64,000 nt of DNA, taken from Coleofasciculus sp. LEGE 07092 (GTDB taxonomy: Bacteria > Cyanobacteriota > Cyanobacteriia > Cyanobacteriales > Coleofasciculaceae). A program made the translations under genes and the position numbers. Position 1 is the stretch's first letter. The number at the start of each line of letters is the position of its first letter. Positions 1 to 64,000 of the stretch are shown in pieces. Under the pieces are notes generated by a model. It searched no databases. It was not told the DNA's origin and was given only the letters and a program-made list of their open reading frames with translations. The stretch spans positions 62,001 to 126,000 of the forward strand of contig NZ_JADEWY010000001.1 of the NCBI RefSeq assembly GCF_015207375.1, written 5' to 3'.

Positions 1-2
1 TT

Positions 3-119
3 GCAAAAACGGCACAACCCTTTTTAAGCGATGAGTTAATCGTTGAACGTCTCACCCATGAACTTGAAGCAAGACTAGAGCAATTTAAGAATGATGTTAG
101 AATTGGCTGTTTTTTTTAA
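3..119 (+). CDS. 3' end of an unidentified protein (partial)
   Basis: An open frame enters from the left edge and stops at TAA (117-119), giving 38 residues that end in ELEARLEQF...IGCFF. The tail is charged and helix-like, with no recognisable domain, so no function can be assigned. It converges with the minus-strand glycosyltransferases that follow, which leaves open whether it belongs to the same glycan cluster. The frame could also be fortuitous, because only 117 bases are visible. Confidence 0.4.
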   Translation, partial: AKTAQPFLSDELIVERLTHELEARLEQFKNDVRIGCFF

Positions 120-181
120 CGAGCCAATGATGAGCTCAACCGTTAAGTTTAATTGTTCCTACCTACTTAAAGCTTTGATTC

Positions 182-1261
182 TTAATTTTCTGGAAAAATG
201 AGTTTTGCGATCGCTTCTGCGGTTCGTTGTTCTCGCCAAATCCAGTGATTATCCTGTCCCTTGTCGCGGATGTGAGTGACACCTTGGTCAATGAGAGAGC
301 CGATTTCGTCAAATGTTGAAAAGGTTGCACCAATTGGGATGGGGCAATTTACTTGATGGTTGATAACTGGATAGTCAGAGGCAATTATATAGCATCCACA
401 AGACCCAGCATCACTAATGACACCACTGGTTCGGTAGTAATAACGGTCTTTGTCATAGTGAATTACTAAAATATCGATTTTCCTTAAGACGTTAATATAA
501 TCATCTTCCTTCGTCGTGTCGTAGAGTTTTACTCCCAGTTTGTCTAAGTAATCAGGTTTTTGTCCAAAAGGAGTGCCAATGATTAGCTCGCATCTGTCTT
601 TATTTGAGGCGATGTAATCTTGTAATTTTTCAATCAGTTTGGATATGGGTTTATCCTGTCGGATCATGCCCACTACACCTATTTTAGTTTTGGCGGTTGT
701 TGTTAATCTTTCTCCTGGCATGAGCTTAGGAGTTGCTTCGCTGATGATTGGATGAGGGATGATTACTTTTGATGAATCAGGTAGTCTAAATTTTTCTGGA
801 ATCACATCATCATCGATTTCAAATAGAATAACTTTTAATTTACTGAAAAACCGCAAATATTTTTTTAAATAGAGTAAACCCCAAAATTTTATTCGGCTGT
901 TCATTGCAAATTGTTGATTGCCATGTAAGCTAATCAATACCTCTTTACCACATAATGCTAGTAAAGGCAAAACACTAAATAGATGCTGGTTATATATTTC
1001 AAATACAAAAATCATATCAATGTCTTTTAATTTAAAGGCTCTTACCCCCATAGAAATGTGGCGATACTCGCGTCGTAGCTGGAGTCCTATTGAGTAATTT
1101 TGAATTGATTGGGTAACTTTTTTTACTAAAGGTGGTATAGGAGTTTCGATAGACAAAAAACCGATAGTTTTGTTTTTAACGTATTGGTCAATTAGAAGAA
1201 GGTCTTTGAGTCCCGGATGCATTAATTGCATGAGCAAAATAAATGAATATATCTTAAACAT
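182..1261 (-). CDS. Glycosyltransferase-like protein of a surface-polysaccharide cluster
   Basis: A 359-residue protein resembling GT-B glycosyltransferases. The C-terminal half carries a Rossmann-like stretch (KIGVVGMIRQDKPISKL, about residues 194-210) and a donor-site-like segment around YYRTSGVISDAGSCGCYIIASDYP (about 275-300). The N-terminal half is more divergent. No signal peptide is clear; ATG codons at residues 11 and 14 are alternative starts. It lies 12 bases downstream of another glycosyltransferase on the same strand, which suggests co-transcription. The donor and acceptor sugars cannot be read from the sequence. It probably acts at the cytoplasmic face in exopolysaccharide assembly. 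Confidence 0.7.
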   Translation of the reverse strand: MFKIYSFILLMQLMHPGLKDLLLIDQYVKNKTIGFLSIETPIPPLVKKVTQSIQNYSIGLQLRREYRHISMGVRAFKLKDIDMIFVFEIYNQHLFSVLPLLALCGKEVLISLHGNQQFAMNSRIKFWGLLYLKKYLRFFSKLKVILFEIDDDVIPEKFRLPDSSKVIIPHPIISEATPKLMPGERLTTTAKTKIGVVGMIRQDKPISKLIEKLQDYIASNKDRCELIIGTPFGQKPDYLDKLGVKLYDTTKEDDYINVLRKIDILVIHYDKDRYYYRTSGVISDAGSCGCYIIASDYPVINHQVNCPIPIGATFSTFDEIGSLIDQGVTHIRDKGQDNHWIWREQRTAEAIAKLIFPEN

Positions 1262-1273
1262 TTATACATGATT

Positions 1274-2368
1274 TTAACTCAATTCTCTAAATACTTTTGC
1301 AATTTCCTCTACGACCACTCTCTGACTAAAATATTTCTCTGCAACAGTTCGTCCTTGTTTGCCGTATTCATCAGCTAATTCTCTATTTTTAAAAAACAGG
1401 ACAAGAGCTTCATACCAATCCGAGTTGTTCATCGCCTCTATCCCTAAGTTTCCTAAAGCAAGTACTTCTGCATTCATACCCACAGGAGAAACAATAACGG
1501 GTATACCACACGCCATATATTGAAGCATTTTGAAACTGCATTTTCCCTTAGTCCATTCGTTATCTGGCAAAGGCATTAGACCCACATCCATTTGTTTTAC
1601 GACGTCCGCTTCTGTAGCTGGAAACCAAGGGATATATCGGACTCTATCACTAGGTAAAGATTTAAAAAATGGTGGTTTATCCGCCATAATTAAAAGCTCT
1701 GATTCAGCAAATTTATTCATAAACTCCCGTAAGGGGGCTTCAATAGTTTTCAAGTATCTAAGATTTCCGGCGCTTCCAGTCCAACCAATCACAAACCGGG
1801 TTGATTTCTGTCTTACTTCTGTTAATTCGGGATGGAATCTTTCTGTGTCAATTGCTGTAGGGATTATGCGGATATCGCGGGCATAATCTGCAAACCAATC
1901 TGCTAAGTAACGGTTGCCAGCAATAACTACTTCAGCCAGCTTTGCGATTGAACTAATGGATTGAGATACACGTTTTGCGTATAACCTTTCCGAAGAGTAT
2001 TCTGAGGCACTTGCTAGCCAGATAGCATCATCTATGTCAAAAACTAAGGGTTTTTTGAGTAGGGGTTCAAGAAGACAACGCCCAGGAACTAATTCACGCC
2101 CTATCCAAGTAATTTGACTATTCCAGCTACCTAGAATTCCAGGTATCCGACTAGCTAACTTTGCCCCTATCATCATAGCCCTTAACGGTTTTTGGTATTG
2201 AGAAGCTAACCCTTTTCCAAAATCCGGGATCAATTTATTTTTATCGATGTTAGGAATATATTCCTGCACTTGAATCCCAATACTTTGCAAGGGGTTGATG
2301 TACTGACGCACACGAAAGCGAGTTGATGGTACTAGCTGACCAGAAGTGAGTGCTGCAACTTTAATCAT
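1274..2368 (-). CDS. Glycosyltransferase family 4-type protein
   Basis: A 364-residue GT-B glycosyltransferase. The N-terminal domain opens with AALTSGQLVPSTRFRVRQY. The second domain begins near FVIGWTGSAGNLRYLK (about 193-208). The nucleotide-sugar end motif is recognisable as KCSFKMLQYMACGIPVIVSPVGMNAEV (about 276-302), where the usual E-x7-E is replaced by a K/Q-rich version seen in many family members. It probably adds one sugar to a lipid-linked or secreted glycan. It sits 12 bases upstream of the preceding transferase and 119 bases downstream of hpsE, so the three may form one transcription unit. Confidence 0.8.
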   Translation of the reverse strand: MIKVAALTSGQLVPSTRFRVRQYINPLQSIGIQVQEYIPNIDKNKLIPDFGKGLASQYQKPLRAMMIGAKLASRIPGILGSWNSQITWIGRELVPGRCLLEPLLKKPLVFDIDDAIWLASASEYSSERLYAKRVSQSISSIAKLAEVVIAGNRYLADWFADYARDIRIIPTAIDTERFHPELTEVRQKSTRFVIGWTGSAGNLRYLKTIEAPLREFMNKFAESELLIMADKPPFFKSLPSDRVRYIPWFPATEADVVKQMDVGLMPLPDNEWTKGKCSFKMLQYMACGIPVIVSPVGMNAEVLALGNLGIEAMNNSDWYEALVLFFKNRELADEYGKQGRTVAEKYFSQRVVVEEIAKVFRELS

Positions 2369-2487
2369 TAACTTTTTTTTGATACGAAAAAACTTAAAAG
2401 ATCACCTATTTTGTACAAATAAACATGATTTTTAAACTGATTTTGTGGGAAGACAATTGAAACAGTTAAAAATAAGCATTGCGAATA

Positions 2488-3441
2488 TTATTTATAGAAA
2501 TTAAAATGACTCAATAAAATGCTAACAAGTAATTCCATCTCTCCCGCAACAACTATATCAGTTTTAAGGACGCTTCGATACTTAATGAAGTGACCGATAA
2601 TTTTCCGTATATCGTTTATCATATAAACGGGAATAATCAAGTTTTTTTGCCAAGGTTTGTAGGCGATCATCCGCGTCTGATACCGACTTAAACCAACTCC
2701 TCTGAAGAAACGGATTAAATAATCTTTCTCAAAACGAGATTGAGGAATTTTATGATAAATATGCATATCCTTATTGAACCAAAGTTCCCAACCATCATAA
2801 AAAAGATAAGATAACATCTCTACATCTTCACATTTTGTTGATAGAGAAGTTCCAGATACCCCACTAATACTCTGACGTTCGGGAACACTTTTTAGCCAAG
2901 CTTCCTTGCGAATAACGACTCCAGCTCCAGGCGGAAACAATTTCTTCCGTGTATTGTTATACCTTGTGTTGTAACAATACGTTTTCGTTCCTTCTAGAAT
3001 AGCAAAATACCGAGCAATTCTCTCAAATCCTGGCGGGGGTTCTACTTCAAATTTGCCATGGATTTGTCCTCCATAAGCCCCCGCTTGCGGATGAGATTGT
3101 CCAAAATGATAGGCTTGTTCCACCCAATTCGAGTCGGGTAAATTATCGTCATCCAGAAAACCAATTAAATACCCCTTGGCTTCTCGAATGGCACATCGCC
3201 TAGCAAATGCTAATCCTTGTTGAGGTTCAAAGTAATAATGAATGGGATAAGGTTCAGACCAGTTCCCTTGGTACTCCTTAACGACCTGAGCCGTATCGTC
3301 AGTGCTATTATTATCAACGATAATAATTTCCCAAGAAATATCCTCTGTCCCTTCCTGCGATCGCAACTTATCCAGAACCTCTGATAAACGATTCGCGCCG
3401 TTATAGGTACAAATCGCGACAGTAAAGTCGATCGCACTCAT
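2488..3441 (-). CDS. hpsE: HpsE-like family 2 glycosyltransferase (hormogonium polysaccharide)
   Basis: A GT-A family 2 transferase. It starts FTVAICTYNGANRLSEVL, has the nucleotide-binding IIVDNNSTDDTA about 35 residues later, and the metal-binding FLDDDNLPDSNWV near residue 115. The opening and the overall sequence resemble HpsE, a transferase in the hormogonium polysaccharide (hps) locus of Nostoc punctiforme. That similarity is recalled, not searched. The open frame extends to 3480, but the ATG at 3441 has an AGAGGA ribosome-binding site about 11 bases upstream and gives the usual short N-terminus, so I prefer it. Other hps genes (pseudopilins) are not visible here. Confidence 0.75.
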   Translation of the reverse strand: MSAIDFTVAICTYNGANRLSEVLDKLRSQEGTEDISWEIIIVDNNSTDDTAQVVKEYQGNWSEPYPIHYYFEPQQGLAFARRCAIREAKGYLIGFLDDDNLPDSNWVEQAYHFGQSHPQAGAYGGQIHGKFEVEPPPGFERIARYFAILEGTKTYCYNTRYNNTRKKLFPPGAGVVIRKEAWLKSVPERQSISGVSGTSLSTKCEDVEMLSYLFYDGWELWFNKDMHIYHKIPQSRFEKDYLIRFFRGVGLSRYQTRMIAYKPWQKNLIIPVYMINDIRKIIGHFIKYRSVLKTDIVVAGEMELLVSILLSHFNFYK

Positions 3442-3811
3442 GCCTTTCATCTTCCTCTGGGGAATAACTCTCCCACTCATTGAATCGTGAGCTGAAGTCG
3501 AGCGATCGCTCTCTCCTTAAATTCACGCCACTGGCTGATAACGAATACAGATACGAGATACTATGCCGTATCACTTCCTTGGGGTGAGGGCGCTAGACTT
3601 TTGTCAGTCAATCAGGGGTTTAACTATGAGTTTAACCTGTCTTTATAAGACTGTCACTCGGTATGCAAAAATTCCAGATATGCCTGAGTTATTTCCTTCA
3701 CCGCCAACTCGTAAATGGGATTTAAGCGTGCGATTTTTCCAAAAATGATAAGTTGGGGAGTCATTAGTAGAGACGTCCCATACTACGTCTCTACTTTGAT
3801 GAAAGAGAATC
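3442..3811. other. Intergenic spacer with one stem-loop
   Basis: About 370 bases between the hpsE-like gene and the DPM1-GtrA fusion, both on the minus strand. It holds a GCGATCGC site near 3503 and a perfect 10-base inverted repeat near 3767-3794. A 61-codon plus-strand frame (3563-3748) is open but resembles nothing and has no convincing ribosome-binding site. I see no gene here. The promoter of the hpsE-like gene presumably lies in the left part. Confidence 0.6.
3767..3794. repeat. Palindromic stem-loop (GTAGAGACGT / ACGTCTCTAC)
   Basis: A perfect 10-base inverted repeat with an 8-base loop, followed by no clear T run on either strand. The GTAGAGACG...CGTCTCTAC form is familiar as a dispersed intergenic repeat in filamentous cyanobacteria. 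It may also slow transcription just upstream of the DPM1-GtrA gene's stop side. Confidence 0.6.
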
Positions 3812-5011
3812 TCACCCCTGCACATCTGTCACTCGCCAGCTTAGTTTCAAGTTGAGCCAGAAGTTCCATAAGGTGACAGCCGCGATCGCAATCAAGTTGG
3901 CGACGTATCGGTTAATGCCAAAAACATTAAAGAGCAAATTCAACAGCAAAACATTCAGGACTAATCCAGCCAGACAGATTGTATTGAACTTTAGCAGGCG
4001 TTTCAAGCGCTGGCGTAGTCCTGGCTGCCTACGGGCAATATCTCCAAATGTCCAACAATCATTCCACAAGAAGTTGTTGATAATCGCTAACTCTGAGGCA
4101 ATGATTTTACTGCGAGTTAGCGGCAAACCTAGGGTGTTGGGGTCACTGAGCAGGTAAAGCATTCCCATATCCACTACGACACCTGTCAAACCCACGATAC
4201 CAAACCGGAGCAACCGCCCGATGTGTCCCAATGAGAGGCGCAAGCGAAGCAAGTGCTGTAAGTACTCCACATACTGCTTCCAAGTAACCTTACTCTCACC
4301 CTCAATACGCTCTTGAAAGACATAGCCCACTTCGCCAATCCAGGCTACTTTTCCCCGAGCGAGGACTTCAATAAGGATTTTGTACCCCAGAGGACTCAGA
4401 GGGCGACCCACCAGACATTCGCGGCGTACCATAAAATATCCACTCATAGGGTCAGAGACGCGACCAATCACCCCTGGCAGTAAAACTAACCCGACAAGTT
4501 GAGCACCACGGGATAAAAATCGGCGCACCACACTCCAGTCACTAACACCACCACCTTCTACATGGCGACTAGCGGCTGCCAAATCTGCCCCCCGCCGGAT
4601 TTCACCCCACAATTTTAATAGCAACTCTGGAGGGTGTTGGAGGTCGGCATCAATCACGCCCAATACCTCTCCCCGCGCTGCTTGCCAGCCGCGAATTACT
4701 GCGGTAGAGAGTCCCCGTTCCTCAACCCGCCGCATGACCCGTAGTTGAGGATAGTCGCACATGAGTTCCTGGGCGATTTTCCAAGTTCCATCGGGGCTGT
4801 TGTCATCTACTACAATCAGTTCGTATTCTCCCGGTATCTCGGCATCCAATAGCTGGCTGAGTTGCTGGACAATCTTGGGGATGTTCTGTGCCTCTTTGTA
4901 GGTGGGAATGACTAGGGAAAAACGGAGGGGAGGCTCATCGGTGGGTAAATTAGGAATGTCTAAAGTCCCTGAAGGAATGGGTAAAAGGGAATTCGGTTGA
5001 ATTAAACTCAT
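3812..5011 (-). CDS. Polyprenol-phosphate glycosyltransferase fused to a GtrA-like membrane domain
   Basis: A 399-residue two-domain protein. Residues about 30-265 are a DPM1-type family 2 glycosyltransferase with SLVIPTYKEAQNI, VVDDNSPDGTW, VIDADLQHPPELL and DPMSGYFMVRR. It is expected to move mannose or another hexose from a nucleotide donor to polyprenyl phosphate. Residues about 265-395 are a GtrA-like domain of four membrane spans (LLRFGIVGLTGVVVDMGMLYLL...NNFLWNDCWTF), thought to help flip lipid-linked sugar across the membrane. The neighbour, 9 bases downstream in the opposite reading sense of position (5021-6703), is a GT-C enzyme that would use such a donor on the outer face. The pair is a plausible make-flip-transfer unit. 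Confidence 0.88.
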   Translation of the reverse strand: MSLIQPNSLLPIPSGTLDIPNLPTDEPPLRFSLVIPTYKEAQNIPKIVQQLSQLLDAEIPGEYELIVVDDNSPDGTWKIAQELMCDYPQLRVMRRVEERGLSTAVIRGWQAARGEVLGVIDADLQHPPELLLKLWGEIRRGADLAAASRHVEGGGVSDWSVVRRFLSRGAQLVGLVLLPGVIGRVSDPMSGYFMVRRECLVGRPLSPLGYKILIEVLARGKVAWIGEVGYVFQERIEGESKVTWKQYVEYLQHLLRLRLSLGHIGRLLRFGIVGLTGVVVDMGMLYLLSDPNTLGLPLTRSKIIASELAIINNFLWNDCWTFGDIARRQPGLRQRLKRLLKFNTICLAGLVLNVLLLNLLFNVFGINRYVANLIAIAAVTLWNFWLNLKLSWRVTDVQG

Positions 5012-5020
5012 GGGCTTTTC

Positions 5021-6703
5021 CTAAGGGGTAGAAGCGGAACGCTTATAAAGGTAGGCGGTGAACTGGTCTAACTCCATCGTTCCCGACAGTTGCTGCTTTG
5101 CCTCTAACTGGAACTGAGGTTCTAGGATTTGCCGAACTTGCTCTCGTTCGCTGGGTGTAGCGGCAGAACCCCAGACGGGTCGAGCGCTATCTAGCCAGAG
5201 AATGCGCTGATACTGAGTAGGTTCAGATGCCAGGGTTTTTTCTAAAGCGGGTGCCAGTTGAGCCGATTTTTGAGCCAGTAACATTATGGGTAATTGGGGA
5301 GGAATGTAGTAAGCCAAACGCAGCACATGACCCCAAGCATTGGAGCTAATAGCGATTAAAGTCGGCGTTGTCGGTTCCTGCTGAAGGATGGCTGCCACTC
5401 GGTGAAACATCCAGCGAGGACGAGTGCTAAAGTCCGCGACGCTAATGCTCAAATACAACAGCAACAAAACAGCAGCGGCTGTAGGTCGCCATACTGATGT
5501 TGCTCGTTCGAGGCAAGCGGCAATCAGGAGCAGGCATCCGGGTAAAATAAAAATCATTGACCGTCCCCAACCAAAGCCGACGGTAAACTGACCTTTGACA
5601 ACATCTAAAGTTAACGCCACTAACAGGGGAAAAATTCCTAACAGCAGTGCTATGCCTAAAATTTGACGCCGATTCTGACGCCACAGATTAATACTACAGG
5701 CAACCAGTAGAGCGATCGCAGCGATACCGGCTACCGTTACACTTACAGGAGGTAAACGGCTAACCCAGTCCCCCACTACCAAATGAATACCTAGGGTTTG
5801 GGTTACACCTTCTACGTGCTTCAATGCCGTTTCAATTAAGCTATCAGACGCTCCAAACCTCTCGAAGTCAGCATTCCGCAGTTGCTGCCTAGTTCCCCAC
5901 AGTACCCAAGGAACCGTTAGCAATACTCCCGCACCAAAGCGCAGTCCATGTTGCCACCATCGCTGCCTGTCTAACCACAACACCAGGATGACTAAAGCCA
6001 GTAGAAAATAGGCATAGTAATAAAACGTTAGCAGCCCTGCTGCCACCGATCCAATAAAAATGAGACTCCAAAGAAGTCGAGTCATTTTGCTAGGAACCTC
6101 TGCCTCTTTGAGTCCCAGTTTTGGAGCATCAATTAGTTCTAGCAACGCCCAAGCACTCAGAATTACCCAAAGCACGAGCAGTCCGTACATCCGCACGTTT
6201 AACGAGTGGAACAGATAGTAGGCATTCGTTCCCAACAGGGCAGCGAGTAACAAGCCACCGCGATAGCCTAGCAGACGACGACCCAAACCAAACGCACTGC
6301 CAATGGTTCCAATACTCAATAAGGCTCCCAAACCGCGCATTGCTGCCTGTCCATTGCCGAAAAGCCGCAGCCACAAATGTTGACTCAGAAAAAATAGGGG
6401 GGGATGGGGTTCTCCAGCCAAACCCCTGAGCATATTTTGCACGGTGTCTAAAATATCGTCGATCCCCTTTTCAAGGGGTAAACTCAGCAACGGCGTGTAG
6501 TTGGCTAAGACGACGGGTGTATCTTGAGGAGTTTCATAGGCTGTTTTTTGACCGGTAATCAACAGAAGGGACAAAACTTCGTCGTACCAAAATTCCCGGC
6601 GACTTAAGTTAACAACTCTTAACAGAACTGCGATCGCAATCACAATCAACAGTACTGAAGAAAAGCGCAGGGATAGTTTCGAGATCGGGAAACTCCGGCT
6701 CAT
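5021..6703 (-). CDS. GT39-like membrane glycosyltransferase
   Basis: A 560-residue polytopic membrane protein with roughly ten hydrophobic spans. The first periplasmic loop contains RREFWYDEVLSLLL (about 33-46); an acidic residue at this place is typical of GT-C enzymes of the PMT/ArnT (GT39) type, which use polyprenyl-phosphate sugars. The motif PHPPLFFLSQHLWLRLFG (about 97-114) also fits that family. The C-terminal 100 residues are soluble. It is probably translated before the adjacent DPM1-GtrA fusion, which would supply its lipid-linked donor. The acceptor is unknown. Confidence 0.82.
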   Translation of the reverse strand: MSRSFPISKLSLRFSSVLLIVIAIAVLLRVVNLSRREFWYDEVLSLLLITGQKTAYETPQDTPVVLANYTPLLSLPLEKGIDDILDTVQNMLRGLAGEPHPPLFFLSQHLWLRLFGNGQAAMRGLGALLSIGTIGSAFGLGRRLLGYRGGLLLAALLGTNAYYLFHSLNVRMYGLLVLWVILSAWALLELIDAPKLGLKEAEVPSKMTRLLWSLIFIGSVAAGLLTFYYYAYFLLALVILVLWLDRQRWWQHGLRFGAGVLLTVPWVLWGTRQQLRNADFERFGASDSLIETALKHVEGVTQTLGIHLVVGDWVSRLPPVSVTVAGIAAIALLVACSINLWRQNRRQILGIALLLGIFPLLVALTLDVVKGQFTVGFGWGRSMIFILPGCLLLIAACLERATSVWRPTAAAVLLLLYLSISVADFSTRPRWMFHRVAAILQQEPTTPTLIAISSNAWGHVLRLAYYIPPQLPIMLLAQKSAQLAPALEKTLASEPTQYQRILWLDSARPVWGSAATPSEREQVRQILEPQFQLEAKQQLSGTMELDQFTAYLYKRSASTP

Positions 6704-6840
6704 GGGAAAGGCTTTAAAAGTTTCTTTGTCAGTTTAATCGATCGCTCGCAGAGAACTGGACAGAGCTACACCAATCTTGACAAAAACTATGTAGGGAGAG
6801 ATTTAGTTGGGTTCTGTCAAGATTTGGTATGGCAGTACAC

Positions 6841-8478
6841 TTAAGCTCCCTTATTTATCGAGGCTTCATAAATAGGATATTTGCCATACTCCCCTAATTT
6901 TAATAACTCAATTTGGAATTGTTGATTGCCACGATTAAATTTTCGTGTTTCCACACCTTCTTCAGGAGGTTGGCACTTACGATAGGGATAGCACACGTAA
7001 ATAAACTTTGGCTGCCCCTGTTCTATTAAAGCTGTACCTAATTTAACCAAATCCTGACTGTTTTCTGCTAAAAAGAATACCTTATTTTGGCTCAACCCAG
7101 GTTCTAAAGCCTGAGCCACAAATTGATGAGACATAGCAATTGTATTAACGGGCTGCTTTTGCAAGAATTGGATAGCAGGTAAAATCCCTTGGTGATTTTG
7201 CTGTAAGTAAACGGTTCCAGCATAGGTGTTTTTGTAAGTTACAAGAATCAACAACATAGACAGAACACCTAGAGTTCCATATTTTAAACTAGAGCGCTGA
7301 GTTTGCCAGATTAATTGCAACTCGTTAACACTCATCAAGACAACAATTGGAATGAGGATTAACAAGAATCTCGCTCCCCATTGCTTTCCACCAGCAATCA
7401 GACCCGCTGTACCAACTGGAACGATCACAGAGACACCCACAACAAAAACTAAACAGATGAGATAAATGAGGATGAGTCTTGGTGTTAATTTTACCGTTCT
7501 CATCACTAGAGCTAGCCCTAAATATAAAACCGGGAAAAAGGCAACTTGAAAATACTCAAAAAATGCATAACCTAATCCTTTAAAGTTTTCCCAAGCATCT
7601 TTTAATTTATCAATTAAGGATAAATCTTCGACGATTTGAATAGCATGAATTCCTAGAGGATGACTATAAATAACTTGATTAGATACAAAAAATAGTACAA
7701 CCGTTACAATTAGGCTAGCTAGAAAAATGAACTTATGGTTAGCCAAAAAAGTTAACTGATTTAAATGAAGGGGTTTGTCTGCCCAATTGAATTGAGGAGT
7801 ATTGGCTAAAGCTATACCAGCAACGATTACAAAGACAATTGCACTCAGACAAAGAAACTCAGGTCGCAACCAAACAGACAACCCAATTGAAACTCCACTG
7901 AATACAGCCTCTCTTTTTGATAAACCCTCTGACTGTTTGGGAATTAGCAGTAGCGATAGCCCATAGAACGAAAGTGCTACGGCTAAAGTGTGTTCCCAAT
8001 ACATGGCACTGTACATCGACAAGGGTGAAGCAAAGATGAGAATAAATAGAGCAAGTGATGTACTAATTGGGGAGAATTTTAAACGGCGACACGCGAAGAA
8101 AAAATTTAACCAAATTGCCCAGGTAGAAACCAGAGGAATGATATAAAGACCTCGGTAGCCAAAAAGGGCATGAAATGGTGCAGTAATCAAAGGAAATGTA
8201 TAAGGAAACGTTATGTAATGTCGATTTTCTAAGTGATAGACAAAGGGTTCTTCAAAAGGGTACAAGCCATTTTCCCAAAGGCTACGCACCCAACTTTGGG
8301 GAGGTGGAACTAAGTCAACTCGAAACTGACCACTACTCAACTGTTGGGCTAATAAGGCTTTCAGACCGGCATCACCACTAAAGAAAACTCCATCGGGAAT
8401 TTGCCCTTGTAAATATAAAGAAAATAAAACACCACACAAGATAACAATTAAAGGAAGGCTGTATGATTTGATTGTCAT
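6841..8478 (-). CDS. Polytopic membrane protein, probable GT-C glycosyltransferase
   Basis: A 545-residue protein with about ten to twelve membrane spans and a soluble C-terminal segment. An early loop has VFFSGDAGLKALLAQQL (about 31-47), with the acidic residue expected of GT-C enzymes, and WEHTLAVALSFYGLSLLLIP lies in mid-protein. It probably transfers a sugar from a polyprenyl donor outside the membrane. It starts 33 bases from, and divergent to, a plus-strand TTG; the true start of the plus-strand gtrB-like gene is 90 bases away. The shared spacer therefore likely holds both promoters. Assignment rests on topology and motif, not on a search. Confidence 0.7.
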   Translation of the reverse strand: MTIKSYSLPLIVILCGVLFSLYLQGQIPDGVFFSGDAGLKALLAQQLSSGQFRVDLVPPPQSWVRSLWENGLYPFEEPFVYHLENRHYITFPYTFPLITAPFHALFGYRGLYIIPLVSTWAIWLNFFFACRRLKFSPISTSLALFILIFASPLSMYSAMYWEHTLAVALSFYGLSLLLIPKQSEGLSKREAVFSGVSIGLSVWLRPEFLCLSAIVFVIVAGIALANTPQFNWADKPLHLNQLTFLANHKFIFLASLIVTVVLFFVSNQVIYSHPLGIHAIQIVEDLSLIDKLKDAWENFKGLGYAFFEYFQVAFFPVLYLGLALVMRTVKLTPRLILIYLICLVFVVGVSVIVPVGTAGLIAGGKQWGARFLLILIPIVVLMSVNELQLIWQTQRSSLKYGTLGVLSMLLILVTYKNTYAGTVYLQQNHQGILPAIQFLQKQPVNTIAMSHQFVAQALEPGLSQNKVFFLAENSQDLVKLGTALIEQGQPKFIYVCYPYRKCQPPEEGVETRKFNRGNQQFQIELLKLGEYGKYPIYEASINKGA

Positions 8479-8567
8479 GGTCTGGTGAAACGTTTTAAAA
8501 AGAAAACACCTTGAGGGAGTACCCTATCTCAGAAAGAGGATTAGTAACTCAATATAGACGTTTGACG

Positions 8568-9542
8568 ATGCCCATTGATTTAAATCCTGTAGAACTCTCG
8601 GTAGTTGTACCACTTTACAATGAGGAACTCAACATTGATTACCTGTTTGAGCGACTCCTTTCCGTGCTGGATGGAATGAACATCAGTTACGAGATTGTTT
8701 GTGTCAATGATGGCTCTAAAGACAACACACTACAGCGTTTAGTTGAATACCATCATCGTAACCCAGCGATTAAGGTCGTCAACTTGTCCCGCAACTTTGG
8801 CAAGGAAGTTGCCCTGACTGCTGGAATTGACTACGCTAGGGGGGCTGCTGTCATCCCTATTGATGCTGACCTCCAAGACCCGCCAGAATTAATCAAGGAA
8901 TTGGTGGCAAAATGGCGCGAAGGCTATGATGTGGTTTATGGTACAAGGCGATCGCGCCAAGGTGAAAGTTGGTTCAAACGCTGGACAGCGAACGCCTTCT
9001 ACCGCACTATCGGTCAGATGAGTCGCGTACCCATTCCCCGCGATACTGGTGACTTTCGCTTGCTAGACCGCCGTGTAGTGGAAGTCCTCAAGCAAATGCC
9101 AGAACGGACGCGGTTTATGAAGGGGATGTTTGCTTGGGTGGGTTTCAATCAAACGTCTATTCTCTTTGACCGGGAACCCCGCCTCAAAGGGGTGACGGCG
9201 TGGAACTATTGGAAGCTTTGGAATTTTGCGATTGATGGAATTACCTCCTTTAGCTTTGTCCCGCTGAAAATTTGGGGTTACGTTGGCATTATAATATCGT
9301 TATTTTCCTTAATTTATGCCACTTTTTTAGTCATTCGCACGCTGATTTCAGGGATTGATGTTCCTGGTTATGCCTCTATTATGGTGGCTGTTCTCTTTTT
9401 GGGAGGGATTCAGCTTCTAACTTTGGGTATTATTGGGGAATATTTGGGTCGTGTCTATGAGGAAGTTAAGGGACGACCTCTTTATTTAGTTCGAGATTAC
9501 TACGGTTTTGAGAAGAAGCAGCCGGCTGATGAGGAAACGTAA
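8568..9542 (+). CDS. GtrB-like polyprenyl-phosphate glycosyltransferase, copy 1
   Basis: A 324-residue family 2 transferase ([53 protein letters not shown]). Two C-terminal membrane spans follow (about residues 230-300) and the end is [27 protein letters not shown], a hallmark of the GtrB/ArnC group. It makes polyprenyl-phosphate hexose at the cytoplasmic face. The open frame runs back to a TTG at 8511, but the ATG at 8568 gives the usual N-terminus. A close paralogue lies at 10413-11378, with a TVP38/DedA-like gene between them. Confidence 0.88.
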   Translation: MPIDLNPVELSVVVPLYNEELNIDYLFERLLSVLDGMNISYEIVCVNDGSKDNTLQRLVEYHHRNPAIKVVNLSRNFGKEVALTAGIDYARGAAVIPIDADLQDPPELIKELVAKWREGYDVVYGTRRSRQGESWFKRWTANAFYRTIGQMSRVPIPRDTGDFRLLDRRVVEVLKQMPERTRFMKGMFAWVGFNQTSILFDREPRLKGVTAWNYWKLWNFAIDGITSFSFVPLKIWGYVGIIISLFSLIYATFLVIRTLISGIDVPGYASIMVAVLFLGGIQLLTLGIIGEYLGRVYEEVKGRPLYLVRDYYGFEKKQPADEET

Positions 9543-9589
9543 AACTCTACTTCCCCCATTCCCTATTTTAAAGCTAGGAGACTTGCTTA

Positions 9590-10294
9590 GTGTTCAATTT
9601 TAAAAATGGTATTTTTCTTCTCACCATTATCTGTATTATTGCCACAGGTATAGGAGTTTACCTGTTAGGAGGTATCGACCAAGAACAATTGCAAGTTTGG
9701 CTGAAACAAGCGGGTATCTGGGCACCCATTATTTATATCGTCCTCTATACAGTAGGAACAATATTAATATTGCCTTCAACGCCACTCAACCTCAGCGGTG
9801 GTGCAATTTTTGGTGCTGGGTGGGGGACGCTTTGGACGAGTATTGCTGCGGTAATTGCCGCGATAGTAGCATTTGCCTTTACCCGCACGGTGGGACGGGA
9901 GGTGATGGCGAGAAAATTAGCCGGACGCTGGGAAGCCATTGATGCCGAGATGCGTCAGGGGGGCTTATTTTATATGTTTGCCATCCGTCTGCTGCCGATT
10001 ATTCCCTATGGAATCGTCAATTTTGCAGCGGGTTTGACTTCGATTCGTTTCCGAGATTACCTAGTGGGTACGCTTCTCGGCACTGTTCCGGGAATCCTGC
10101 CCTTTGTCATGATGGGTTCGGGGTTACAGGCACTCAAAAGCGGTGATGTTATGCCTTTAATGTTCGCTTTGGCGTTGACGGGAATGCTAGTTGGCGGCGC
10201 TACCTGGTATCGACGCCACCGCCAGTCTCCTCAGAAGGCTTTAGAAGAAATTGAGCGATCGCGTTCTTCAAATTCTGGTGAGGATGTTAAGTAG
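9590..10294 (+). CDS. TVP38/TMEM64 (VTT/DedA-like) membrane protein
   Basis: A 234-residue membrane protein of the VTT/DedA superfamily. It has an N-terminal span, the re-entrant-type segments LILPSTPLNLSGGAIFGAGWGTLW and RLLPIIPYGIVNFAAGLTSIRFRDY, and further spans to about residue 205. A GTG start at 9590 has GGAG 9 bases upstream. Some DedA-superfamily proteins recycle undecaprenyl phosphate across the membrane (established for other members). Its place between two polyprenyl-phosphate glycosyltransferases makes a lipid-carrier role attractive, but that is inference. Confidence 0.85.
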   Translation: MFNFKNGIFLLTIICIIATGIGVYLLGGIDQEQLQVWLKQAGIWAPIIYIVLYTVGTILILPSTPLNLSGGAIFGAGWGTLWTSIAAVIAAIVAFAFTRTVGREVMARKLAGRWEAIDAEMRQGGLFYMFAIRLLPIIPYGIVNFAAGLTSIRFRDYLVGTLLGTVPGILPFVMMGSGLQALKSGDVMPLMFALALTGMLVGGATWYRRHRQSPQKALEEIERSRSSNSGEDVK

Positions 10295-10295
10295 T

Positions 10296-10382
10296 ATGAG
10301 CGGTGTTTTGGACTACTTACAACAAAATAGCGTCAAGGCTATGATGTTATTTGTGCAATTGAGCGATCACCTCAGAGAGTAA
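10296..10382 (+). CDS. Possible 28-residue small protein
   Basis: An ATG two bases after the TVP38 stop opens a 28-codon frame (MSGVLDYLQQNSVKAMMLF...). GAGG lies about 12 bases upstream, inside the end of the TVP38 gene. The predicted peptide is amphipathic with a short hydrophobic centre. It could be a translated leader for the following gtrB-like gene or a chance frame; nothing beyond position and spacing supports it. Confidence 0.2.
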   Translation: MSGVLDYLQQNSVKAMMLFVQLSDHLRE

Positions 10383-10412
10383 TGTTAGCTGACATCTTGC
10401 AACCGATCAATT

Positions 10413-11378
10413 ATGCAGCCAAAATATTCCTTTATCATTCCCATCTACAACGAAGAAGAAACACTCCTTGAACTGTATCGTCGGGTCAGTGCTATAGCGG
10501 ATCGCATGGATGATTTAGTCGAAATTATTTTAATCAATGATGGTAGTCAAGACCAATCTTTAAAAATAATCCGAGAATTTCATCAGCAGGATCAGCGAGT
10601 GTGCTACCTCAGTTTTGCACGCAACTTTGGTCATCAAATTGCTGTGACGGCGGGTCTAAATTTTGTGCGGGGTCAGGTTATTGTCGTCCTTGATGCCGAT
10701 TTACAAGATCCACCGGAGTTAATCCCAGATATGGTTGAAAAGTGGCGGCAAGGGTATCAAGTGGTCTATGCGCAGCGAATCAAACGTCGGAAAGAGAGTT
10801 GGTTCAAGCGCTTCACTGCCTATTCATTTTATCGCATCCTCAAGTACCTAGCTGAGGTGGACATTCCCACAGATACAGGGGATTTTTGTTTAATGGATCG
10901 GCAAGTGGTTGATGTGCTTAACTCCATGCCAGAGTGTAACCGCTATATTCGAGGACTGCGGTCATGGGTTGGCTTTCAGCAGACAGCTATTCGATTTGAA
11001 CGTGACTCGCGCTTTGCGGGAGAAGTAAAGTACACATTCGGCAAATCCTTAGGATTAGCGGTGAACAGTTTAGTCTCGTTCTCGAAAGTACCGTTACGAC
11101 TTTCCACTTATATTGGGTTGCTATCGGCTGCATTAGCGTTATTTATGTCGGTGTTAGTATTGTATTGGCGCTTGACTGAACCGGATTCCCCCTTAACAGG
11201 ATTTGCAACGATTGCGATGGCTATTTTCTTTCTAGGTTCAGTGCAGCTTATTAGCATCGGTATATTAGGTGAATACATTGGGCGAATTTATGAAGAAGTA
11301 AAAGGCAGACCGCTTTACACATTAGCCGAAGTGGGTGGATTTGATAGCCACCTGAAATTTTATAAAAATCAGCGATGA
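10413..11378 (+). CDS. GtrB-like polyprenyl-phosphate glycosyltransferase, copy 2
   Basis: A 321-residue paralogue of the gene at 8568-9542, with the same order of motifs: [57 protein letters not shown], two C-terminal membrane spans and [24 protein letters not shown]. It is expected to load a sugar onto polyprenyl phosphate. Divergence from copy 1 in the donor-binding half suggests a different sugar or a different carrier pool. It probably shares a transcript with the TVP38-like gene 118 bases upstream. Confidence 0.88.
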
Positions 11379-11452
11379 AATATCTGGCAAAGTTTACTAA
11401 CCAGTGACTTAGCATAGTACCATCAGGATGAGTAGTCCCTGATTTTCGCCCT

Positions 11453-12637
11453 GTGATTCTTAGCTCCGTTAATACCATTCTCAACCGCGCCCTTGCGGGT
11501 AAAGACATTTCCCCAGAAGACGGTGTTACTCTCCTCACGCAAACTGAACCTGCTGCTGTAGCAGCCATTCAAGAAACAGCCGACCAACTGCGCCACAAAC
11601 AAGCTGGCGACACCGTAACCTATATTATTAACCGCAATATAAACTTTACTAATATCTGTGAGCAGCACTGTAGTTTTTGTGCCTTTCGCCGCGATGCGGG
11701 TACAGAGGGTGCCTACTGGCTGGATTGGGGGCAAATTGTAGAAAAAACAGCGGACGCGGTACAACGAAGGGCTACGGAAATTTGTATGCAGGGGGGACTT
11801 AACCCAGAAGCAAAACTTAACGGTGGGGCTCTACCCTATTACCTGCAATTAGTAAAAACGATAAAACAGGAATTTCCCCAGCTTCACCTCCATGCCTTCT
11901 CTCCCCAAGAAGTGCAGTTTATTGCCCAACAAGACGGACAGAGTTATGCCGATGTAATTGTCGCTTTACGGGATACTGGCGTTGGTTCAATGCCGGGAAC
12001 AGCAGCAGAAGTCTTAGATGATAATGTGCGGCGAATTCTCTGTCCGGAAAAAACAAATACGGCAACGTGGTTAGAAATTGTGGAAACGGCACATCAACTG
12101 GGAATGCCAACGACTAGCACAATGCTATCGGGGCATATTGAAACCCCAGAGCAACAGATGGGGCATTTGGAAAAATTGCGATCGCTCCAACAAACGGCTC
12201 TTGATCGGGGATACCCAGGTTACATCACCGAATTTATCCTACTGCCCTTCATCGGTCAAGATGCCCCCAAACCTCTACGCCGTCGCGTCGGACACGATCA
12301 ACCCGTCTTGGAAGACGCCCTTTTGCTCACAGCCGTAGCGCGAATTTTCCTGGGCAATTGGATTCCCAATCACCAACCAAGCTGGGTAAAACTGGGTTTA
12401 GACGGTGCCACAGAAGCTCTCAGATGGGGCTGTAACGACATTGGTGGCACCTTGATGGAGGAACACATCACCACAATGGCAGGGGCTAAAGGCGGCACTT
12501 GTATGGAAGTAGAGACGTTGCAGGGAGCAATCACTTCTCTAGGGCGTCCCTATCAGCAGCGAGATACACTGTATCAACATCTGCAAACCCCTCTCAATAA
12601 GCCCAAAAACCAGCCCGGAGTTCAAACTCCGGGCTAA
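11453..12637 (+). CDS. cofH: CofH, FO synthase subunit 2 (radical SAM)
   Basis: A 394-residue radical SAM enzyme. The iron-sulfur motif CEQHCSFC places cysteines at residues 69, 73 and 76 (C-x3-C-x2-C). [11 protein letters not shown] and [23 protein letters not shown] are family hallmarks. CofH condenses tyrosine-derived fragments with 5-amino-6-ribitylaminouracil; with CofG it makes FO, the deazaflavin used in cyanobacteria mainly as a photolyase antenna. CofG is not in this window. A GTG start at 11453 is used because no upstream ATG fits. The last ten codons fall within a palindromic repeat (12612-12634), so the C-terminal tail (after about residue 384) is probably repeat-derived. Confidence 0.93.
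12612..12634. repeat. Stem-loop overlapping the cofH stop region
   Basis: A perfect inverted repeat, AGCCCGGAGTT / AACTCCGGGCT with a one- or two-base centre, covers the last codons of cofH. It is the first of four consecutive hairpins that run to about 12725. It could act as a terminator or mRNA stabiliser, although no T run follows directly. Confidence 0.65.
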
Positions 12638-12642
12638 TAGAT

Positions 12643-12725
12643 CAAGTCCATTAAAATGGACTTGAAGTCTTATCCAGTCGTCTTTAGACGACTTGAGCTT
12701 TTAGCCAGTTTAAACCCCTGGCTTG
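12643..12725. repeat. Cluster of three further stem-loops after cofH
   Basis: Three hairpins follow in a row: CAAGTCCATT/AATGGACTTG, AGTCGTCT/AGACGACT, and AGCCAG...CTGGCT around TTTAAACCC. With the one overlapping cofH they make a four-hairpin composite of roughly 115 bases. The regular spacing and perfect stems indicate a dispersed intergenic repeat element. It could also serve to end or stabilise the cofH transcript. Confidence 0.55.
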
Positions 12726-12783
12726 TTAACTGCCGTGTGGTAGGGGGTATAGAGTGATCGCGAGAGGAGTAACACCTCAAAAA

Positions 12784-12807
12784 TCCCCTTGTCCCCTTGT
12801 CCCCTTG
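12784..12807 (+). repeat. Three copies of an 8-base tandem repeat (TCCCCTTG)
   Basis: TCCCCTTG occurs three times head to tail, then a degenerate copy. It lies 24 bases before the ATG of the DUF3352 gene, so it may lie in that gene's leader. Similar C-rich short tandem runs occur elsewhere in the window (near 29810 and 63285). Confidence 0.7.
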
Positions 12808-12830
12808 TCTCCCTACTCCCTTTCTACTTC

Positions 12831-14615
12831 ATGCCTAAGAAAAACAAATCCTTCCGGCTGCTAGCCTTGGGAGCGGCTGTATTGGTGATTGGCGGTGGTA
12901 TAGCCGCTTACGCGCTACTGATACAGCGCCGCCCTGTCCCCGGAAATGCCCCAGTGGGGACTCAACTGGTGCCACAAGACGCCTTAGTAACGGCGTCAAT
13001 CTCCACAAATTCAGCCCAGTGGAAGCAGTTGCGCCAGTACGGGACACCAGAAACGAAAGCGGCTTTGAATAAACAGCTTGCCCAACTGTACGAAGAACTC
13101 TTAAGTGATAATGGCTACGACTATGAGGAAGATATCCAGCCGTGGTTGGGCGAAACTGTGACGGTTGCCTATCTACAATCGGGACAATTGACAACAGGAG
13201 CAACTCAGGAGAAAAAATCCTCTTCAGAGCTACCCTTTTGGAAGCTGCCAGACTTGCTCGTGCTACCCATTGAGAACTCAGAACAGGCAAAGGAACTATT
13301 AGAAAAAACTGAATCTCAAAAAGTAACACAGTTTGCCGAAAGAACCTACAAGGGAATTCAGATTCGCGAAACTCAAAAAAGTGAAGGTCAGAATTATTCT
13401 GCTACCGTATTGGGTAATTTCTTTGTCATCACCAACAATCCCAAAACCATAGAGCAGGTAATTGATACCTACAAGGGCGAGGCATCCGTTGCCGCCACGC
13501 CCGGCTATGTTGAGAAGTTGGGCAAAATTAATGCTTCAAACCCCTTCGCTCGAGTCTATCTAAACGTGCCAGTTGTCGCGGCAGTCGCTGCCACCCACTC
13601 GAAGCGATCGCGTTCTCCCGAAGACTTGGCAGCCAAACAACAACGGCAGGGCATTGCCACAACGGTCATTCTAGAACCGGAAGGACTCCGTTTTGAATCG
13701 ATTTCTTGGCTCAAACCCAATAGTGAGCAAAAGTACCGAGTTCAAAACCCAACGAGCCGCTTACCCAGACGCCTGCCTGCTAATACGTTATTGGCAATAT
13801 CGGGAGGCAATTTAGCTCAGTTATGGCGTGATTATGCCCGAGGAGCCGAAACAAATCTGCTGAACTCAACCCTGCTTTCACCCGCCAATCTCAGTGCTGG
13901 TTTGCAGGCAATTTCAGGTTTGGACGTGGAAGAAAATTTATTGCCCTGGATGGAAGGCGAATTTGCCTTAGCACTGATGCCTGCATCAAAGGATTTGCTG
14001 GCACTGCCAGAAAGTCAACCAGCACCAACCTTAGGAGCAGGTGTGGTATTGATGGTGCTTTCGAGCGATCGCACCTCTGCTGAAAAATCCTTTGAGCAAC
14101 TCGATCATATGATCGAAAGTCGCTATCAATTTGGGGTAGAAGCAACCCAGCTCAACAATCAAACCGTTGTTAACTGGATATCGCCCTTAGGAGGGGTAAG
14201 CGCTACCCACGGTTGGCTAGAGGGCAATGTTGCCTTTCTCACCTTTGGAGCGCCGATTGCTGATGCGATCGTACCCCAACCCCAAGGGACACTAACCCAA
14301 ACCCCGCTCTTCCAGCAAACCGTACCCACTCAACCCAAACCCAATAATGGTCAGTTTTTCCTGGATGTCGAGCGTACCATCAACCAGGGTAATCTGAATC
14401 TGCAACTTTCCCCAACCTGGAAAATGTGGCTCAAGGCGATTCGTACCATTGGAGTGACTGCGGCAATTAACGACGAACGCAGCACTCGCTTTGATTTGTT
14501 CGTTCAGCTCAAAAAAACGCTGACCCCCAGCGTCTCTGAAACTCCTAAGGGCGCTGAAGCAAGCCCCTCTCCTAGCCCCTCTGAAATTGAAATTTCTCCC
14601 AGTCCATCACCCTGA
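12831..14615 (+). CDS. DUF3352 family membrane-anchored protein
   Basis: A 594-residue protein. After a basic start (MPKKNKSFRLL) it has one hydrophobic span (ALGAAVLVIGGGIAAYALLI), then a large probably periplasmic domain typical of DUF3352 (PVGTQLVPQDALVTASISTN..., QYGTPETKAALNKQL..., LPWMEGEFALALMP). The tail is a Ser-Pro repeat (SPSPSPSEIE...SPSPSP) that may act as a wall-spanning linker. Function is unknown for the family. The frame extends to a TTG at 12789, but the ATG at 12831 starts directly at the basic signal-anchor. Nothing nearby suggests a pathway. Confidence 0.82.
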   Translation: MPKKNKSFRLLALGAAVLVIGGGIAAYALLIQRRPVPGNAPVGTQLVPQDALVTASISTNSAQWKQLRQYGTPETKAALNKQLAQLYEELLSDNGYDYEEDIQPWLGETVTVAYLQSGQLTTGATQEKKSSSELPFWKLPDLLVLPIENSEQAKELLEKTESQKVTQFAERTYKGIQIRETQKSEGQNYSATVLGNFFVITNNPKTIEQVIDTYKGEASVAATPGYVEKLGKINASNPFARVYLNVPVVAAVAATHSKRSRSPEDLAAKQQRQGIATTVILEPEGLRFESISWLKPNSEQKYRVQNPTSRLPRRLPANTLLAISGGNLAQLWRDYARGAETNLLNSTLLSPANLSAGLQAISGLDVEENLLPWMEGEFALALMPASKDLLALPESQPAPTLGAGVVLMVLSSDRTSAEKSFEQLDHMIESRYQFGVEATQLNNQTVVNWISPLGGVSATHGWLEGNVAFLTFGAPIADAIVPQPQGTLTQTPLFQQTVPTQPKPNNGQFFLDVERTINQGNLNLQLSPTWKMWLKAIRTIGVTAAINDERSTRFDLFVQLKKTLTPSVSETPKGAEASPSPSPSEIEISPSPSP

Positions 14616-14786
14616 GCGCTGCCTCTACAGCGTTGCTCAATCCTAGAATGATTATGAATGGAGTTAAGCTGATATATTGGCATACGATAGCCTTATTAGG
14701 GGTACTGCATCGGCTTGAAACAAGCTTGGAGTATATCTAAGCCAATATAAGTTGAAGCTTCAAAAATTGAGTAGAGAAAAAACTTT

Positions 14787-15860
14787 ATGGATTTAGTTGC
14801 ACTCCAAAACAGCTTGGATAATATTTCCTTTGCTGTCCTTTTTGCGACCATGCTGCTTTACTGGATAGGAGCTGCTTTCAAAAGCATTCCCTACCTGCCA
14901 GCCTTAGGAACAGCAGGCATGGCGATCGCTAACCTCTGCATTGCCGCTTTGCTCGGTGCCAGATGGTTAAATGCTGGTTACTTTCCCTTGAGCAATCTCT
15001 ATGAATCTCTATTCTTTCTAACTTGGGGAATAACGACCATTCATCTAGTTGCCGAAAACATGAGCCGTAGCCGATTGGTGGGTACTGTCACAGCACCTGT
15101 AGCAATGGGAATTACGGCATTTGCAGCTCTTTCACTGCCAGCAGAGATGCAGCAATCGGAACCGTTGGTTCCTGCCCTGAAATCGAATTGGTTGATGATG
15201 CACGTTAGCGTGATGATGCTGAGTTATTCGGCACTGATGGTGGGTGCGCTGTTGGCGATCGCGTTTTTAGTCGTCACTCGTGGGCAAAACATCGAACTAC
15301 GGGGGAGTTCAGTCGGGACTGGTGGATATCGTAGCCAGAATGGGTTTACAGCGAATTCCTCCTATCGGCTGCTGCGAAACGGCGAAGAATCTCAGTTACA
15401 GCCTCAAGGGGCACCCGGTAATTCCGTAACTACAGTTAGCGTACTTGAGAATAATGGTTCTGCTAATACTGCCCTTCTCACCCCCCCAGTCACCTCTGTA
15501 TCGGAATTGTCCAGTTCCAAAACCCTCTCACCTCAGCGCCTGAGCCTTGCTGACACCCTCGATAACATTAGCTATCGGATTATCGGATTGGGGTTCCCCT
15601 TGCTGACAATTGGTATTATTGCGGGAGCAGTTTGGGCGAATGAGGCGTGGGGTTCTTACTGGAGTTGGGACCCGAAAGAAACCTGGGCGTTAATCACCTG
15701 GCTAGTTTTTGCAGCATACCTTCATGCTCGCATTACTCGCGGCTGGCAGGGACGCCGACCCGCAATTTTGGCTGCAACTGGATTTATTGTGGTCTGGATT
15801 TGCTATCTTGGGGTGAATCTACTGGGTAAAGGATTGCATTCCTACGGCTGGTTCTTCTAA
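14787..15860 (+). CDS. ccsA: CcsA/ResC-type cytochrome c biogenesis protein (also called CcsB in TIGRFAM usage)
   Basis: A 357-residue thylakoid or plasma membrane protein of the system II cytochrome c maturation pathway, which carries haem to apocytochromes together with the ResB-like partner. The haem-handling motif [20 protein letters not shown] (about residues 287-306) is intact, with histidines before and after it. About eight membrane spans are visible. Between spans lies a Ser/Gly/Asn-rich loop of about 85 residues (about 170-255), much of it low complexity and probably lineage-specific. The partner gene is not in the window. Confidence 0.93.
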
Positions 15861-15982
15861 GCCTTCAATAAACGAAGATTGTTGTGGGAGCAAGCCTCAA
15901 AAGCATTGCTTCTACTTACACCAGCTATTGACCCAGTCAGAAGCCATGATCAAAAAGAAAACTATACGGTTAATCGGGGAAA

Positions 15983-16834
15983 ATGGGCGTGGATAATCAG
16001 TTCGAGCCGCTTGCTACCGGTGAAGTCTTATCCGTTGACGAATCGGATCAAATTTTAATTGGACACTGCACCTTTAGAGTCGGCGAATTTGCAGAGGCTA
16101 TCCGGATGCAGCTTGAATATGGGCTAGGTGGATGGTCTCCAGAAAAGAATGCTTGGTTTAGTGCAGAGGGCATCCCCTGCGAAGTGTTGAGATTTAGTTC
16201 CCGTGGCTGGCAGAAAGGCAAGGTCAGAATTAATTTGGAATTTTGTCCTCAGGAATTTGAGGATGAAGATAATGGGGCATCTGCTAGTACAGAGGACGAG
16301 TTAGTACTAGCAGAACCAGAGACTGAGGAGGAGCTAGAGTTTGGCGAACCTTCCACTGTGATGGAGGATGAGGTGGACATGGATGAGTCGTTCACTACCA
16401 TGGATGACTACGAATTTGAGCTAGGCACCTCACCAGTTAGTGATAGGCTGCCAGGGGAGCAGTCCGAAGAGCTGGCGGCAATGTATGACGAGATGGAGGA
16501 AGAATCGGTAACGTTTGAAGACGCTGAAATAGATAGGGATGAGATTTCAATTAGTCTAGATGACGAATTTGATGAAATTTCCCAAAGTATTGAGCAAGAG
16601 TTAGAGCAAGAAGAAGCTCCAACGACCAGTGAGGATGAATTTATCGATCTGGGCGAGATTTCTGTAGAGAATGAGGACGACTTAGATTTTGACGAAATGC
16701 CCGAAAGCAATGAGGATGAATTTCAATTTGGAGACTTTGCCTCGGATAATGAGTTAGAAGAAGACGAAACGGATTCGCTTCTTGATGATGTTTGGCAAGA
16801 TATGAATCAGAGCAGTTGGCAGAATAATGAGTAG
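15983..16834 (+). CDS. KGK domain protein with long acidic tail
   Basis: A 283-residue protein. Residues about 1-90 match the cyanobacterial KGK family: DQILIGHCTFRVGEFAEAIRMQL, then the naming motif in SSRGWQKGKVRINLEFCPQEFED. From residue 95 on, the protein is a repetitive acidic region with units such as TEDELVLAEPE, MEDEVDMDES, TSEDEFIDLGE and SNEDEFQFGD, probably disordered. The role of KGK proteins is not established. The acidic repeats resemble those in the long linker of the receptor at 23365-26337 in composition only. Confidence 0.82.
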   Translation: MGVDNQFEPLATGEVLSVDESDQILIGHCTFRVGEFAEAIRMQLEYGLGGWSPEKNAWFSAEGIPCEVLRFSSRGWQKGKVRINLEFCPQEFEDEDNGASASTEDELVLAEPETEEELEFGEPSTVMEDEVDMDESFTTMDDYEFELGTSPVSDRLPGEQSEELAAMYDEMEEESVTFEDAEIDRDEISISLDDEFDEISQSIEQELEQEEAPTTSEDEFIDLGEISVENEDDLDFDEMPESNEDEFQFGDFASDNELEEDETDSLLDDVWQDMNQSSWQNNE

Positions 16835-16849
16835 GTTAAATTAAGACTA

Positions 16850-16922
16850 AAGTATGAAGTCTGAAGTAAAATTTCATAAATAAATTTGTTTTTTAATTCT
16901 TTATTCTTCACACTTCATACTT
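16850..16922. repeat. Inverted heptad-type repeat between the KGK gene and tilS
   Basis: The left arm (AAAGTATGAAGTCTGAAG) and right arm (CTTCACACTTCATACTTT) are nearly complementary, separated by about 37 AT-rich bases. Within the arms the spacing is seven bases (TATGAAG, TCTGAAG). It could fold into a long hairpin and end the upstream transcript. Confidence 0.6.
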
Positions 16923-16972
16923 TTTGAGTCAGGTTTTCTAGAGCAACACTATAATCAAGCCACCCCGCGAAA

Positions 16973-17980
16973 ATGGCTGAAAACCCGAGCTGGACGTATC
17001 TTCACGCACGGCTTCACCAAACCTTACGCCAGAGGCGGTTATTGAATCGGCATCGGCGCGTCTTGGTGGCTGTATCTGGTGGACAAGATTCCCTGTGCTT
17101 GATGAAACTGCTGCTGGATTTGCAACCGAAGTGGGAATGGCACTTAGCGATCGCTCACTGCGATCATCGCTGGCCCAAAGATACCGGACTTGCCTTTCAT
17201 GTTCAACAACTGGCTCAGGGCTGGAGTGTTCCTTTTTATCTGGAAACTGCTCCTGAGGTGACTCAGAGTGAATCGGCGGCGCGGCAGTGGCGCTATCAAG
17301 CACTCAGTGAGGTTGCTCTATCGCAAGGCTACCCGGATGTGGTAACAGGACATACCCAGAGCGATCGCGCCGAAACGGTTCTCTACAACCTGATTCGGGG
17401 AACGGGGGGTGACGGTTTACAATCCCTCACCTGGCAACGTCCCTTGGCACCTGGAGTACAGCTTGTGCGTCCCCTATTGAACGTCACTCGTGCTGAAACA
17501 TTTCAATTTTGCCAGCAGCAGCACCTACCAATTTGGGAAGATGCCTACAATCAAGACCTTAACTATACCCGCAACCGCATCCGCCAAGAGTTACTGCCCT
17601 ACCTCAAAACTCATTTCAATCCTCAAGTTGAAAGGGCTTTAGCTCATACAGCCGAACTCCTGCGGGCAGAGGTTGATTATTTGGAAAGTGCTGCCCAACA
17701 GCTACGACAGCAAGCTATGGCATCCGTCAGTAAAGATGATCCGGATACCCTACTCAAGCTGAATCGCCTCGTATTGCGGCAGGCACCTCTGGCATTGCAA
17801 CGCCGTGCGATCCGACAGTTTCTCGTCACTGCCCAACCCACGGCTCCGAGCTTCGAGCAAATTGAAGCCATTACCGCCCTCATTAACGCCCCTAACCGCT
17901 CTCGAACATCCTCTTTTCCTGGAGGCGCAGTTGCCCAAGTCGAAAGGAATTGGATTATCTTTCGGACAACTCCAAATTAA
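16973..17980 (+). CDS. tilS: tRNA(Ile)-lysidine synthetase
   Basis: A 335-residue N-type ATP pyrophosphatase that converts the wobble cytidine of tRNA-Ile(CAU) to lysidine so that it reads AUA. The PP-loop SGGQDS is at residues 35-40. Other family features are HCDHRWPKDTG, VVTGHTQSDRAETVLYNLIRGTG and RPLLNVTRAETFQFCQQQHLPIWEDAYNQD...TRNRIRQELLPYL. The length fits the cyanobacterial form, which lacks the long C-terminal extension of E. coli TilS. It converges with hmpF, with only 4 bases between stop codons. Confidence 0.95.
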   Translation: MAENPSWTYLHARLHQTLRQRRLLNRHRRVLVAVSGGQDSLCLMKLLLDLQPKWEWHLAIAHCDHRWPKDTGLAFHVQQLAQGWSVPFYLETAPEVTQSESAARQWRYQALSEVALSQGYPDVVTGHTQSDRAETVLYNLIRGTGGDGLQSLTWQRPLAPGVQLVRPLLNVTRAETFQFCQQQHLPIWEDAYNQDLNYTRNRIRQELLPYLKTHFNPQVERALAHTAELLRAEVDYLESAAQQLRQQAMASVSKDDPDTLLKLNRLVLRQAPLALQRRAIRQFLVTAQPTAPSFEQIEAITALINAPNRSRTSSFPGGAVAQVERNWIIFRTTPN

Positions 17981-17984
17981 CCTC

Positions 17985-19745
17985 TCATGAAGCGGCTAGT
18001 TCTGGTGAATCGAGTAAGTTATCAATCGTTTGCTGCATTTGAGCGATCGCTTGCAGTTGGTAATCACCAACTTCCTGAATTTGATTGAGTGCAGTTGCGA
18101 TCGCCTCTAGCGTCTGCCGGATTTCGTTAAGAGCCTCCTGTCTTGGTTGTAATGTCTCTTGGTAAAACTTGACTTGACTCTCAATCTGTGCTAGCGAAAC
18201 TTTCAGAGACTGCCAGTATTCCTCCAAGTTTTGGAGTTCAGCTTGTTTTACCTCTTGTTCCCGAGCTTGTTGAGCAACCATCTCTTCAGCTTGACTGAGG
18301 CTCTGGCGCATTTGCTCAACTTGGCTTTCCAGTTTTTGGAGTTCGGCTTCCTGTTGATTTCGCTGGGCTTCTAATTGATTCAAAACCGGCCCTAAATCAA
18401 TTTTCTGACCGTCTGCACCATTATCCGTTACAACTCCTTGCCGACGCCGCAATACCCGCTGGTGCTGGTTAAGAATCTCTTCTCGTTCCCGCAGATTTCG
18501 GCGCGAACCCACCAACGATTCATCAAGCAATTGGTAACGGTCTTGTTCGTCGATTAGTTCATCCCCTAGAGTAATACGGTCATATTCACTCGCTTGATTA
18601 ATCTTGACTTGTACTTCCTCTATCGTTTGGCGTTGGAACGTCAGCTCCTCTTCCTGATCGTTAACAAAACGCTTGACTTTTTCCAAATCCTGTTCTAGGT
18701 TTTGCACGACGTTCTGAAGCTCACCGAGGGGCATATTTTCCAGCGCTTCGATATCCACTTGCTGGCTGATTTTGACATCGGCTGATGTCGTTGCCAAACG
18801 AGCTAATTGCTGATGTAATTCCTGCTGAGTTCGTAGCTGGAGGCTGAGCATATGCACCGACTCTTGCTTCATTTCCAGAGCATTTTGCTGTACCTTCAAT
18901 TCACCCTTAGCTTGCTCAACAGAGCTTTGGACTTGCTGCAACTCCTGCTTGCGGTTTTGAATCTCTTCGCCTTGAGCATCGACGTCGGTATGTTGTTGTT
19001 GAGCTTGTTGTTGTTCTTGTTCGAGCTGTTGCCAATCCTGCTCCAGCGCTGATTGCTGGCGCTCAACTACTTCAAATGCCCGATTCAATTGTTCCCGTAC
19101 CTCATCGGTGGGAGCAACAGCTCCCGATAGGCGATCGAGCAATTCCTGAATGACGGCAGCTTGCTCTTCGTCTAAGCCAACTGCACCGCCCCGTTCAGCT
19201 TCCTGTTCCTCGAAACGCCGCTGTTCGCCCCGCAGGTGTTCCCATGCTCCCTCCAACTCCTGACGATTGCGTTCAAACTCCTCTCTGAGTCTTTCTGCTT
19301 CTGCCTTAGAAGTTTCAACCTCTTGGCGTTGCTGATCGATTTGTTCAATTTCTTCTTCCAAGGCTTGCACTTGTTCAGCCCGAGCTTCGATTTCCATCTC
19401 GCGGCGATTCAGTTCCTGACTTTGATAAGTCAAAGACTGCTTCCACTGTTCGATTTCTTCTTCCTGGCTTTTCGACTTTTCCAACAGGCGAGAAAAATTT
19501 TGCAAGATCCCCGCTAATCGCAGTCCTGCTGCTTCTACCTCTCCCTGTATCTGTCGGCTGCTACCCAGGTTGAGGATTACCAAAGCACCATCACCCAAAC
19601 TACTGGCTTCGTCACCAGGAATCGTTTCTTCACCCGGTACGGCACTCCAACTCTGATCATTCCGCTGACAAGCCAGCAGTTTGAGTTCGGTCTTACTGCC
19701 AAAGGGTCCCGTTTTCTGCTTTTTTACTTCTGCTAGATACAGCAC
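17985..19745 (-). CDS. hmpF: HmpF, pilus motility taxis protein
   Basis: A 586-residue protein. The short globular N-terminus (MLYLAEVKKQKTGPFGSKTELKLLACQRNDQSW..., about 1-80) is characteristic. Residues about 85-575 are almost continuous coiled coil, rich in Gln and Glu (for example QQEAELQKLESQVEQMRQSLSQ). In Nostoc punctiforme HmpF accumulates at leading cell poles and is needed for type IV pilus activity and directional gliding (established there). Here it lies divergent from the pilG-like gene across a 938-base spacer, so the two probably share regulation. The N-terminal match is strong; coiled coil alone would not be. Confidence 0.9.
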   Translation of the reverse strand: MLYLAEVKKQKTGPFGSKTELKLLACQRNDQSWSAVPGEETIPGDEASSLGDGALVILNLGSSRQIQGEVEAAGLRLAGILQNFSRLLEKSKSQEEEIEQWKQSLTYQSQELNRREMEIEARAEQVQALEEEIEQIDQQRQEVETSKAEAERLREEFERNRQELEGAWEHLRGEQRRFEEQEAERGGAVGLDEEQAAVIQELLDRLSGAVAPTDEVREQLNRAFEVVERQQSALEQDWQQLEQEQQQAQQQHTDVDAQGEEIQNRKQELQQVQSSVEQAKGELKVQQNALEMKQESVHMLSLQLRTQQELHQQLARLATTSADVKISQQVDIEALENMPLGELQNVVQNLEQDLEKVKRFVNDQEEELTFQRQTIEEVQVKINQASEYDRITLGDELIDEQDRYQLLDESLVGSRRNLREREEILNQHQRVLRRRQGVVTDNGADGQKIDLGPVLNQLEAQRNQQEAELQKLESQVEQMRQSLSQAEEMVAQQAREQEVKQAELQNLEEYWQSLKVSLAQIESQVKFYQETLQPRQEALNEIRQTLEAIATALNQIQEVGDYQLQAIAQMQQTIDNLLDSPELAAS

Positions 19746-20683
19746 ACCGATCGTCCTCTTTACATAATCTTGTGCCCAATCCTTGACCAGGCTAACGCGA
19801 ACTGAAGCTTAGTCAATCTGAGCGAAGCTGTTCTTAGGTCATCATGACCGACCGAAACCTGTAGATCGAGCAGTTTTGTTTGCTATTTGAGATCTTCATA
19901 GAATTTATCAGCCTAAGGTAAAAATTCGCTAAGACTCTTAGACGGCTGCGGTTAACCCTGTTTGGGTAAACCCCTTGACCAGAACTATTCCCATGTCACG
20001 AAGCAACTCTCTAGTTACCACTCTGGCAGTATTACAATTAATTATAATTTGCTACAAAAAAAAATTATAATTTTTGGATTTTGACGGAAACCAGTCTTCC
20101 CTTATAGCCGTACTCGGTGGTACAAAGAAGCGATGTCAAAAACAGCTCCTTTATCATAGAGCTGCTTCCCTATCAGATTCAAGCTTTATTACCGTTTTCG
20201 TGGGAGGTTCCTGGTATTCCTGTTGTTCCCTCTCCCCAAGGGTGAGGGCTTTCGGGGCATTTGCTCACAATTTTTCCAACTCAAAGCCTGGAAATTTCAA
20301 TTGAACTATTGAATTTAGTTAGAATTCCAGGATAGCATTACTCTGTTGTAATGCTGTAATGCAGCCGTAAAATCCTGGCTTTTTTTTGCTAGTGCATTCC
20401 AAGCCAGCCCAAAACGAAGAATTGTCCAACTGCATTTTTTTACTGATGTAGAGTTTAATTGTCTAGAAAGAGCCCATCTGCGCCAGTCCCAGTTGAACAG
20501 CAAGGGTGCAGATAGATGCTCTAAGCCGAGAGGCAGGAGGGAGAGAGAGCTTCATTGATGGGACACAGTAGTAGGGACAGGCTTCACATGTTGTAACCCT
20601 TGCGGACACTCTGGAAGCAGCGATGGGTGGTTGTAGTTAAGTTTCAGCATCGACCAGGTTTTTAGGAGTACATTTAAAGATAA
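19746..20683. promoter_or_regulatory. 938-base divergent spacer between hmpF and the pilG-like gene
   Basis: This is the largest gene-free stretch in the window. It should hold promoters for both transcription units. Visible structure includes an AT-rich inverted repeat (AATTATAATTT at 20040 and AAATTATAATT at 20062), a C/G-rich small repeat (CCTCTCCCCAAGGGTGAGGG near 20229), and AGGAG 15 bases before the pilG-like ATG. A 76-codon plus-strand frame (20074-20304) spans the repeat and looks spurious. A leader or small RNA is possible. I cannot place a promoter with confidence. Confidence 0.55.
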
Positions 20684-21988
20684 ATGCAGGGATCGTTAAA
20701 TGAAATTGATATCCGTAGCATCCTGCAACTGATCGAATTAGGTCAGCGAACAGGCGAACTTTTGGTGGAGGCGCACAGTTCCCATGCCAGTAGTACGGGT
20801 AACGATGTCAATAGCAAAGGTTTCACCTTTGGTCGTCCCTACTCAGAAACCAACGCTCGAAAACCGGGACCGTTTTGGTTTGTTTTCTTCCTCAACGGAC
20901 AAATTGCCTACGCTGCCAACAGTGATGGTAGCCTATCGCGCCTGCACGATTATTTGCGCCGCTATAAAGCAGATGCGGCTCTGGATGAGTTGGAACGTCC
21001 GTCACTTGAGGCAACGAATGCACCAGAATACGCTTATTTGTGGGCATTGCTTGAAAAGCATATTATCACACCAGCCCAAGGACGCAGCATTCTGCAAAGC
21101 ATGGTACATGAAACCCTCTTTGACCTGTTAAGCCTCCACAATGGGTACTTTGTCTTTGAGCTGGGTCCTGCACTAGCCCCCCAACTGACAACTCTCGAAA
21201 TTGCCCCACTGGTGACAAAAATAATGAAACAAGTGCAGGAGTGGAAGCAATTTCATCCTCATATTCAATCCCCTAATCAATGTCCGATGATTGCCGATAA
21301 GCACCAGTTAGGGGCAGTGCTGCCGGAAAAAGCCTTTAGAACCCTAGAGCGTTGGGCAGATGGCAAAACATCTCTGCGCCAGATGGCTCGCTATTTAAAT
21401 CGCGATATTCTAACGGTAGCTAGGGCAATATACCCCTATATTCAACAAAATTGGATTCAATTACTGGTTTCAACAGCCCACGAGATACCCCCGATGCAAC
21501 AGCAATGGGAATTCGCCAGTGCGACCCATGCGCCTCGTGTCATTTGCGTGGATGATGATCTGGCAGTTGGCAAAACGGTGGAGTATATACTGCAAGCTCA
21601 AGGGTATGAAGTCAGAGCTATACAGAATCCTTTAAAAGCACTGAGCCTGGTTTTTCAGCTCAAACCTAATCTTATCCTGTGCGATTTAGTTATGCCAAAG
21701 CTGGATGGATACGAACTGTGCGGAATGCTGCGACAGTCCACGGCGTTTCGACAGACCCCCATTATCATGCTGACGGGTAAAGATGGCTTTATCGACCGAG
21801 TGAGAGCTCGCATGGTAGGGGCAACAGACTACTTGACCAAGCCCTTTGGAGCAAGTGAGCTGTTGATGTTATTAGAGAAATATGTCGGTCTAGGCAATCA
21901 AGAAAAAACTAGCTTAGATAATTCTTCTACTGAAGGATTAGATCAAGACACAGAAGACGCTGATATCACTAAGCCAGCCTCGGCTTGA
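20684..21988 (+). CDS. pilG: PilG/HmpA-like response regulator with PatA-type N-terminal domain
   Basis: A 434-residue two-part protein. Residues about 1-280 are a DUF4388/PATAN-type domain (MQGSLNEIDIRSILQLIELGQRTGELLVEA). Residues about 286-405 are a receiver (VICVDDDLAVGKTVEYILQ...NLILCDLVMPKLDGYELC...IIMLTGKDG...YLTKPFGASELL). The phosphoacceptor is the Asp of ILCDLVMP, and Thr and Lys switch residues are present. It is the first gene of the taxis operon and matches the layout of PilG in Synechocystis and HmpA in Nostoc. It should pass a phosphorylation state to the type IV pilus machinery. Confidence 0.88.
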   Translation: MQGSLNEIDIRSILQLIELGQRTGELLVEAHSSHASSTGNDVNSKGFTFGRPYSETNARKPGPFWFVFFLNGQIAYAANSDGSLSRLHDYLRRYKADAALDELERPSLEATNAPEYAYLWALLEKHIITPAQGRSILQSMVHETLFDLLSLHNGYFVFELGPALAPQLTTLEIAPLVTKIMKQVQEWKQFHPHIQSPNQCPMIADKHQLGAVLPEKAFRTLERWADGKTSLRQMARYLNRDILTVARAIYPYIQQNWIQLLVSTAHEIPPMQQQWEFASATHAPRVICVDDDLAVGKTVEYILQAQGYEVRAIQNPLKALSLVFQLKPNLILCDLVMPKLDGYELCGMLRQSTAFRQTPIIMLTGKDGFIDRVRARMVGATDYLTKPFGASELLMLLEKYVGLGNQEKTSLDNSSTEGLDQDTEDADITKPASA

Positions 21989-22304
21989 AGGGCAGGGCTA
22001 CCGTTGCCTAACAGAACTGGGACAAAAGCCGGACGTATACTTGTAGGAATTGAACCTAAATCCAGCTTGACTCCAAGCAAGAGAGAGTAGAGGGGATTGT
22101 TCGCGTTACAATCACCTCAGGGAACTTCTATACCCATCCATGCTGCATCAATCGGCGCTCCAGCTTGCCAAATTATGGAGGAGGGGTCAATCGCGATCGA
22201 GCCATCATGAGTGATACTTTAATCATTACTGAGTTTATGTTTAAGTGTAAAGTCTTGGTCATGTTCGGAGTTCACCGGATCGTTGGTGAGTCAGGTAGGG
22301 AGTT
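21989..22304 (+). promoter_or_regulatory. 316-base spacer inside the taxis operon
   Basis: No gene is visible between the pilG-like and pilH-like genes. The spacer includes a GCGATCGA-type site near 22192 and ends with AGGGAG two bases before the pilH ATG. Its length suggests an internal promoter or a leader that allows the receiver, CheW and receptor genes to be expressed apart from pilG. Confidence 0.4.
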
Positions 22305-22670
22305 ATGAGTACAGTTCTGGTTGTAGAAGATAGTCTGGCACAACGGCAGATGATCTCAGACCTCCTTAAAGGAAGTGGGTTGACGGTCACTGTGGCAAGT
22401 GATGGCGTGGAAGCGTTAGAGCATATTTTGCAGTCTTGTCCAGATGTCGTGGTGTTAGATATCGTTATGCCTCGCATGAACGGTTATGAAGTGTGCCGTC
22501 GTCTGAAAGCTGACCCGAAAACGCAGAATGTGCCAGTTGTGATGTGTTCTTCAAAAGGTGAAGAATTTGATCGCTATTGGGGTATGAAACAAGGTGCAGA
22601 TGCTTACATTGCCAAGCCCTTTCAGCCTACTGAGTTGATTGGCACGGTGAAACAACTACTGAGGGGATAA
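22305..22670 (+). CDS. pilH: CheY-like response regulator (PilH/HmpB)
   Basis: A 121-residue stand-alone receiver domain: MSTVLVVEDSLAQRQMISDLL, phosphoacceptor Asp in VVVLDIVMPRMNGYEVC, switch residues in VVMCSSKGEEFDR and IAKPFQPTELI. It has no output domain, as expected for a CheY/PilH protein that interacts with a partner. AGGGAG lies just upstream of the ATG. It lies 25 bases upstream of the CheW gene, so the two are probably co-translated from one message. Confidence 0.9.
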   Translation: MSTVLVVEDSLAQRQMISDLLKGSGLTVTVASDGVEALEHILQSCPDVVVLDIVMPRMNGYEVCRRLKADPKTQNVPVVMCSSKGEEFDRYWGMKQGADAYIAKPFQPTELIGTVKQLLRG

Positions 22671-22695
22671 GTTATAGAGGTATTTATTAAAGATA

Positions 22696-23226
22696 ATGAT
22701 TGGCAATCCGGATTTTTTAACTGCCACTGGTCAAGATCAATCCCCGGAATTTCAGGAACTAGAAAGTCCTGAAGGTGAGCTATATTTGCGATTTTATGTA
22801 CCGTCTGGTAATGAATTTGCCCTACCTGCTACGGGTATTAGAGAAGTGCTTGAACCATCACCTAACCAAATCACAACCATTCCCAATGCTTCTTCCTTAC
22901 TGTTAGGGACGCTTAATATGCGAGGGCGAGTCATTTGGGTATCTGATTTGGGTCAGTTTCTAGGAGACGCGACCCCTATCAATACAGACCGTCCAGAAAT
23001 TCCGGTCATTGCTGTCGAAGACCAAGACACAATGGTGGGTTTAGCGGTTGATCGGATTGTGGATATGGACTGGCTCGATATTGAGCAGTTGCAGATGCCG
23101 ACGAACGTGCCGGATACTATGGCTCCTTTTTTGCACGGAGAGTGGTTGTTAGACCCAGGGTCTAATAAAGTGTTACGACTTTTAAATCAGGTGGCAATTC
23201 TACGATCGGCACGGTGGGCAGCATGA
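22696..23226 (+). CDS. pilI: CheW-like adaptor (PilI/HmpC)
   Basis: A 176-residue CheW domain protein (LYLRFYVPSGNEFALPATGIREVLEPSPNQITTIPNASSLLLGTLNMRGRVIWVSDLGQFLG..., VIAVEDQDTMVGLAVDRIVDMDWL). It should link the receptor encoded next to a CheA-type kinase at the membrane array. The domain fills the protein apart from about 25 N-terminal residues. The kinase it needs is not encoded in this window. Confidence 0.92.
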   Translation: MIGNPDFLTATGQDQSPEFQELESPEGELYLRFYVPSGNEFALPATGIREVLEPSPNQITTIPNASSLLLGTLNMRGRVIWVSDLGQFLGDATPINTDRPEIPVIAVEDQDTMVGLAVDRIVDMDWLDIEQLQMPTNVPDTMAPFLHGEWLLDPGSNKVLRLLNQVAILRSARWAA

Positions 23227-23364
23227 ACACAAAACTAAGGTAAAAGGGAAAAGATTGAGATTGGTAATTTTTTGTTCAGCGTGGGATGAGTCTGGTAACA
23301 GATAAACCCTAACTAACAACCAATAATCAATTACTTTTTCCTGATGAGCAGCGGGAGGAGGCAA

Positions 23365-26337
23365 ATGGCATCAAGTACAGATTACGTGCAGGAATACGGA
23401 CAAGCGCAAAAAGCCTATATGCAAGGCAGTTATGAAGAAGCTGCCGAGATCGTCAATCGGTTAATCGAAGATTTTCCAGACGATCCTAGTGCGCTTTTAT
23501 TGCGAGGTCATATCTATTGCTATGGATTGCAGCAATACGATGTAGCGAGGGAACAGTATGAGTTGGTACTTAACCTAACGTCTGAACCCGATTTTATCGA
23601 ATATGCCAATAGAGGTCTAGAAGATGCCAATCATTTACCGCATCAAGCAGATACCGCAGATTCGGCAGCATCAACCCAAGAATTTGATGAAAGTTATCCG
23701 GATATTGGCAAAACCGATGATCTGAGTGATACTCCAACATTTGAAACCTGGCAAGAGTTGGACACCTCAGATCAGTCAGACGCTTTTGACTTGGGTGCTC
23801 TGGATTTCGATGACGCGATGGGAGATGATTTTCCCCAAACGGCAGATCAACCCTTTGCCGATCCCTTTGGCGATTCAGACTTCGAGCAAGAGACGACGGA
23901 GCAGACTGTCGATGGCTTATCTGAAGATGATATATATCCCTTTGCCTTGACAGAGGAGGCAGAGGGTGACGAGCCTTATATCTTGGAGGAAACATCCACT
24001 GAATTCGATCTGGATGCTGACAATTTTGAGAATGCCGCTCTAGATGATGCAACAGGCAATTTCTTCCCAAATGTGTCAGATGAGCCGACAGCCGCTACCT
24101 TTATGATGCCTTCTACCAGCGAAGACTTTGAACTGGAAGCAGTCTATGAAGAAGACTCAGAGCCATTTGACTCAGCCTTCCCATTAGATGATGATTTATC
24201 AGAACCAGGAACAGGGACGGTTGGCTTCGAGGAAGACTTAGAAGGCGAGTCTTACGATTCAGGCTACCCTGTTTTTGAGGACGAAACACTGTTAATGAGT
24301 TCAGGGGAGCTTGAAGAAAGCTTTCCAACTGATACCGAGGACTTTGACTATAGCGGTGAAGAACCGGAAGTTTCAAGGGAATCATTTCCTGAAGGTGATT
24401 ATACCCAAGAGGATCAAAGCTTTGATCGCAATGGGTTTAATTCTCAGGAACACTTTGACTTTGATAACTTTGACGATACCTTTGGCAGCGATTCCTTTGC
24501 CATGGACGAAGTAGCTGAAGCCGATACCGCCAGCTATTCGGGAATGGAGGGCGATCGCAGCGCCACAGAGGGTTTTTTGGATGCGTTTGATGTCTTTGAC
24601 GACGATCTCGGTTCTATTCCTGATTTCTCCCTTGAGGAACGAGAAGAGATGTCTCACCCAGGTGCGAGTGAATCGGATTTCGATGTGTTGAGCAATAGTG
24701 GGATGGTCGCGGGTTCGACTGGTGCCATTGGATTAAGTGAAAATGGCGATCGCCCAGCTGCCACTCAGAGCTATCCTTCAAACACCAGTAACGATGAAGA
24801 AGTCTTTAGTATCACTGGGAACTCTTTAGAGCAAGTTCCCGTATTCAACCAACCGAAAGAAACCGATCATGAACCGATCGTCAGCGTTGAACAGGGTTGG
24901 TTAGCTCCCTTTGAAAATGCTTCTCTCAAACAAAAACAGTGGATTACGGCTCTTGCTGCTGGCGTAGTTTCGATGGTTATGGTGGCGGTGGTGAGCTTCG
25001 TAGCCGCGAGTACGGCAACAGACGAAAAACCGAGTGTCGTCAACCATCTGCGCAAGACAGGCGGTTTCATGACCCTAGCGGCGGGAATTGGCAGTTTTGC
25101 AACCACTCTTTTTCTAACGCGACTCACAACCCGCCAGATTCAACGGGTGACTGCTGACCTGCAAAGCCAGTTTGATGCAGTTGCTCAAGGCAATCTTAAC
25201 GTCAGCGTCCCCGTTTACTCAGAAGGCGAACTCGGTCAGCTTGCATCGGGTTTCAACCAGATGGCACGGGTGATCTTGACTACCACCAGCGAAGCGCAAC
25301 GGAAGGCGGAAGAGCAAGAACAGGCAAAAGAAGATTTGCAACGCCAGGTGATTCGGTTGCTGGATGACGTAGAAGGAGCCGCACGCGGCGATCTGACTGT
25401 GCAAGCTGAAGTGACTGCCGACGTTTTGGGTGCTGTTGCCGACTCCTTTAACCTGACCATTCAAAACCTGCGGGAAATTGTCCAACAGGTGAAGGACGCA
25501 GCACGTAAGGTGACGAAGGGTTCTACAGATAGTGAATCCTTTGCCCGCGCCCTCTCTTCCGATGCCTTGCGCCAAGCTGAGGAACTAGCCGTTACCCTCA
25601 ACTCCGTGCAAGTGATGACCGACTCGATTCAGCGGGTAGCTGAGGCAGCGCGAGAAGCTGAGGAAGTGGCTCATTCAGCATCGGAGACGGCGCAGCGAGG
25701 CGGTGAAGCTGTAGAACGCACCGTGGCAGGGATTTTGCAAATCCGAGAAACAGTAGCAGAAACGACCCGAAAAGTCAAGCGTCTTGCCGAATCATCCCAG
25801 GAAATCTCTAAAATCGTGGCAGTGATTTCTACCATTGCTTCCCGTACCAACTTATTGGCTCTCAATGCCAGTATTGAGGCGGCAAGAGCCGGAGAAGCGG
25901 GTCGAGGCTTTGCGGTGGTTGCTGATGAAGTGCGACAGTTAGCCGACCGAGCGGCAAAAGCTCTGAAAGAAATCGAACAAATCGTGATGCAAATTCAGAG
26001 CGAAACCGGTTCAGTCATGACTGCTATGGAAGAAGGAACCCAGCAGGTCATTGATGGCACCAAACGGGCAGAACAAGCCAAGCGAGCACTGGAAGATATC
26101 ATTCAAGTCTCCAATCGCATTGACGCCCTTGTGCGCTCAATTAAAGCCGATACCGTGGAGCAAACAGAAACCTCTCGTGCCGTTGCCCAAGTCATGCAAT
26201 CGGTAGAGCTAACGGCTCAAGAAACCTCCCAAGAAGCCCAGCGAGTATCCAGTGCGTTGCAAAACCTTGTTGGTGTGGCGCGAGACCTACTAACCTCTGT
26301 GGAACGCTTTCGTGTAGAATCCAATGATAGCAGATAG
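23365..26337 (+). CDS. pilJ: Methyl-accepting chemotaxis protein (PilJ/HmpD-like) with TPR head and acidic linker
   Basis: A 990-residue receptor of the pilus taxis system. Order: TPR-like helices (about 1-90; [23 protein letters not shown]), a very acidic low-complexity linker (about 95-515), two membrane spans (about 526-548 and 566-585) joined by only about 17 residues, a HAMP domain ([27 protein letters not shown]), a second HAMP-like segment, and the MCP signalling hairpin with [33 protein letters not shown]. There is no periplasmic ligand domain. An ATG at 23344 is in frame, but GGAGGAGG precedes the ATG at 23365, which decides the start. The next gene is an MlaE-type permease. Confidence 0.9.
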
Positions 26338-26338
26338 G

Positions 26339-26425
26339 GTCATTGGTCATTAGTCACTAGTCATTGGTCATTAGTACGGTAGCTTAATTCTAAAAACAAA
26401 GGACAAATGACAAAGGACACATGAC
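26339..26425. repeat. Inverted heptad-repeat pair before the MlaE-type gene
   Basis: Five tandem seven-base units of the form GGTCATT/AGTCATT (26339-26373) are followed about 20 bases later by complementary-type units (ACAAAGG, ACAAATG, ACAAAGG, ACACATG). The second array runs into the start codon of the permease gene, and its AAAGGAC probably serves as the ribosome-binding site. Confidence 0.75.
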
Positions 26426-27203
26426 AAATTCCAATTCCAGCTTGAGGTCGTGGCTCGAACGCTTGCTGGCAGCGATGTTCTTGGGAGGACAAGTGGTCTT
26501 GCACCTACTGGCTGGAAAAATCCACCGACGCAACACCCTCGATCAAATGGCAGCGGTGGGACCTGAATCGCTCACTATCGCCATGATTACTGCTGGTTTT
26601 ATAGGGGCAGTTTTTACAATACAGGTGACACGGGAGTTTATCAATTTTGGTGCCACGAGTGCAATTGGAGGTGTTTTAGCACTAGCATTGAGCCGAGAAC
26701 TTGCGCCCGTACTGACAGCAGTGATTTTGGCGGGGAGAGTGGGTTCGGCTTTCGCCGCTGAAATCGGCACGATGCGAGTGACTGAGCAAATTGACGCACT
26801 TTATATGCTTAAAACAGACCCCATTGATTACCTGGTGATTCCTCGCGTCTTGGCTTGCTGTCTCATGCTGCCACTGTTAACGATTCTAGCAATTATTCTC
26901 GGCATGACTGGAGGAATGCTGATTGCCGAGAATATGTACAATATTCCTCATTCGGTATTTCTCGATTCAGCTCGCAAGTTCTTAGGAGTCTGGGACTTGT
27001 GCAGTGCAGCTATTAAAGCGGCTTGCTTTGGTATGCTGATCGCGGTTATCGGTTGTAGCTGGGGATTAACAACCACCGGTGGAGCCAAAGGAGTGGGTCA
27101 ATCAACTACCACCGCTGTTGTTACAGCTCTACTGGCAATCTTTATTGTCAACTTTTTCTTATCTTTGTTGATGTTCCAAGGGACTGGCAGTGCCGTGATT
27201 TGA
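26421..27203 (+). CDS. MlaE-family ABC transporter permease (Ycf63-like)
   Basis: A 260-residue membrane protein of the MlaE/Ycf63 family, permease part of a lipid-trafficking ABC transporter. Family features are LTIAMITAGFIGAVFTIQVTREF, ELAPVLTAVILAGRVGSAFAAEIGTMRVTEQIDAL and CSWGLTTTGGAKGVGQSTTTAVV. Five to six spans are visible. In Synechocystis the homologue slr1045 follows pilGHIJ (slr1041-1044) and was linked to lipid transport and acid stress; the same order here implies long conservation. The ATPase and MCE-domain partners are not in the window. Its start codon lies in a heptad repeat. Confidence 0.92.
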   Translation: MTNSNSSLRSWLERLLAAMFLGGQVVLHLLAGKIHRRNTLDQMAAVGPESLTIAMITAGFIGAVFTIQVTREFINFGATSAIGGVLALALSRELAPVLTAVILAGRVGSAFAAEIGTMRVTEQIDALYMLKTDPIDYLVIPRVLACCLMLPLLTILAIILGMTGGMLIAENMYNIPHSVFLDSARKFLGVWDLCSAAIKAACFGMLIAVIGCSWGLTTTGGAKGVGQSTTTAVVTALLAIFIVNFFLSLLMFQGTGSAVI

Positions 27204-27314
27204 GGATACGGGCAACCTGCAGAACCTTGAGGGGTTGACTGGGGAGCGTGGTGTAGAGACACCTTATCATTAAAGTATATTTGTTGGCGTTGATAATAAA
27301 GGGATTTAAATAAA

Positions 27315-27704
27315 GTGACTTCTGCTGCCTCTTCTTCTACATCGACGCAAATCGTTGAGCTTTCTCCAAGCTATACCCTGCCGTTAGCTTTGCTTCTTAT
27401 TGCTCTACCGATATTGCTGATCCAAATTTGGGTAAGCTTGGCAATCGCTCTTTTCGGGTTATTTTTAATGGTTCAAGCAGCAACAATCCGCCTAAAATTT
27501 ACAGAAACAGCACTGGATGTTTACCGCTCTCAGAGTCTAATCCGGCGCTTTCCCTATCAAGACTGGCAAAATTGGCATATTTATTGGTATTCGGTACCAA
27601 TTCTGTTTTATTTCAAAGAAGTCAATAGCATTCACTTTCTCCCGATTCTGTTTGACCCAAAGCAGCTAAAAATTTCTCTGGAACAATACTGCCCCAGACT
27701 TTAA
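27315..27704 (+). CDS. DUF3119 family protein
   Basis: A 129-residue protein conserved in cyanobacteria and plastid-bearing plants. Residues about 18-55 are two hydrophobic segments (YTLPLALLLIALPILLIQIWVSLAIALFGLFLMVQ). A small PH-like soluble domain follows (FTETALDVYRSQSLIRRFPYQDWQNWHIYW...NSIHFLPILFDPKQLKISLEQYC). The start is GTG at 27315. Function is unknown. It lies between the permease and the DUF3086 gene on the same strand. Confidence 0.8.
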   Translation: MTSAASSSTSTQIVELSPSYTLPLALLLIALPILLIQIWVSLAIALFGLFLMVQAATIRLKFTETALDVYRSQSLIRRFPYQDWQNWHIYWYSVPILFYFKEVNSIHFLPILFDPKQLKISLEQYCPRL

Positions 27705-27842
27705 ATCTAGTGGCAGCTTGACAGTGTTAGAGGTCAGTTGTTGAGCGTGGCAATTGACCTGAACTCCTAATCAGAATTGGGTGCCATCGGCTCAACTATT
27801 GCTGAATCTTTGTTAGTTGTTAATTTTTAGTTTAGTTACTCG

Positions 27843-29012
27843 ATGAATTCAGACGAATCGCAAATCCAGAAACCCGAGCAAGAACAACAGCCAGCTATTG
27901 AGGCAGGGGACGAACAACCCTTAGAGAAACCAGAAGCAATGACAGGGATGTCTGCGGAACCCCAACAAACAGAGGACTCAAACCGTCTAGAAGAATCCCA
28001 TCCAAAATTGGCAGTGTTTCAACCGCCAGACCCAGAACAGAGAATTGCCGAATTAGCTCGAACTATCGCAGATCTTGAGCATCAGGAAAAGGAGTTGAGG
28101 CAGAAAATTGCTAATTTGCAAACCACCCAGACTCAGCGGCTATCTGATCAGTTATCCCAAACCCAAGCTGCGATCGGCACCATGATACAAGAGGGTTTGA
28201 GCGAGCTAGAACAACGAAAACAGGCGCTCTTAATTTCTGTTGAGCAACTTGAACGCCGCCGGGAACGCATCCGGACGGAAATGCGCACCACATTTGCCGG
28301 AGTTTCCCAAGAGTTGGCAATTCGAGTGCAGGGTTTTAAGGATTATTTGGTGGGAAGTTTGCAAGACTTGGTTGCTGCCGCAGAAGAACTCGAACTATCC
28401 CCAACCGATGAATCTCCCCTAATCGTGGAGAACTCCCAGCCACCGGAAACACCGACTACACCCAAATTTGCCGAACAAGCATTTCAAGAACAAATCCGGC
28501 AAATTCGCAGCATTCTCGACCAATACCGTAAGATGCCAGATTATTACGGTCCGCCCTGGCAATTACGTCGCACATTTGAGCCGATTCACGCCGAACGAGT
28601 TTCCACCTGGTTTTTTACCCAAGGCGGTCGGGGTGCTGTCCGTACAATGGGCAGCCGCTTACAAAATATATTAGTAGGCTCGGCAGTTATTTCTGTATTG
28701 CGTATGCTCTATGGCGATCGCTTACGCCCCCTAGTACTTGCTAATACCCCCGAACGATTGGGAGAATGGCGGAGGGGTTTGCAGGATTGTCTGGGCATCT
28801 CTCGCAGCGATTTTGGACCGGAACGGGGTGTGGTTTTGTTTGAGGAGGCAGCACCCCTAGTCCAAAAAGCGGATCGTTTAATCACTCAAAAGCAGTTACC
28901 TTTAATTATTATTGATGAGACAGAAGATCAGATCAGTCTGTCAATTCTGCAATTTCCCCTCTGGTTGGCTTTTGCTGCCGATCCCCAGCAAATGTCTACC
29001 TATCAGTATTAA
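27843..29012 (+). CDS. DUF3086 family protein
   Basis: A 389-residue protein. The first 60 residues are Gln/Glu-rich and probably disordered. Residues about 65-150 form a coiled coil (ELARTIADLEHQEKELRQKIANLQ). The C-terminal 180 residues are the conserved DUF3086 domain (MPDYYGPPWQLRRTFEPIHAERVSTWFFTQGGRGAVRTMGSRLQNILVGSAVISVLRMLYGDRLRPLVL...). The family is cyanobacterial and uncharacterised. It sits on the same strand as DUF3119 upstream and plsY downstream, an order that may be conserved, but no shared function is known. Confidence 0.85.
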   Translation: MNSDESQIQKPEQEQQPAIEAGDEQPLEKPEAMTGMSAEPQQTEDSNRLEESHPKLAVFQPPDPEQRIAELARTIADLEHQEKELRQKIANLQTTQTQRLSDQLSQTQAAIGTMIQEGLSELEQRKQALLISVEQLERRRERIRTEMRTTFAGVSQELAIRVQGFKDYLVGSLQDLVAAAEELELSPTDESPLIVENSQPPETPTTPKFAEQAFQEQIRQIRSILDQYRKMPDYYGPPWQLRRTFEPIHAERVSTWFFTQGGRGAVRTMGSRLQNILVGSAVISVLRMLYGDRLRPLVLANTPERLGEWRRGLQDCLGISRSDFGPERGVVLFEEAAPLVQKADRLITQKQLPLIIIDETEDQISLSILQFPLWLAFAADPQQMSTYQY

Positions 29013-29122
29013 TGATTAGCGAGATCTGACTTGTGGGAGTTAGCGAGTCTAAGTAACAAGCCCCCAAAACCCCCTGAGCGCTCAAGCTAATCGTTCAGAA
29101 CGAATTGAGGAGTCAAAAACTT

Positions 29123-29782
29123 ATGATGCTTGAGTTAATTTGGTGTGGGTTGCTAATTACTGTTGGTTATTTGCTAGGCTCGATCCCCACGGGTTATTTG
29201 GCAGGACGTCTGCTGAAGGGTATTGACATTCGTGAACAAGGATCAGGTTCAATCGGTGCCACTAACGTGTTGAGAACTCTAGGAAAAGGACCAGCACTGG
29301 CAGTTTTGCTCATTGATGCTGCCAAAGGGGTTGGTGCGATCGCTCTCGTCAAGGAATTCTATGCTCTAACGGGAGCATCCGTTATGCCGGAGGCTTGGCA
29401 ACCCTGGTTAGTGGCTGTCGTCGCCTTGGCTGCCATATTAGGGCATAGTAAATCTATCTGGATTAACTTTAGTGGCGGTAAATCCGCTGCTACGGGCTGT
29501 GGGATTTTATTCGCCATGTGCTTTCCGGTTGGGTTGGGGACTCTAGGAGTCTTTGTCACCGTGCTGGCGATTTCCCGCATTGTCTCCCTCGGTTCCATTG
29601 CGAGTGCGATCGCTGTTTCTGCCCTGATGGTACTCTTTGATCAACCCCTGCCCTACCTGTTGTTCGCTGGAACTGCTGGCTTGTATGTCATACTGCGTCA
29701 TAGCAGCAACATTCAGCGGTTGCTTACTGGAACTGAACCGCAGCTAGGGCAACCTCTACAGCAAGAAATCGAGAGTAATTAG
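29123..29782 (+). CDS. plsY: PlsY, acyl-phosphate:glycerol-3-phosphate acyltransferase
   Basis: A membrane enzyme of about 219 residues that makes lysophosphatidic acid from acyl-phosphate and glycerol-3-phosphate, the first step of membrane lipid synthesis. All three family motifs are present: LLGSIPTGYLAGRLLKG, GSGSIGATNVLRTLG and SIWINFSGGKSAATG. The frame extends to a TTG at 29105, but GAGGAG lies 10 bases before the ATG at 29123, which I take as the start (a second ATG follows directly). Its partner PlsX is not in the window. It converges with proC. Confidence 0.95.
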   Translation: MMLELIWCGLLITVGYLLGSIPTGYLAGRLLKGIDIREQGSGSIGATNVLRTLGKGPALAVLLIDAAKGVGAIALVKEFYALTGASVMPEAWQPWLVAVVALAAILGHSKSIWINFSGGKSAATGCGILFAMCFPVGLGTLGVFVTVLAISRIVSLGSIASAIAVSALMVLFDQPLPYLLFAGTAGLYVILRHSSNIQRLLTGTEPQLGQPLQQEIESN

Positions 29783-29831
29783 GAAACAAGGCGCTTCTTC
29801 TAGCGTCCCAGTCTCCTTGTCCCCTAATTCA

Positions 29832-30656
29832 TTATTGACCTAGCTCTTGAGAGCGTCGGTAAGCCGCTTGCACGGCTTCAATTAGTGCTGAACGGAAACC
29901 AGCACGCTCTAACTCGGCAATTCCAGCAATTGTAGTACCGCCAGGGCTAGTTACACGATCTTTGAGTTGAGCCGGATGCAGTTGCGTCTCCTGCAACAGT
30001 TGAGCTGTACCCCAGACTGTAGAGAGAGCTAACTTAGAAGCGATCGCTCTCGGTAATCCCGCCGCTACGCCACCATCGGCAAGAGCTTCAATCAAAATTG
30101 CCACGTATGCCGGTCCAGAGCCGGATAGACCGGTCACGGCATCCATTAGGGAGTCCGGCACTTCTACCACGTCGCCCACAGCGCTAAAGAGTGCCGTTAC
30201 CCGCTCCATCTGACTGGCTGTGACGTTTTGGCTTGGTGCTAGGGCTGTGATTCCTGCCCCTACTGTTGCCGGAGTGTTGGGCATCGCCCGAATTACGGGT
30301 TGACATCCAAAAACGGCTTCTAGTTGACCTAAGGATACACCCGCTAAAATCGAAACCACCACAGCTAGTTCTTCTGGTGCTTGGTCAGCAATGTCCTGCT
30401 TTGGCACCAACTCTGTCGCCACTGTCTCAAACACCTGAGGTTTTATTGCCAACAATAAAATTTCCGATGCCGATGCTGCGGCTCGGTTATCGAAAGTAAC
30501 ATTAACCCCATACTTTTGAGTTAAAACCTCTCGTCGGTGCGAGTTGGGTTCGCTAACGAGGATGTGATCAGCGCGATAGAGCTGCTGGGCAACTAGGCGG
30601 GATAAAATGGCTTCTCCCATTACCCCACCACCAATCATACCAACCTTGACAGACAC
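29832..30656 (-). CDS. proC: Pyrroline-5-carboxylate reductase
   Basis: A 274-residue NADPH-dependent enzyme for the last step of proline synthesis. The N-terminal Rossmann motif GMIGGGVMGEAIL is intact. Family signatures are LLAIKPQVFE, VSILAGVSLGQLEAVFG, RAMPNTPATVGAGITAL and the C-terminal DAVTGLSGSGPAYVAILIEALADGGVAAGLPR with TSPGGTTIAG. It lies 86 bases downstream of sepF on the same strand, behind a heptad-repeat hairpin, as last gene of the pipX-pipY-sepF-proC series. Confidence 0.95.
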   Translation of the reverse strand: MSVKVGMIGGGVMGEAILSRLVAQQLYRADHILVSEPNSHRREVLTQKYGVNVTFDNRAAASASEILLLAIKPQVFETVATELVPKQDIADQAPEELAVVVSILAGVSLGQLEAVFGCQPVIRAMPNTPATVGAGITALAPSQNVTASQMERVTALFSAVGDVVEVPDSLMDAVTGLSGSGPAYVAILIEALADGGVAAGLPRAIASKLALSTVWGTAQLLQETQLHPAQLKDRVTSPGGTTIAGIAELERAGFRSALIEAVQAAYRRSQELGQ

Positions 30657-30681
30657 TCCAGCTTCCTCTTTGATGGAACCT

Positions 30682-30742
30682 TCGATCTGAGATCTTGGAT
30701 TTTAGACCGAGTCAACTGTCCAAAATCTCGAATCTAAAATCC
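30682..30742. repeat. Inverted heptad-type repeat between sepF and proC
   Basis: GGATTTTAGA (30697-30706) and TCTAAAATCC (30733-30742) are perfect complements around a 26-base loop. The flanks continue in seven-base units (GATCTGA, GATCTTG, GATTTTA; AAAATCT, CGAATCT, AAAATCC). The right arm touches the sepF stop codon. A hairpin here could tune read-through from sepF into proC. Confidence 0.65.
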
Positions 30743-31330
30743 TTACTGAACCATCCGTTCTGGTTCAGTCCCCCAAACCGGAGGTGGCGTAGATGGACGG
30801 GCAGTCCGGGCTTGAGATGTTGGTATTTCATGAACCACACCGGACTGAGTGCTCACTTGAACGCAGCTTGGTGTAAACAAGAAGATGCTTTCGCCAATTC
30901 GTTCTTGATGACCATCAATGGCGTAGGTGCCACCCGCTACAAAGTCTACGGCTCGTTGGGCTTGGTCGGGGTCCATAATGGTCAGATTTAAGACCACCGA
31001 TTTGCGCTCTCGCAGTGCCTGAATAACCTGTGGCATTTCTTCAAACGAACGCGGCTCAATCACAGCTACTTCTGAAATACCGTTAACACCAGGCATTCCA
31101 ATCACGTTATTTATTGAAGTCGGTCCCATTCCTGTTTCTGCTCCTACAACGGGTCTTTCCCGGACGCGGCGTCGAGTAGGACGTTCTTCTTCCGGGGATG
31201 CTTGAACTGGCTGCTCTTGCTGATAGAGATTTTGGTAAGCGTCTCCATCCATATCCTCGTACTCATATTCGTATTCGGGTGGATCGTTAAGACCAACAAA
31301 ATCTCGTAGCTTATTGAACAGGTTATTCAT
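30743..31330 (-). CDS. sepF: SepF, cell division protein
   Basis: A 195-residue FtsZ-associated protein (Cdv2 in unicellular cyanobacteria). The N-terminal [26 protein letters not shown] is the amphipathic membrane-binding helix followed by an acidic linker. The C-terminal half is the SepF beta-sheet domain ([74 protein letters not shown]). It tethers FtsZ polymers to the membrane. A 382-base spacer separates it from pipY, so it may have its own promoter. Confidence 0.95.
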
Positions 31331-31712
31331 AGTGAACTCTCCATCACAACTTTAGTTTGACATGAGAAATCTAATAATTGACTAATCGACCCTGTTTGAG
31401 GCACCTGTCTTTAAGGGATTTTGGTTTAGGACAGCAAAAACTATAAATAGGGTTAGCTTATCCTCAATTCCCTAACATTAGGGCTAGAGCCTCTCAAAAG
31501 TAAGCCTTAAAGTATACATTAGTATCCTCAAAACAGGTAGTCCTAGAAAAACTCACTGGAAACCCCGTTCCTGGTAGGGATGGGGAGGCAAAAGAAAACA
31601 ATACCCTCAGTGTAAAGTTGTCTTGGCAATATATTAGCCCATGGTCTGACTAAACAAGAGGGGGGTTAGGGGAGCAAGGGAGCAAGACTTTCCCTACTTA
31701 TCCGATTGTTCC
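31331..31712 (-). promoter_or_regulatory. 382-base spacer between pipY and sepF
   Basis: No gene is visible. The stretch is AT-rich in its left half and ends with a purine-rich run (GGGGAGCAAGGGAGCAAG, 31670-31687), a short tandem repeat of GGGAGCAA type. It should contain the sepF leader and probably a sepF promoter. I could not assign defined -10 and -35 elements. Confidence 0.4.
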
Positions 31713-32414
31713 CTATTCCTGTTGCACTGGTGAAATGAGAGCTGAAGGCATTCGTTCGCCGAAAATAATTTGCCCCAGCCGCACCATAGTAGCACCCGCT
31801 TGTACAGCGAAGGGGTAATCGCCAGACATACCCATTGAAAGTTCCTGCATTTGGAGATTTGACCAGTTTTGCTGCCCTATTTTTAGGGCTAGGTTGCGAG
31901 TTTGCTCAAAAGCAGCCAGACTCTGTGATTCTGACAGTCCAAGGGGCAAAATGGTCATCAATCCCCGAATGCCCAGCGCTTCACACTGATTGACTTCGGA
32001 TAAATCCGCTAGCAGTTCTGATACTGTCCAACCGTATTTGTTGGGATCTGGCAAGACTTTCACTTGCAGGCAAACTTGCGGCTTGAAGGATAGCTCTGTC
32101 GCCAATCTATTCAGCCTTTGGGCTAGTTTTAAGTTGTCACAAGCATGAATCCACCGAAATAGTTCTAGGATTTTTTTCGCTTTATTGCTCTGGAGATGCC
32201 CGATAAAATGCCAGTTGATATCTGGCAAATCTTGGAGTTGGGCAACTTTCGCTGCCGCTTCTTGAACTTGACTCTCGCCAAAATCTCGAATGCCAGCCGC
32301 ATAAGCTTCACGCATAGCACCCACCGATACCCGTTTGGTAACGGCAATCAACCGGACTTGTGGTGGAAGCTGTTGGTAAATAGTGGCAATGCGTTCTGCA
32401 ATAGAGCCAGTCAT
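31713..32414 (-). CDS. pipY: PipY/YggS, pyridoxal phosphate homeostasis protein
   Basis: A 233-residue PLP-binding protein of the YggS/PLPBP family. The lysine that binds PLP is in LIAVTKRVS (Lys27). Other signatures are DFGESQVQEAAAK, WHFIGHLQSNKAKKILELF, LQVKVLPDPNKYGW and ELSMGMSGDYPFAVQAGATMVRLGQIIFGER. It controls vitamin B6 and amino-acid pools and has no known catalysis. In cyanobacteria it is usually co-transcribed with pipX, which lies 104 bases upstream here, separated by heptad repeats. Confidence 0.95.
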   Translation of the reverse strand: MTGSIAERIATIYQQLPPQVRLIAVTKRVSVGAMREAYAAGIRDFGESQVQEAAAKVAQLQDLPDINWHFIGHLQSNKAKKILELFRWIHACDNLKLAQRLNRLATELSFKPQVCLQVKVLPDPNKYGWTVSELLADLSEVNQCEALGIRGLMTILPLGLSESQSLAAFEQTRNLALKIGQQNWSNLQMQELSMGMSGDYPFAVQAGATMVRLGQIIFGERMPSALISPVQQE

Positions 32415-32417
32415 GGG

Positions 32418-32464
32418 AGGTTAGATTTTAGATTTCTGATTTTAGCTCATTCCCCATTACCCAT
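32418..32464. repeat. Heptad repeats between pipX and pipY
   Basis: Two short arrays of seven-base units: AGATTTT, AGATTTC, TGATTTT, then CATTCCC, CATTACC, CATTATC. They lie directly upstream of the pipY start on the minus strand and so form its leader. The unit length and placement match the arrays at 26339, 30682 and 46158. Confidence 0.6.
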
Positions 32465-32518
32465 TATCACAAGTGTCCTGCTTTAAGAGATATCTTCCCA
32501 CATTGCTAGTGCGAAGGG

Positions 32519-32782
32519 TCATTGGAAGGTTTGCCGATGAATAAGCTGAAGCTGCTCGTAGTCTTTGGATAAACCCATACGACGGAGCAAGCGGAGGCGA
32601 TTTTCTACTAAATGGCGAGCATCTGAACGAGTAATTGGTTCAAAGGCGAGTCCATTGGAACCCGTTGTCACCAGAAAAAACAGGCGTTGAGCATAAAGGG
32701 TAGTGAACAATTCCCGGCTCTCTTCAACCATGCAAACTCGAAAAAGCAGACCAAATGTTGGGTGATTCAGGTAGGTTTCCAT
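32519..32782 (-). CDS. pipX: PipX, coactivator of NtcA and PII partner
   Basis: An 87-residue protein with the PipX signature over its whole length: METYLNHPTFGLLFRVCMVEESRELFTTLYAQRLFFLVTT, then EPITRSDARHLVENRLRLLRRMG. PipX switches between the nitrogen regulator NtcA, which it activates when 2-oxoglutarate is high, and PII. The N-terminal Tudor-like domain and the C-terminal helices are both complete. The pairing with pipY is conserved in cyanobacteria. Confidence 0.96.
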   Translation of the reverse strand: METYLNHPTFGLLFRVCMVEESRELFTTLYAQRLFFLVTTGSNGLAFEPITRSDARHLVENRLRLLRRMGLSKDYEQLQLIHRQTFQ

Positions 32783-32902
32783 TAAAACCCTGCACTAGAG
32801 TTGTTAAGCAACTTGTTAAACGACTGATTACAAGTCGGAATGTATGATAAATCCTGATTTAGGTAAGAATACCATTAGGTGTGGTAGCCCTCCCCATCAT
32901 GA

Positions 32903-32935
32903 AAGAACCCCCGTCTATGCAAGAGCGGGGAGTTT
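32903..32935 (-). terminator. Probable rho-independent terminator of the chorismate synthase-like gene
   Basis: Read on the minus strand, AACTCCCCGCT pairs with a GACGGGGGTT arm around an approximately 11-base loop, and is followed by a TTCTTTC run. It lies directly after the stop codon of the gene at 32935-34425 and before pipX, so it would insulate pipX from upstream transcription. Confidence 0.5.
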
Positions 32936-34425
32936 CAATAACTCACAGCTTGAATTGCAGCTAACTGAGCTTGAGCTTTATAGAGAGACTCATACCATTC
33001 CTTTTCAGGTTCGCTGTCGGCAACAATGCCTGCCCCCACTTGTCCCCACACACTATTGATCGCTGACGGGGAACTGTTGAGGGGGTGATTGCGGCTGTTT
33101 AGGACTGCCTCATCTATTTTAAACAAGAGGGTGCGAATTAAAATATTCAAGTCCAAGTTGCCGCGCCAGTCAAGATAGCCGCAGGAGCCGTAGAACAAGC
33201 TGCGACGCATAGGTTCAAGTTCTTCAATAATCTCTAAACAGCGCACCTTCGGGCAACCTGTAATCGTGCCACCAGGAAACAGGGCGCGAATTAGCTCAAC
33301 GGCATCACACTCAGCACGCAGGGTGCCAGTAATGTTGCTGACTAGGTGCATAACATGACTGTAGCGCTCGATCGCCAACAGTTCGCTAACACGAACTGAT
33401 CCCCACTCGCATACCCGTCCTAAGTCGTTGCGCTCTAAATCGACGAGCATGATATGTTCGGCTCTTTCCTTGGCATTAGCCAGCAAGTCTTGCGCCAGTT
33501 GCCTGTCGGTTTCAGGGGTAGCACTGCGCGATCGCGTCCCAGCAATCGGTCGGGTTTGCGCCGTGCGCCCTTGTAGCTGTACTAGTCGTTCGGGAGAACA
33601 GCTTATTACATCACCCCAAGGGGTATGCCAGTAACTGGCAAAGGGAGAGGGATTAATTTGTTGCAACGTGCGGTAAATCGCCCAACTATTCGCTGAGGTA
33701 GTGGCTTCAAACCTCAAGGAAAGATTTGCTTGAAAAATATCGCCAGCTTGAATATACTTTTTAGCTTGGACAACGGCAGCTTCGTAGTCAGCTTGGGAGG
33801 TAAGGAATGTGAGAGGGGGATGGGGAGAGGGGGAGACTTCGGCGTGACCCTTCGGCAAGCTCAGGGCGGAGACGCTCAGTCGAACGCTGGGGAGATGAAA
33901 AGAAGGGGATGGAGCTTCTAGATGTTGGTGAAGTTGGTTGAGTTGAGCGTCGCTAGTAGCGGCTAACCACAAGACTTGCTGGCAGTGATCGAGGACGGCA
34001 AAGGCTGCGGGTTCGTACCAGAAGGCGACGGGGAAGGGTAGGGGATCGGGTTTAGTGTAAGGCAACCGCTCGATCTCCCACGCTAAATCGTAGCCTAGCC
34101 AACCCAGCCAACCTCCCGTGAATGGCAGGTGAAGGGGTGGGTTCAACGGCTCTTGATCGGCTTGAGAAGAAAGGAGACGGCGCAATAGAGGCATAATTTT
34201 GCCCACGGGTGGTGTCCAAATCCGAGGGTGTCCCTGGAGAAGGCGGGGCATTCCAGCACAGATAGAGTATTGAGCGAGTTGGGGTTGATCTTGAGGTGTT
34301 GGATAGGGACTTTCGAGCAGAGTCGCGATCGCGCCAGAATTCAAAAATAGCTTTTCAAATATCTCAGAACCCGTGCGATTTTCTAGGGGAAGCGATCGCC
34401 AATGCCACGGTTGCAGCTTTGTCAT
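32935..34425 (-). CDS. Anthranilate/aminodeoxychorismate synthase component I family
   Basis: A 496-residue chorismate-binding enzyme. Signatures are AGDIFQANLSLRFEA, SCSPERLVQLQGRTAQTRPIAGTRSR, ERAEHIMLVDLERNDLGRVCEWGSV, YSHVMHLVSNITGTL and RALFPGGTITGCPKVRCLEIIEELE. It makes either 4-amino-4-deoxychorismate (PabB, folate) or anthranilate (TrpE). PIAGT, not PIKGT, is the TrpE-type form of the catalytic loop, yet the protein is not obviously the main TrpE; PabB remains possible. Between the N-terminal and catalytic domains (about residues 180-200) there is a stretch encoded by an in-frame palindromic repeat. Confidence 0.85.
   Translation of the reverse strand: MTKLQPWHWRSLPLENRTGSEIFEKLFLNSGAIATLLESPYPTPQDQPQLAQYSICAGMPRLLQGHPRIWTPPVGKIMPLLRRLLSSQADQEPLNPPLHLPFTGGWLGWLGYDLAWEIERLPYTKPDPLPFPVAFWYEPAAFAVLDHCQQVLWLAATSDAQLNQLHQHLEAPSPSFHLPSVRLSVSALSLPKGHAEVSPSPHPPLTFLTSQADYEAAVVQAKKYIQAGDIFQANLSLRFEATTSANSWAIYRTLQQINPSPFASYWHTPWGDVISCSPERLVQLQGRTAQTRPIAGTRSRSATPETDRQLAQDLLANAKERAEHIMLVDLERNDLGRVCEWGSVRVSELLAIERYSHVMHLVSNITGTLRAECDAVELIRALFPGGTITGCPKVRCLEIIEELEPMRRSLFYGSCGYLDWRGNLDLNILIRTLLFKIDEAVLNSRNHPLNSSPSAINSVWGQVGAGIVADSEPEKEWYESLYKAQAQLAAIQAVSY
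33848..33890. repeat. Dispersed repeat inserted in frame in the chorismate synthase-like gene
   Basis: CCCTTCGGCAAGCTCAGGGC and the following GGAGACGCTCAGTCGAACGC have the look of a short palindromic repeat common in cyanobacterial spacers. Here it encodes about 14 residues (roughly SVSALSLPKGHAEV) in the interdomain linker and keeps the frame. Confidence 0.55.
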
Positions 34426-34523
34426 AGTTTAATAGAATGGCACACCTCAAAATTCGTGCCAAAACTGTATGAGGATAAGCAAAAGGGAAATATAACGCTT
34501 CAGCTCAATCGCTAGGATTTAAC
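34426..34523. promoter_or_regulatory. Divergent promoter region
   Basis: A 98-base spacer between the start codons of the chorismate synthase-like gene (minus) and the CHAT exoprotein (plus). It must carry leaders for both. No clear ribosome-binding site is visible before the GTG of the exoprotein (nearest purine run is AGGA at about 34513-34517). Confidence 0.4.
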
Positions 34524-37500
34524 GTGAAAAAAGTTACTCAATCACTGGTCGCTATTGGCTGCATCGTCACCATTACCTCAAAGCCTCTGCAAGCACAACT
34601 GATTATACCTGCATCCGATGGTGCTGGTACGACTATCACCGCTGATGGCAACCGCTACGACATCAATGGTGACACCCTGTCTGGAGACGCGGCTAATCTT
34701 TTTCACAGTTTTGAGCAATTTGGACTAAATTCAGGTCAGATTGCCAATTTTATCTCAAATCCTCAAGTTCGCAATATTCTGGGACGGGTTGTTGGGGGTA
34801 GCCCCTCCATTATTGATGGTCTCATACAAGTTACTGGGGGTAACTCTAACTTATTTTTACTCAACCCAGCAGGCATCGTCTTTGGCTCTAATGCCCAACT
34901 CAATGTGCCTGCTTCTTTTATGGCTACGACTGCCACGGGTATTGGTTTTGGCGATAATCATTGGTTCAATGCCTTGGGTGAGAATGATTATCAAAACTTA
35001 CTCGGCACTCCCACTCAGTTTGCTTTTGATGTAGCTCAAGTAGGAAGCATTATCAATGCCGGTAATCTCGCGGTATCCCAAGGGCAGAATTTAACCTTAC
35101 TGGGTGGCAATGTTATTAATACTGGACAATTGAGCGCCCCAGGAGGGAATATCCTGCTTGCTGCTGTACCTGGTGAAACGTTGGTGCGGATTAATCAACC
35201 TGGAAATTTACTAAGTCTGGAAATTGAACTGCCAAGGGACAACGAGGGGCAGCTCCTGCCAGTTACGCCTCTAGATTTACCCGGTTTGCTAACGGGAACT
35301 GTGGGAACTGTGGAGACTGGATTAATTTCCAATCCTGATAACATTGTGCAGCTCGCTAACTCGGGTACAACTCTATCAAATGAGGCAGGAACAGCTATTG
35401 TTTCGGGATCTATTAAGGCTTCAATCCCAAATCAATTAATTGAGGCTAATGTCAATATTTTTGGGAAAGTCGTTGGACTATTGGATGCCAATATCAATGG
35501 CAAGATAGCTTTGCAAGCCAATAATGACATCACGGTTAATGACAATATTGTTTCTGAGAACATTGATGGCCTAGAATTTTTGGCAGGTCGGAGTATTATC
35601 CTCAATGGCACTATTGAACTAGACGGTGGCAACTTTAGTGCCAAGATTAATGATGAGAATGCGATCGCACTTCAACGAGAACCCGGAACCGCCCAGTTTG
35701 TAATGACTCCCGGTTCACAGATTGTCACCAACGGCGGTAACGTGACAATTGAGCCTGGAATATTTGGTGGCAATGGAGTTGGAGAGGTGCGTTTAGATGG
35801 AGCGACTATTAATTCTGGTACGGGCAATATTCAGATTAGAGGTACGGGAGGCGTAGGTAGTAACAGCAATCCTGGCATTTTGGTTCGCAATGGTAGTGTG
35901 GTGGAAGCGATCGGCAATGGAACCATAACCTTAGAAGGGATCAGCGGTTTTGGGACAACAAGAGACAACGATGGGATAAGGATTCAGGGTCAAGGCTCCC
36001 TAATTTCTTCGGTGAATGGAAATATCAGTCTGACAGGCACGAGCAGAGCCGTGATCGGGAGTGGAACGTTGAATAACGGCATTTCGCTTCTTGAAGGTGG
36101 TGTAGTGGAATCGACTGGAATAGGGACGATTATCCTAACAGGTAGTGGCGGTGCTGGGAGAAGTGACCAGGATGGTATAAGGGTTGTGGGCGAAGGCTCC
36201 GGCATTTTTGCAGTGGATGGAACTATCATCCTGATTGGCACAAGCGCTGGAACTGGAATCAAGAGTCAGGGTATTTCGCTTTTTGACAATAGTGCTGTAG
36301 AAGCAACCGGAAAGGGGAGCATTACTATAGATGGCACTGGCGGAATCGGAACTGATGAAAATGAGGGGATAAGAATTGATAACGCAAGCGTGTCTTCATT
36401 TGATGGCAATGTCAATCTGAAGGGAACTGGCGGGGCTGGATCTGGAATTGGTAACGATGGCATTCAGCTTTTCAACGGTGGCATAGTAAAAACTACTGGA
36501 ATGGGAACGATTTCTCTGGAAGGCAACGGCGGATCTGGGGCGGAGGGATCAAACCATGGCATTTTCCTGTTCCGGGGTGGGGTTGTGGAGTCAACTGGAA
36601 CAGGGCTGATTACCCTGACAGGTATCGGCGGATCTGGAGGAGAGAATACCAATAGAGGAAGTCAGGGGATACGAATTGACAGAAACGGCTCAAGGGTGAG
36701 TTCTGTCAATGGGGATATCCACCTGATGGGTAGGGGGGGAACTGAGCCTGACACGTTCAATCATGGTGTTGAGCTGATTGGTGGCGGGGTAGTAGAAGCA
36801 ACCGGAACAGGGAGTATTCGTATTGAGGGTATTGCTGGCGGGGATAGGGATCAGAATCACGGGATTAGGATTCGAGATAAAAACTCTCGCGTCAGTTCCA
36901 GGGATGGCGATATCCGGCTGATGGGCATCGGTGACGGAATCGGCAGCGAAAACTATGGCATTGAGCTTTTTAAAGGGGGTGCGGTGGAAGCACTTGGCAC
37001 TGGGACAATTACCCTTGAGGGTACTGGTGCTAATGGTGCAGCAGGGATTAATTTGCGAGACGGCTTGATTAATCCTACAGGGGTAGGCAGTGGCACGATT
37101 ACCCTCAAAGCCGATGAAATTAATGTTACAGATGACTCAGAATTTTCTCACACCCCGCAAATCAGCGGCACAGGTATCCTCCAGTTACAGCCCCTTGACT
37201 CTAGTGTGGGTATCACTATCGGTGGCGCTACCGACGATAATCAGTTGAATCTGGATAGCAGCGAACTTAATTGGTTAACCAATGGGTTTGAACACATCTT
37301 CATCGGCGGCGAAAACGGCAGTGGTGCCATTACTCTAACTGGCGATATCATTTTCAATGACCCAGTTACTTTGCGATCGCCCTTCGGTTTAGGCTCAATC
37401 AACACCAGCGGGTTTAACCTTACCGGAGCAGACAACGCCTCCATTACCCTACTCGCCAACCAAAACATTACCACTGGCAACATTATCAATTCAGGTGGGG

Positions 37501-39596
37501 AGATTACCCTAACCAGTCAACTCGGTCAAATTGATACGAGTGTAGGTACAGTTGACACTAGCTCTACAAACGGTGATGGTGGAACTATAACGATTTCAGC
37601 CCACCAAGGAATTACAACTGGGGCAATTGACTCTAGTTCTAGCAACGGTAATGGCGGCAATATCACCCTTGAATCTAACGGGGATATCCAAGTGAGTTGG
37701 ATTAACACTGAAGGCATAAGGACTGGCGGTAGTGTGGATATCATAACTGAAGGTTTTTTCCAAGCTACTGACACCTTCACCGCTGCCAATGGCTTAACGA
37801 CTAGCATTTCCGCAATAGGCAACACTAGGGGGGGTGACATCACCATCCAACATGGGGGCAAGGGCGTCATTCCCTTTGATGTGGGAGATGCCACGACGAA
37901 TGGAACAGTGGGAAGTATCACCAATGGAAATTTCAGTATTGCCCCATTCCAATCCTTTCCCTTTACCCACAGAGAAGGGACGATTCAGATAGTCAGTGTT
38001 GAACCACCGATTAATTCGCCCAAACCCATTTCTGATTCTGTTCCTGTTCCTATCAACCAACCCCCAAAACCGATTCCCACTTATTCTGTTGACCCAAAAA
38101 TTCCTACCAGGATTAATGTTGATCTAGCCACTCCTGCCACTGAGCCATTGATCAATTCTCTTGATCTGAGCCAACCCTCAGAACATCGCCCTGCACCTCC
38201 AAATTTTATAGAAATCGCTACCCAGCAACCTTACACCTTCGACCAACTTGAGGAATTCTTCACCAGTCTATTTGAAAACGCTCTCGGCATCAGCGATACC
38301 TCTATCGTCACCCTCGAACAAGTCCGCACTACTCTAAACCAAGAGATTGAACAAGCCATTGGGGTTAAACCTGCAATCATTTATGCCTTTTTTGTGCCAA
38401 CAACCTTTCCTCCAGAGGAGAACTCAGACAATTCTGCCGCCCTACCTGAACCGGATAAACAGCAATCCTCTACTACTAGTTGGGAGTTCACTTCTCAAGA
38501 ATTAACCTCCACACAGAAGTCCACACTATTCGAGAAAAATCGACCGAATCTAGGCAACGACCAATTAGAATTGTTGCTTATTACCTCCCAAGGTCAACCC
38601 ATTCGACAGCGGGTTGGAGTGACACGCCAACAAGTTCTCCAAGTCGCTCAACAATTCCGCAGTGATGTTACTGATGTCGGAGACTCTCAGGGTTACTTGC
38701 CAACTTCCCAGCAGCTTTATCAATGGCTTGTGTCTCCCTTAGAAGATGCTTTACAAGCCAAAGAAATCAATAATCTTACCTTCATTTTAGACAAAGGTCT
38801 GCGCTCAATTCCCTTGGCTGCACTTCATGATGGACAACAGTTTATCGTCGAAAACTATAGTGTTGGGTTAATGCCTAGCCTCAGCCTTACGGATAATCGT
38901 TATGTAGACGTAAAGAATTTACCCGTCTTGGCGATGGGAGTCTCTCAATTTCGGGAGCAAAAAGCCTTACCTGCTGTGCCATTGGAGTTGTCTATCATTA
39001 CAAACCAGCTTCGGTCAGGCAAATCTTTTCTTAACGAGAGTTTCACCCTAGATAATCTCAAGCAAGCTCGCACTAAAAAGTCTTTTGGCATTATTCATCT
39101 CGCTACTCATGGGGAATTTGTCCCCGCTCAACCGAGTAACTCTTACATCCAATTATGGGACACCAAGCTGCCCCTTGCTCAACTGCGACAGCTCGGTTGG
39201 CATGACCCGCCCGTGGAGTTATTAGTATTAAGTGCTTGTCGCACTGCTGTAGGCGATGTAGAAAATGAGTTGGGATTTGCCGGATTAGCCGTGCAAACCG
39301 GAGTGAAATCAGTCTTGGCTAGTTTATTGTATGTCAACGACGAAGGGACACTGGCGCTGATGAGTGAGTTTTATCGACAACTGAGTCAACCGGACGTGAA
39401 AATTAAAGCTGAGGCGCTACGACGAGCACAAGTGGCGATGCTGAAAGGACAAGTGCGTCTGGAAGAAGGTCAACTCAAAGGGCTAGGTCAACTCAGCAGT
39501 ATTCCCTTACCGCCAGAAATGGCCGCACGGGTTAATCAAGATTTGTCTCATCCTTATTACTGGGCTGGTTTTACGATGATTGGTAGTCCCTGGTGA
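34524..39596 (+). CDS. Two-partner-secretion exoprotein with C-terminal CHAT protease domain
   Basis: A 1690-residue protein. Residues 1-25 are a signal peptide ([24 protein letters not shown]). Residues about 26-250 are a haemagglutinin/TPS secretion domain ([51 protein letters not shown]). Residues about 400-860 are beta-helix repeats of about 55 residues with GTITLEG, DGIRI and VEATG-like elements. A Pro-rich linker (about 1160-1210) precedes the CHAT domain, whose catalytic pair is His1529 (HLATHGEF) and Cys1572 ([11 protein letters not shown]). It should be exported through a TpsB-type outer membrane pore, which is not encoded nearby. The GTG start fits the signal peptide. It ends tail to tail with the DUF928 gene. 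Confidence 0.9.
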
Positions 39597-39616
39597 GCTG
39601 AGGGAGCTGGGGTAAT

Positions 39617-39636
39617 GGGGAGGAAGAAGTCTCCCC
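39617..39636. terminator. Possible terminator between convergent genes
   Basis: GGGGAG and CTCCCC enclose an 8-base loop in the 84-base spacer between the CHAT exoprotein and the DUF928 gene. The stem is short and no strong T run follows, so it is a weak candidate for a bidirectional terminator. Confidence 0.3.
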
Positions 39637-39680
39637 CGCTCCTCCGCTTACTCTGCCATCGGTACAACTGAACCCGTTAT

Positions 39681-40385
39681 TTACTCTTGCTCAAGCTCTT
39701 CTAAACCCATTGCTTTTAATAGGTTAGCCCAAGCTTCAGGTCGAGAACGAATCTGGGCTAAATCAGTTGAGGCATCGTACCAAATTTCATTATTAACATA
39801 AAGTCTGAGTTTCTCATCAAATGTCGCTGCCTGTAACTGGGTTTCTAGACCAGCTCTATCTACTCGTTGTATCAATCCTTGATGCCAAATGCGATCAGGT
39901 TCTAATGATTCTTGAGAGTCACAATACAGCATAAAAGTCCAGCGATACTGCTTGTTTTTCTCTAGAGGTTCAGCAGCGCTTGGAATACTAACGCTAACGA
40001 AACTGGGTGTTTCAGAAAGCTGAAAACGAGTTTCATAGACAAATTGCTTCTGTGAATCTTCTAGGGAAAATTTTACGGAGCTAATCGTACTGGTTTTATA
40101 GGGAATATAAAACCAAAACGTTGGATGTCCAGTCAGTGTAAATCCAGAAAAACCCGAGTCAGTAAGAGGCAATAAGGGTGTAAAAGGAATCTCCGTATTC
40201 TCACACGAACCACGGGTGCCTGCTGGTTCTCGTCCTTCAGGCGGCGGTTTTGGTGGTGGGTTAGGTCGGTCAGAAATAATGGTTCTGCTGGGGTTTAACT
40301 GTGCCTGTGCTGGTATCAGATAACTAGTCATATTAACCAGCACAACTAATGCCATTACTGGAAAAGTCGGCTTCAAATGAATCAT
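39681..40385 (-). CDS. DUF928 family exported protein
   Basis: A 234-residue protein with a signal peptide-like start (MIHLKPTFPVMALVVLVNMTSYLIPAQAQ). A Pro-rich segment (NPPPKPPPEGREPAGTRGSC) and the DUF928 domain follow (PLTDSGFSGFTLTGHPTFWFYIPY...VKFSLEDSQKQFVYETRFQL...YRWTFMLYC). Family function is unknown. Its start codon overlaps the stop of the CHAT-CHASE2 gene by 4 bases (40382-40385), which indicates translational coupling. It would act in the periplasm, on the same side as the CHASE2 sensor domain. Confidence 0.85.
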   Translation of the reverse strand: MIHLKPTFPVMALVVLVNMTSYLIPAQAQLNPSRTIISDRPNPPPKPPPEGREPAGTRGSCENTEIPFTPLLPLTDSGFSGFTLTGHPTFWFYIPYKTSTISSVKFSLEDSQKQFVYETRFQLSETPSFVSVSIPSAAEPLEKNKQYRWTFMLYCDSQESLEPDRIWHQGLIQRVDRAGLETQLQAATFDEKLRLYVNNEIWYDASTDLAQIRSRPEAWANLLKAMGLEELEQE

Positions 40386-42739
40386 AATTTAGCTCTATCT
40401 TTATCGCGTCTAAATGTAGTATCTTTTGCCACTATCGAGCTAGTCATCACTAAAGCTAATCCTGATGGAATAAGCGGTACCACAACACCTTTTTTTAATA
40501 ACAAAATAAAGCAACTTCCATAAAGAAAAATAAGTAAGGCGACCACCACTAGTCCTCGATTTAGTCGTGATCTAAATCGCCAGATCAGTATACCTCCCAC
40601 CAAAGACCAACTTCCAACCCAAACTGTATCACCCCAAAGCGACCAGAACTTCAAAATAAGGCGTTGATCTTCAATAGCACTGACGAATTGGCTCACCAGT
40701 TGAGCATGAAGTAGTAAGCCTCGTATTTCCTGGTTATACGGCGTAGTTAAATCATCTTTAGCGAGAGTTGGGTCGGTGACTCCAATTATAATAATGCGAT
40801 TTTTGACTAGGGAAGCATCCACTTGATTCGTCATCACTTCTTTGAGGGTGACTTGTTTCGCAATATCTGCAAGGGAGCTATAAGAACGATAATTTAGCAG
40901 TATTTGATGTCCATTAATGAGTTCTGGTTGTTGATAAAATCCTCTGTGAACTTTCAATATTTTAAATTCAATCGGACTAATTTCCCAGGAGTCTGTCGTC
41001 GGAAAATTAACAGAGTAATCTTTAGACTCTAAGTAATTGAGTGCCAGTTGAGAACTGAGGGCATAGTGTGCAGAACAGGGAGAATTATCGGCTGGCTCTA
41101 ATGCCAACAGATGACGACGAATAATGCCATCGGGGTCTTTAACCACATCCGTAAAACCAATATGCTTTCCTGAGACACCAGGAGGAGTTTGAATGCCAGG
41201 ATTTTTAGCACTACTGTGGAGACAAATCGGAATTATATGCTGATTTTGTTGCAAGTATTGAATTAAATCAGCTCTACCCTTTCCTTCTGGAATATCTCGA
41301 TAAATATCTAACCCAATACCTTGGGGTTTATACTCATCTAGCTTTTTCAACAGCCTCAGGAGCATCGCGTCAGTTAAGGGATAGTCATCCGCCAACTGTT
41401 CAATATCCTCTTTGGTGACTTTAACGATTAACAAGCGCTCATCTCGTTCTTCATTGGGTCGCAGTTGCATTAACTGGTCATAGGCTTTGAGTTCCCATGA
41501 CTGCAACAAACCCAATAATCGCCCTCCCATCACCAAACTAGTAACGGCAAAACTTGACAGCAACACACTCTGCCAACCACGCCACCACCGTCGAGTTGGA
41601 GTTAATTTCTTTTCTGGCGACTGGGTGGAGTCTGTTTGCCGTTCTGGTGTTTTGAGCAACTCTTGCCATCTGGGAGGGATTGCGGTTGGATTCTGACAAA
41701 TGACTGGCAACCATCTAGCACAGGGAAATTCGTCTTCTAAACTTTCTAGCCGTTCTCGTGCTTTCCGAACCGCTTTATAGAACGACTCGCCATCGGCAAA
41801 TGACCGCAGAAAATATTTGAGAAATTCCTGTGCTACCTGGTCTGATACGGATTCCCGCATGACAATAATTTGGGGAATCTGTAAAGCCGCTAGCTGCCGT
41901 GCTAATCCTAACCCATCACAGGAGTTAAAAATAGCTACCTGCAACCCTCCTGCGATCGCATATTTCAGGGCATTCTCTAACTGGAAAATCGTTAAACTTT
42001 CACTGGGGTTGATCTGAAAAAGCCCCGTTTCTCCCTGGGTTTGACTGTGACCTGCAAAAAATAGAATGTCCCAACCTTTTTCGTCCCAAAGGCACTCATT
42101 TAAATCCTGACGTTTTGGCTGTTCTAGCAAGACCAGATTAACACTGGGTAACGTTTCGAGTAATTGGCGATCTGCCTCGATATCAATCCCATCACTATTC
42201 CCCAGAACAGCTAAAATTCTAACTTGACCAGGGGGAGTAGAAGAGTGCCGTTCTACTTGCCATTCTGGGATACTTAACGAGACTTCAGCTTGACGGTAAT
42301 CTTCAAAGAAACTCCAAAGATGCCAGGGGAGTTGTCGCAGTTGTGTATCTTCAGTTTCAACAATCACCTGTATTTCTTCGGAGGGATGAAGGTGCGTCCG
42401 CAAAAACCGCTCAATGGGACGAAAGGAGTTAGAGTCTAACCAGTCATTCAGTTGTTTTGGGAGTTGCTGGCAAGTGTTCCAGAAATTAACTTCAGAAAAT
42501 CGACTTTCACACTCCTCTGAGTCTAAGATTTGAATGCGTTCAGACAAACCTAAGTCTTTGGAGCGGTTCCTGTAGAGTGATTGCCAGTTTTGGTGAAGTT
42601 CTTTTAACTGGGGGTTTGCAGTTAAACCGCCTTGTCGTTGTCCCTGTAAACGTCCATCGACATCATAAAGTTGAGCGGCGATCGAATGACAGCCGCTTCC
42701 TAAATTCCCACTGCCTAGTTTTAAGATGACTCGTTTCAT
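40382..42739 (-). CDS. CHAT protease-CHASE2 sensor membrane protein
   Basis: A 785-residue protein. The N-terminal region (about 1-150) is soluble. A CHAT caspase-like domain follows (about 150-345) with His231 (ILFFAGHSQ) and Cys274 (VAIFNSCDG). After a linker there is one membrane span (about 390-410), a CHASE2 sensor domain outside the membrane (about 415-690; AYDQLMQLRPNEERDERLLIV, GIGLDIYRDIP, IIIIGVTDPTLAKDDLTTPYN), and three C-terminal spans. CHASE2 usually feeds kinases or cyclases; here the cytoplasmic output is a protease. It is 20 bases downstream of the STAND NTPase gene and overlaps the DUF928 gene by 4 bases. Confidence 0.9.
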   Translation of the reverse strand: MKRVILKLGSGNLGSGCHSIAAQLYDVDGRLQGQRQGGLTANPQLKELHQNWQSLYRNRSKDLGLSERIQILDSEECESRFSEVNFWNTCQQLPKQLNDWLDSNSFRPIERFLRTHLHPSEEIQVIVETEDTQLRQLPWHLWSFFEDYRQAEVSLSIPEWQVERHSSTPPGQVRILAVLGNSDGIDIEADRQLLETLPSVNLVLLEQPKRQDLNECLWDEKGWDILFFAGHSQTQGETGLFQINPSESLTIFQLENALKYAIAGGLQVAIFNSCDGLGLARQLAALQIPQIIVMRESVSDQVAQEFLKYFLRSFADGESFYKAVRKARERLESLEDEFPCARWLPVICQNPTAIPPRWQELLKTPERQTDSTQSPEKKLTPTRRWWRGWQSVLLSSFAVTSLVMGGRLLGLLQSWELKAYDQLMQLRPNEERDERLLIVKVTKEDIEQLADDYPLTDAMLLRLLKKLDEYKPQGIGLDIYRDIPEGKGRADLIQYLQQNQHIIPICLHSSAKNPGIQTPPGVSGKHIGFTDVVKDPDGIIRRHLLALEPADNSPCSAHYALSSQLALNYLESKDYSVNFPTTDSWEISPIEFKILKVHRGFYQQPELINGHQILLNYRSYSSLADIAKQVTLKEVMTNQVDASLVKNRIIIIGVTDPTLAKDDLTTPYNQEIRGLLLHAQLVSQFVSAIEDQRLILKFWSLWGDTVWVGSWSLVGGILIWRFRSRLNRGLVVVALLIFLYGSCFILLLKKGVVVPLIPSGLALVMTSSIVAKDTTFRRDKDRAKL

Positions 42740-42759
42740 AGCTGTCTGCCGAGGGGCAA

Positions 42760-44586
42760 TCAGATCACAAACTCTTCTGTCATGCTAAACGCATCAAAAG
42801 CGACCTGGATAGTAAAATGCTCTGTTCGCTCACCTCGGAAGCGGGGCAGTTGAATGAAGTTATCCTGAGTTTGGGATTGTACTTCCCGTAAGATTTGCCC
42901 TGACTCATTGAGTAAACCCAGCTTCAGGTTAGCAGGTAGGGAGGTTTCTTCTCCCATGGGTTGAACCTGAACACGAATCCCAACTTTTTGGTCAGCCTCT
43001 GCTGCAATTGCCACTAACAAAGCCACAACTTGATTCTGAAATCGTTTTCCTATCTGAATCGGTTTAAACCGTTTCACCAAACCTTCTTGTCTGAGATGGT
43101 AAGTACTTCGCAGTCTTGGGGATGATTTTTGAGGTTTGGCACCTAAGAGAACTTCTACAGGTTGCCAACCTGTCTCAATGTTGTTATCAAACCATTGGCT
43201 GAGGTTAACAGGCAATTTCGTTGAGGGTGTTAACTCAATCGATTCTTCAATCTCTGGCAATGGGTAATGGGGTGATTCTGCGGTTGAAACATTGCCGCTA
43301 ATTTGGGCAACGAGTTGGTTGGTGATGTACTCCATCATCATTGGCTGGAGAGCGAAGTACGACTTAGCGCCTGCTTCAGTGGTTTCAAGGAGCGATCGCT
43401 GTCTTAGAGATGCCAGAATTTCTAAAAGTTCGGCTTGAGACAAGGATAAATTTAGACTCGTCTGTAGAGTTGAGAAGTCAACGGGTTTGTTTTCAATTGC
43501 CAGCCAGTAGAGTACTTCCTTTTCTAAATCTGATAAACGGTTAAACGATTGCCCTAACAACTCATCGATCTCCCCGAAAACCAGGGTTTCTTGCTCCAGA
43601 AACTCCGCAACATTACCATGGAACAACTCTCGAATAATTTTGGCAACCATTTTGAGAGCCGATGGATGACCCCGATACAGGGTTATTAATTCAGACCACC
43701 TTTCTTGACCAATCAGTCCCTCTGTCTCTAAAATTTCCTGTGCCTCGTCCTCCTTTAAGCCAGATAAGATGAATGAGCGCACCGGTGTGGTTTCACCCGA
43801 TAGTAACGTCACTTCTCGCGGATTTTCCCGACTCGTTATGATCACACAGCTATCATGGGATTCTTCACCCATACGCCGAAAAAACTCACCATAATGCTTA
43901 TAACCTTCTCGATAACGTCCGCTTAATTGATCATTTTGGAGAATAGCATCTGCACCATCTAGGACTATCAGACAGCGTGAGTTGCGCCAGCTCGTTAGCA
44001 GTTTTCCTAACAGTTCTGTGAGGGGTGGAGCTTGAGTGAGCGATCGCCAAATCACATAGTCAAAGTCCTCTTGAATCAGTTCTACCAGTTTTTTACACAG
44101 AACCGTTTTGCCAATACCTCTCATACCCCGTAGCACGACTAGTCGGCAACCTTGTTCCACAATCCATTGCTTGAGCGTGGCTAACTCTGCGGTACGACCC
44201 AAGAAACCCGATATATCGGGAGCTTCAACCAAATCTGAACAGGGCTGGCTTTCTTTAAGGTTTCTGTGTCTTCCTGGATCAAATAACACAGCTTCTTGAT
44301 GTCGCTGTATCTCAGATAAGGGTTCAGGAAATCTCCGTTCCAGTACAACCCGAAAATTCGTTTTACTAACCTCCTCGCCCAAGGCTTCTGACAGCAATTT
44401 CCATAACTTGGGACCAATATCTCGCATGAGGTAATTGGTGCTGTATTCAGACGTGTCAGCCATCTGCTCATAGGTCATACCTTGCCAGGTTCCCTGAAGT
44501 ATTCTCTCTTCGGGAGCGCTCAGGTGTCTTGCTGCCCTAGCCATAGCAGTGGCATCAACCAGTTTCAATGCTACGTCAATGTCCAT
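42760..44586 (-). CDS. HTH-STAND (NB-ARC-like) NTPase with DUF1822 C-terminus
   Basis: A 608-residue protein. Residues about 1-85 match the helix-turn-helix domain found at the start of many cyanobacterial STAND proteins (GTWQGMTYEQMADTSEYS, LWKLLSEALGEEVSKTNFR). The NTPase follows, with Walker A GMRGIGKT (Lys160), a Walker B-like CLIVLDGADAI and a winged-helix segment (about 340-410). Residues about 455-608 resemble DUF1822 (LSQWFDNNIETGWQPVEVLLG...FIQLPRFRGERTEHFTIQVAFDAFSMTEEFVI). STAND enzymes act as nucleotide-driven switches, often upstream of proteases or nucleases. It is the first gene of the operon with CHAT-CHASE2 and DUF928, 20 bases upstream. Confidence 0.85.
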   Translation of the reverse strand: MDIDVALKLVDATAMARAARHLSAPEERILQGTWQGMTYEQMADTSEYSTNYLMRDIGPKLWKLLSEALGEEVSKTNFRVVLERRFPEPLSEIQRHQEAVLFDPGRHRNLKESQPCSDLVEAPDISGFLGRTAELATLKQWIVEQGCRLVVLRGMRGIGKTVLCKKLVELIQEDFDYVIWRSLTQAPPLTELLGKLLTSWRNSRCLIVLDGADAILQNDQLSGRYREGYKHYGEFFRRMGEESHDSCVIITSRENPREVTLLSGETTPVRSFILSGLKEDEAQEILETEGLIGQERWSELITLYRGHPSALKMVAKIIRELFHGNVAEFLEQETLVFGEIDELLGQSFNRLSDLEKEVLYWLAIENKPVDFSTLQTSLNLSLSQAELLEILASLRQRSLLETTEAGAKSYFALQPMMMEYITNQLVAQISGNVSTAESPHYPLPEIEESIELTPSTKLPVNLSQWFDNNIETGWQPVEVLLGAKPQKSSPRLRSTYHLRQEGLVKRFKPIQIGKRFQNQVVALLVAIAAEADQKVGIRVQVQPMGEETSLPANLKLGLLNESGQILREVQSQTQDNFIQLPRFRGERTEHFTIQVAFDAFSMTEEFVI

Positions 44587-44717
44587 AGAACTTACCTAAA
44601 CCACACACTAGTTATGTTGATTGGTTGCATCAAGTTAAATTATATTAAAAGTTTAACATACTTCCATTATGGTGCGTTATACATACAAATATTAACAGTT
44701 ATTAGGAGAGTCTCACC
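44587..44717. promoter_or_regulatory. Divergent promoter region of the STAND operon and the TPR gene
   Basis: 131 AT-rich bases separate the two start codons. AGGAG (44705-44709) lies 8 bases before the GTG of the TPR gene. The sequence around AAATTATATTAAAAG (44637-44651) is the most promoter-like AT-rich stretch. No operator palindrome is evident. Confidence 0.45.
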
Positions 44718-45122
44718 GTGAAGAACTACATAGAAAATGAACTTGACAACCCCAAGAGCTGGTATTCCCAAGCCGAAATACTCTTTAACTTAGGTTGCTA
44801 CGAAGAAGCCCTTGCCAAATGTAACGAAACTTTAACGATTCAACCTGACCATTACACCGCTTGGGTCTTGCGAGGAAGCGCGCTGACTCATCTCAATTGT
44901 TACCCCCAAGCGCTTACCAGTTTTGAAAAAGCCCTGAAAATTCAACCGGATGACAAAACGGCATTACTCTTCAAAGGACTGGCGTTACATCATCTAGGTC
45001 GCTACAAATATGCCTACACTACCTATAACCAAGTTTTGGGAACTCAGAAGCCCTCAATCTGGCAAAAACTGATTCAACTATTACAGGGGTTAGTCCATCC
45101 CTCTGCTGTCAAATTGGGCTGA
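44718..45122 (+). CDS. Small TPR protein
   Basis: A 134-residue protein made of three tetratricopeptide repeats: SWYSQAEILFNLGCYEEALAKCNETLTIQPDHYT, AWVLRGSALTHLNCYPQALTSFEKALKIQPDDKT and ALLFKGLALHHLGRYKYAYTTYNQVL. A short basic tail follows. It starts at GTG with AGGAG 8 bases upstream. It is divergent from the STAND-CHAT operon; TPR proteins often accompany CHAT proteases, so it might be a partner, but no evidence beyond location supports this. It converges with the EcfT-like gene 51 bases away. Confidence 0.85.
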   Translation: MKNYIENELDNPKSWYSQAEILFNLGCYEEALAKCNETLTIQPDHYTAWVLRGSALTHLNCYPQALTSFEKALKIQPDDKTALLFKGLALHHLGRYKYAYTTYNQVLGTQKPSIWQKLIQLLQGLVHPSAVKLG

Positions 45123-45173
45123 AACAACGTAAATTGGTATTTTTATAGAGTCTGAACTATCAATTAAGCTTCA

Positions 45174-46154
45174 TCATCCCCAAGCCAGTCTAGCTCCCCA
45201 GAATACAATCAAACTGGCTATCGCTAGCCAATCACATCGACGTAGGCGTAGCTGATGCCACTGTACCCGATGTTCGTTTGGACTGGTAAAGCCTCGCACG
45301 GTCATGGCTTTAGCAATTTGCTCGGCTCTGAGGAGGAGATTTTCTAACAGCCGTTCTGAAACGATCAGCCAGACTTGTAAGCTTCTGCGAACCCCTAACT
45401 TTTTCCAGTTAATAGCGCGAGTGCGTACTGAACGAAATAAATTTTGTACTTCTTCTAGAACTAGGGGAATGAACCGCAGTGATAGGGTCAAGGTGAGGGT
45501 AATTTCAGTAACAGGAACCTTCAAACGCCGCAAGGGGCGCATCAAACTTTCTAACCCAGCCGTGATTTCTTCGGGAGCGGTAGTGAGTAAGAATAGATTG
45601 GTGCTGTAAATCAGGGTAAAGAGGACAGTGCTGACGCGAACGGCAAGATCTAAGGACCGACGAGTGATGGTAACGGGTCCAGCACTGAACAGTACATAGC
45701 GATAATCGGTGGGTTGAGGTCTAAGACTGGGTGGCTGGGTTAGGGAAGAGTCGGAAGAGTGCGATCGCCAACCAAAGGGATTGTACCAGGGATTAGGAGC
45801 TGGAGCAGTTTGGGTGGGAGATTGTTCGGAAAAGGTGAGTTCGTTCGGGGGAAGTCGTGATTGGTGGTTAAGGGCGAGTCCGTCTGGAGCGATCGCAGTG
45901 AGAACGAAGACGAAAAAGGACAGAGTTAGGAGCCAACCCATCTGCTGACGCCAGACACGCAACGGGATTCTGGCTGAGAGGGTAAGTAGAATTAACAGCA
46001 CCACCAGAGCCAGACGGCTGAAAGGATTTGCCAGCAGGGGAGCCGCTAGAAAGCTCATTAGCCAGATGAACTTCACTCTGGAGTCTAGATAATGCAGCCA
46101 AGTGATAGGTTGTTCCAGGTATAGCCCTAGGGGGAGCGATCGCAGTAAATCCAT
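45174..46154 (-). CDS. EcfT/CbiQ-family transmembrane protein
   Basis: A 326-residue membrane protein of the energy-coupling factor T family. It begins LGLYLEQPITWLHYLDSRVKFIWLMSFL, the typical first-span signature. The C-terminal coupling region has EITLTLTLSLRFIPLVLEEVQNLFRSVRTRAINW and LLENLLLRAEQIAKAMTVRGF, with the Ala-Arg-Gly-type motifs that contact the ATPases. Between spans is a Pro/Ser/Gln-rich insertion of about 60 residues (about 100-165). No S or A component is nearby, so its substrate is unknown. It lies downstream of der on the same strand. Confidence 0.85.
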   Translation of the reverse strand: MDLLRSLPLGLYLEQPITWLHYLDSRVKFIWLMSFLAAPLLANPFSRLALVVLLILLTLSARIPLRVWRQQMGWLLTLSFFVFVLTAIAPDGLALNHQSRLPPNELTFSEQSPTQTAPAPNPWYNPFGWRSHSSDSSLTQPPSLRPQPTDYRYVLFSAGPVTITRRSLDLAVRVSTVLFTLIYSTNLFLLTTAPEEITAGLESLMRPLRRLKVPVTEITLTLTLSLRFIPLVLEEVQNLFRSVRTRAINWKKLGVRRSLQVWLIVSERLLENLLLRAEQIAKAMTVRGFTSPNEHRVQWHQLRLRRCDWLAIASLIVFWGARLAWG

Positions 46155-46157
46155 GTT

Positions 46158-46340
46158 TGGTCATTAGTCCTTTGTCATTGGTCATTCGTTATATCGCTTC
46201 CGCTTACATCCGATTAAATAACACAGTACCTCCAAAACCTCTGCGTTATCCTCTGCGCACCTCTGCGTTAAAAAATTGTATTCCCGATCTCATTAGCCTC
46301 TTGATGTTACAAAGGACAAATGACAATTGACAAAGAACCA
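46158..46340. repeat. Inverted heptad-repeat pair between der and the EcfT-like gene
   Basis: GGTCATTAGTCCTTTGTCATTGGTCATT (in two pieces around 46158-46185) and, about 125 bases on, ACAAAGGACAAATGACAATTGACAAAG (46312-46338) are complementary-type arrays of seven-base units. The arrangement matches that at 26339-26425 almost unit for unit. Between them is CTCTGCG-containing sequence, itself partly repeated (46241-46268). Confidence 0.7.
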
Positions 46341-46346
46341 AAACAA

Positions 46347-47732
46347 TTAAACTCGAATAGCACGATTGGCACTATTGCTCTCAACCTCGCGAACTTTTTT
46401 GCCGCGCCACAACAGGCGTAAGGGAGTACCCGTAAAACCTAACTGCTGGCGGAACTGACGTTCGATGTAGCGGCGGTAGTTTTCGTTGAAGCGTTTGGGT
46501 TCGTTGACGAATAGGGCAATAGTGGGTGGATGGCTTTTGACTTGGGTGCCGTAGTAAATTTTACCCTGCCGCCCCTGGCGATTAGTGGGAGGTGAGTGCC
46601 AGCCAACGGCTTCTTCGAGGACTTCATTAATCACGGAAGTGGTAACGCGGCGCTGGTGCTGTGCGGCAGCCGTATCAACTAAATCCAGAATATTTTCAAT
46701 CCGTTTGCCCGTTAAGGCGCTGACAAAAACCAGTTCAGCCCATTCAATAAAATGCAGGCGGTTTTTGGCGATTTGTTCGTATTCGTAAATGGTGTAGGAG
46801 TCTTTTTCTACCGCATCCCATTTATTAACGACGATGACAGCGGCGCGTCCTTCTTCGGCAATGCGTCCTGCCAGTTTTTGGTCTTGTTCGGTGACGCCAT
46901 CAAGGGCATCAATAACAAGCAAAACGACATCGGAACGGCGAATGGCTTTGAAGGCGCGGTTAATGCCAAAGAATTCTGGACCGTAGTCCACGTTTTTCTT
47001 TTTGCGAATACCGGCGGTGTCGATTAGGCGATAGGTTTTGCCCTCAGTACCTTTTTCTGGGTCGCCTGGTCGTTCTACAACCATATCAATGGCATCACGG
47101 GTAGTGCCGGAGATGGGGCTGACAATGGAGCGCTTTTCGCCAGTAAGGATGTTCAACAAGCTCGACTTACCAACGTTGGGACGTCCCACAATAGCAACTT
47201 TAATTTCTGGGGTTTCGGGGATGGCATCGACGACGGGTAGGTGGGTAATGAGTTCGTCAAGGAGTTCGCCTGTACCACCACCGTGAATGGCGGAGACAGG
47301 GAAGGGTTCGCCTAAACCTAATTCCCAAAACTGGGATGATTGGATAAGTCCCTGCTGGGGTGACTCGCATTTATTGACGGCGAGGACAACGGGGACAGAT
47401 TGTTGCCGTAACCAATTAGCGATCGCTTCATCAGAGGCTGTCGGACCTGCCTGACCATCGACGACCAGTATAGCGGCGCTGGCTTCAGCGAGGGCTGCCA
47501 TTGCCTGTTCCCGAATCAGGGGAAAGAATTCGGTATCGTCGTCGAAGAGCAAGCCACCGGTATCGACGACTGAGTATTCGCGGTCTTGCCAGAAGGCAGA
47601 ACGATAAGTGCGATCGCGGGTTACTCCCGGTTCGTCGTGAACAATCGCATCGGTGACGCTTGCCAAACGATTGACAAGGGTTGATTTGCCCACATTCGGG
47701 CGTCCTATTACTGCAACAATTGGCAAGACCAT
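46347..47732 (-). CDS. der: Der (EngA), tandem GTPase for ribosome assembly
   Basis: A 461-residue protein with two GTPase domains and a KH-like C-terminus. The first P-loop is [14 protein letters not shown] (from residue 10) and the second [14 protein letters not shown] (about 183-196). Each domain has its DxxG (VVDTGG; LIDTAG) and NKxD (AVNKCES, altered; VVNKWDA) motifs. It acts in maturation of the 50S ribosomal subunit. In the first domain NKCE replaces NKxD, as in other Der proteins. The EcfT-like gene follows downstream. Confidence 0.96.
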
Positions 47733-47810
47733 AATCGCTATACCCCTAACTGATAGGGTGTTTAATGCTCCAATCTTTTATTGTAGCGAGGCTGAGTAAA
47801 GAAATTGTAA

Positions 47811-47871
47811 GTGTTCAGTGTTGAGGGCTGAGTGTGATGAATCCTCTCATAATTCATAATTCATAATTCAT
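47811..47871. repeat. Heptad repeats upstream of the EamA/SMR-like gene
   Basis: Seven-base units of GTGTTCA/GTGTTGA/GGGCTGA type (47811-47835) and three copies of AATTCAT (from about 47850) lie in the 170-base divergent spacer between der and the small transporter gene. Confidence 0.6.
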
Positions 47872-47902
47872 ATAGAGTGACTTAGTATAAGGATTTTTAG
47901 TT

Positions 47903-48271
47903 TTGACTCCACCAGAATTTGGTTTGTTGCTGATTTCAATTTTGGTTAGTGTATCAGGACAATTTTTGCTAAAGCTAGGAGCCTTGAAGTTAGGAAGGGT
48001 AAATACTGGCAATTTATTTAGTCATGTGTTGGGTATCGCGATGACGCCGGAGTTGATCGCGGGTTTAGTCTGTTATGGACTGGGCGCGATCGCTTATATT
48101 TTATTGCTGACTCGTGTCAAGCTGAGTGTGGTTGGTCCTTCAGCGGCGTTAATATACGTGTTTTCAGTGCTGCTGGGTTACTTCGCGTTTCAGGAGACGA
48201 TTCCCGTGAGTCGCCTCGCGGGTTTAGGCTTTATTATTTGTGGAGTGATGCTAGTGCTTTGGCAGCGGTAA
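47903..48271 (+). CDS. Small EamA/SMR-like membrane transporter
   Basis: A 122-residue protein with four membrane spans, the size and layout of small multidrug resistance or ArnE/ArnF-like proteins (LLLISILVSVSGQFLLKLGALKLG, ELIAGLVCYGLGAIAYILLLTRVKLSVVGPSAALIYVFSVLLGYFAFQETIPVSRLAGLGFIICGVMLVLW). It would work as a dimer. ArnE/F-type members flip lipid-linked aminosugars, which would suit the adjoining glycan cluster, but drug or metabolite export is equally possible. The start is TTG at 47903, with AAGGA 9-10 bases upstream. Only 6 bases separate its stop from that of the convergent GT4 gene. Confidence 0.78.
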   Translation: MTPPEFGLLLISILVSVSGQFLLKLGALKLGRVNTGNLFSHVLGIAMTPELIAGLVCYGLGAIAYILLLTRVKLSVVGPSAALIYVFSVLLGYFAFQETIPVSRLAGLGFIICGVMLVLWQR

Positions 48272-48277
48272 ACGGTT

Positions 48278-49489
48278 TTAGAGATATTGTTGGAGGACTT
48301 CGACGGTAGCTTTTCCGGTTTTTGCCCAACTAAATTGACTGGCGCGGTGGAGTCCGAGGGTGTGCAGGTGCGATCGCAAGTTTGAGTCGGTAACTATAGA
48401 TTGCATGGCATCGGCAATTTCGCTGGTGTTGTAGGGGTCAACTAAGATAGCTGCATCTCCAGCCACTTCAGGAAGGGAGGAAATATTAGAGGTAATGACA
48501 GGAGTGCCGCACGCCATGGCTTCTAGAACAGGGATACCAAAGCCTTCCCAGAGGCTGGGGAAGACAAGAGCGATCGCTCGGTTAATGATTAAAGGTAACT
48601 GGTTGTAGGGAACGTAGTCGAGGAATTTTACTTGATGGCTGAGACCAAGTTGATCAGCTTTCGCTTGGAGAATGGGGGTATAGCGGGGGTCGGAGGAACC
48701 AGTAATCCAGAGTTGGTAGTCGCGGCAATTGGGGAGGGTGGCGAAGGCATCAATTAGGCGGTGCAGGTTTTTATGGGGGTCATGGCGTCCAATGTAGAGG
48801 AAGTAAGGTATATCCTGCTGCCAATAGGGTTTGGTTAACCTCTCCCCTAGCCCCTCTCCTGCTAGGAGAAGGGAGTCTAACTCGGGGGTAGGGGGGGTTA
48901 GGTCGGCTTCTAAGGTAGATTCCTCCCGATTGGGTAGACACCGAAAGTGGCTGGTATCACAAGCGAGGGGGATAGGAGTAGTTTTGGTGGCTGGAATATT
49001 AAAGAAGTCAGTAATATCTCTGGCGGTAGTGGTGGCATGACAAAGGATATGTTGGGCTTGGTTGAGAACTTGGGGAATGTAATAGCGAAAGTAGGGGGTG
49101 AGAGGAGAGTAACGTCTGGGAAAGCGCAGGGGGATGAGGTCGTGAACCATCACCACGTAGCGGCAGTTGGTGTAGAGAGGGGCTTCGGGAATCGGGGAGA
49201 AGAGGAGGGATGAGTTGAGGTTCTGGTAAATGCGGGAGAGTTGGAGTTGAGTCCACAGGAGGCGACGGAGGTGGCCTTTAGTTCCTTGGGCGGGGGTTAA
49301 GTTAGCAGGGATGGGGTAGTCGGTAAAGTCAGAGGCGAGGGGGTAGCATTTTGAGGCGGTGGGTGAAATCAGGAGGGTGGGGTTGAGAGGCTTTAGGTAG
49401 GGGAAGAGATTGGCGGCATAGGTGGCGATGCCGGTGGGTTGAGAGAAAAGAATGGAGAGGTTGATTAAAAGGGAATTGGACAATTTCAA
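48278..49489 (-). CDS. Glycosyltransferase family 4 with a repeat-encoded insertion
   Basis: A 403-residue GT-B retaining glycosyltransferase. The acceptor domain has LLFSPIPEAPLYTNCRYVVMVHDLIPLRFPRRY. The donor domain has YFLYIGRHDPHKNLHRLIDAFATL and the E-x7-E signature WEGFGIPVLEAMACGTPVITSN. Between them (about residues 195-222) is a segment, SLLLAGEGLGERL, encoded by a palindromic dispersed repeat in frame. It resembles mannosyl- or rhamnosyltransferases of O-antigen clusters. Its start codon overlaps the stop of the upstream GT2 gene by 4 bases. Confidence 0.88.
   Translation of the reverse strand: MKLSNSLLINLSILFSQPTGIATYAANLFPYLKPLNPTLLISPTASKCYPLASDFTDYPIPANLTPAQGTKGHLRRLLWTQLQLSRIYQNLNSSLLFSPIPEAPLYTNCRYVVMVHDLIPLRFPRRYSPLTPYFRYYIPQVLNQAQHILCHATTTARDITDFFNIPATKTTPIPLACDTSHFRCLPNREESTLEADLTPPTPELDSLLLAGEGLGERLTKPYWQQDIPYFLYIGRHDPHKNLHRLIDAFATLPNCRDYQLWITGSSDPRYTPILQAKADQLGLSHQVKFLDYVPYNQLPLIINRAIALVFPSLWEGFGIPVLEAMACGTPVITSNISSLPEVAGDAAILVDPYNTSEIADAMQSIVTDSNLRSHLHTLGLHRASQFSWAKTGKATVEVLQQYL
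48838..48900. repeat. Palindromic dispersed repeat in frame inside the GT4 gene
   Basis: CTCTCCCCTAGCCCCTCTCC, then TGCTAGGAGAAGGGAG and a G-rich tail, form an imperfect hairpin (CCCCTCTCC...GGAGAAGGG). This type is frequent in cyanobacterial spacers. Here it is read through as protein in the linker between the two Rossmann domains of the glycosyltransferase. Confidence 0.65.
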
Positions 49490-50331
49490 ATGGCTCGTCT
49501 GAGATAACTGGATATGCCAGCCAGTTTACCAAGAGCAGTTTGAGGTTTTATCATCAGTAAGATGAGGGCGTGGAGAAAGAGTCGCCAAAATCGCAAGAAT
49601 AAGACTGCTTGACTGGTGTATCGTTCTAGGGTGAGTAAGTAGCTATAGGTGCTGTGCTTGAATTTTTGAGTGATATTTCTATTTGTAATAGAGGAGGGTT
49701 GGTGAATTACCGCGAGCTGACTGGTAATTGCAATCTGATGACCCTCCATCGCGTAACGGCGACAAAAGTCGAAGTCTTCGTAGTAGAGGAAGTAAGCTGG
49801 GTCGAACTGGGGGCAAGTTTGGAAGTGGTGCAGGTTAAGGAGTAAGCTACAGCCACTAACCCAGTCACAGGGGATATAGGTGGCTTCTGGATGAGAGGAA
49901 AGTAGGTCTGTGGAGAGGATAGCACCGAGTTGAGGGATAAAGTGACCGCCAGCGAACCAGATATCACCAGCAAGTGTACAGATCAAGGTACCAATAATCG
50001 AGAGTTCTGGATGGACATTAAACAAGGAAGGAACTTTTTCTAGAGTGTTTTCTGGCAGATAAGTATCGGGATTGATAATCCAGACGATAGCATTGGGATT
50101 TCGGTCGTAGATCCAGTTCAATCCTAGATTGCAGGCATTACCGAAGCCCAGGTTTGTTTCGGCGTTTAAAATTTGCAGGGATTTGGTGTGAATGTTTTTA
50201 AGCTTCTTATCATCAGCAGAGTTATTAACAACAATAATTTGATGAGGAATGTCTTGAGTTGCAGGAATTGATTTAATTAATCGAGCAATCAGGTAGGTTG
50301 AATAGTAATTAACAGTAAGGAGATAAATCAC
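49486..50331 (-). CDS. Family 2 glycosyltransferase (rhamnosyltransferase-like)
   Basis: A 281-residue GT-A transferase: IYLLTVNYYSTYLIARLIKSI, IIVVNNSADDKKLK, NLGFGNACNLGLNWIYDRNPNAIVWIINPDTYLP and CDWVSGCSLLLNLHHF...FDPAYFLYYEDFDFCRRYAMEGHQI. This is the WbbL/RfbF-type pattern of dTDP-rhamnose enzymes, but the sugar is not certain. The C-terminal 50 residues include a hydrophobic, possibly membrane-associated helix. It is translationally coupled to the GT4 gene downstream. Confidence 0.87.
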   Translation of the reverse strand: MIYLLTVNYYSTYLIARLIKSIPATQDIPHQIIVVNNSADDKKLKNIHTKSLQILNAETNLGFGNACNLGLNWIYDRNPNAIVWIINPDTYLPENTLEKVPSLFNVHPELSIIGTLICTLAGDIWFAGGHFIPQLGAILSTDLLSSHPEATYIPCDWVSGCSLLLNLHHFQTCPQFDPAYFLYYEDFDFCRRYAMEGHQIAITSQLAVIHQPSSITNRNITQKFKHSTYSYLLTLERYTSQAVLFLRFWRLFLHALILLMIKPQTALGKLAGISSYLRRAI

Positions 50332-50619
50332 ATCAGTTCAATACAGATTGGGTATTTGGAGAGGATACCATTCAAGTTAGTAGAAATGTGAATCAATACG
50401 GTCTCCGAATCGGTGACATTGGGGCTGGAAGTGCAGACCTCGCCTCGATACCGAAATTCTCTTCCAGGGCGATAGACTTGCTGTGGTGGCAGACTCTGCG
50501 GCGGCTATCTTGCTCTCCGCATCCAATATTGTACTAAGTTTTGTGTAGTTAATAATAGGGGGGCGTCTCGACGCCCCCCTCAGCATTCTGGTTACTGGGC
50601 TGATGTTCTAGGGAAAAAT
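50332..50619. other. Spacer with a possible degenerate gene tail and a strong palindrome
   Basis: On the plus strand, near 50440-50545, one frame reads EILFQGDRLAVVADSAAAIL..., which resembles the end of a real protein (TrkA-C or UPF0280-like) and stops at TAG; no start or upstream portion is present. It may be a remnant or chance. The spacer also holds the GC-rich palindrome at 50558-50579. No intact gene is visible. Confidence 0.35.
50558..50579. terminator. Strong GC palindrome, possible terminator
   Basis: GGGGGGCGTC and GACGCCCCCC form a perfect 10-base inverted repeat with a two-base centre (functional loop about 6 bases). On the minus strand it is followed by TATTATTAA, a weak U-containing tail. 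It lies just after the end of the membrane protein gene at 50620-52386 and could end that transcript; the same form also occurs as a dispersed repeat. Confidence 0.5.
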
Positions 50620-52386
50620 TTATTCTTGGACTGAATGAGTTCCATTAAGCTTAAAAGCTTTTCCCTTTCTGGAGTCGAATGCCCAGGCATTGATTTTAAT
50701 CGATTGACCGACTAACCCTTCCCTAGAAAAATCTTTTTGCCAACCTGAATTAACGTAGGCATCTTTTTTAAAAGCTTTCGCCACATCAGGTCTTGGCTTT
50801 TCTAGCTCACCCAGTGTAAAGGAGAGCGATTCTCCCTCTTTATTTTCATAGGTTAGAATTACTGCATCAGCAGACTCTCCTCTATCCGGTAAAATTGCCC
50901 AACCCGCAGCAGAATATACATTTCCATTGGCTTGGCTAAGGGTATCAAACCATCCGTATTTAGAATTGACTTGAGCAATTCCAATATCGTCAATCTTATT
51001 TTCCTCGACTAAGCTAGGCTGGAGAAACCCTATACTGTTGAGAAAAGTTGCCCGACGCTTCAGTTCTTCCAGGCTGGGATAAACTTTTGTTGTCAAGCAC
51101 TCCGCTGGTGCAACGTTCATCAATAATAAGCAGGCTTTGGCTCTTAAACGCTCTTGTTTGATAGCATTCATGTGTTGGGCTGACAAAACAGAGGTTATTA
51201 GATGCATCAGGAGAAATATTCCCAATAAAGCCGATAGCGCCCTGTCAATCCACAATCTTTGTTCTTTTAAAGCGCCTCTGTTGTTAATATCATTCAGAAT
51301 AATTGCTATTAAGTGCGCTACTGAAATAGTCATGTATAGAGAAAAAGTTGTATATCTTGAAGCAAGAGACTGTTCAACACCAAACCCAACTCTTCCCAGG
51401 GTAGTTATTAAAGCACTAATTCCTGTATAAGATCCAATGACTTGCCATCCAATCGTTTCATAAACAAGGTTAGTCCTTGTTAAAAGGAATATGTAAATAT
51501 TAGAAGCTATAAACAAAACTAGTAAAATTAAACCGACAGTAGTAGCAAGAAGCAAGTCCCCTTTCTGGATACCAAATCTAAATGGAGAACCAATAAAGGA
51601 AGTAAAGAAATTCAATGCTTTTAACGGATGTTCTGCTGCATATATAAAGCTAGGATGATGGGTAGGTTTTTGATAATTGTGGAAGTAAAGTACGAAATTG
51701 CCAATGAAACAGGCAATCCATCCTGCTAATAATAGTTTTTGATTAAATAAATCCTTCCATTTCCATGATTTAGAAATAGCCAAAACCGGAAAAACGATTA
51801 CCCAAGCTACTATTCCGTTGGCATAGGAAAAGGTACTAATAGTACATAGAAATGCACAGATAATAAATTTAGCAATTGAACTAAGCTTTGAGTAAGAAAC
51901 TACTATACATGTTGTGACACATTCAATAGGAACAAAAACAATAAGCTGTATTCCCCAAAGCCAGTTTTCATGCTGAATAGGGGCAAAAATTAGCAGATTT
52001 GATAGAAAAAATATTAATAATCCTTTTATCTTGCTTCCTCTGAGTGTCCATCGATTTAAGCGATAAATGTTAAAAGAGGTCAGACAGGCTAGCAAGAAAC
52101 TCACTAGCATTTCATATCTAACATCCCAACGTGTCAGTTGCGCTAAACCAAGAAAAATTAGTCTTGGAAAGAACAGCCTGCTTTCATTCTGTTGATAAAT
52201 TAAATTTTGAAAAGAAAGTTGACTTTTGTAAAAATTTTCCAAGACAGTAACAACTTCCCACTGATCCCAATAAGGGATATTAACAGCATTTTCCAGAATT
52301 AATGTTCCTATGATAAAAGAAGGGCTAATTATTAGCAATAAAAAAAGCGGATGTAATAATTTTGGTTTAAGAAAAGACAATTTCAT
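50620..52386 (-). CDS. Polytopic membrane protein, GT-C-like
   Basis: A 588-residue protein with about eleven membrane spans in residues 1-410 and a soluble C-terminal domain (about 430-588). After the first span is a loop NAVNIPYWDQWEVVTVLENF, with an acid-aromatic arrangement reminiscent of GT-C glycosyltransferases. The C-terminal domain (YGWFDTLSQANGNVYSAAGWAILPDRGESADAVILTYEN) may bind carbohydrate. It sits in the glycan cluster, 45 bases downstream of a methyltransferase. Function is inferred from topology and context only. Confidence 0.65.
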   Translation of the reverse strand: MKLSFLKPKLLHPLFLLLIISPSFIIGTLILENAVNIPYWDQWEVVTVLENFYKSQLSFQNLIYQQNESRLFFPRLIFLGLAQLTRWDVRYEMLVSFLLACLTSFNIYRLNRWTLRGSKIKGLLIFFLSNLLIFAPIQHENWLWGIQLIVFVPIECVTTCIVVSYSKLSSIAKFIICAFLCTISTFSYANGIVAWVIVFPVLAISKSWKWKDLFNQKLLLAGWIACFIGNFVLYFHNYQKPTHHPSFIYAAEHPLKALNFFTSFIGSPFRFGIQKGDLLLATTVGLILLVLFIASNIYIFLLTRTNLVYETIGWQVIGSYTGISALITTLGRVGFGVEQSLASRYTTFSLYMTISVAHLIAIILNDINNRGALKEQRLWIDRALSALLGIFLLMHLITSVLSAQHMNAIKQERLRAKACLLLMNVAPAECLTTKVYPSLEELKRRATFLNSIGFLQPSLVEENKIDDIGIAQVNSKYGWFDTLSQANGNVYSAAGWAILPDRGESADAVILTYENKEGESLSFTLGELEKPRPDVAKAFKKDAYVNSGWQKDFSREGLVGQSIKINAWAFDSRKGKAFKLNGTHSVQE

Positions 52387-52431
52387 TTTTTACTACTTAA
52401 AACTAGAGTTAATCTCATAACTAATTTTGAC

Positions 52432-53139
52432 TTAATATTTCTTCCATATGCCAATTATTGACTTGCCAATTGAATATCCAATTAATGGATCTATCATCTT
52501 AGAAAGAGGAACCATAACTTTATCCCAGACCCGGATTTGTTTTTTGCTTGGCATTTTGCTCTTGAGAACAAAACGGTTTCCTAAAGAAGCAATTAATCCA
52601 ACGCTGTCTAGATAGCTCATCCTAATGCATTTGAAGTTTTTGGGAATTACGGCTGATAATGAATTTTTGTTATATCTACGATGATGACCTATGGCGCGAT
52701 CAAAAGGAGTAAACAGCCATTGGTAAGCTGGAGCCAACACAATCAAATTTGCACCATATCTCAGGTGCTTATCTATGAGCTTTACTTCCGCTACGTCATC
52801 TTTAATATGTTCTAGGACATCTATATAGATAATAGTATCAAAAGTTTCATGTAGACTTAAATCTGCTAAAGTTCCTAGTCTAACTTCACAACATTTTGGT
52901 AGCTCCCCTCTAATAATAGATGCCTGTATTTTATCCGCTAACATTGAATCGGGTTCAAGACAAATCCATTGACTTGACTTTCCTCTACAAAGGCAGCGGG
53001 TTGTTCCGCCAATTCCTGCTCCTACTTCTAGGACATTGCTACCTAAGTAACGTTGGATTATCTTACTGTAGTAAGCTTTCCAGTGATAAGCCTGACTAAA
53101 TAACTCAAGCTCTGAACCTACATAAACTTGATTTTTCAT
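52432..53139 (-). CDS. Class I SAM-dependent methyltransferase
   Basis: A 235-residue methyltransferase. Motif I is NVLEVGAGIGGTTRCLC (about 35-51), followed by WICLEPDSMLADKI and post-motif TIIYIDVLEHIKDDVAEVKLI. A RRYNKNSL segment (about 156) is typical of sugar or lipid-sugar methylases. Its start codon overlaps the stop of the adjacent GtrB-like gene by 4 bases, so the two are coupled and probably act on the same glycan or lipid-linked intermediate. Confidence 0.87.
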   Translation of the reverse strand: MKNQVYVGSELELFSQAYHWKAYYSKIIQRYLGSNVLEVGAGIGGTTRCLCRGKSSQWICLEPDSMLADKIQASIIRGELPKCCEVRLGTLADLSLHETFDTIIYIDVLEHIKDDVAEVKLIDKHLRYGANLIVLAPAYQWLFTPFDRAIGHHRRYNKNSLSAVIPKNFKCIRMSYLDSVGLIASLGNRFVLKSKMPSKKQIRVWDKVMVPLSKMIDPLIGYSIGKSIIGIWKKY

Positions 53140-54104
53140 AATTGAGGAAAAACTTGTTGAACGCCCAAAACGAAGTAGTGATAATCCCGCTTCGGAATAA
53201 AACTAGAACTATTCCTGCCACTTAAAATTGTGAATATAAAAAATATCGATAACATAATAAATTGTATGATAATTATGAGAAATAACGCAACTAGATAAGA
53301 TGTCCATCCGGGAATTGCTAATGTAGTGATTACTCGGATTGTTACAATAACTAATAGGGCTATGATGGTTAATAGAATTAGTAAACAACTAGCCACGAGT
53401 AGCCTAACCCCAACTACATCTCCATATACTGAAATTGCACTCAACCCATGGGTCACTAGCGACACAAAATTCATTTTTGGATGTCCAGCTAGCCGAACAC
53501 TACGTCTACAGGCTATCTCTACACAAGGAACTTTTGCTTTCAGTACTCCTACAGCATAATGATTCCATATTTCTGATACGACTACCAATCTACTGAGAAT
53601 TTTTTGTGGAATAATGCTAAAGTTACCTATACGTATATTCTGTCCTGTGAGGAGTTTATAGAGACATTTGTAGAGCAAGTAAAATAATTTGAATTGCCAA
53701 GTTTCAGAGCGTTTAGTCCTTTGAGCAAATATCACTTTTTTGTAACCATATTCCTGGCATTTATCAATCAGCCTAAGAACATCTCCTGGAGCATCTTCTC
53801 CATCTCCATCCATCACTACAACTGCTTGACAAGCTAGATTCTCTTCAATATATGCCAAACCAATCGTAATGGCTCTTTGATGCCCAATATTTCTTCTTAG
53901 CTCTAAGATCTTAACTCTCTTAATTGCTTTCAATTCTAATTTGGTTAAACATTCCTGGTGAGATATACTTGAAGCATCATCTACAGCAAGAACTTCAGCC
54001 TTGATGTTTTTATCTTGCAAGTATCGATCTAGATGCCTTAGTAATATACCTAGAGCTTTCCAGTCGTTGAAAACTGGAATTAGAATTAAGGTAGGGCTTT
54101 CCAT
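53136..54104 (-). CDS. GtrB-like family 2 glycosyltransferase with C-terminal membrane spans
   Basis: About 322 residues. PTLILIPVFNDWKALGILL, VLAVDDASSISHQ, RNIGHQRAITIGLAYI and VVVMDGDGEDAPGDVL give the GT-A core. GNFSIIPQKILSRLVV precedes two hydrophobic segments (about residues 215-305 of the shorter form). It should make a polyprenyl-phosphate sugar or modify a lipid-linked glycan. The frame extends to an ATG at 54152 without a ribosome-binding site; the ATG at 54104 gives the family-like start and is preferred. An IS remnant lies 20 bases upstream of the longer start. Confidence 0.85.
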   Translation of the reverse strand: MESPTLILIPVFNDWKALGILLRHLDRYLQDKNIKAEVLAVDDASSISHQECLTKLELKAIKRVKILELRRNIGHQRAITIGLAYIEENLACQAVVVMDGDGEDAPGDVLRLIDKCQEYGYKKVIFAQRTKRSETWQFKLFYLLYKCLYKLLTGQNIRIGNFSIIPQKILSRLVVVSEIWNHYAVGVLKAKVPCVEIACRRSVRLAGHPKMNFVSLVTHGLSAISVYGDVVGVRLLVASCLLILLTIIALLVIVTIRVITTLAIPGWTSYLVALFLIIIIQFIMLSIFFIFTILSGRNSSSFIPKRDYHYFVLGVQQVFPQL

Positions 54105-54172
54105 AAATTTTTCTTCACATGAAAAAGCGTTGTAGGCAGCTTGCTCTATCATCTGTTTGAGTTTTATCGATC

Positions 54173-54488
54173 TATAGCATTTTTATTGGAGATGTAAAAA
54201 GCATATCTGGTATTTTTAAACAGGGCAATAAAAATTGTGGTACTTTTCTAGATAGGGGAAATTGATACATTTAACTCTTGGGCTATAGCTCTATAAACTC
54301 ACCCGTTTAAAGCTAGTTTTACTGCCAAGGCTCTTTTCAATTCTCTTGAGTCTATCTTTGTTTTCATCCACTCCTGCAACTCTTGAATCTGTTTTTCTAT
54401 CTCTTGCTTGTTCATGTGGTTTTGATTTCCCAATAAATTATCTTTTATTTTATCATTTTTTGTTTACATCTCAAACAAAAATGCCATA
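54173..54488. mobile_element. Internally deleted IS (MITE-like) with 28-base terminal inverted repeats
   Basis: The left end TATAGCATTTTTATTGGAGA and the right end (minus strand) TATGGCATTTTTGTTTGAGA agree in about 24 of 28 positions. Both ends start with TA, the target used by IS630-type elements. About 316 bases remain. Inside are the tail and head of a transposase gene with most of the middle gone. On the minus strand AAGGAGG (54491-54497) touches the right end, so the element may have landed between a ribosome-binding site and its gene. Confidence 0.7.
54233..54415 (-). pseudogene. N-terminal remnant of an IS630-like transposase
   Basis: From the ATG at 54413-54415 the frame reads MNKQEIEKQIQELQEWMKTK, then IDSRELKRALAVKLALNG, and stops at TGA (54299-54301). 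Past the stop it continues VYRAIAQELNVSISPI before a second stop. The intact family would have a Trp at the first stop. This is the helix-turn-helix head of an IS630-like transposase, broken by two stops and lacking its catalytic DDE part. Confidence 0.6.
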
Positions 54489-54626
54489 TTCCTCCTTAGT
54501 ATGAACAATATTTATAGAGGTTCTCATATTCATGAGGTACGAGATTTTATCCTTTCTATTCTTCGGATATCGCTTTATAAAAGCAGCATTGTAAGGCAAA
54601 CAGTTCTTGCGAACACCTAGGGAATT

Positions 54627-55406
54627 TCACTGGCGAATTGCTGTTAAGGCAAAACTAGGCCCATTTTGATGATCGGGTTGCTCACAACCAATTTGGATGC
54701 TATTCAAGCCAAAGTATTTGAGGCAAGCTAGGATGTCATCGCGGCTCATCCAATAACTAAAAGTACTGCTGCCACCGCAAAAACCTCCCCATTCGAGGGC
54801 TTGCTCGTAACTGTGACGATAAAGCGTGTGTTTGAATCCAGCATACTCGGCTGGTATACCACTGGAAAACTTGTGAGATAAACCGGAGTTGCTCGAAATA
54901 ATTTGGTGATTGTAGTAGTGAGTCCAAAGGAAAACTTGATCGGATGTCTTAGCCGCAAGTGCAATTAATTCTGCTGGATTTTGCATATGATAGAGTACAC
55001 CACTGGCTATGCAAACATCGAACTTTTTCGGATTAGTCCGCAGATACTCCACAAAATCCCCACACAAAAAGCGTGCGCCTTTGAGTTCTAACAGTTCTTT
55101 GATAATTAAGCATTTCAAAAAAGCCCGCGTGTTAGCTTCTATTGATACGATGGAGGCTGCACCGAAACGTTCGAGCATATAAGTATGCCCCGCTTCCAAC
55201 GGACCAAGTTCGAGGACAGTTTTGCCTTTAACCCCTCCCAATTGAGTCATACCCCATTCAATGCGCGGATCTTCAAACACTAGAGCCGAACCAGCGTTTA
55301 ACTCTGCCAAATTTCCAGGTAGCTTTGATGACCACTCGCCTTGAAAAATATCGAGAGCGTGTTGCGGATTGGGTGCTGAAGTAATATATTCGTCTAAGAT
55401 ATTCAT
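54627..55406 (-). CDS. SAM-dependent methyltransferase of the glycan cluster
   Basis: A 259-residue class I methyltransferase. Motif I is KTVLELGPLEAGHTYMLERFGAASIVSIEAN (about 69-99); motif IV region is KFDVCIASGVLYHMQNPAELIALAAK. The second half (SSGIPAEYAGFKHTLYRHSYEQALEWGGFCGGSSTFSYWMSRDDILACLKYFG) is typical of a group found in polysaccharide clusters. It is flanked on both sides by mobile-element debris, so it may have arrived by transfer. The substrate is unknown. Confidence 0.82.
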   Translation of the reverse strand: MNILDEYITSAPNPQHALDIFQGEWSSKLPGNLAELNAGSALVFEDPRIEWGMTQLGGVKGKTVLELGPLEAGHTYMLERFGAASIVSIEANTRAFLKCLIIKELLELKGARFLCGDFVEYLRTNPKKFDVCIASGVLYHMQNPAELIALAAKTSDQVFLWTHYYNHQIISSNSGLSHKFSSGIPAEYAGFKHTLYRHSYEQALEWGGFCGGSSTFSYWMSRDDILACLKYFGLNSIQIGCEQPDHQNGPSFALTAIRQ

Positions 55407-55431
55407 TTCTCTAAACTCTCCGTTTGGAATA

Positions 55432-55538
55432 TATAGCGTTTCCTAGTCTTGTGAGGTACGTCTTTGAGCTTCAATCCCCCCTTTATAAGAGGGATTTAGG
55501 GGGTGAAATTGTACCTCATATAAGAGATAACCGCTATA
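55432..55538. mobile_element. 107-base MITE with TA-ended inverted repeats
   Basis: The left arm starts TATAGCGTTTCCTAG and ends TGAGGTAC; the right arm (reversed) starts TATAGCGGTTATCTC and ends TGAGGTAC. The 28-base arms agree in about 20 positions. In the middle is a CCCCCC...GGGGG hairpin. Its right end is shared with the start of the next element (TATAGCATTTTT at 55537), so one inserted at the TA edge of the other. Confidence 0.65.
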
Positions 55539-55818
55539 TAGCATTTTTATTTGAGATTTAAACAACATATCTGGTATCTTCAAACAAGGCAATAAAGAGG
55601 TTCTCATATTCTTCTTCTGTTAATTTATTGTTTTTAGCCACATTAATAATATCACTGTGAATGACTTGTTTGATTATAGCATGAGCATATCTATGAGTGA
55701 ATGGCTTTTTGTTACCAACAAACTCCAAGTTTTCACTGAAAGGCTTTTGACAATTTTCACACTTAAATCTTCGACAATTTCCGTAAAGCATTACTTCTCG
55801 GTTCTGTTTTGAATGCAT
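55537..55818 (-). pseudogene. Remnant of a transposase (ISL3-like head) with IS end
   Basis: An 86-codon frame (55558-55818, minus strand) reads CRRFKCENCQKPFSENLEFV, then RYAHAIIKQVIHSD..NVAKNNKLTEEE, which is the zinc-finger and helix-turn-helix head of an ISL3-type transposase. It then joins abruptly to YENLFIALFEDTRYVV, a segment also seen (as FIALFKNTRY) in the element at 54173. The catalytic core is missing. The left end repeats the terminal sequence TATAGCATTTTTATTTGAGA of the 54-kb element. Confidence 0.65.
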
Positions 55819-55832
55819 TTTTCAAACCAGGG

Positions 55833-56906
55833 TTAAAGAGTGTCTTTATCATTGATAATATCCGCATCTGTTGAAAACCCAACGCTTTGCTTAAATCGGA
55901 ACCAGACTTTCCTGAGTTTCCAAAATTTGCTAGACTCCATAGCTGCAATTTTACCTTGAGCGAGTAGCAGTTGAAGCTGTAATCTCTCTAGTTCGGTTTG
56001 GTATTCCTGAACTTTATATTGCTGGGGTTCTGAGTTTACACCTCTAAATTGAAAGTGATTTTCTACTTTCTTCGCAATTAGAGAATTTGTACAAGCCAGT
56101 TCTTCATTTACTTCCGCACTGAGTTGGGTTACAAAATCCTGCTCAAGAGATTCCATAGGAACATTTAAGAGTTCAGAAACTCTTTTTAGCTTGAACTTAT
56201 CAGCGACTGAGTCTGGTAACCCATGAATGTAAGAGTTAAGAAACCAACTTAGACACCAAACTGGTAAACCACTAAAAGGAACACTACATTTAATAACTTG
56301 TACTTTTTCTGAAAAAAGATTTTTTAGTCCAGTGCTAGTCATATTATAGTAGTGGTCTGGATAACCATGAAAGGGTTGTAAGAAAGGAACTACAACATAA
56401 AGTATGCCACCCGGTTTAACCACTCTTAAAATTTCTTCAGCACATTCAAATGGATTTTTGACATGCTCCAGCACGTTTAAAGAAAATACTGCATCAAAAG
56501 CATCTGATTTAAACGGTAATTTTTCACCAATACCTAAAACGTCTGTTGTTGGATAATCAACAATCTCGAAATTGACAACATTGTCGTAATACACATTTCT
56601 CAATCCGCAGCCATTATCAAGTATCAATCCTTCTTTATATTTATCTATGAAATTTAATGCTATAGAGTCATAGTTGTGAGCAGAAATATTTGCCGTTGGC
56701 TTAATCTTCCCATAGTCAATTAATCTTTGTGATAAAAACTTATAAGTACTCTGGCTAATACTGAATTTTTCTTGACAATTACGACATTGAAGAATGGTGT
56801 CCAGATTAGCAATATGATCGCTTCCACAAATGGGACAGCATAGAATCTCTCTGATTCTTTGTAGTTTGTTTTTTTTTCGCTGTAGTAGGTTCTCAGATGA
56901 CGGCAT
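55833..56906 (-). CDS. Methyltransferase with zinc ribbon and AAMESSKFW tail
   Basis: A 357-residue protein. A zinc ribbon (REILCCPICGSDHIANLDTILQCRNCQEKF, about 18-47) precedes a class I methyltransferase with LILDNGCGLRNVYYDN, VFSLNVLEHVKNPFECAEEILRVVKPGGILYVVVPF and a GYPDHYYNMTSTGL segment. The C-terminal 60 residues are a coiled coil followed by IAAMESSKFWKLRKVWFRFK, a tail shared with the large glycosyltransferase next door. It probably methylates a sugar of the exported polysaccharide. It lies 117 bases downstream of the sulfotransferase-glycosyltransferase. Confidence 0.86.
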   Translation of the reverse strand: MPSSENLLQRKKNKLQRIREILCCPICGSDHIANLDTILQCRNCQEKFSISQSTYKFLSQRLIDYGKIKPTANISAHNYDSIALNFIDKYKEGLILDNGCGLRNVYYDNVVNFEIVDYPTTDVLGIGEKLPFKSDAFDAVFSLNVLEHVKNPFECAEEILRVVKPGGILYVVVPFLQPFHGYPDHYYNMTSTGLKNLFSEKVQVIKCSVPFSGLPVWCLSWFLNSYIHGLPDSVADKFKLKRVSELLNVPMESLEQDFVTQLSAEVNEELACTNSLIAKKVENHFQFRGVNSEPQQYKVQEYQTELERLQLQLLLAQGKIAAMESSKFWKLRKVWFRFKQSVGFSTDADIINDKDTL

Positions 56907-57023
56907 AAAAAAGCTTTATTGATTGCTATAGTTTAAAGAAGTATGATTTTACAGTTGGCATAAAAGCAGAATACCTCATGCATTAGTCTAAGATGTTTAT
57001 ATAGTCTTCTGTGAATTCCATAT

Positions 57024-60000
57024 TTATATATTAATGCCGTAGTCTTCACGATCTCTTGTAAGATTTGGGCTATAACAAGAATCATGTTCAATAAATTTTT
57101 TCCACTTTTTCTGCATATAGTCTATTTCCTTAATAAATCGAGCTTGCTTTTCAGGAGTGTCCTCATAACCACGGCTCTTTGACTCGTAGTGATAAAGTAC
57201 TACATGAGGCAAATAGATATTTCTGTAACCTTTTTTAATTATCTTAAGGCAGAAATCAACATCATTAAATGCTACTGATAGTTCTTCTTCAAATCCTCCA
57301 ACCGTTTCAAATATTTCTCGCCGACACATTAAGCAGGCGGCTGTTACAGCCGAGTAGTTATTGACCGTTTGAATCCGGTTAAAATATCCGGAAGAATTAG
57401 AGGGATAATGCTTGTGGCTGTGACCAGCAACTCCCCCCACACCTACTACAACTCCAGCGTGTTGAATGGTGTTATCGGGGTATAACAAGAGAGCGCCAAC
57501 TGCTCCAATACAAGGTCGTTGAGCCTGTTCAACCATTGCGTCTATCCAATCAGGAGTTAGCACTTCTGTATCGTTATTTAAGAACAGCAGGTAGTCACCT
57601 TTTGAGCGCTTAACTGCATAATTATTTAGTTTGGGAAAATTGAAGGGAATGTCTAGCACCTCGCATCTAAACCTATCTGGCTCTCTAATTTTCCATTGCT
57701 CAATGACCTCGCGAGCTTTGGCTTCGGTGCTGCCATTATCAATTAGTAATACCTCATAATTAGGATACTTGGTTTTTACAAAAATAGAATTCAGGCATTT
57801 TTCAAGGAGATTCCCTAAGTTTTTAGTTGGAATAATTATACTGACAAGCTTGAAATCCTTAATTGCGTATCTAACTATGTGATACCCTCCAGCTACGGTA
57901 ACTACTCTACCAGATTCCCCTCTTCTTTGAAGAGCATCTAAAATAGCCTTACGTGCTGCGTCAGTTGCATAACTCTTGCTAATTAATCGACTCGCCGTGG
58001 AATCCGAGTGAACGCGCCAATGATATAAAATTTTAGGAATGTGAAATATATGGTTTGTTTTCTCCGTTAACCTCAAGACTAAGTCGTAATCTTGACTTCC
58101 TTCATAACCATCTCTAAATCCCCCTATTTCATTAATCAGAGAGCGTCGATAGATTCCTAGGTGGCAAGTATACATCCGAGACAAAAATGAGTCATGGCAC
58201 CAGTCTGGTTTAAAAAAGGGTTCGCCGAGTTTTCCATCTTCTAGAAGCTTATCTTCATCTGAATATATCATGTCTGCATTAGGATGCTTATTGAGCAGTA
58301 AAACTGCTTCATATAAAGCATCGGGTGTCAACAAATCATCGTGATCCAGTAGGACGACAAACTCACCTGTCGCTATTTCCAAAGCTGAGTTAGAAGCCCG
58401 AGAAATATGACCATTTTCTTCTCTGAAAAAAAGTTTTATTCTAGTATCTTTTGCCTCATAGTCTTTAAGAACTGATTGAACATAAGGCTTTGTTGATGCA
58501 TCATCAGCGATGCATAGCTCCCAATAGGGATAGACCTGATTTAAAACCGACTCAATTGCCTCTCTCAAAAAATGCTCAGGCGGATTGAATACAGGCATAA
58601 TAATGCTGATAGTAGGTTTGTATCTTACTATTCCTACTCTCCTAGCCATTTTTCCCAAATCCGTCTGCTTGGGATAGTTTTTATTTAGCCACTTTTGATA
58701 GTTAATATTCTCACTTTGAGGAACTTCCGGCAACACTTCAACTTGCTGCGCCTCCCATTTAAGCCTTTGAAAACTTTTCTCGGATAACTTAGCTAGTCCG
58801 TACCGGAAACCTTTAACTCTTAAAACAGCATAAAAGTACTTCGCTCGTGAAAATAATTGCCTAGGCAGTAAGCTAACATCCTCGGCTATCCCAAAGGCAC
58901 GCCTAAACCGAAACCATATTGCTCGCAGTTGCCAAAACTTACTACTTTCCATTGCCGCAATTGTGAGCCACAAGTGTGTCAGTTCCGCCTGAGTATGTTC
59001 GAGTTGGGATTGTGATTGTGTCAGTTCCGCCTGAGTATGTTCGAGTTGGGATTGTGATTGTGTTAGTTCCGCCTGAGTATGTTCGAGTTGGGATTGTGAT
59101 TGTGTTAGTTCCGCCTGAGTATGTTCGAGTTGGGATTGTGATTGTGTTAGTTCCGCCTGAGTATGTTCGAGTTGGGATTGTGATTGTGTTAGTTCCGCCT
59201 GAGTATGTTCGAGTTGGGATTGTGATTGTGTTAGTTCCGCCTGAGTATGTTCGAGTTGGGATTGTGATTGTGTTAGTTCCGCCTGAGTATGTTCGAGTTG
59301 GGATTGTGATTGTGTTAGTTCCGCCTGAGTATGTTCGAGTTGGGATTGTAATTGTGTTAGTTCTGCTTGAGTTTGCTCCTCTTGTTTGTGAGACTGGACT
59401 AGTTCTGCTTGAGTTTGCTCTATTTGAGCCTGTAACTTTGAAGTCTCCCGTTCTAGCTTCCTAACATCGAGCCAATCTTGAAGAACCCAGGCTTCATAAG
59501 ATGGCAGTTGCAGCGGTTCAGGATCAGACGAACCCGAAAGCTTATCAGGTGTCAACGCCTTTGCTTTAAGTTCATGGTAAAACTTCCATACCTCAGGAAA
59601 GTAATGCCTTAATAAGGCAGAGCGGTGCGAATTAAGGGGCTGAGTCTTAAGTAATGAAGCTTCGTATATATCTGCGGCAGGATAATTGAGTGAAATTCTA
59701 AATTTATCCTTAATGGCTTGGACTAAAACATTAGGGTCATAAGTTATACTTTGAATATCAATTAAAAGACAACGTTCGGGAAATTGCTCATAAAATTTTA
59801 AAATTTCTTGGTTGTAGTTTAGCCATATTTTAATAGCAAAATTAGGATTACTATGGAATACTTCATCGCCAGTGTTACCCCGTCGGTATAAAGAATCAAT
59901 GACTTCCCAAGGTGTCCGATATAGAAGTAAAAAAAATGCCGTGGGAATTAAATTTTCCCAAAAATCCAAGAAGAGAGTGGTTCGCGGATCTTTCCATCCC

Positions 60001-60338
60001 CACAACCTCTTAGATGAGTTAGCCTGTACGAGAAATTTTGCTCTTTCTAAAAATTGCTCTGGAACCTCAATGTGTTTTTCTACAGTCCATCCAGATCGAT
60101 TAATCCCTTGGGCAGACAAAACTTCTTCGTGAAACTCCACCCAATCTAAATTTTCAAAGTATCCCTTGATATTGCCCTGAGCTGGAGGCATTAGCCTTTC
60201 ACCAATATCTACGCCTGAACTCTGAAGCAATGATGCTACAAGAGACGTGCCGGAACGATGCATTCCGGTAATAACAAAAACCGACTGTGTAAATTTCTGA
60301 TTATTCATTAAATCAGCAATGAATCGTAGTACTTTCAC
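57024..60338 (-). CDS. Sulfotransferase-coiled coil-GT2-GT2 fusion
   Basis: A 1104-residue protein. Residues about 15-260 are a sulfotransferase-like domain (FVITGMHRSGTSLVASLLQSSG, WGWKDPRTTLFLDFW). Residues about 285-455 are a coiled coil with nine perfect or near-perfect 14-residue repeats (LEHTQAELTQSQSQ). IAAMESSKFWQLRAIWFRFR follows (about 465). Two family 2 glycosyltransferase domains complete it: ISIIMPVFNPPEHFLREAIESV...LDHDDLLTPDALYEAV and VSIIIPTKNLGNLLEKCLNSI...FLNNDTEVLTPDWI. One protein could thus extend and sulfate a glycan. It lies 77 bases downstream of the Wzt-like gene. Confidence 0.88.
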   Translation of the reverse strand: MKVLRFIADLMNNQKFTQSVFVITGMHRSGTSLVASLLQSSGVDIGERLMPPAQGNIKGYFENLDWVEFHEEVLSAQGINRSGWTVEKHIEVPEQFLERAKFLVQANSSKRLWGWKDPRTTLFLDFWENLIPTAFFLLLYRTPWEVIDSLYRRGNTGDEVFHSNPNFAIKIWLNYNQEILKFYEQFPERCLLIDIQSITYDPNVLVQAIKDKFRISLNYPAADIYEASLLKTQPLNSHRSALLRHYFPEVWKFYHELKAKALTPDKLSGSSDPEPLQLPSYEAWVLQDWLDVRKLERETSKLQAQIEQTQAELVQSHKQEEQTQAELTQLQSQLEHTQAELTQSQSQLEHTQAELTQSQSQLEHTQAELTQSQSQLEHTQAELTQSQSQLEHTQAELTQSQSQLEHTQAELTQSQSQLEHTQAELTQSQSQLEHTQAELTQSQSQLEHTQAELTHLWLTIAAMESSKFWQLRAIWFRFRRAFGIAEDVSLLPRQLFSRAKYFYAVLRVKGFRYGLAKLSEKSFQRLKWEAQQVEVLPEVPQSENINYQKWLNKNYPKQTDLGKMARRVGIVRYKPTISIIMPVFNPPEHFLREAIESVLNQVYPYWELCIADDASTKPYVQSVLKDYEAKDTRIKLFFREENGHISRASNSALEIATGEFVVLLDHDDLLTPDALYEAVLLLNKHPNADMIYSDEDKLLEDGKLGEPFFKPDWCHDSFLSRMYTCHLGIYRRSLINEIGGFRDGYEGSQDYDLVLRLTEKTNHIFHIPKILYHWRVHSDSTASRLISKSYATDAARKAILDALQRRGESGRVVTVAGGYHIVRYAIKDFKLVSIIIPTKNLGNLLEKCLNSIFVKTKYPNYEVLLIDNGSTEAKAREVIEQWKIREPDRFRCEVLDIPFNFPKLNNYAVKRSKGDYLLFLNNDTEVLTPDWIDAMVEQAQRPCIGAVGALLLYPDNTIQHAGVVVGVGGVAGHSHKHYPSNSSGYFNRIQTVNNYSAVTAACLMCRREIFETVGGFEEELSVAFNDVDFCLKIIKKGYRNIYLPHVVLYHYESKSRGYEDTPEKQARFIKEIDYMQKKWKKFIEHDSCYSPNLTRDREDYGINI
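58976..59353. repeat. Nine tandem 42-base repeats in the coding sequence
   Basis: The unit (containing TCCGCCTGAGTATGTTCGAG) occurs nine times without gaps. The copies nearest the gene's 3' side (first two on the plus strand) read TGTGTCAGT where the others read TGTGTTAGT; otherwise they are nearly identical. Each unit is 14 codons, two coiled-coil heptads. The 162-codon frame on the opposite strand is only a consequence of the repeats. Confidence 0.95.
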
Positions 60339-60414
60339 TCAATCGTAAACGCCTAGTAGTTCACCCTATAAAGCCAATTTTACAAGACAATAAAATCCAG
60401 CAAACCCAATTCTA

Positions 60415-61785
60415 TTACGCCGTAACTTGCTGCTGCATTAAAAGAACACTAGGTTCTATATTAAAATCAATAATAGTATTAGCCAGCAAGTTATCTTCGG
60501 GTTGTACTCTAAACATGGCAGCATCAATACACCGGTCTAGATAAGTTTCCGTGTAATCTATTGTTCCAACCACTCCAGCATTAACGAAATACACTCCTGG
60601 CAGCAAGTAACAAGAAAACTTGAATTCCACTTGAACTAGACTACCTGGCTCTATACAGTCAACCGCATTTTCTAAACTATGAGAGGCTGCACCACCTAGT
60701 TCAAAGCCGCTAAGCGTTTTGATTAGCATACCAAATCTTACCTTATAAGCAACCTCAGTAAATTTAACCTGGTAAGTGTAAATATACTCCTTCCCTCTAG
60801 CCAAGACATTGACAACTTTTCCCTCCTTACTAAAAATGCAAGGATTCTCAATCTTTGCACCCTGAGAGATATAGGAAATGGTGCTTTGAGGGATTAAACC
60901 GGGGTCGTAAAAAGCGCTGGGTTTTTGGAGGCTTATTTTACTAGTACTTCCCGGAACGGTTTGATCTGAGATGACAGCCGTTTTTCCCGATCCCCTAAAC
61001 AATTGGGAATTGATTTCGCGAATTTCCTGACGCAATGCCTCTAGTTTCTCACTCGGTGCATAAATAAGCTTCTGGTACTTAGAAACCACTAATTTGGGAG
61101 ATCCTGACAATAATAACTCTCCGCTATCTACCAAAACAGCCTGATCACATAATTCTACAACTGAAGTAGCCGAATGAGAAACAAATAAAATTGTCCCGCC
61201 CCGCTCTTGGATGGATTGGATACGAGAAAAACACTTACGTTGAAATGCCTCATCCCCAACAGCCAGCGCCTCATCCACCACCAAAATATCTGGGTTCACG
61301 CTAATAGCAACGGCAAATGCTAAACGGACAAACATCCCACTGGAATAGGTTTTAACAGGCTGCTCGATAAAATCTCCAATATCAGCAAACCGAGCAATCT
61401 CATCAAACTTATTTTCTACTTCCTTTTGGCTTAACCCCAGCAACCGCCCGTTAAAAAATACATTCTGCCGTCCAGTAAACTCCGGATTAAATCCACTTCC
61501 AAGTTCTAATAAGGCTGAAACCCGACCATTGAGTTGTACTTGACCCGTTGTTGGTGTCAGTGTTCCAACAATAATCTGCAATAAGGTACTTTTACCTGAA
61601 CCATTCCGCCCAACAATTCCCAGAGTGTGTCCTTTCAGAACCTCCAAATTGATATCCCGCAACGCCCAAAACTCATCCGCCCGACTCTTCCCTGGCAATA
61701 ACAGTTCCTTCAACCGATCTACAGGACGAGTATATCGCTTAAAACACTTCGATACATTCTTCAACGAAATTGCTATTTCACTCAT
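60415..61785 (-). CDS. wzt: Wzt-like ABC transporter ATP-binding protein with C-terminal glycan-binding domain
   Basis: A protein of about 456 residues. The ATPase domain (about 1-240) has Walker A GRNGSGKSTLL, the signature YSSGMFVRLAFA and Walker B ILVVDEALAVGDEAFQRKC, the TagH/Wzt form. The C-terminal domain (about 285-445) is a Wzt_C-like beta-sandwich (SYISQGAKIENPCIFSKEGKVVNVLARGKEYIYTYQVKF...) that in O9a-type systems recognises the terminal modification of the finished chain. The frame extends to a TTG at 61815, but the ATG at 61785 starts the conserved region. With the permease it exports a lipid-linked polysaccharide. Confidence 0.92.
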   Translation of the reverse strand: MSEIAISLKNVSKCFKRYTRPVDRLKELLLPGKSRADEFWALRDINLEVLKGHTLGIVGRNGSGKSTLLQIIVGTLTPTTGQVQLNGRVSALLELGSGFNPEFTGRQNVFFNGRLLGLSQKEVENKFDEIARFADIGDFIEQPVKTYSSGMFVRLAFAVAISVNPDILVVDEALAVGDEAFQRKCFSRIQSIQERGGTILFVSHSATSVVELCDQAVLVDSGELLLSGSPKLVVSKYQKLIYAPSEKLEALRQEIREINSQLFRGSGKTAVISDQTVPGSTSKISLQKPSAFYDPGLIPQSTISYISQGAKIENPCIFSKEGKVVNVLARGKEYIYTYQVKFTEVAYKVRFGMLIKTLSGFELGGAASHSLENAVDCIEPGSLVQVEFKFSCYLLPGVYFVNAGVVGTIDYTETYLDRCIDAAMFRVQPEDNLLANTIIDFNIEPSVLLMQQQVTA

Positions 61786-61835
61786 CACCACACCACCGAC
61801 TGCAAACACTAACAAATCAAGCAGTCAATCCAAGC

Positions 61836-62696
61836 TTACAATACATCAGCAAATGCTGGACGCAATCGCCGATACACTGATAAACCCAAATAAAATACCA
61901 TCAAAGATATCGCAGTAGCTACACCCCACTCTCCCCAGTGATTAACCTCTCCCACTAACACCAAATCACGATAAACTTCACCGATCGCCGCTAGTGGATT
62001 CAACCAGAACACCCAATCCCGCCACGTATCCGGAATCACCGAAGCCGGATACACAATCGGCGTCATATAAAACCAAAGATTTAAAACCACCCCCAACGTC
62101 TGGGGAATATCGCGCAAAAATACCGTCAACCCCGCTGCTAAATACCCCAACCCTGCCGTCAACAACAACTGTGGTATCCAAACCAACGGCAATAGCGCTA
62201 GTGTCGAGTTTAGTGTTCCTGATGATACCGTCACCAAAACAATCAAGGCGGCTAAACCACATGCACTCTCAATAAATGTTGAAAACACAGGCACCAACGG
62301 CAACAACGTCAGCGGAAACACCACCTTCTTCACCAAATTCGGCTGCCCCACCACTGAACCTGCTGCCTGCATCAACCCACCCGTAAACGCAATCCAGGGC
62401 AGTAATCCCGCAAACAACCACAACCCGAAGGTAAGGCTGCTATCGGCTGGCAACCCCTTTAGGCTCAGCTTCACCTTCAGAACAATCGAAAAGACGTAAG
62501 TATAAATCAGCAACTGCGACAGTTGATTCAACAGGGGCCACAAATTGCCCAATACCGAACCCTTATACCGCGCATCTAAATCCCGACGAACCAACGTCCG
62601 CAGCAAATCAAATTTCGCCCACCACTGCTCATCTCCTGGTAGCCACTGCCTTATCCTGCCAACCTTACTGACAACTCCTCGCATTGATCTCAACAC
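61836..62696 (-). CDS. wzm: Wzm/TagG-like ABC transporter permease
   Basis: A 286-residue membrane protein of the ABC-2 polysaccharide export family, six membrane spans. An amphipathic N-terminal segment (LLRTLVRRDLDARYKGSVLGNLWPLLNQLSQLLIYTYVFS) and the C-terminal MTPIVYPASVIPDTWRDWVFWLNPLAAIGEVYRDLVL motif are typical. It is the first gene of the export unit; the ATPase gene follows 50 bases (from the preferred start) downstream. Confidence 0.94.
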   Translation of the reverse strand: MLRSMRGVVSKVGRIRQWLPGDEQWWAKFDLLRTLVRRDLDARYKGSVLGNLWPLLNQLSQLLIYTYVFSIVLKVKLSLKGLPADSSLTFGLWLFAGLLPWIAFTGGLMQAAGSVVGQPNLVKKVVFPLTLLPLVPVFSTFIESACGLAALIVLVTVSSGTLNSTLALLPLVWIPQLLLTAGLGYLAAGLTVFLRDIPQTLGVVLNLWFYMTPIVYPASVIPDTWRDWVFWLNPLAAIGEVYRDLVLVGEVNHWGEWGVATAISLMVFYLGLSVYRRLRPAFADVL

Positions 62697-63083
62697 TACT
62701 CATGTCCTCACAACACACCTTGCACCCGAACAATCTCTCTCCCCATTAAGCCAATTGAGCCTCTAAAGTTCCCTTCATTGACCTATCGCTATTATCCGGA
62801 CATGACCCAATAGGCATCAAGCCTTTAGGGAACTTTATTCTATCTTGCCCGCGATCGCAAGCACCTCATCCTCAGTTCACCATTCAAACAAAGATTTAAG
62901 TTACTAGCAACAAAAACTCAGGCTGTGAGCCAACTGCCTTTATCCTAAGGTGAAAATGAGGAGTCTCTGAATCAGGGGTAAGGAATTTCCACGTCTTCTC
63001 CTTACCCCCAATATCTCACCCTGAGTCCCAGATTCCGCTACACTTTGGAATGGTTAATCCTATTGGAAGCACTAGAAGCAGTA
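62697..63083. promoter_or_regulatory. 387-base divergent spacer between the exporter and petP
   Basis: No gene is visible. It contains a GCGATCGC site (near 62851) and a perfect 10-base stem-loop at 62975-63008, about 75 bases before the petP ATG. It should contain promoters for the exporter operon (left) and petP (right). I could not assign precise promoter elements. Confidence 0.45.
62975..63008 (+). promoter_or_regulatory. Stem-loop in the petP leader region
   Basis: GGGGTAAGGA (62975-62984) pairs perfectly with TCCTTACCCC (62999-63008) around 14 bases. No T run follows, so a terminator is unlikely. Possible roles are an mRNA leader structure or a dispersed repeat. Confidence 0.4.
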
Positions 63084-63278
63084 ATGGAGATAGGTCAAAA
63101 AGTTCAAGTCTGCCGCCTCAGAGACCGTGTGTCCCCCCAAATCGTCAAGAAACTGGGGAAAGTCGGCACCATCAAAGACTTCAAGATGACAGATGGTAGC
63201 GGTGTTGGTGCCTTCGTTGAGTTTGACGACAAAACTGGCACCTGGTTTTTTGAAGACGAACTCAAAGCCATAGAGTAG
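63084..63278 (+). CDS. petP: PetP, cytochrome b6f-associated subunit (DUF2862)
   Basis: A 64-residue soluble protein: MEIGQKVQVCRLRDRVSPQIVKKLGKVGTIKDFKMTDGSG...FDDKTGTWFFEDELKAIE, an SH3-like fold family (DUF2862) known in Synechocystis as PetP (ssr2998). It binds the cytochrome b6f complex at the cytoplasmic side and affects electron flow. The frame extends to a TTG at 63045, but the ATG at 63084 gives the family's exact N-terminus. It lies 66 bases upstream of the ArsA-like gene, so the two may be co-transcribed. Confidence 0.9.
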   Translation: MEIGQKVQVCRLRDRVSPQIVKKLGKVGTIKDFKMTDGSGVGAFVEFDDKTGTWFFEDELKAIE

Positions 63279-63344
63279 ATAGCCTACTCCCTACTCCCCA
63301 TTTTCAAACCTTAGAGGCACATCGATAAGCAGCGTTGAGAAAAC

Positions 63345-64000
63345 ATGGCTTTCATTCTTACTTTCTTAGGCAAAGGCGGCACCGGTCGCACCACGATCGC
63401 GATCGCCGCCGCCAAACAACTCTCTAGCCTCGGTCAACGAGTACTTCTAGTCGGGCAAGACCCATCGCCCGCCTTCGGATTGCTGCTGGGGGCAACACCC
63501 AGTTCAGAACCCCAAGAAGTTGGGGCGAACCTCAAAGCCGTCCAGCTCCAGAGTACACTCCTTTTGGAACGGAGCTGGGAAGAGGTTAAAAAGCTAGAGG
63601 CGCAATATTTGCGATCGCCCACCTTAAAAAACGTCTTCGGTCAAGAACTAGGCGTCTTACCTGGCATGGACACCGCCCTCGCCCTGAATGCTATCCGGGA
63701 ATACGACAGCAGCGGTAACTACGATACCATCATCTACGACGGCAGCGGCGACCAAGCTACCCTACGGATGCTAGGATTGCCAGAAATCTTTAGCTGGTAT
63801 ATTCGTCGCTTCCGCCAAGTTTTTACCGAGTCCGACCTCGGCAAAGCTATCTCCCCCTTCGTTCAACCTGTCACCAGCGCTATTCTCAATGTGACGTGGA
63901 CACCTGATGACTTTGCCCAACAACCCACTAAACAAACGAACCAAATACTCGACCAAGGCAGATCTGCCGTCGCCGACCCCAACCGCGTTGCTGCTTACGT
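63345..64000 (+). CDS. ArsA/Get3-like ATPase (3' end outside the window)
   Basis: The first 218 residues of a P-loop ATPase: MAFILTFLGKGGTGRTTIAIAAAKQL carries the deviant Walker A GKGGTGRTT (residues 9-17), and YDTIIYDGSGDQATLRML is the switch II-like region in which DGSGD stands where DTAPT or DTGGT usually occurs. It belongs to the ArsA/Get3 group of cyanobacteria and plastids, whose substrate (tail-anchored proteins or other) is not settled. The frame is open to the right edge. The start follows petP by 66 bases. Confidence 0.88.
   Translation, partial: MAFILTFLGKGGTGRTTIAIAAAKQLSSLGQRVLLVGQDPSPAFGLLLGATPSSEPQEVGANLKAVQLQSTLLLERSWEEVKKLEAQYLRSPTLKNVFGQELGVLPGMDTALALNAIREYDSSGNYDTIIYDGSGDQATLRMLGLPEIFSWYIRRFRQVFTESDLGKAISPFVQPVTSAILNVTWTPDDFAQQPTKQTNQILDQGRSAVADPNRVAAY

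Follow-up and report, generated by a model that had tools for sequence, protein, structure and literature searches.

A CHAT-CHASE2 membrane protein of Coleofasciculus encoded between an HTH-STAND-DUF1822 NTPase and exported DUF928 and CHAT partners: a candidate envelope-sensing protease module

The closest described relatives of the locus analyzed here are the EACC2-caspase systems, proposed in eLife in 2021 (PMC8195603). In that proposal, a constant N-terminal alpha+beta domain and a caspase domain are followed by a variable C-terminus, with CHASE2 among the named alternatives; DUF1822 and ECF sigma factors are given as neighbors, and the proteins are filed under conflict and apoptosis systems. 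The same text places the ECF sigma neighbor in the majority, not all, of the systems, so that a sigma neighbor is not strictly defining for the class. A CHAT protease is also part of the type III-E CRISPR Craspase (Csx29-Csx30-CASP-sigma), in which the target cut by Csx29 is Csx30, a protein that inhibits an ECF sigma factor (PMC10028731), and HetF of Anabaena is a membrane-bound cyanobacterial CHAT protein (PMC8406250). The association of CHASE2 with DUF928 has been noted once, in Nostoc (PMC5587647).

The window (the whole stretch of DNA analyzed, 64,000 nucleotides of Coleofasciculus sp. LEGE 07092) carries a locus of five genes (Table 1), whose number, strands, and operon spacing in the list of open reading frames (ORFs) are those given in the first-pass annotation: 20 bases separate the STAND-DUF1822 gene from the CHAT-CHASE2 gene, which overlaps the DUF928 gene by 4 bases. 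In the same-family relatives G015, G008, and G001, the junction between the trpE-like gene and cbiQ is empty (about 100 to 205 bp) and sits within the run engA-cbiQ-trpE-pipX-pipY-sepF. Thus, all five genes probably arrived together, or else the relatives lost the whole set. Searches for attachment repeats at the segment ends returned no direct or inverted match of at least 9 bases, no clear compositional shift was seen between the segment (GC content, about 0.41 to 0.50) and its flanks, the ranges of which overlap, and promoter and terminator scans at the locus stayed near the shuffle level. The small TPR gene is divergent, as first described, and lies inside the segment, but none of the ORFs in the fetched surroundings of other STAND-DUF1822 genes matched it, and it was rejected as a conserved part of the module. 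In another genome, G006 (L208, G006:C1:6190000-6206000), the trpE-cbiQ junction holds a different insert, encoding a 951-residue protein with a CHAT-type C-terminus; the junction may be an insertion hot-spot.

Table 1. Features of the five-gene segment, in window positions
Feature	Position	Strand	Source or context
Module segment, nothing else inside	34426-45173		Between trpE-like (32935-34425) and cbiQ (45174-46154)
TPS exoprotein gene, 1690 aa	34524-39596	+	ORF list
Exported CHAT protease domain, residues 1393-1688, dyad H1529/C1572	38700-39587	+	
DUF928 protein gene, 234 aa, signal-like N-terminus	39681-40385	-	ORF list, Pfam
CHAT-CHASE2 membrane protein gene, 785 aa	40382-42739	-	ORF list, Pfam, model
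CHASE2 domain, residues 400-717	40589-41542	-	
N-terminal module "EACC2" plus caspase/CHAT, residues 1-365, dyad H231/C274	41645-42739	-	
HTH-STAND NTPase-DUF1822 gene, 608 aa	42760-44586	-	ORF list, Pfam
DUF1822 C-terminal part, residues 452-607, common to separate DUF1822 genes of other loci	42766-43233	-	
STAND NTPase, residues 128-430, Walker A GMRGIGKT (read from sequence), APAF-1/CED-4/NLR-like fold	43297-44205	-	
Small TPR protein gene, 134 aa	44718-45122	+, divergent	ORF list, Pfam

Within the CHAT-CHASE2 protein, Pfam places CHAT at residues 124 to 334 (E = 3e-12) and CHASE2 over the tabulated range (E = 2e-56). The structure model of this putative receptor (mean pLDDT, 88.8) consists of the CHAT part (residues 1 to 365), a helix (381 to 408), the CHASE2 domain, and three helices within residues 701 to 784; the predicted membrane helices are 381 to 408, 701 to 721, 725 to 750, and 756 to 784. 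This layout fits a cytoplasmic protease half and a periplasmic CHASE2 domain, in agreement with the first-pass view of a CHASE2 receptor that bears a protease on the predicted cytoplasmic side. The His-Cys dyad is kept in 47/47 rows of the CHAT-CHASE2 alignment, and that of the exoprotein is kept in 67/67 exported-type CHAT rows, so that the CHAT residues, whose lack of conservation would have refuted the first-pass proposal, are conserved in homologs; both dyads are intact, and both proteins are putative clan CD proteases. Many relatives of the receptor match residues 2 to 365 only, and one paralog in the host genome ends in Peripla_BP_6. A constant N-terminal part of this kind, joined to a variable C-terminus, is the layout given for EACC2-caspase proteins in PMC8195603, to which residues 1 to 365 are likened by description.

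Fold comparison aligned model residues 1 to 359, along their entire length, with the protease region of separase (Z = 23) and with Csx29 (Z = about 20 to 22), and residues 1 to 349 with DdvA (PDB 8rot and 8rw5; Z = 15.7), a membrane protein with a caspase-like fold region that the entry title calls a transmembrane anti-sigma factor, the likeness being one of fold only. Because the EACC2 and caspase parts together align with the two-part protease region of separase and Csx29, the EACC2 part may, instead of being a new fold, be the noncatalytic (pseudo-protease) half of a double caspase fold like that of separase. By sequence, neither the receptor profile nor the exoprotein had a match in the PDB. 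As a membrane CHAT protein of a cyanobacterium with a weak match to the HetF model, the receptor might also be taken for a HetF-like regulator of cell division or differentiation; however, its score against NCBIfam NF045509 is 22.8 bits compared with a curated cutoff of 1,200, its C-terminal domains are different, and HetF is drawn with CHAT, transmembrane, and TPR regions (PMC8406250). HetF membership was accordingly rejected, and a HetF-like role is highly improbable.

In a tree of CHASE2 domains, the window's protein sits in a supported clade made up of four proteins with CHAT and three with AAA_35; the larger clade around it also takes in further AAA_35 proteins and a single kinase. Elsewhere in the host genome, CHASE2 genes that adjoin DUF928 encode cyclase domains. 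Since CHAT occupies the slot that cyclases or kinases hold in these relatives, it is, judged from domain architecture, most simply the output of the CHASE2 receptor, and it is mainly because of this output swapping that a signal-regulated protease is proposed.

The common form of the system was surveyed in relatives of the CHAT-CHASE2 protein at 80 named genome loci, a set that leans to Nostoc-like genomes and includes some genomes several times. DUF1822 lies directly upstream of the CHAT-CHASE2 gene in 57/79 of the named loci, a sigma-like gene is the next one upstream of DUF1822 in 56/76 related loci, and DUF928 lies directly downstream in 62/77 named loci. The upstream sigma-like genes have weak Pfam matches to Sigma70 regions (E = 0.002 to 0.005). 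Gene-neighbor conservation in other genomes is far above chance, and the locus thus passes both refuting conditions of the first-pass annotation, a lack of such neighbors in related genomes and a lack of conserved CHAT residues. This common arrangement is the one proposed in PMC8195603, and the system class is thus already known; together with the published CHASE2-DUF928 association in Nostoc, this withdraws the earlier label of an undescribed system. What has hardly been described before is that the pairing between the receptor and exported partners is conserved: DUF928 and exported CHAT proteins find no mention in the part of PMC8195603 available. Among the Nostoc-type loci, L045, L048, L049, L078, and L108 have Peptidase_C39 ABC transporter-like (cluster c5) and cluster c9 genes nearby. 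At L057 (130-2706) and L072, the protein encoded upstream of DUF1822 is an 858-residue sigma-like protein of cluster c6, compared with a usual length of 220 to 230 residues.

The window departs from the common form. As in the described EACC2-caspase systems, a variable C-terminus and a DUF1822 neighbor are both present, but DUF1822 is fused to a STAND protein, and the ORFs and Pfam matches of the segment include no sigma gene, the place of which is filled by HTH-STAND. The DUF1822 match (E = 5e-23) is restricted to profile positions 178 to 370 of 370, and the front half of the family is therefore missing here. The locus is a rare variant in which an HTH-STAND NTPase, joined to the C-terminus of DUF1822, takes the place of the sigma gene and the DUF1822 front; its closest CHASE2 relatives (L127 and L128) are of the sigma form. 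In four other genomes (G036, G086, G135, and G084, where the locus is cut by a contig end), a full-length HTH-STAND-DUF1822 relative is encoded immediately upstream of the same protease, which upholds the STAND switch as a recurrent partner of the receptor, and some such relatives stand alone. In the STAND-type locus of G036 (L169, G036:C1:540000-558000, 8133-10495), the CHASE2 part is split over two frames, and this receptor copy may be broken.

Besides DUF1822, Pfam reports NACHT/NB-ARC in the window's STAND protein, and a fold test identified an NB-ARC/NACHT-type P-loop domain with the STAND fold. Structures resembling this part include NLRs, APAF-1, and CED-4, the last in its complex with CED-3 at Z = 20. 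CED-4 activates CED-3. As in the CED-4/CED-3 and APAF-1 apoptosomes, a STAND NTPase is paired here with a caspase-fold protease; unlike in the apoptosomes, HTH stands in for CARD, DUF1822 stands in for WD40, and the protease is membrane bound. The module might accordingly be an apoptosome-like suicide or antiphage system, in which the STAND protein would sense an invader or stress, oligomerize like CED-4 or APAF-1, and activate the membrane CHAT protease, leading to cell death or arrest. The matches to both apoptosome complexes, the intact dyad in a caspase-like fold, the listing of EACC2-caspase among conflict and apoptosis systems (PMC8195603), and the absence of the island from relatives all argue for such a system. 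However, the partner in most loci is sigma-like, not STAND, defense models (PADLOC) give weak partial matches only (BovA and PDC-S27), and CHASE2 receptors with DUF928 bear ordinary signaling outputs elsewhere in the host genome, so that a suicide system appears to be a minority possibility.

The interpretation that we favor, with evenly balanced confidence and in part by analogy, is that of an envelope-sensing module in which a regulated protease is the signaling output and acts on or with the STAND-DUF1822 partner. With the help of exported DUF928, and probably also of the surface exoprotein, periplasmic CHASE2 would read a cue from the envelope or from contact, and cytoplasmic CHAT would serve as the output domain in the slot of the cyclase, kinase, or AAA_35 of its relatives. 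The C-terminal domain of DUF1822 would be the feature by which a dedicated cytoplasmic partner is recognized. This partner would work with the sigma-like factor in the common form; in the rare form, DUF1822 would take the position usually held by the sensor of a STAND protein. Next, CHAT would most likely cleave the DUF1822 arm, or dock on it, and thereby switch on the HTH-STAND protein, which would then mount a transcriptional or defense response. The precedent is Csx29, which has the same double caspase fold and acts on a partner controlling an ECF sigma factor (PMC10028731); by analogy, CHAT may act on the DUF1822 partner, although Csx29 is RNA activated and soluble, whereas the window's protease is a membrane receptor. 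The signal could equally run in the opposite direction, with STAND activating CHAT as CED-4 does CED-3. The receptor usually keeps company with sigma-like and HTH proteins, which makes a transcriptional output no less likely than cell death, itself a possible outcome. If the favored interpretation is right, a caspase-like protease is one of the interchangeable outputs that an ordinary envelope receptor of cyanobacteria can carry, alongside cyclases and kinases, and is connected there to an NLR-like switch, a bacterial parallel to the caspase and apoptosome that is open to test. It would also give a first way into the function of DUF928 and DUF1822, for which literature searches returned almost nothing published.

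The exoprotein consists of a signal-like N-terminus, a TPS domain (residues 33 to 243; E = 1e-42), a repeat region, a Pro-rich linker, and the C-terminal CHAT domain (E = 1e-66), consistent with the earlier proposal that the second CHAT sits on an exported protein. Five ShlB-type matches to TpsB transporters were found in the host genome, none of them on the window's contig. The window's DUF928 protein matches its family at E = 1e-45. In the host genome, 11 of 15 DUF928 genes adjoin a CHASE2 gene or sit one gene away, and in six other genomes, 40/56 have a CHASE2 match no more than 6 kb away, compared with 1.1 expected if placement were random; DUF928 and CHASE2 genes are partners across the genome. 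Under the assumption, made in all these neighbor statistics, that genes are independent, although some are duplicates, exported-type CHAT lies within 5 kb of DUF928 in 11/31 cases in three genomes (1.3 expected) and within 7 kb in 4/15 cases in the host genome (P = 0.016, or 0.066 without the window). No exported CHAT gene was found near L127 and L128, and the exported CHAT partner is thus optional. The claim that two CHAT proteases encoded side by side are unusual had to be dropped: the host genome has 52 CHAT matches, and exported CHAT occurs beside CHASE2-DUF928 in many genomes.

Such neighborhoods raise the alternative of surface adhesion or contact sensing, in which the TPS-CHAT exoprotein would be the main product and CHASE2-DUF928-CHAT would monitor or regulate its export and processing. 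In addition to the enrichment in the three genomes, an exported CHAT gene directly follows DUF928 in 15/80 named loci (several of the CHAT neighbors examined have a signal-like N-terminus by eye), and in AAA_35-type loci, the neighbor is a convergent 1,700-residue TPS-CHAT exoprotein like that of the window. Conversely, most CHASE2-DUF928 loci are without an exported CHAT gene, and many TPS-CHAT paralogs of the host genome lie away from CHASE2, which makes the exoprotein unlikely to be the main product. A broader interpretation, speculative and rather doubtful, is that CHASE2, DUF928, and exported CHAT form a general two-sided cyanobacterial envelope relay: the outer protease and DUF928 would set or relieve CHASE2, the output (protease, cyclase, kinase, or AAA_35 ATPase) would be interchangeable, and here the inner protease would drive an apoptosome-like STAND. 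If true, such a relay would couple proteolysis at the envelope to a switch of the NLR type.

Two further loci of the host genome contain DUF928 genes in other settings. At L188 (C205:1-9000), three DUF928 genes lie in tandem, with no CHASE2 gene found adjoining. At L191 (C208:30000-46000), genes for a cyclase-CHASE2 protein, DUF928, and a 1,829-residue TPS-CHAT exoprotein run in one direction, the same envelope set as in the window with a cyclase output.
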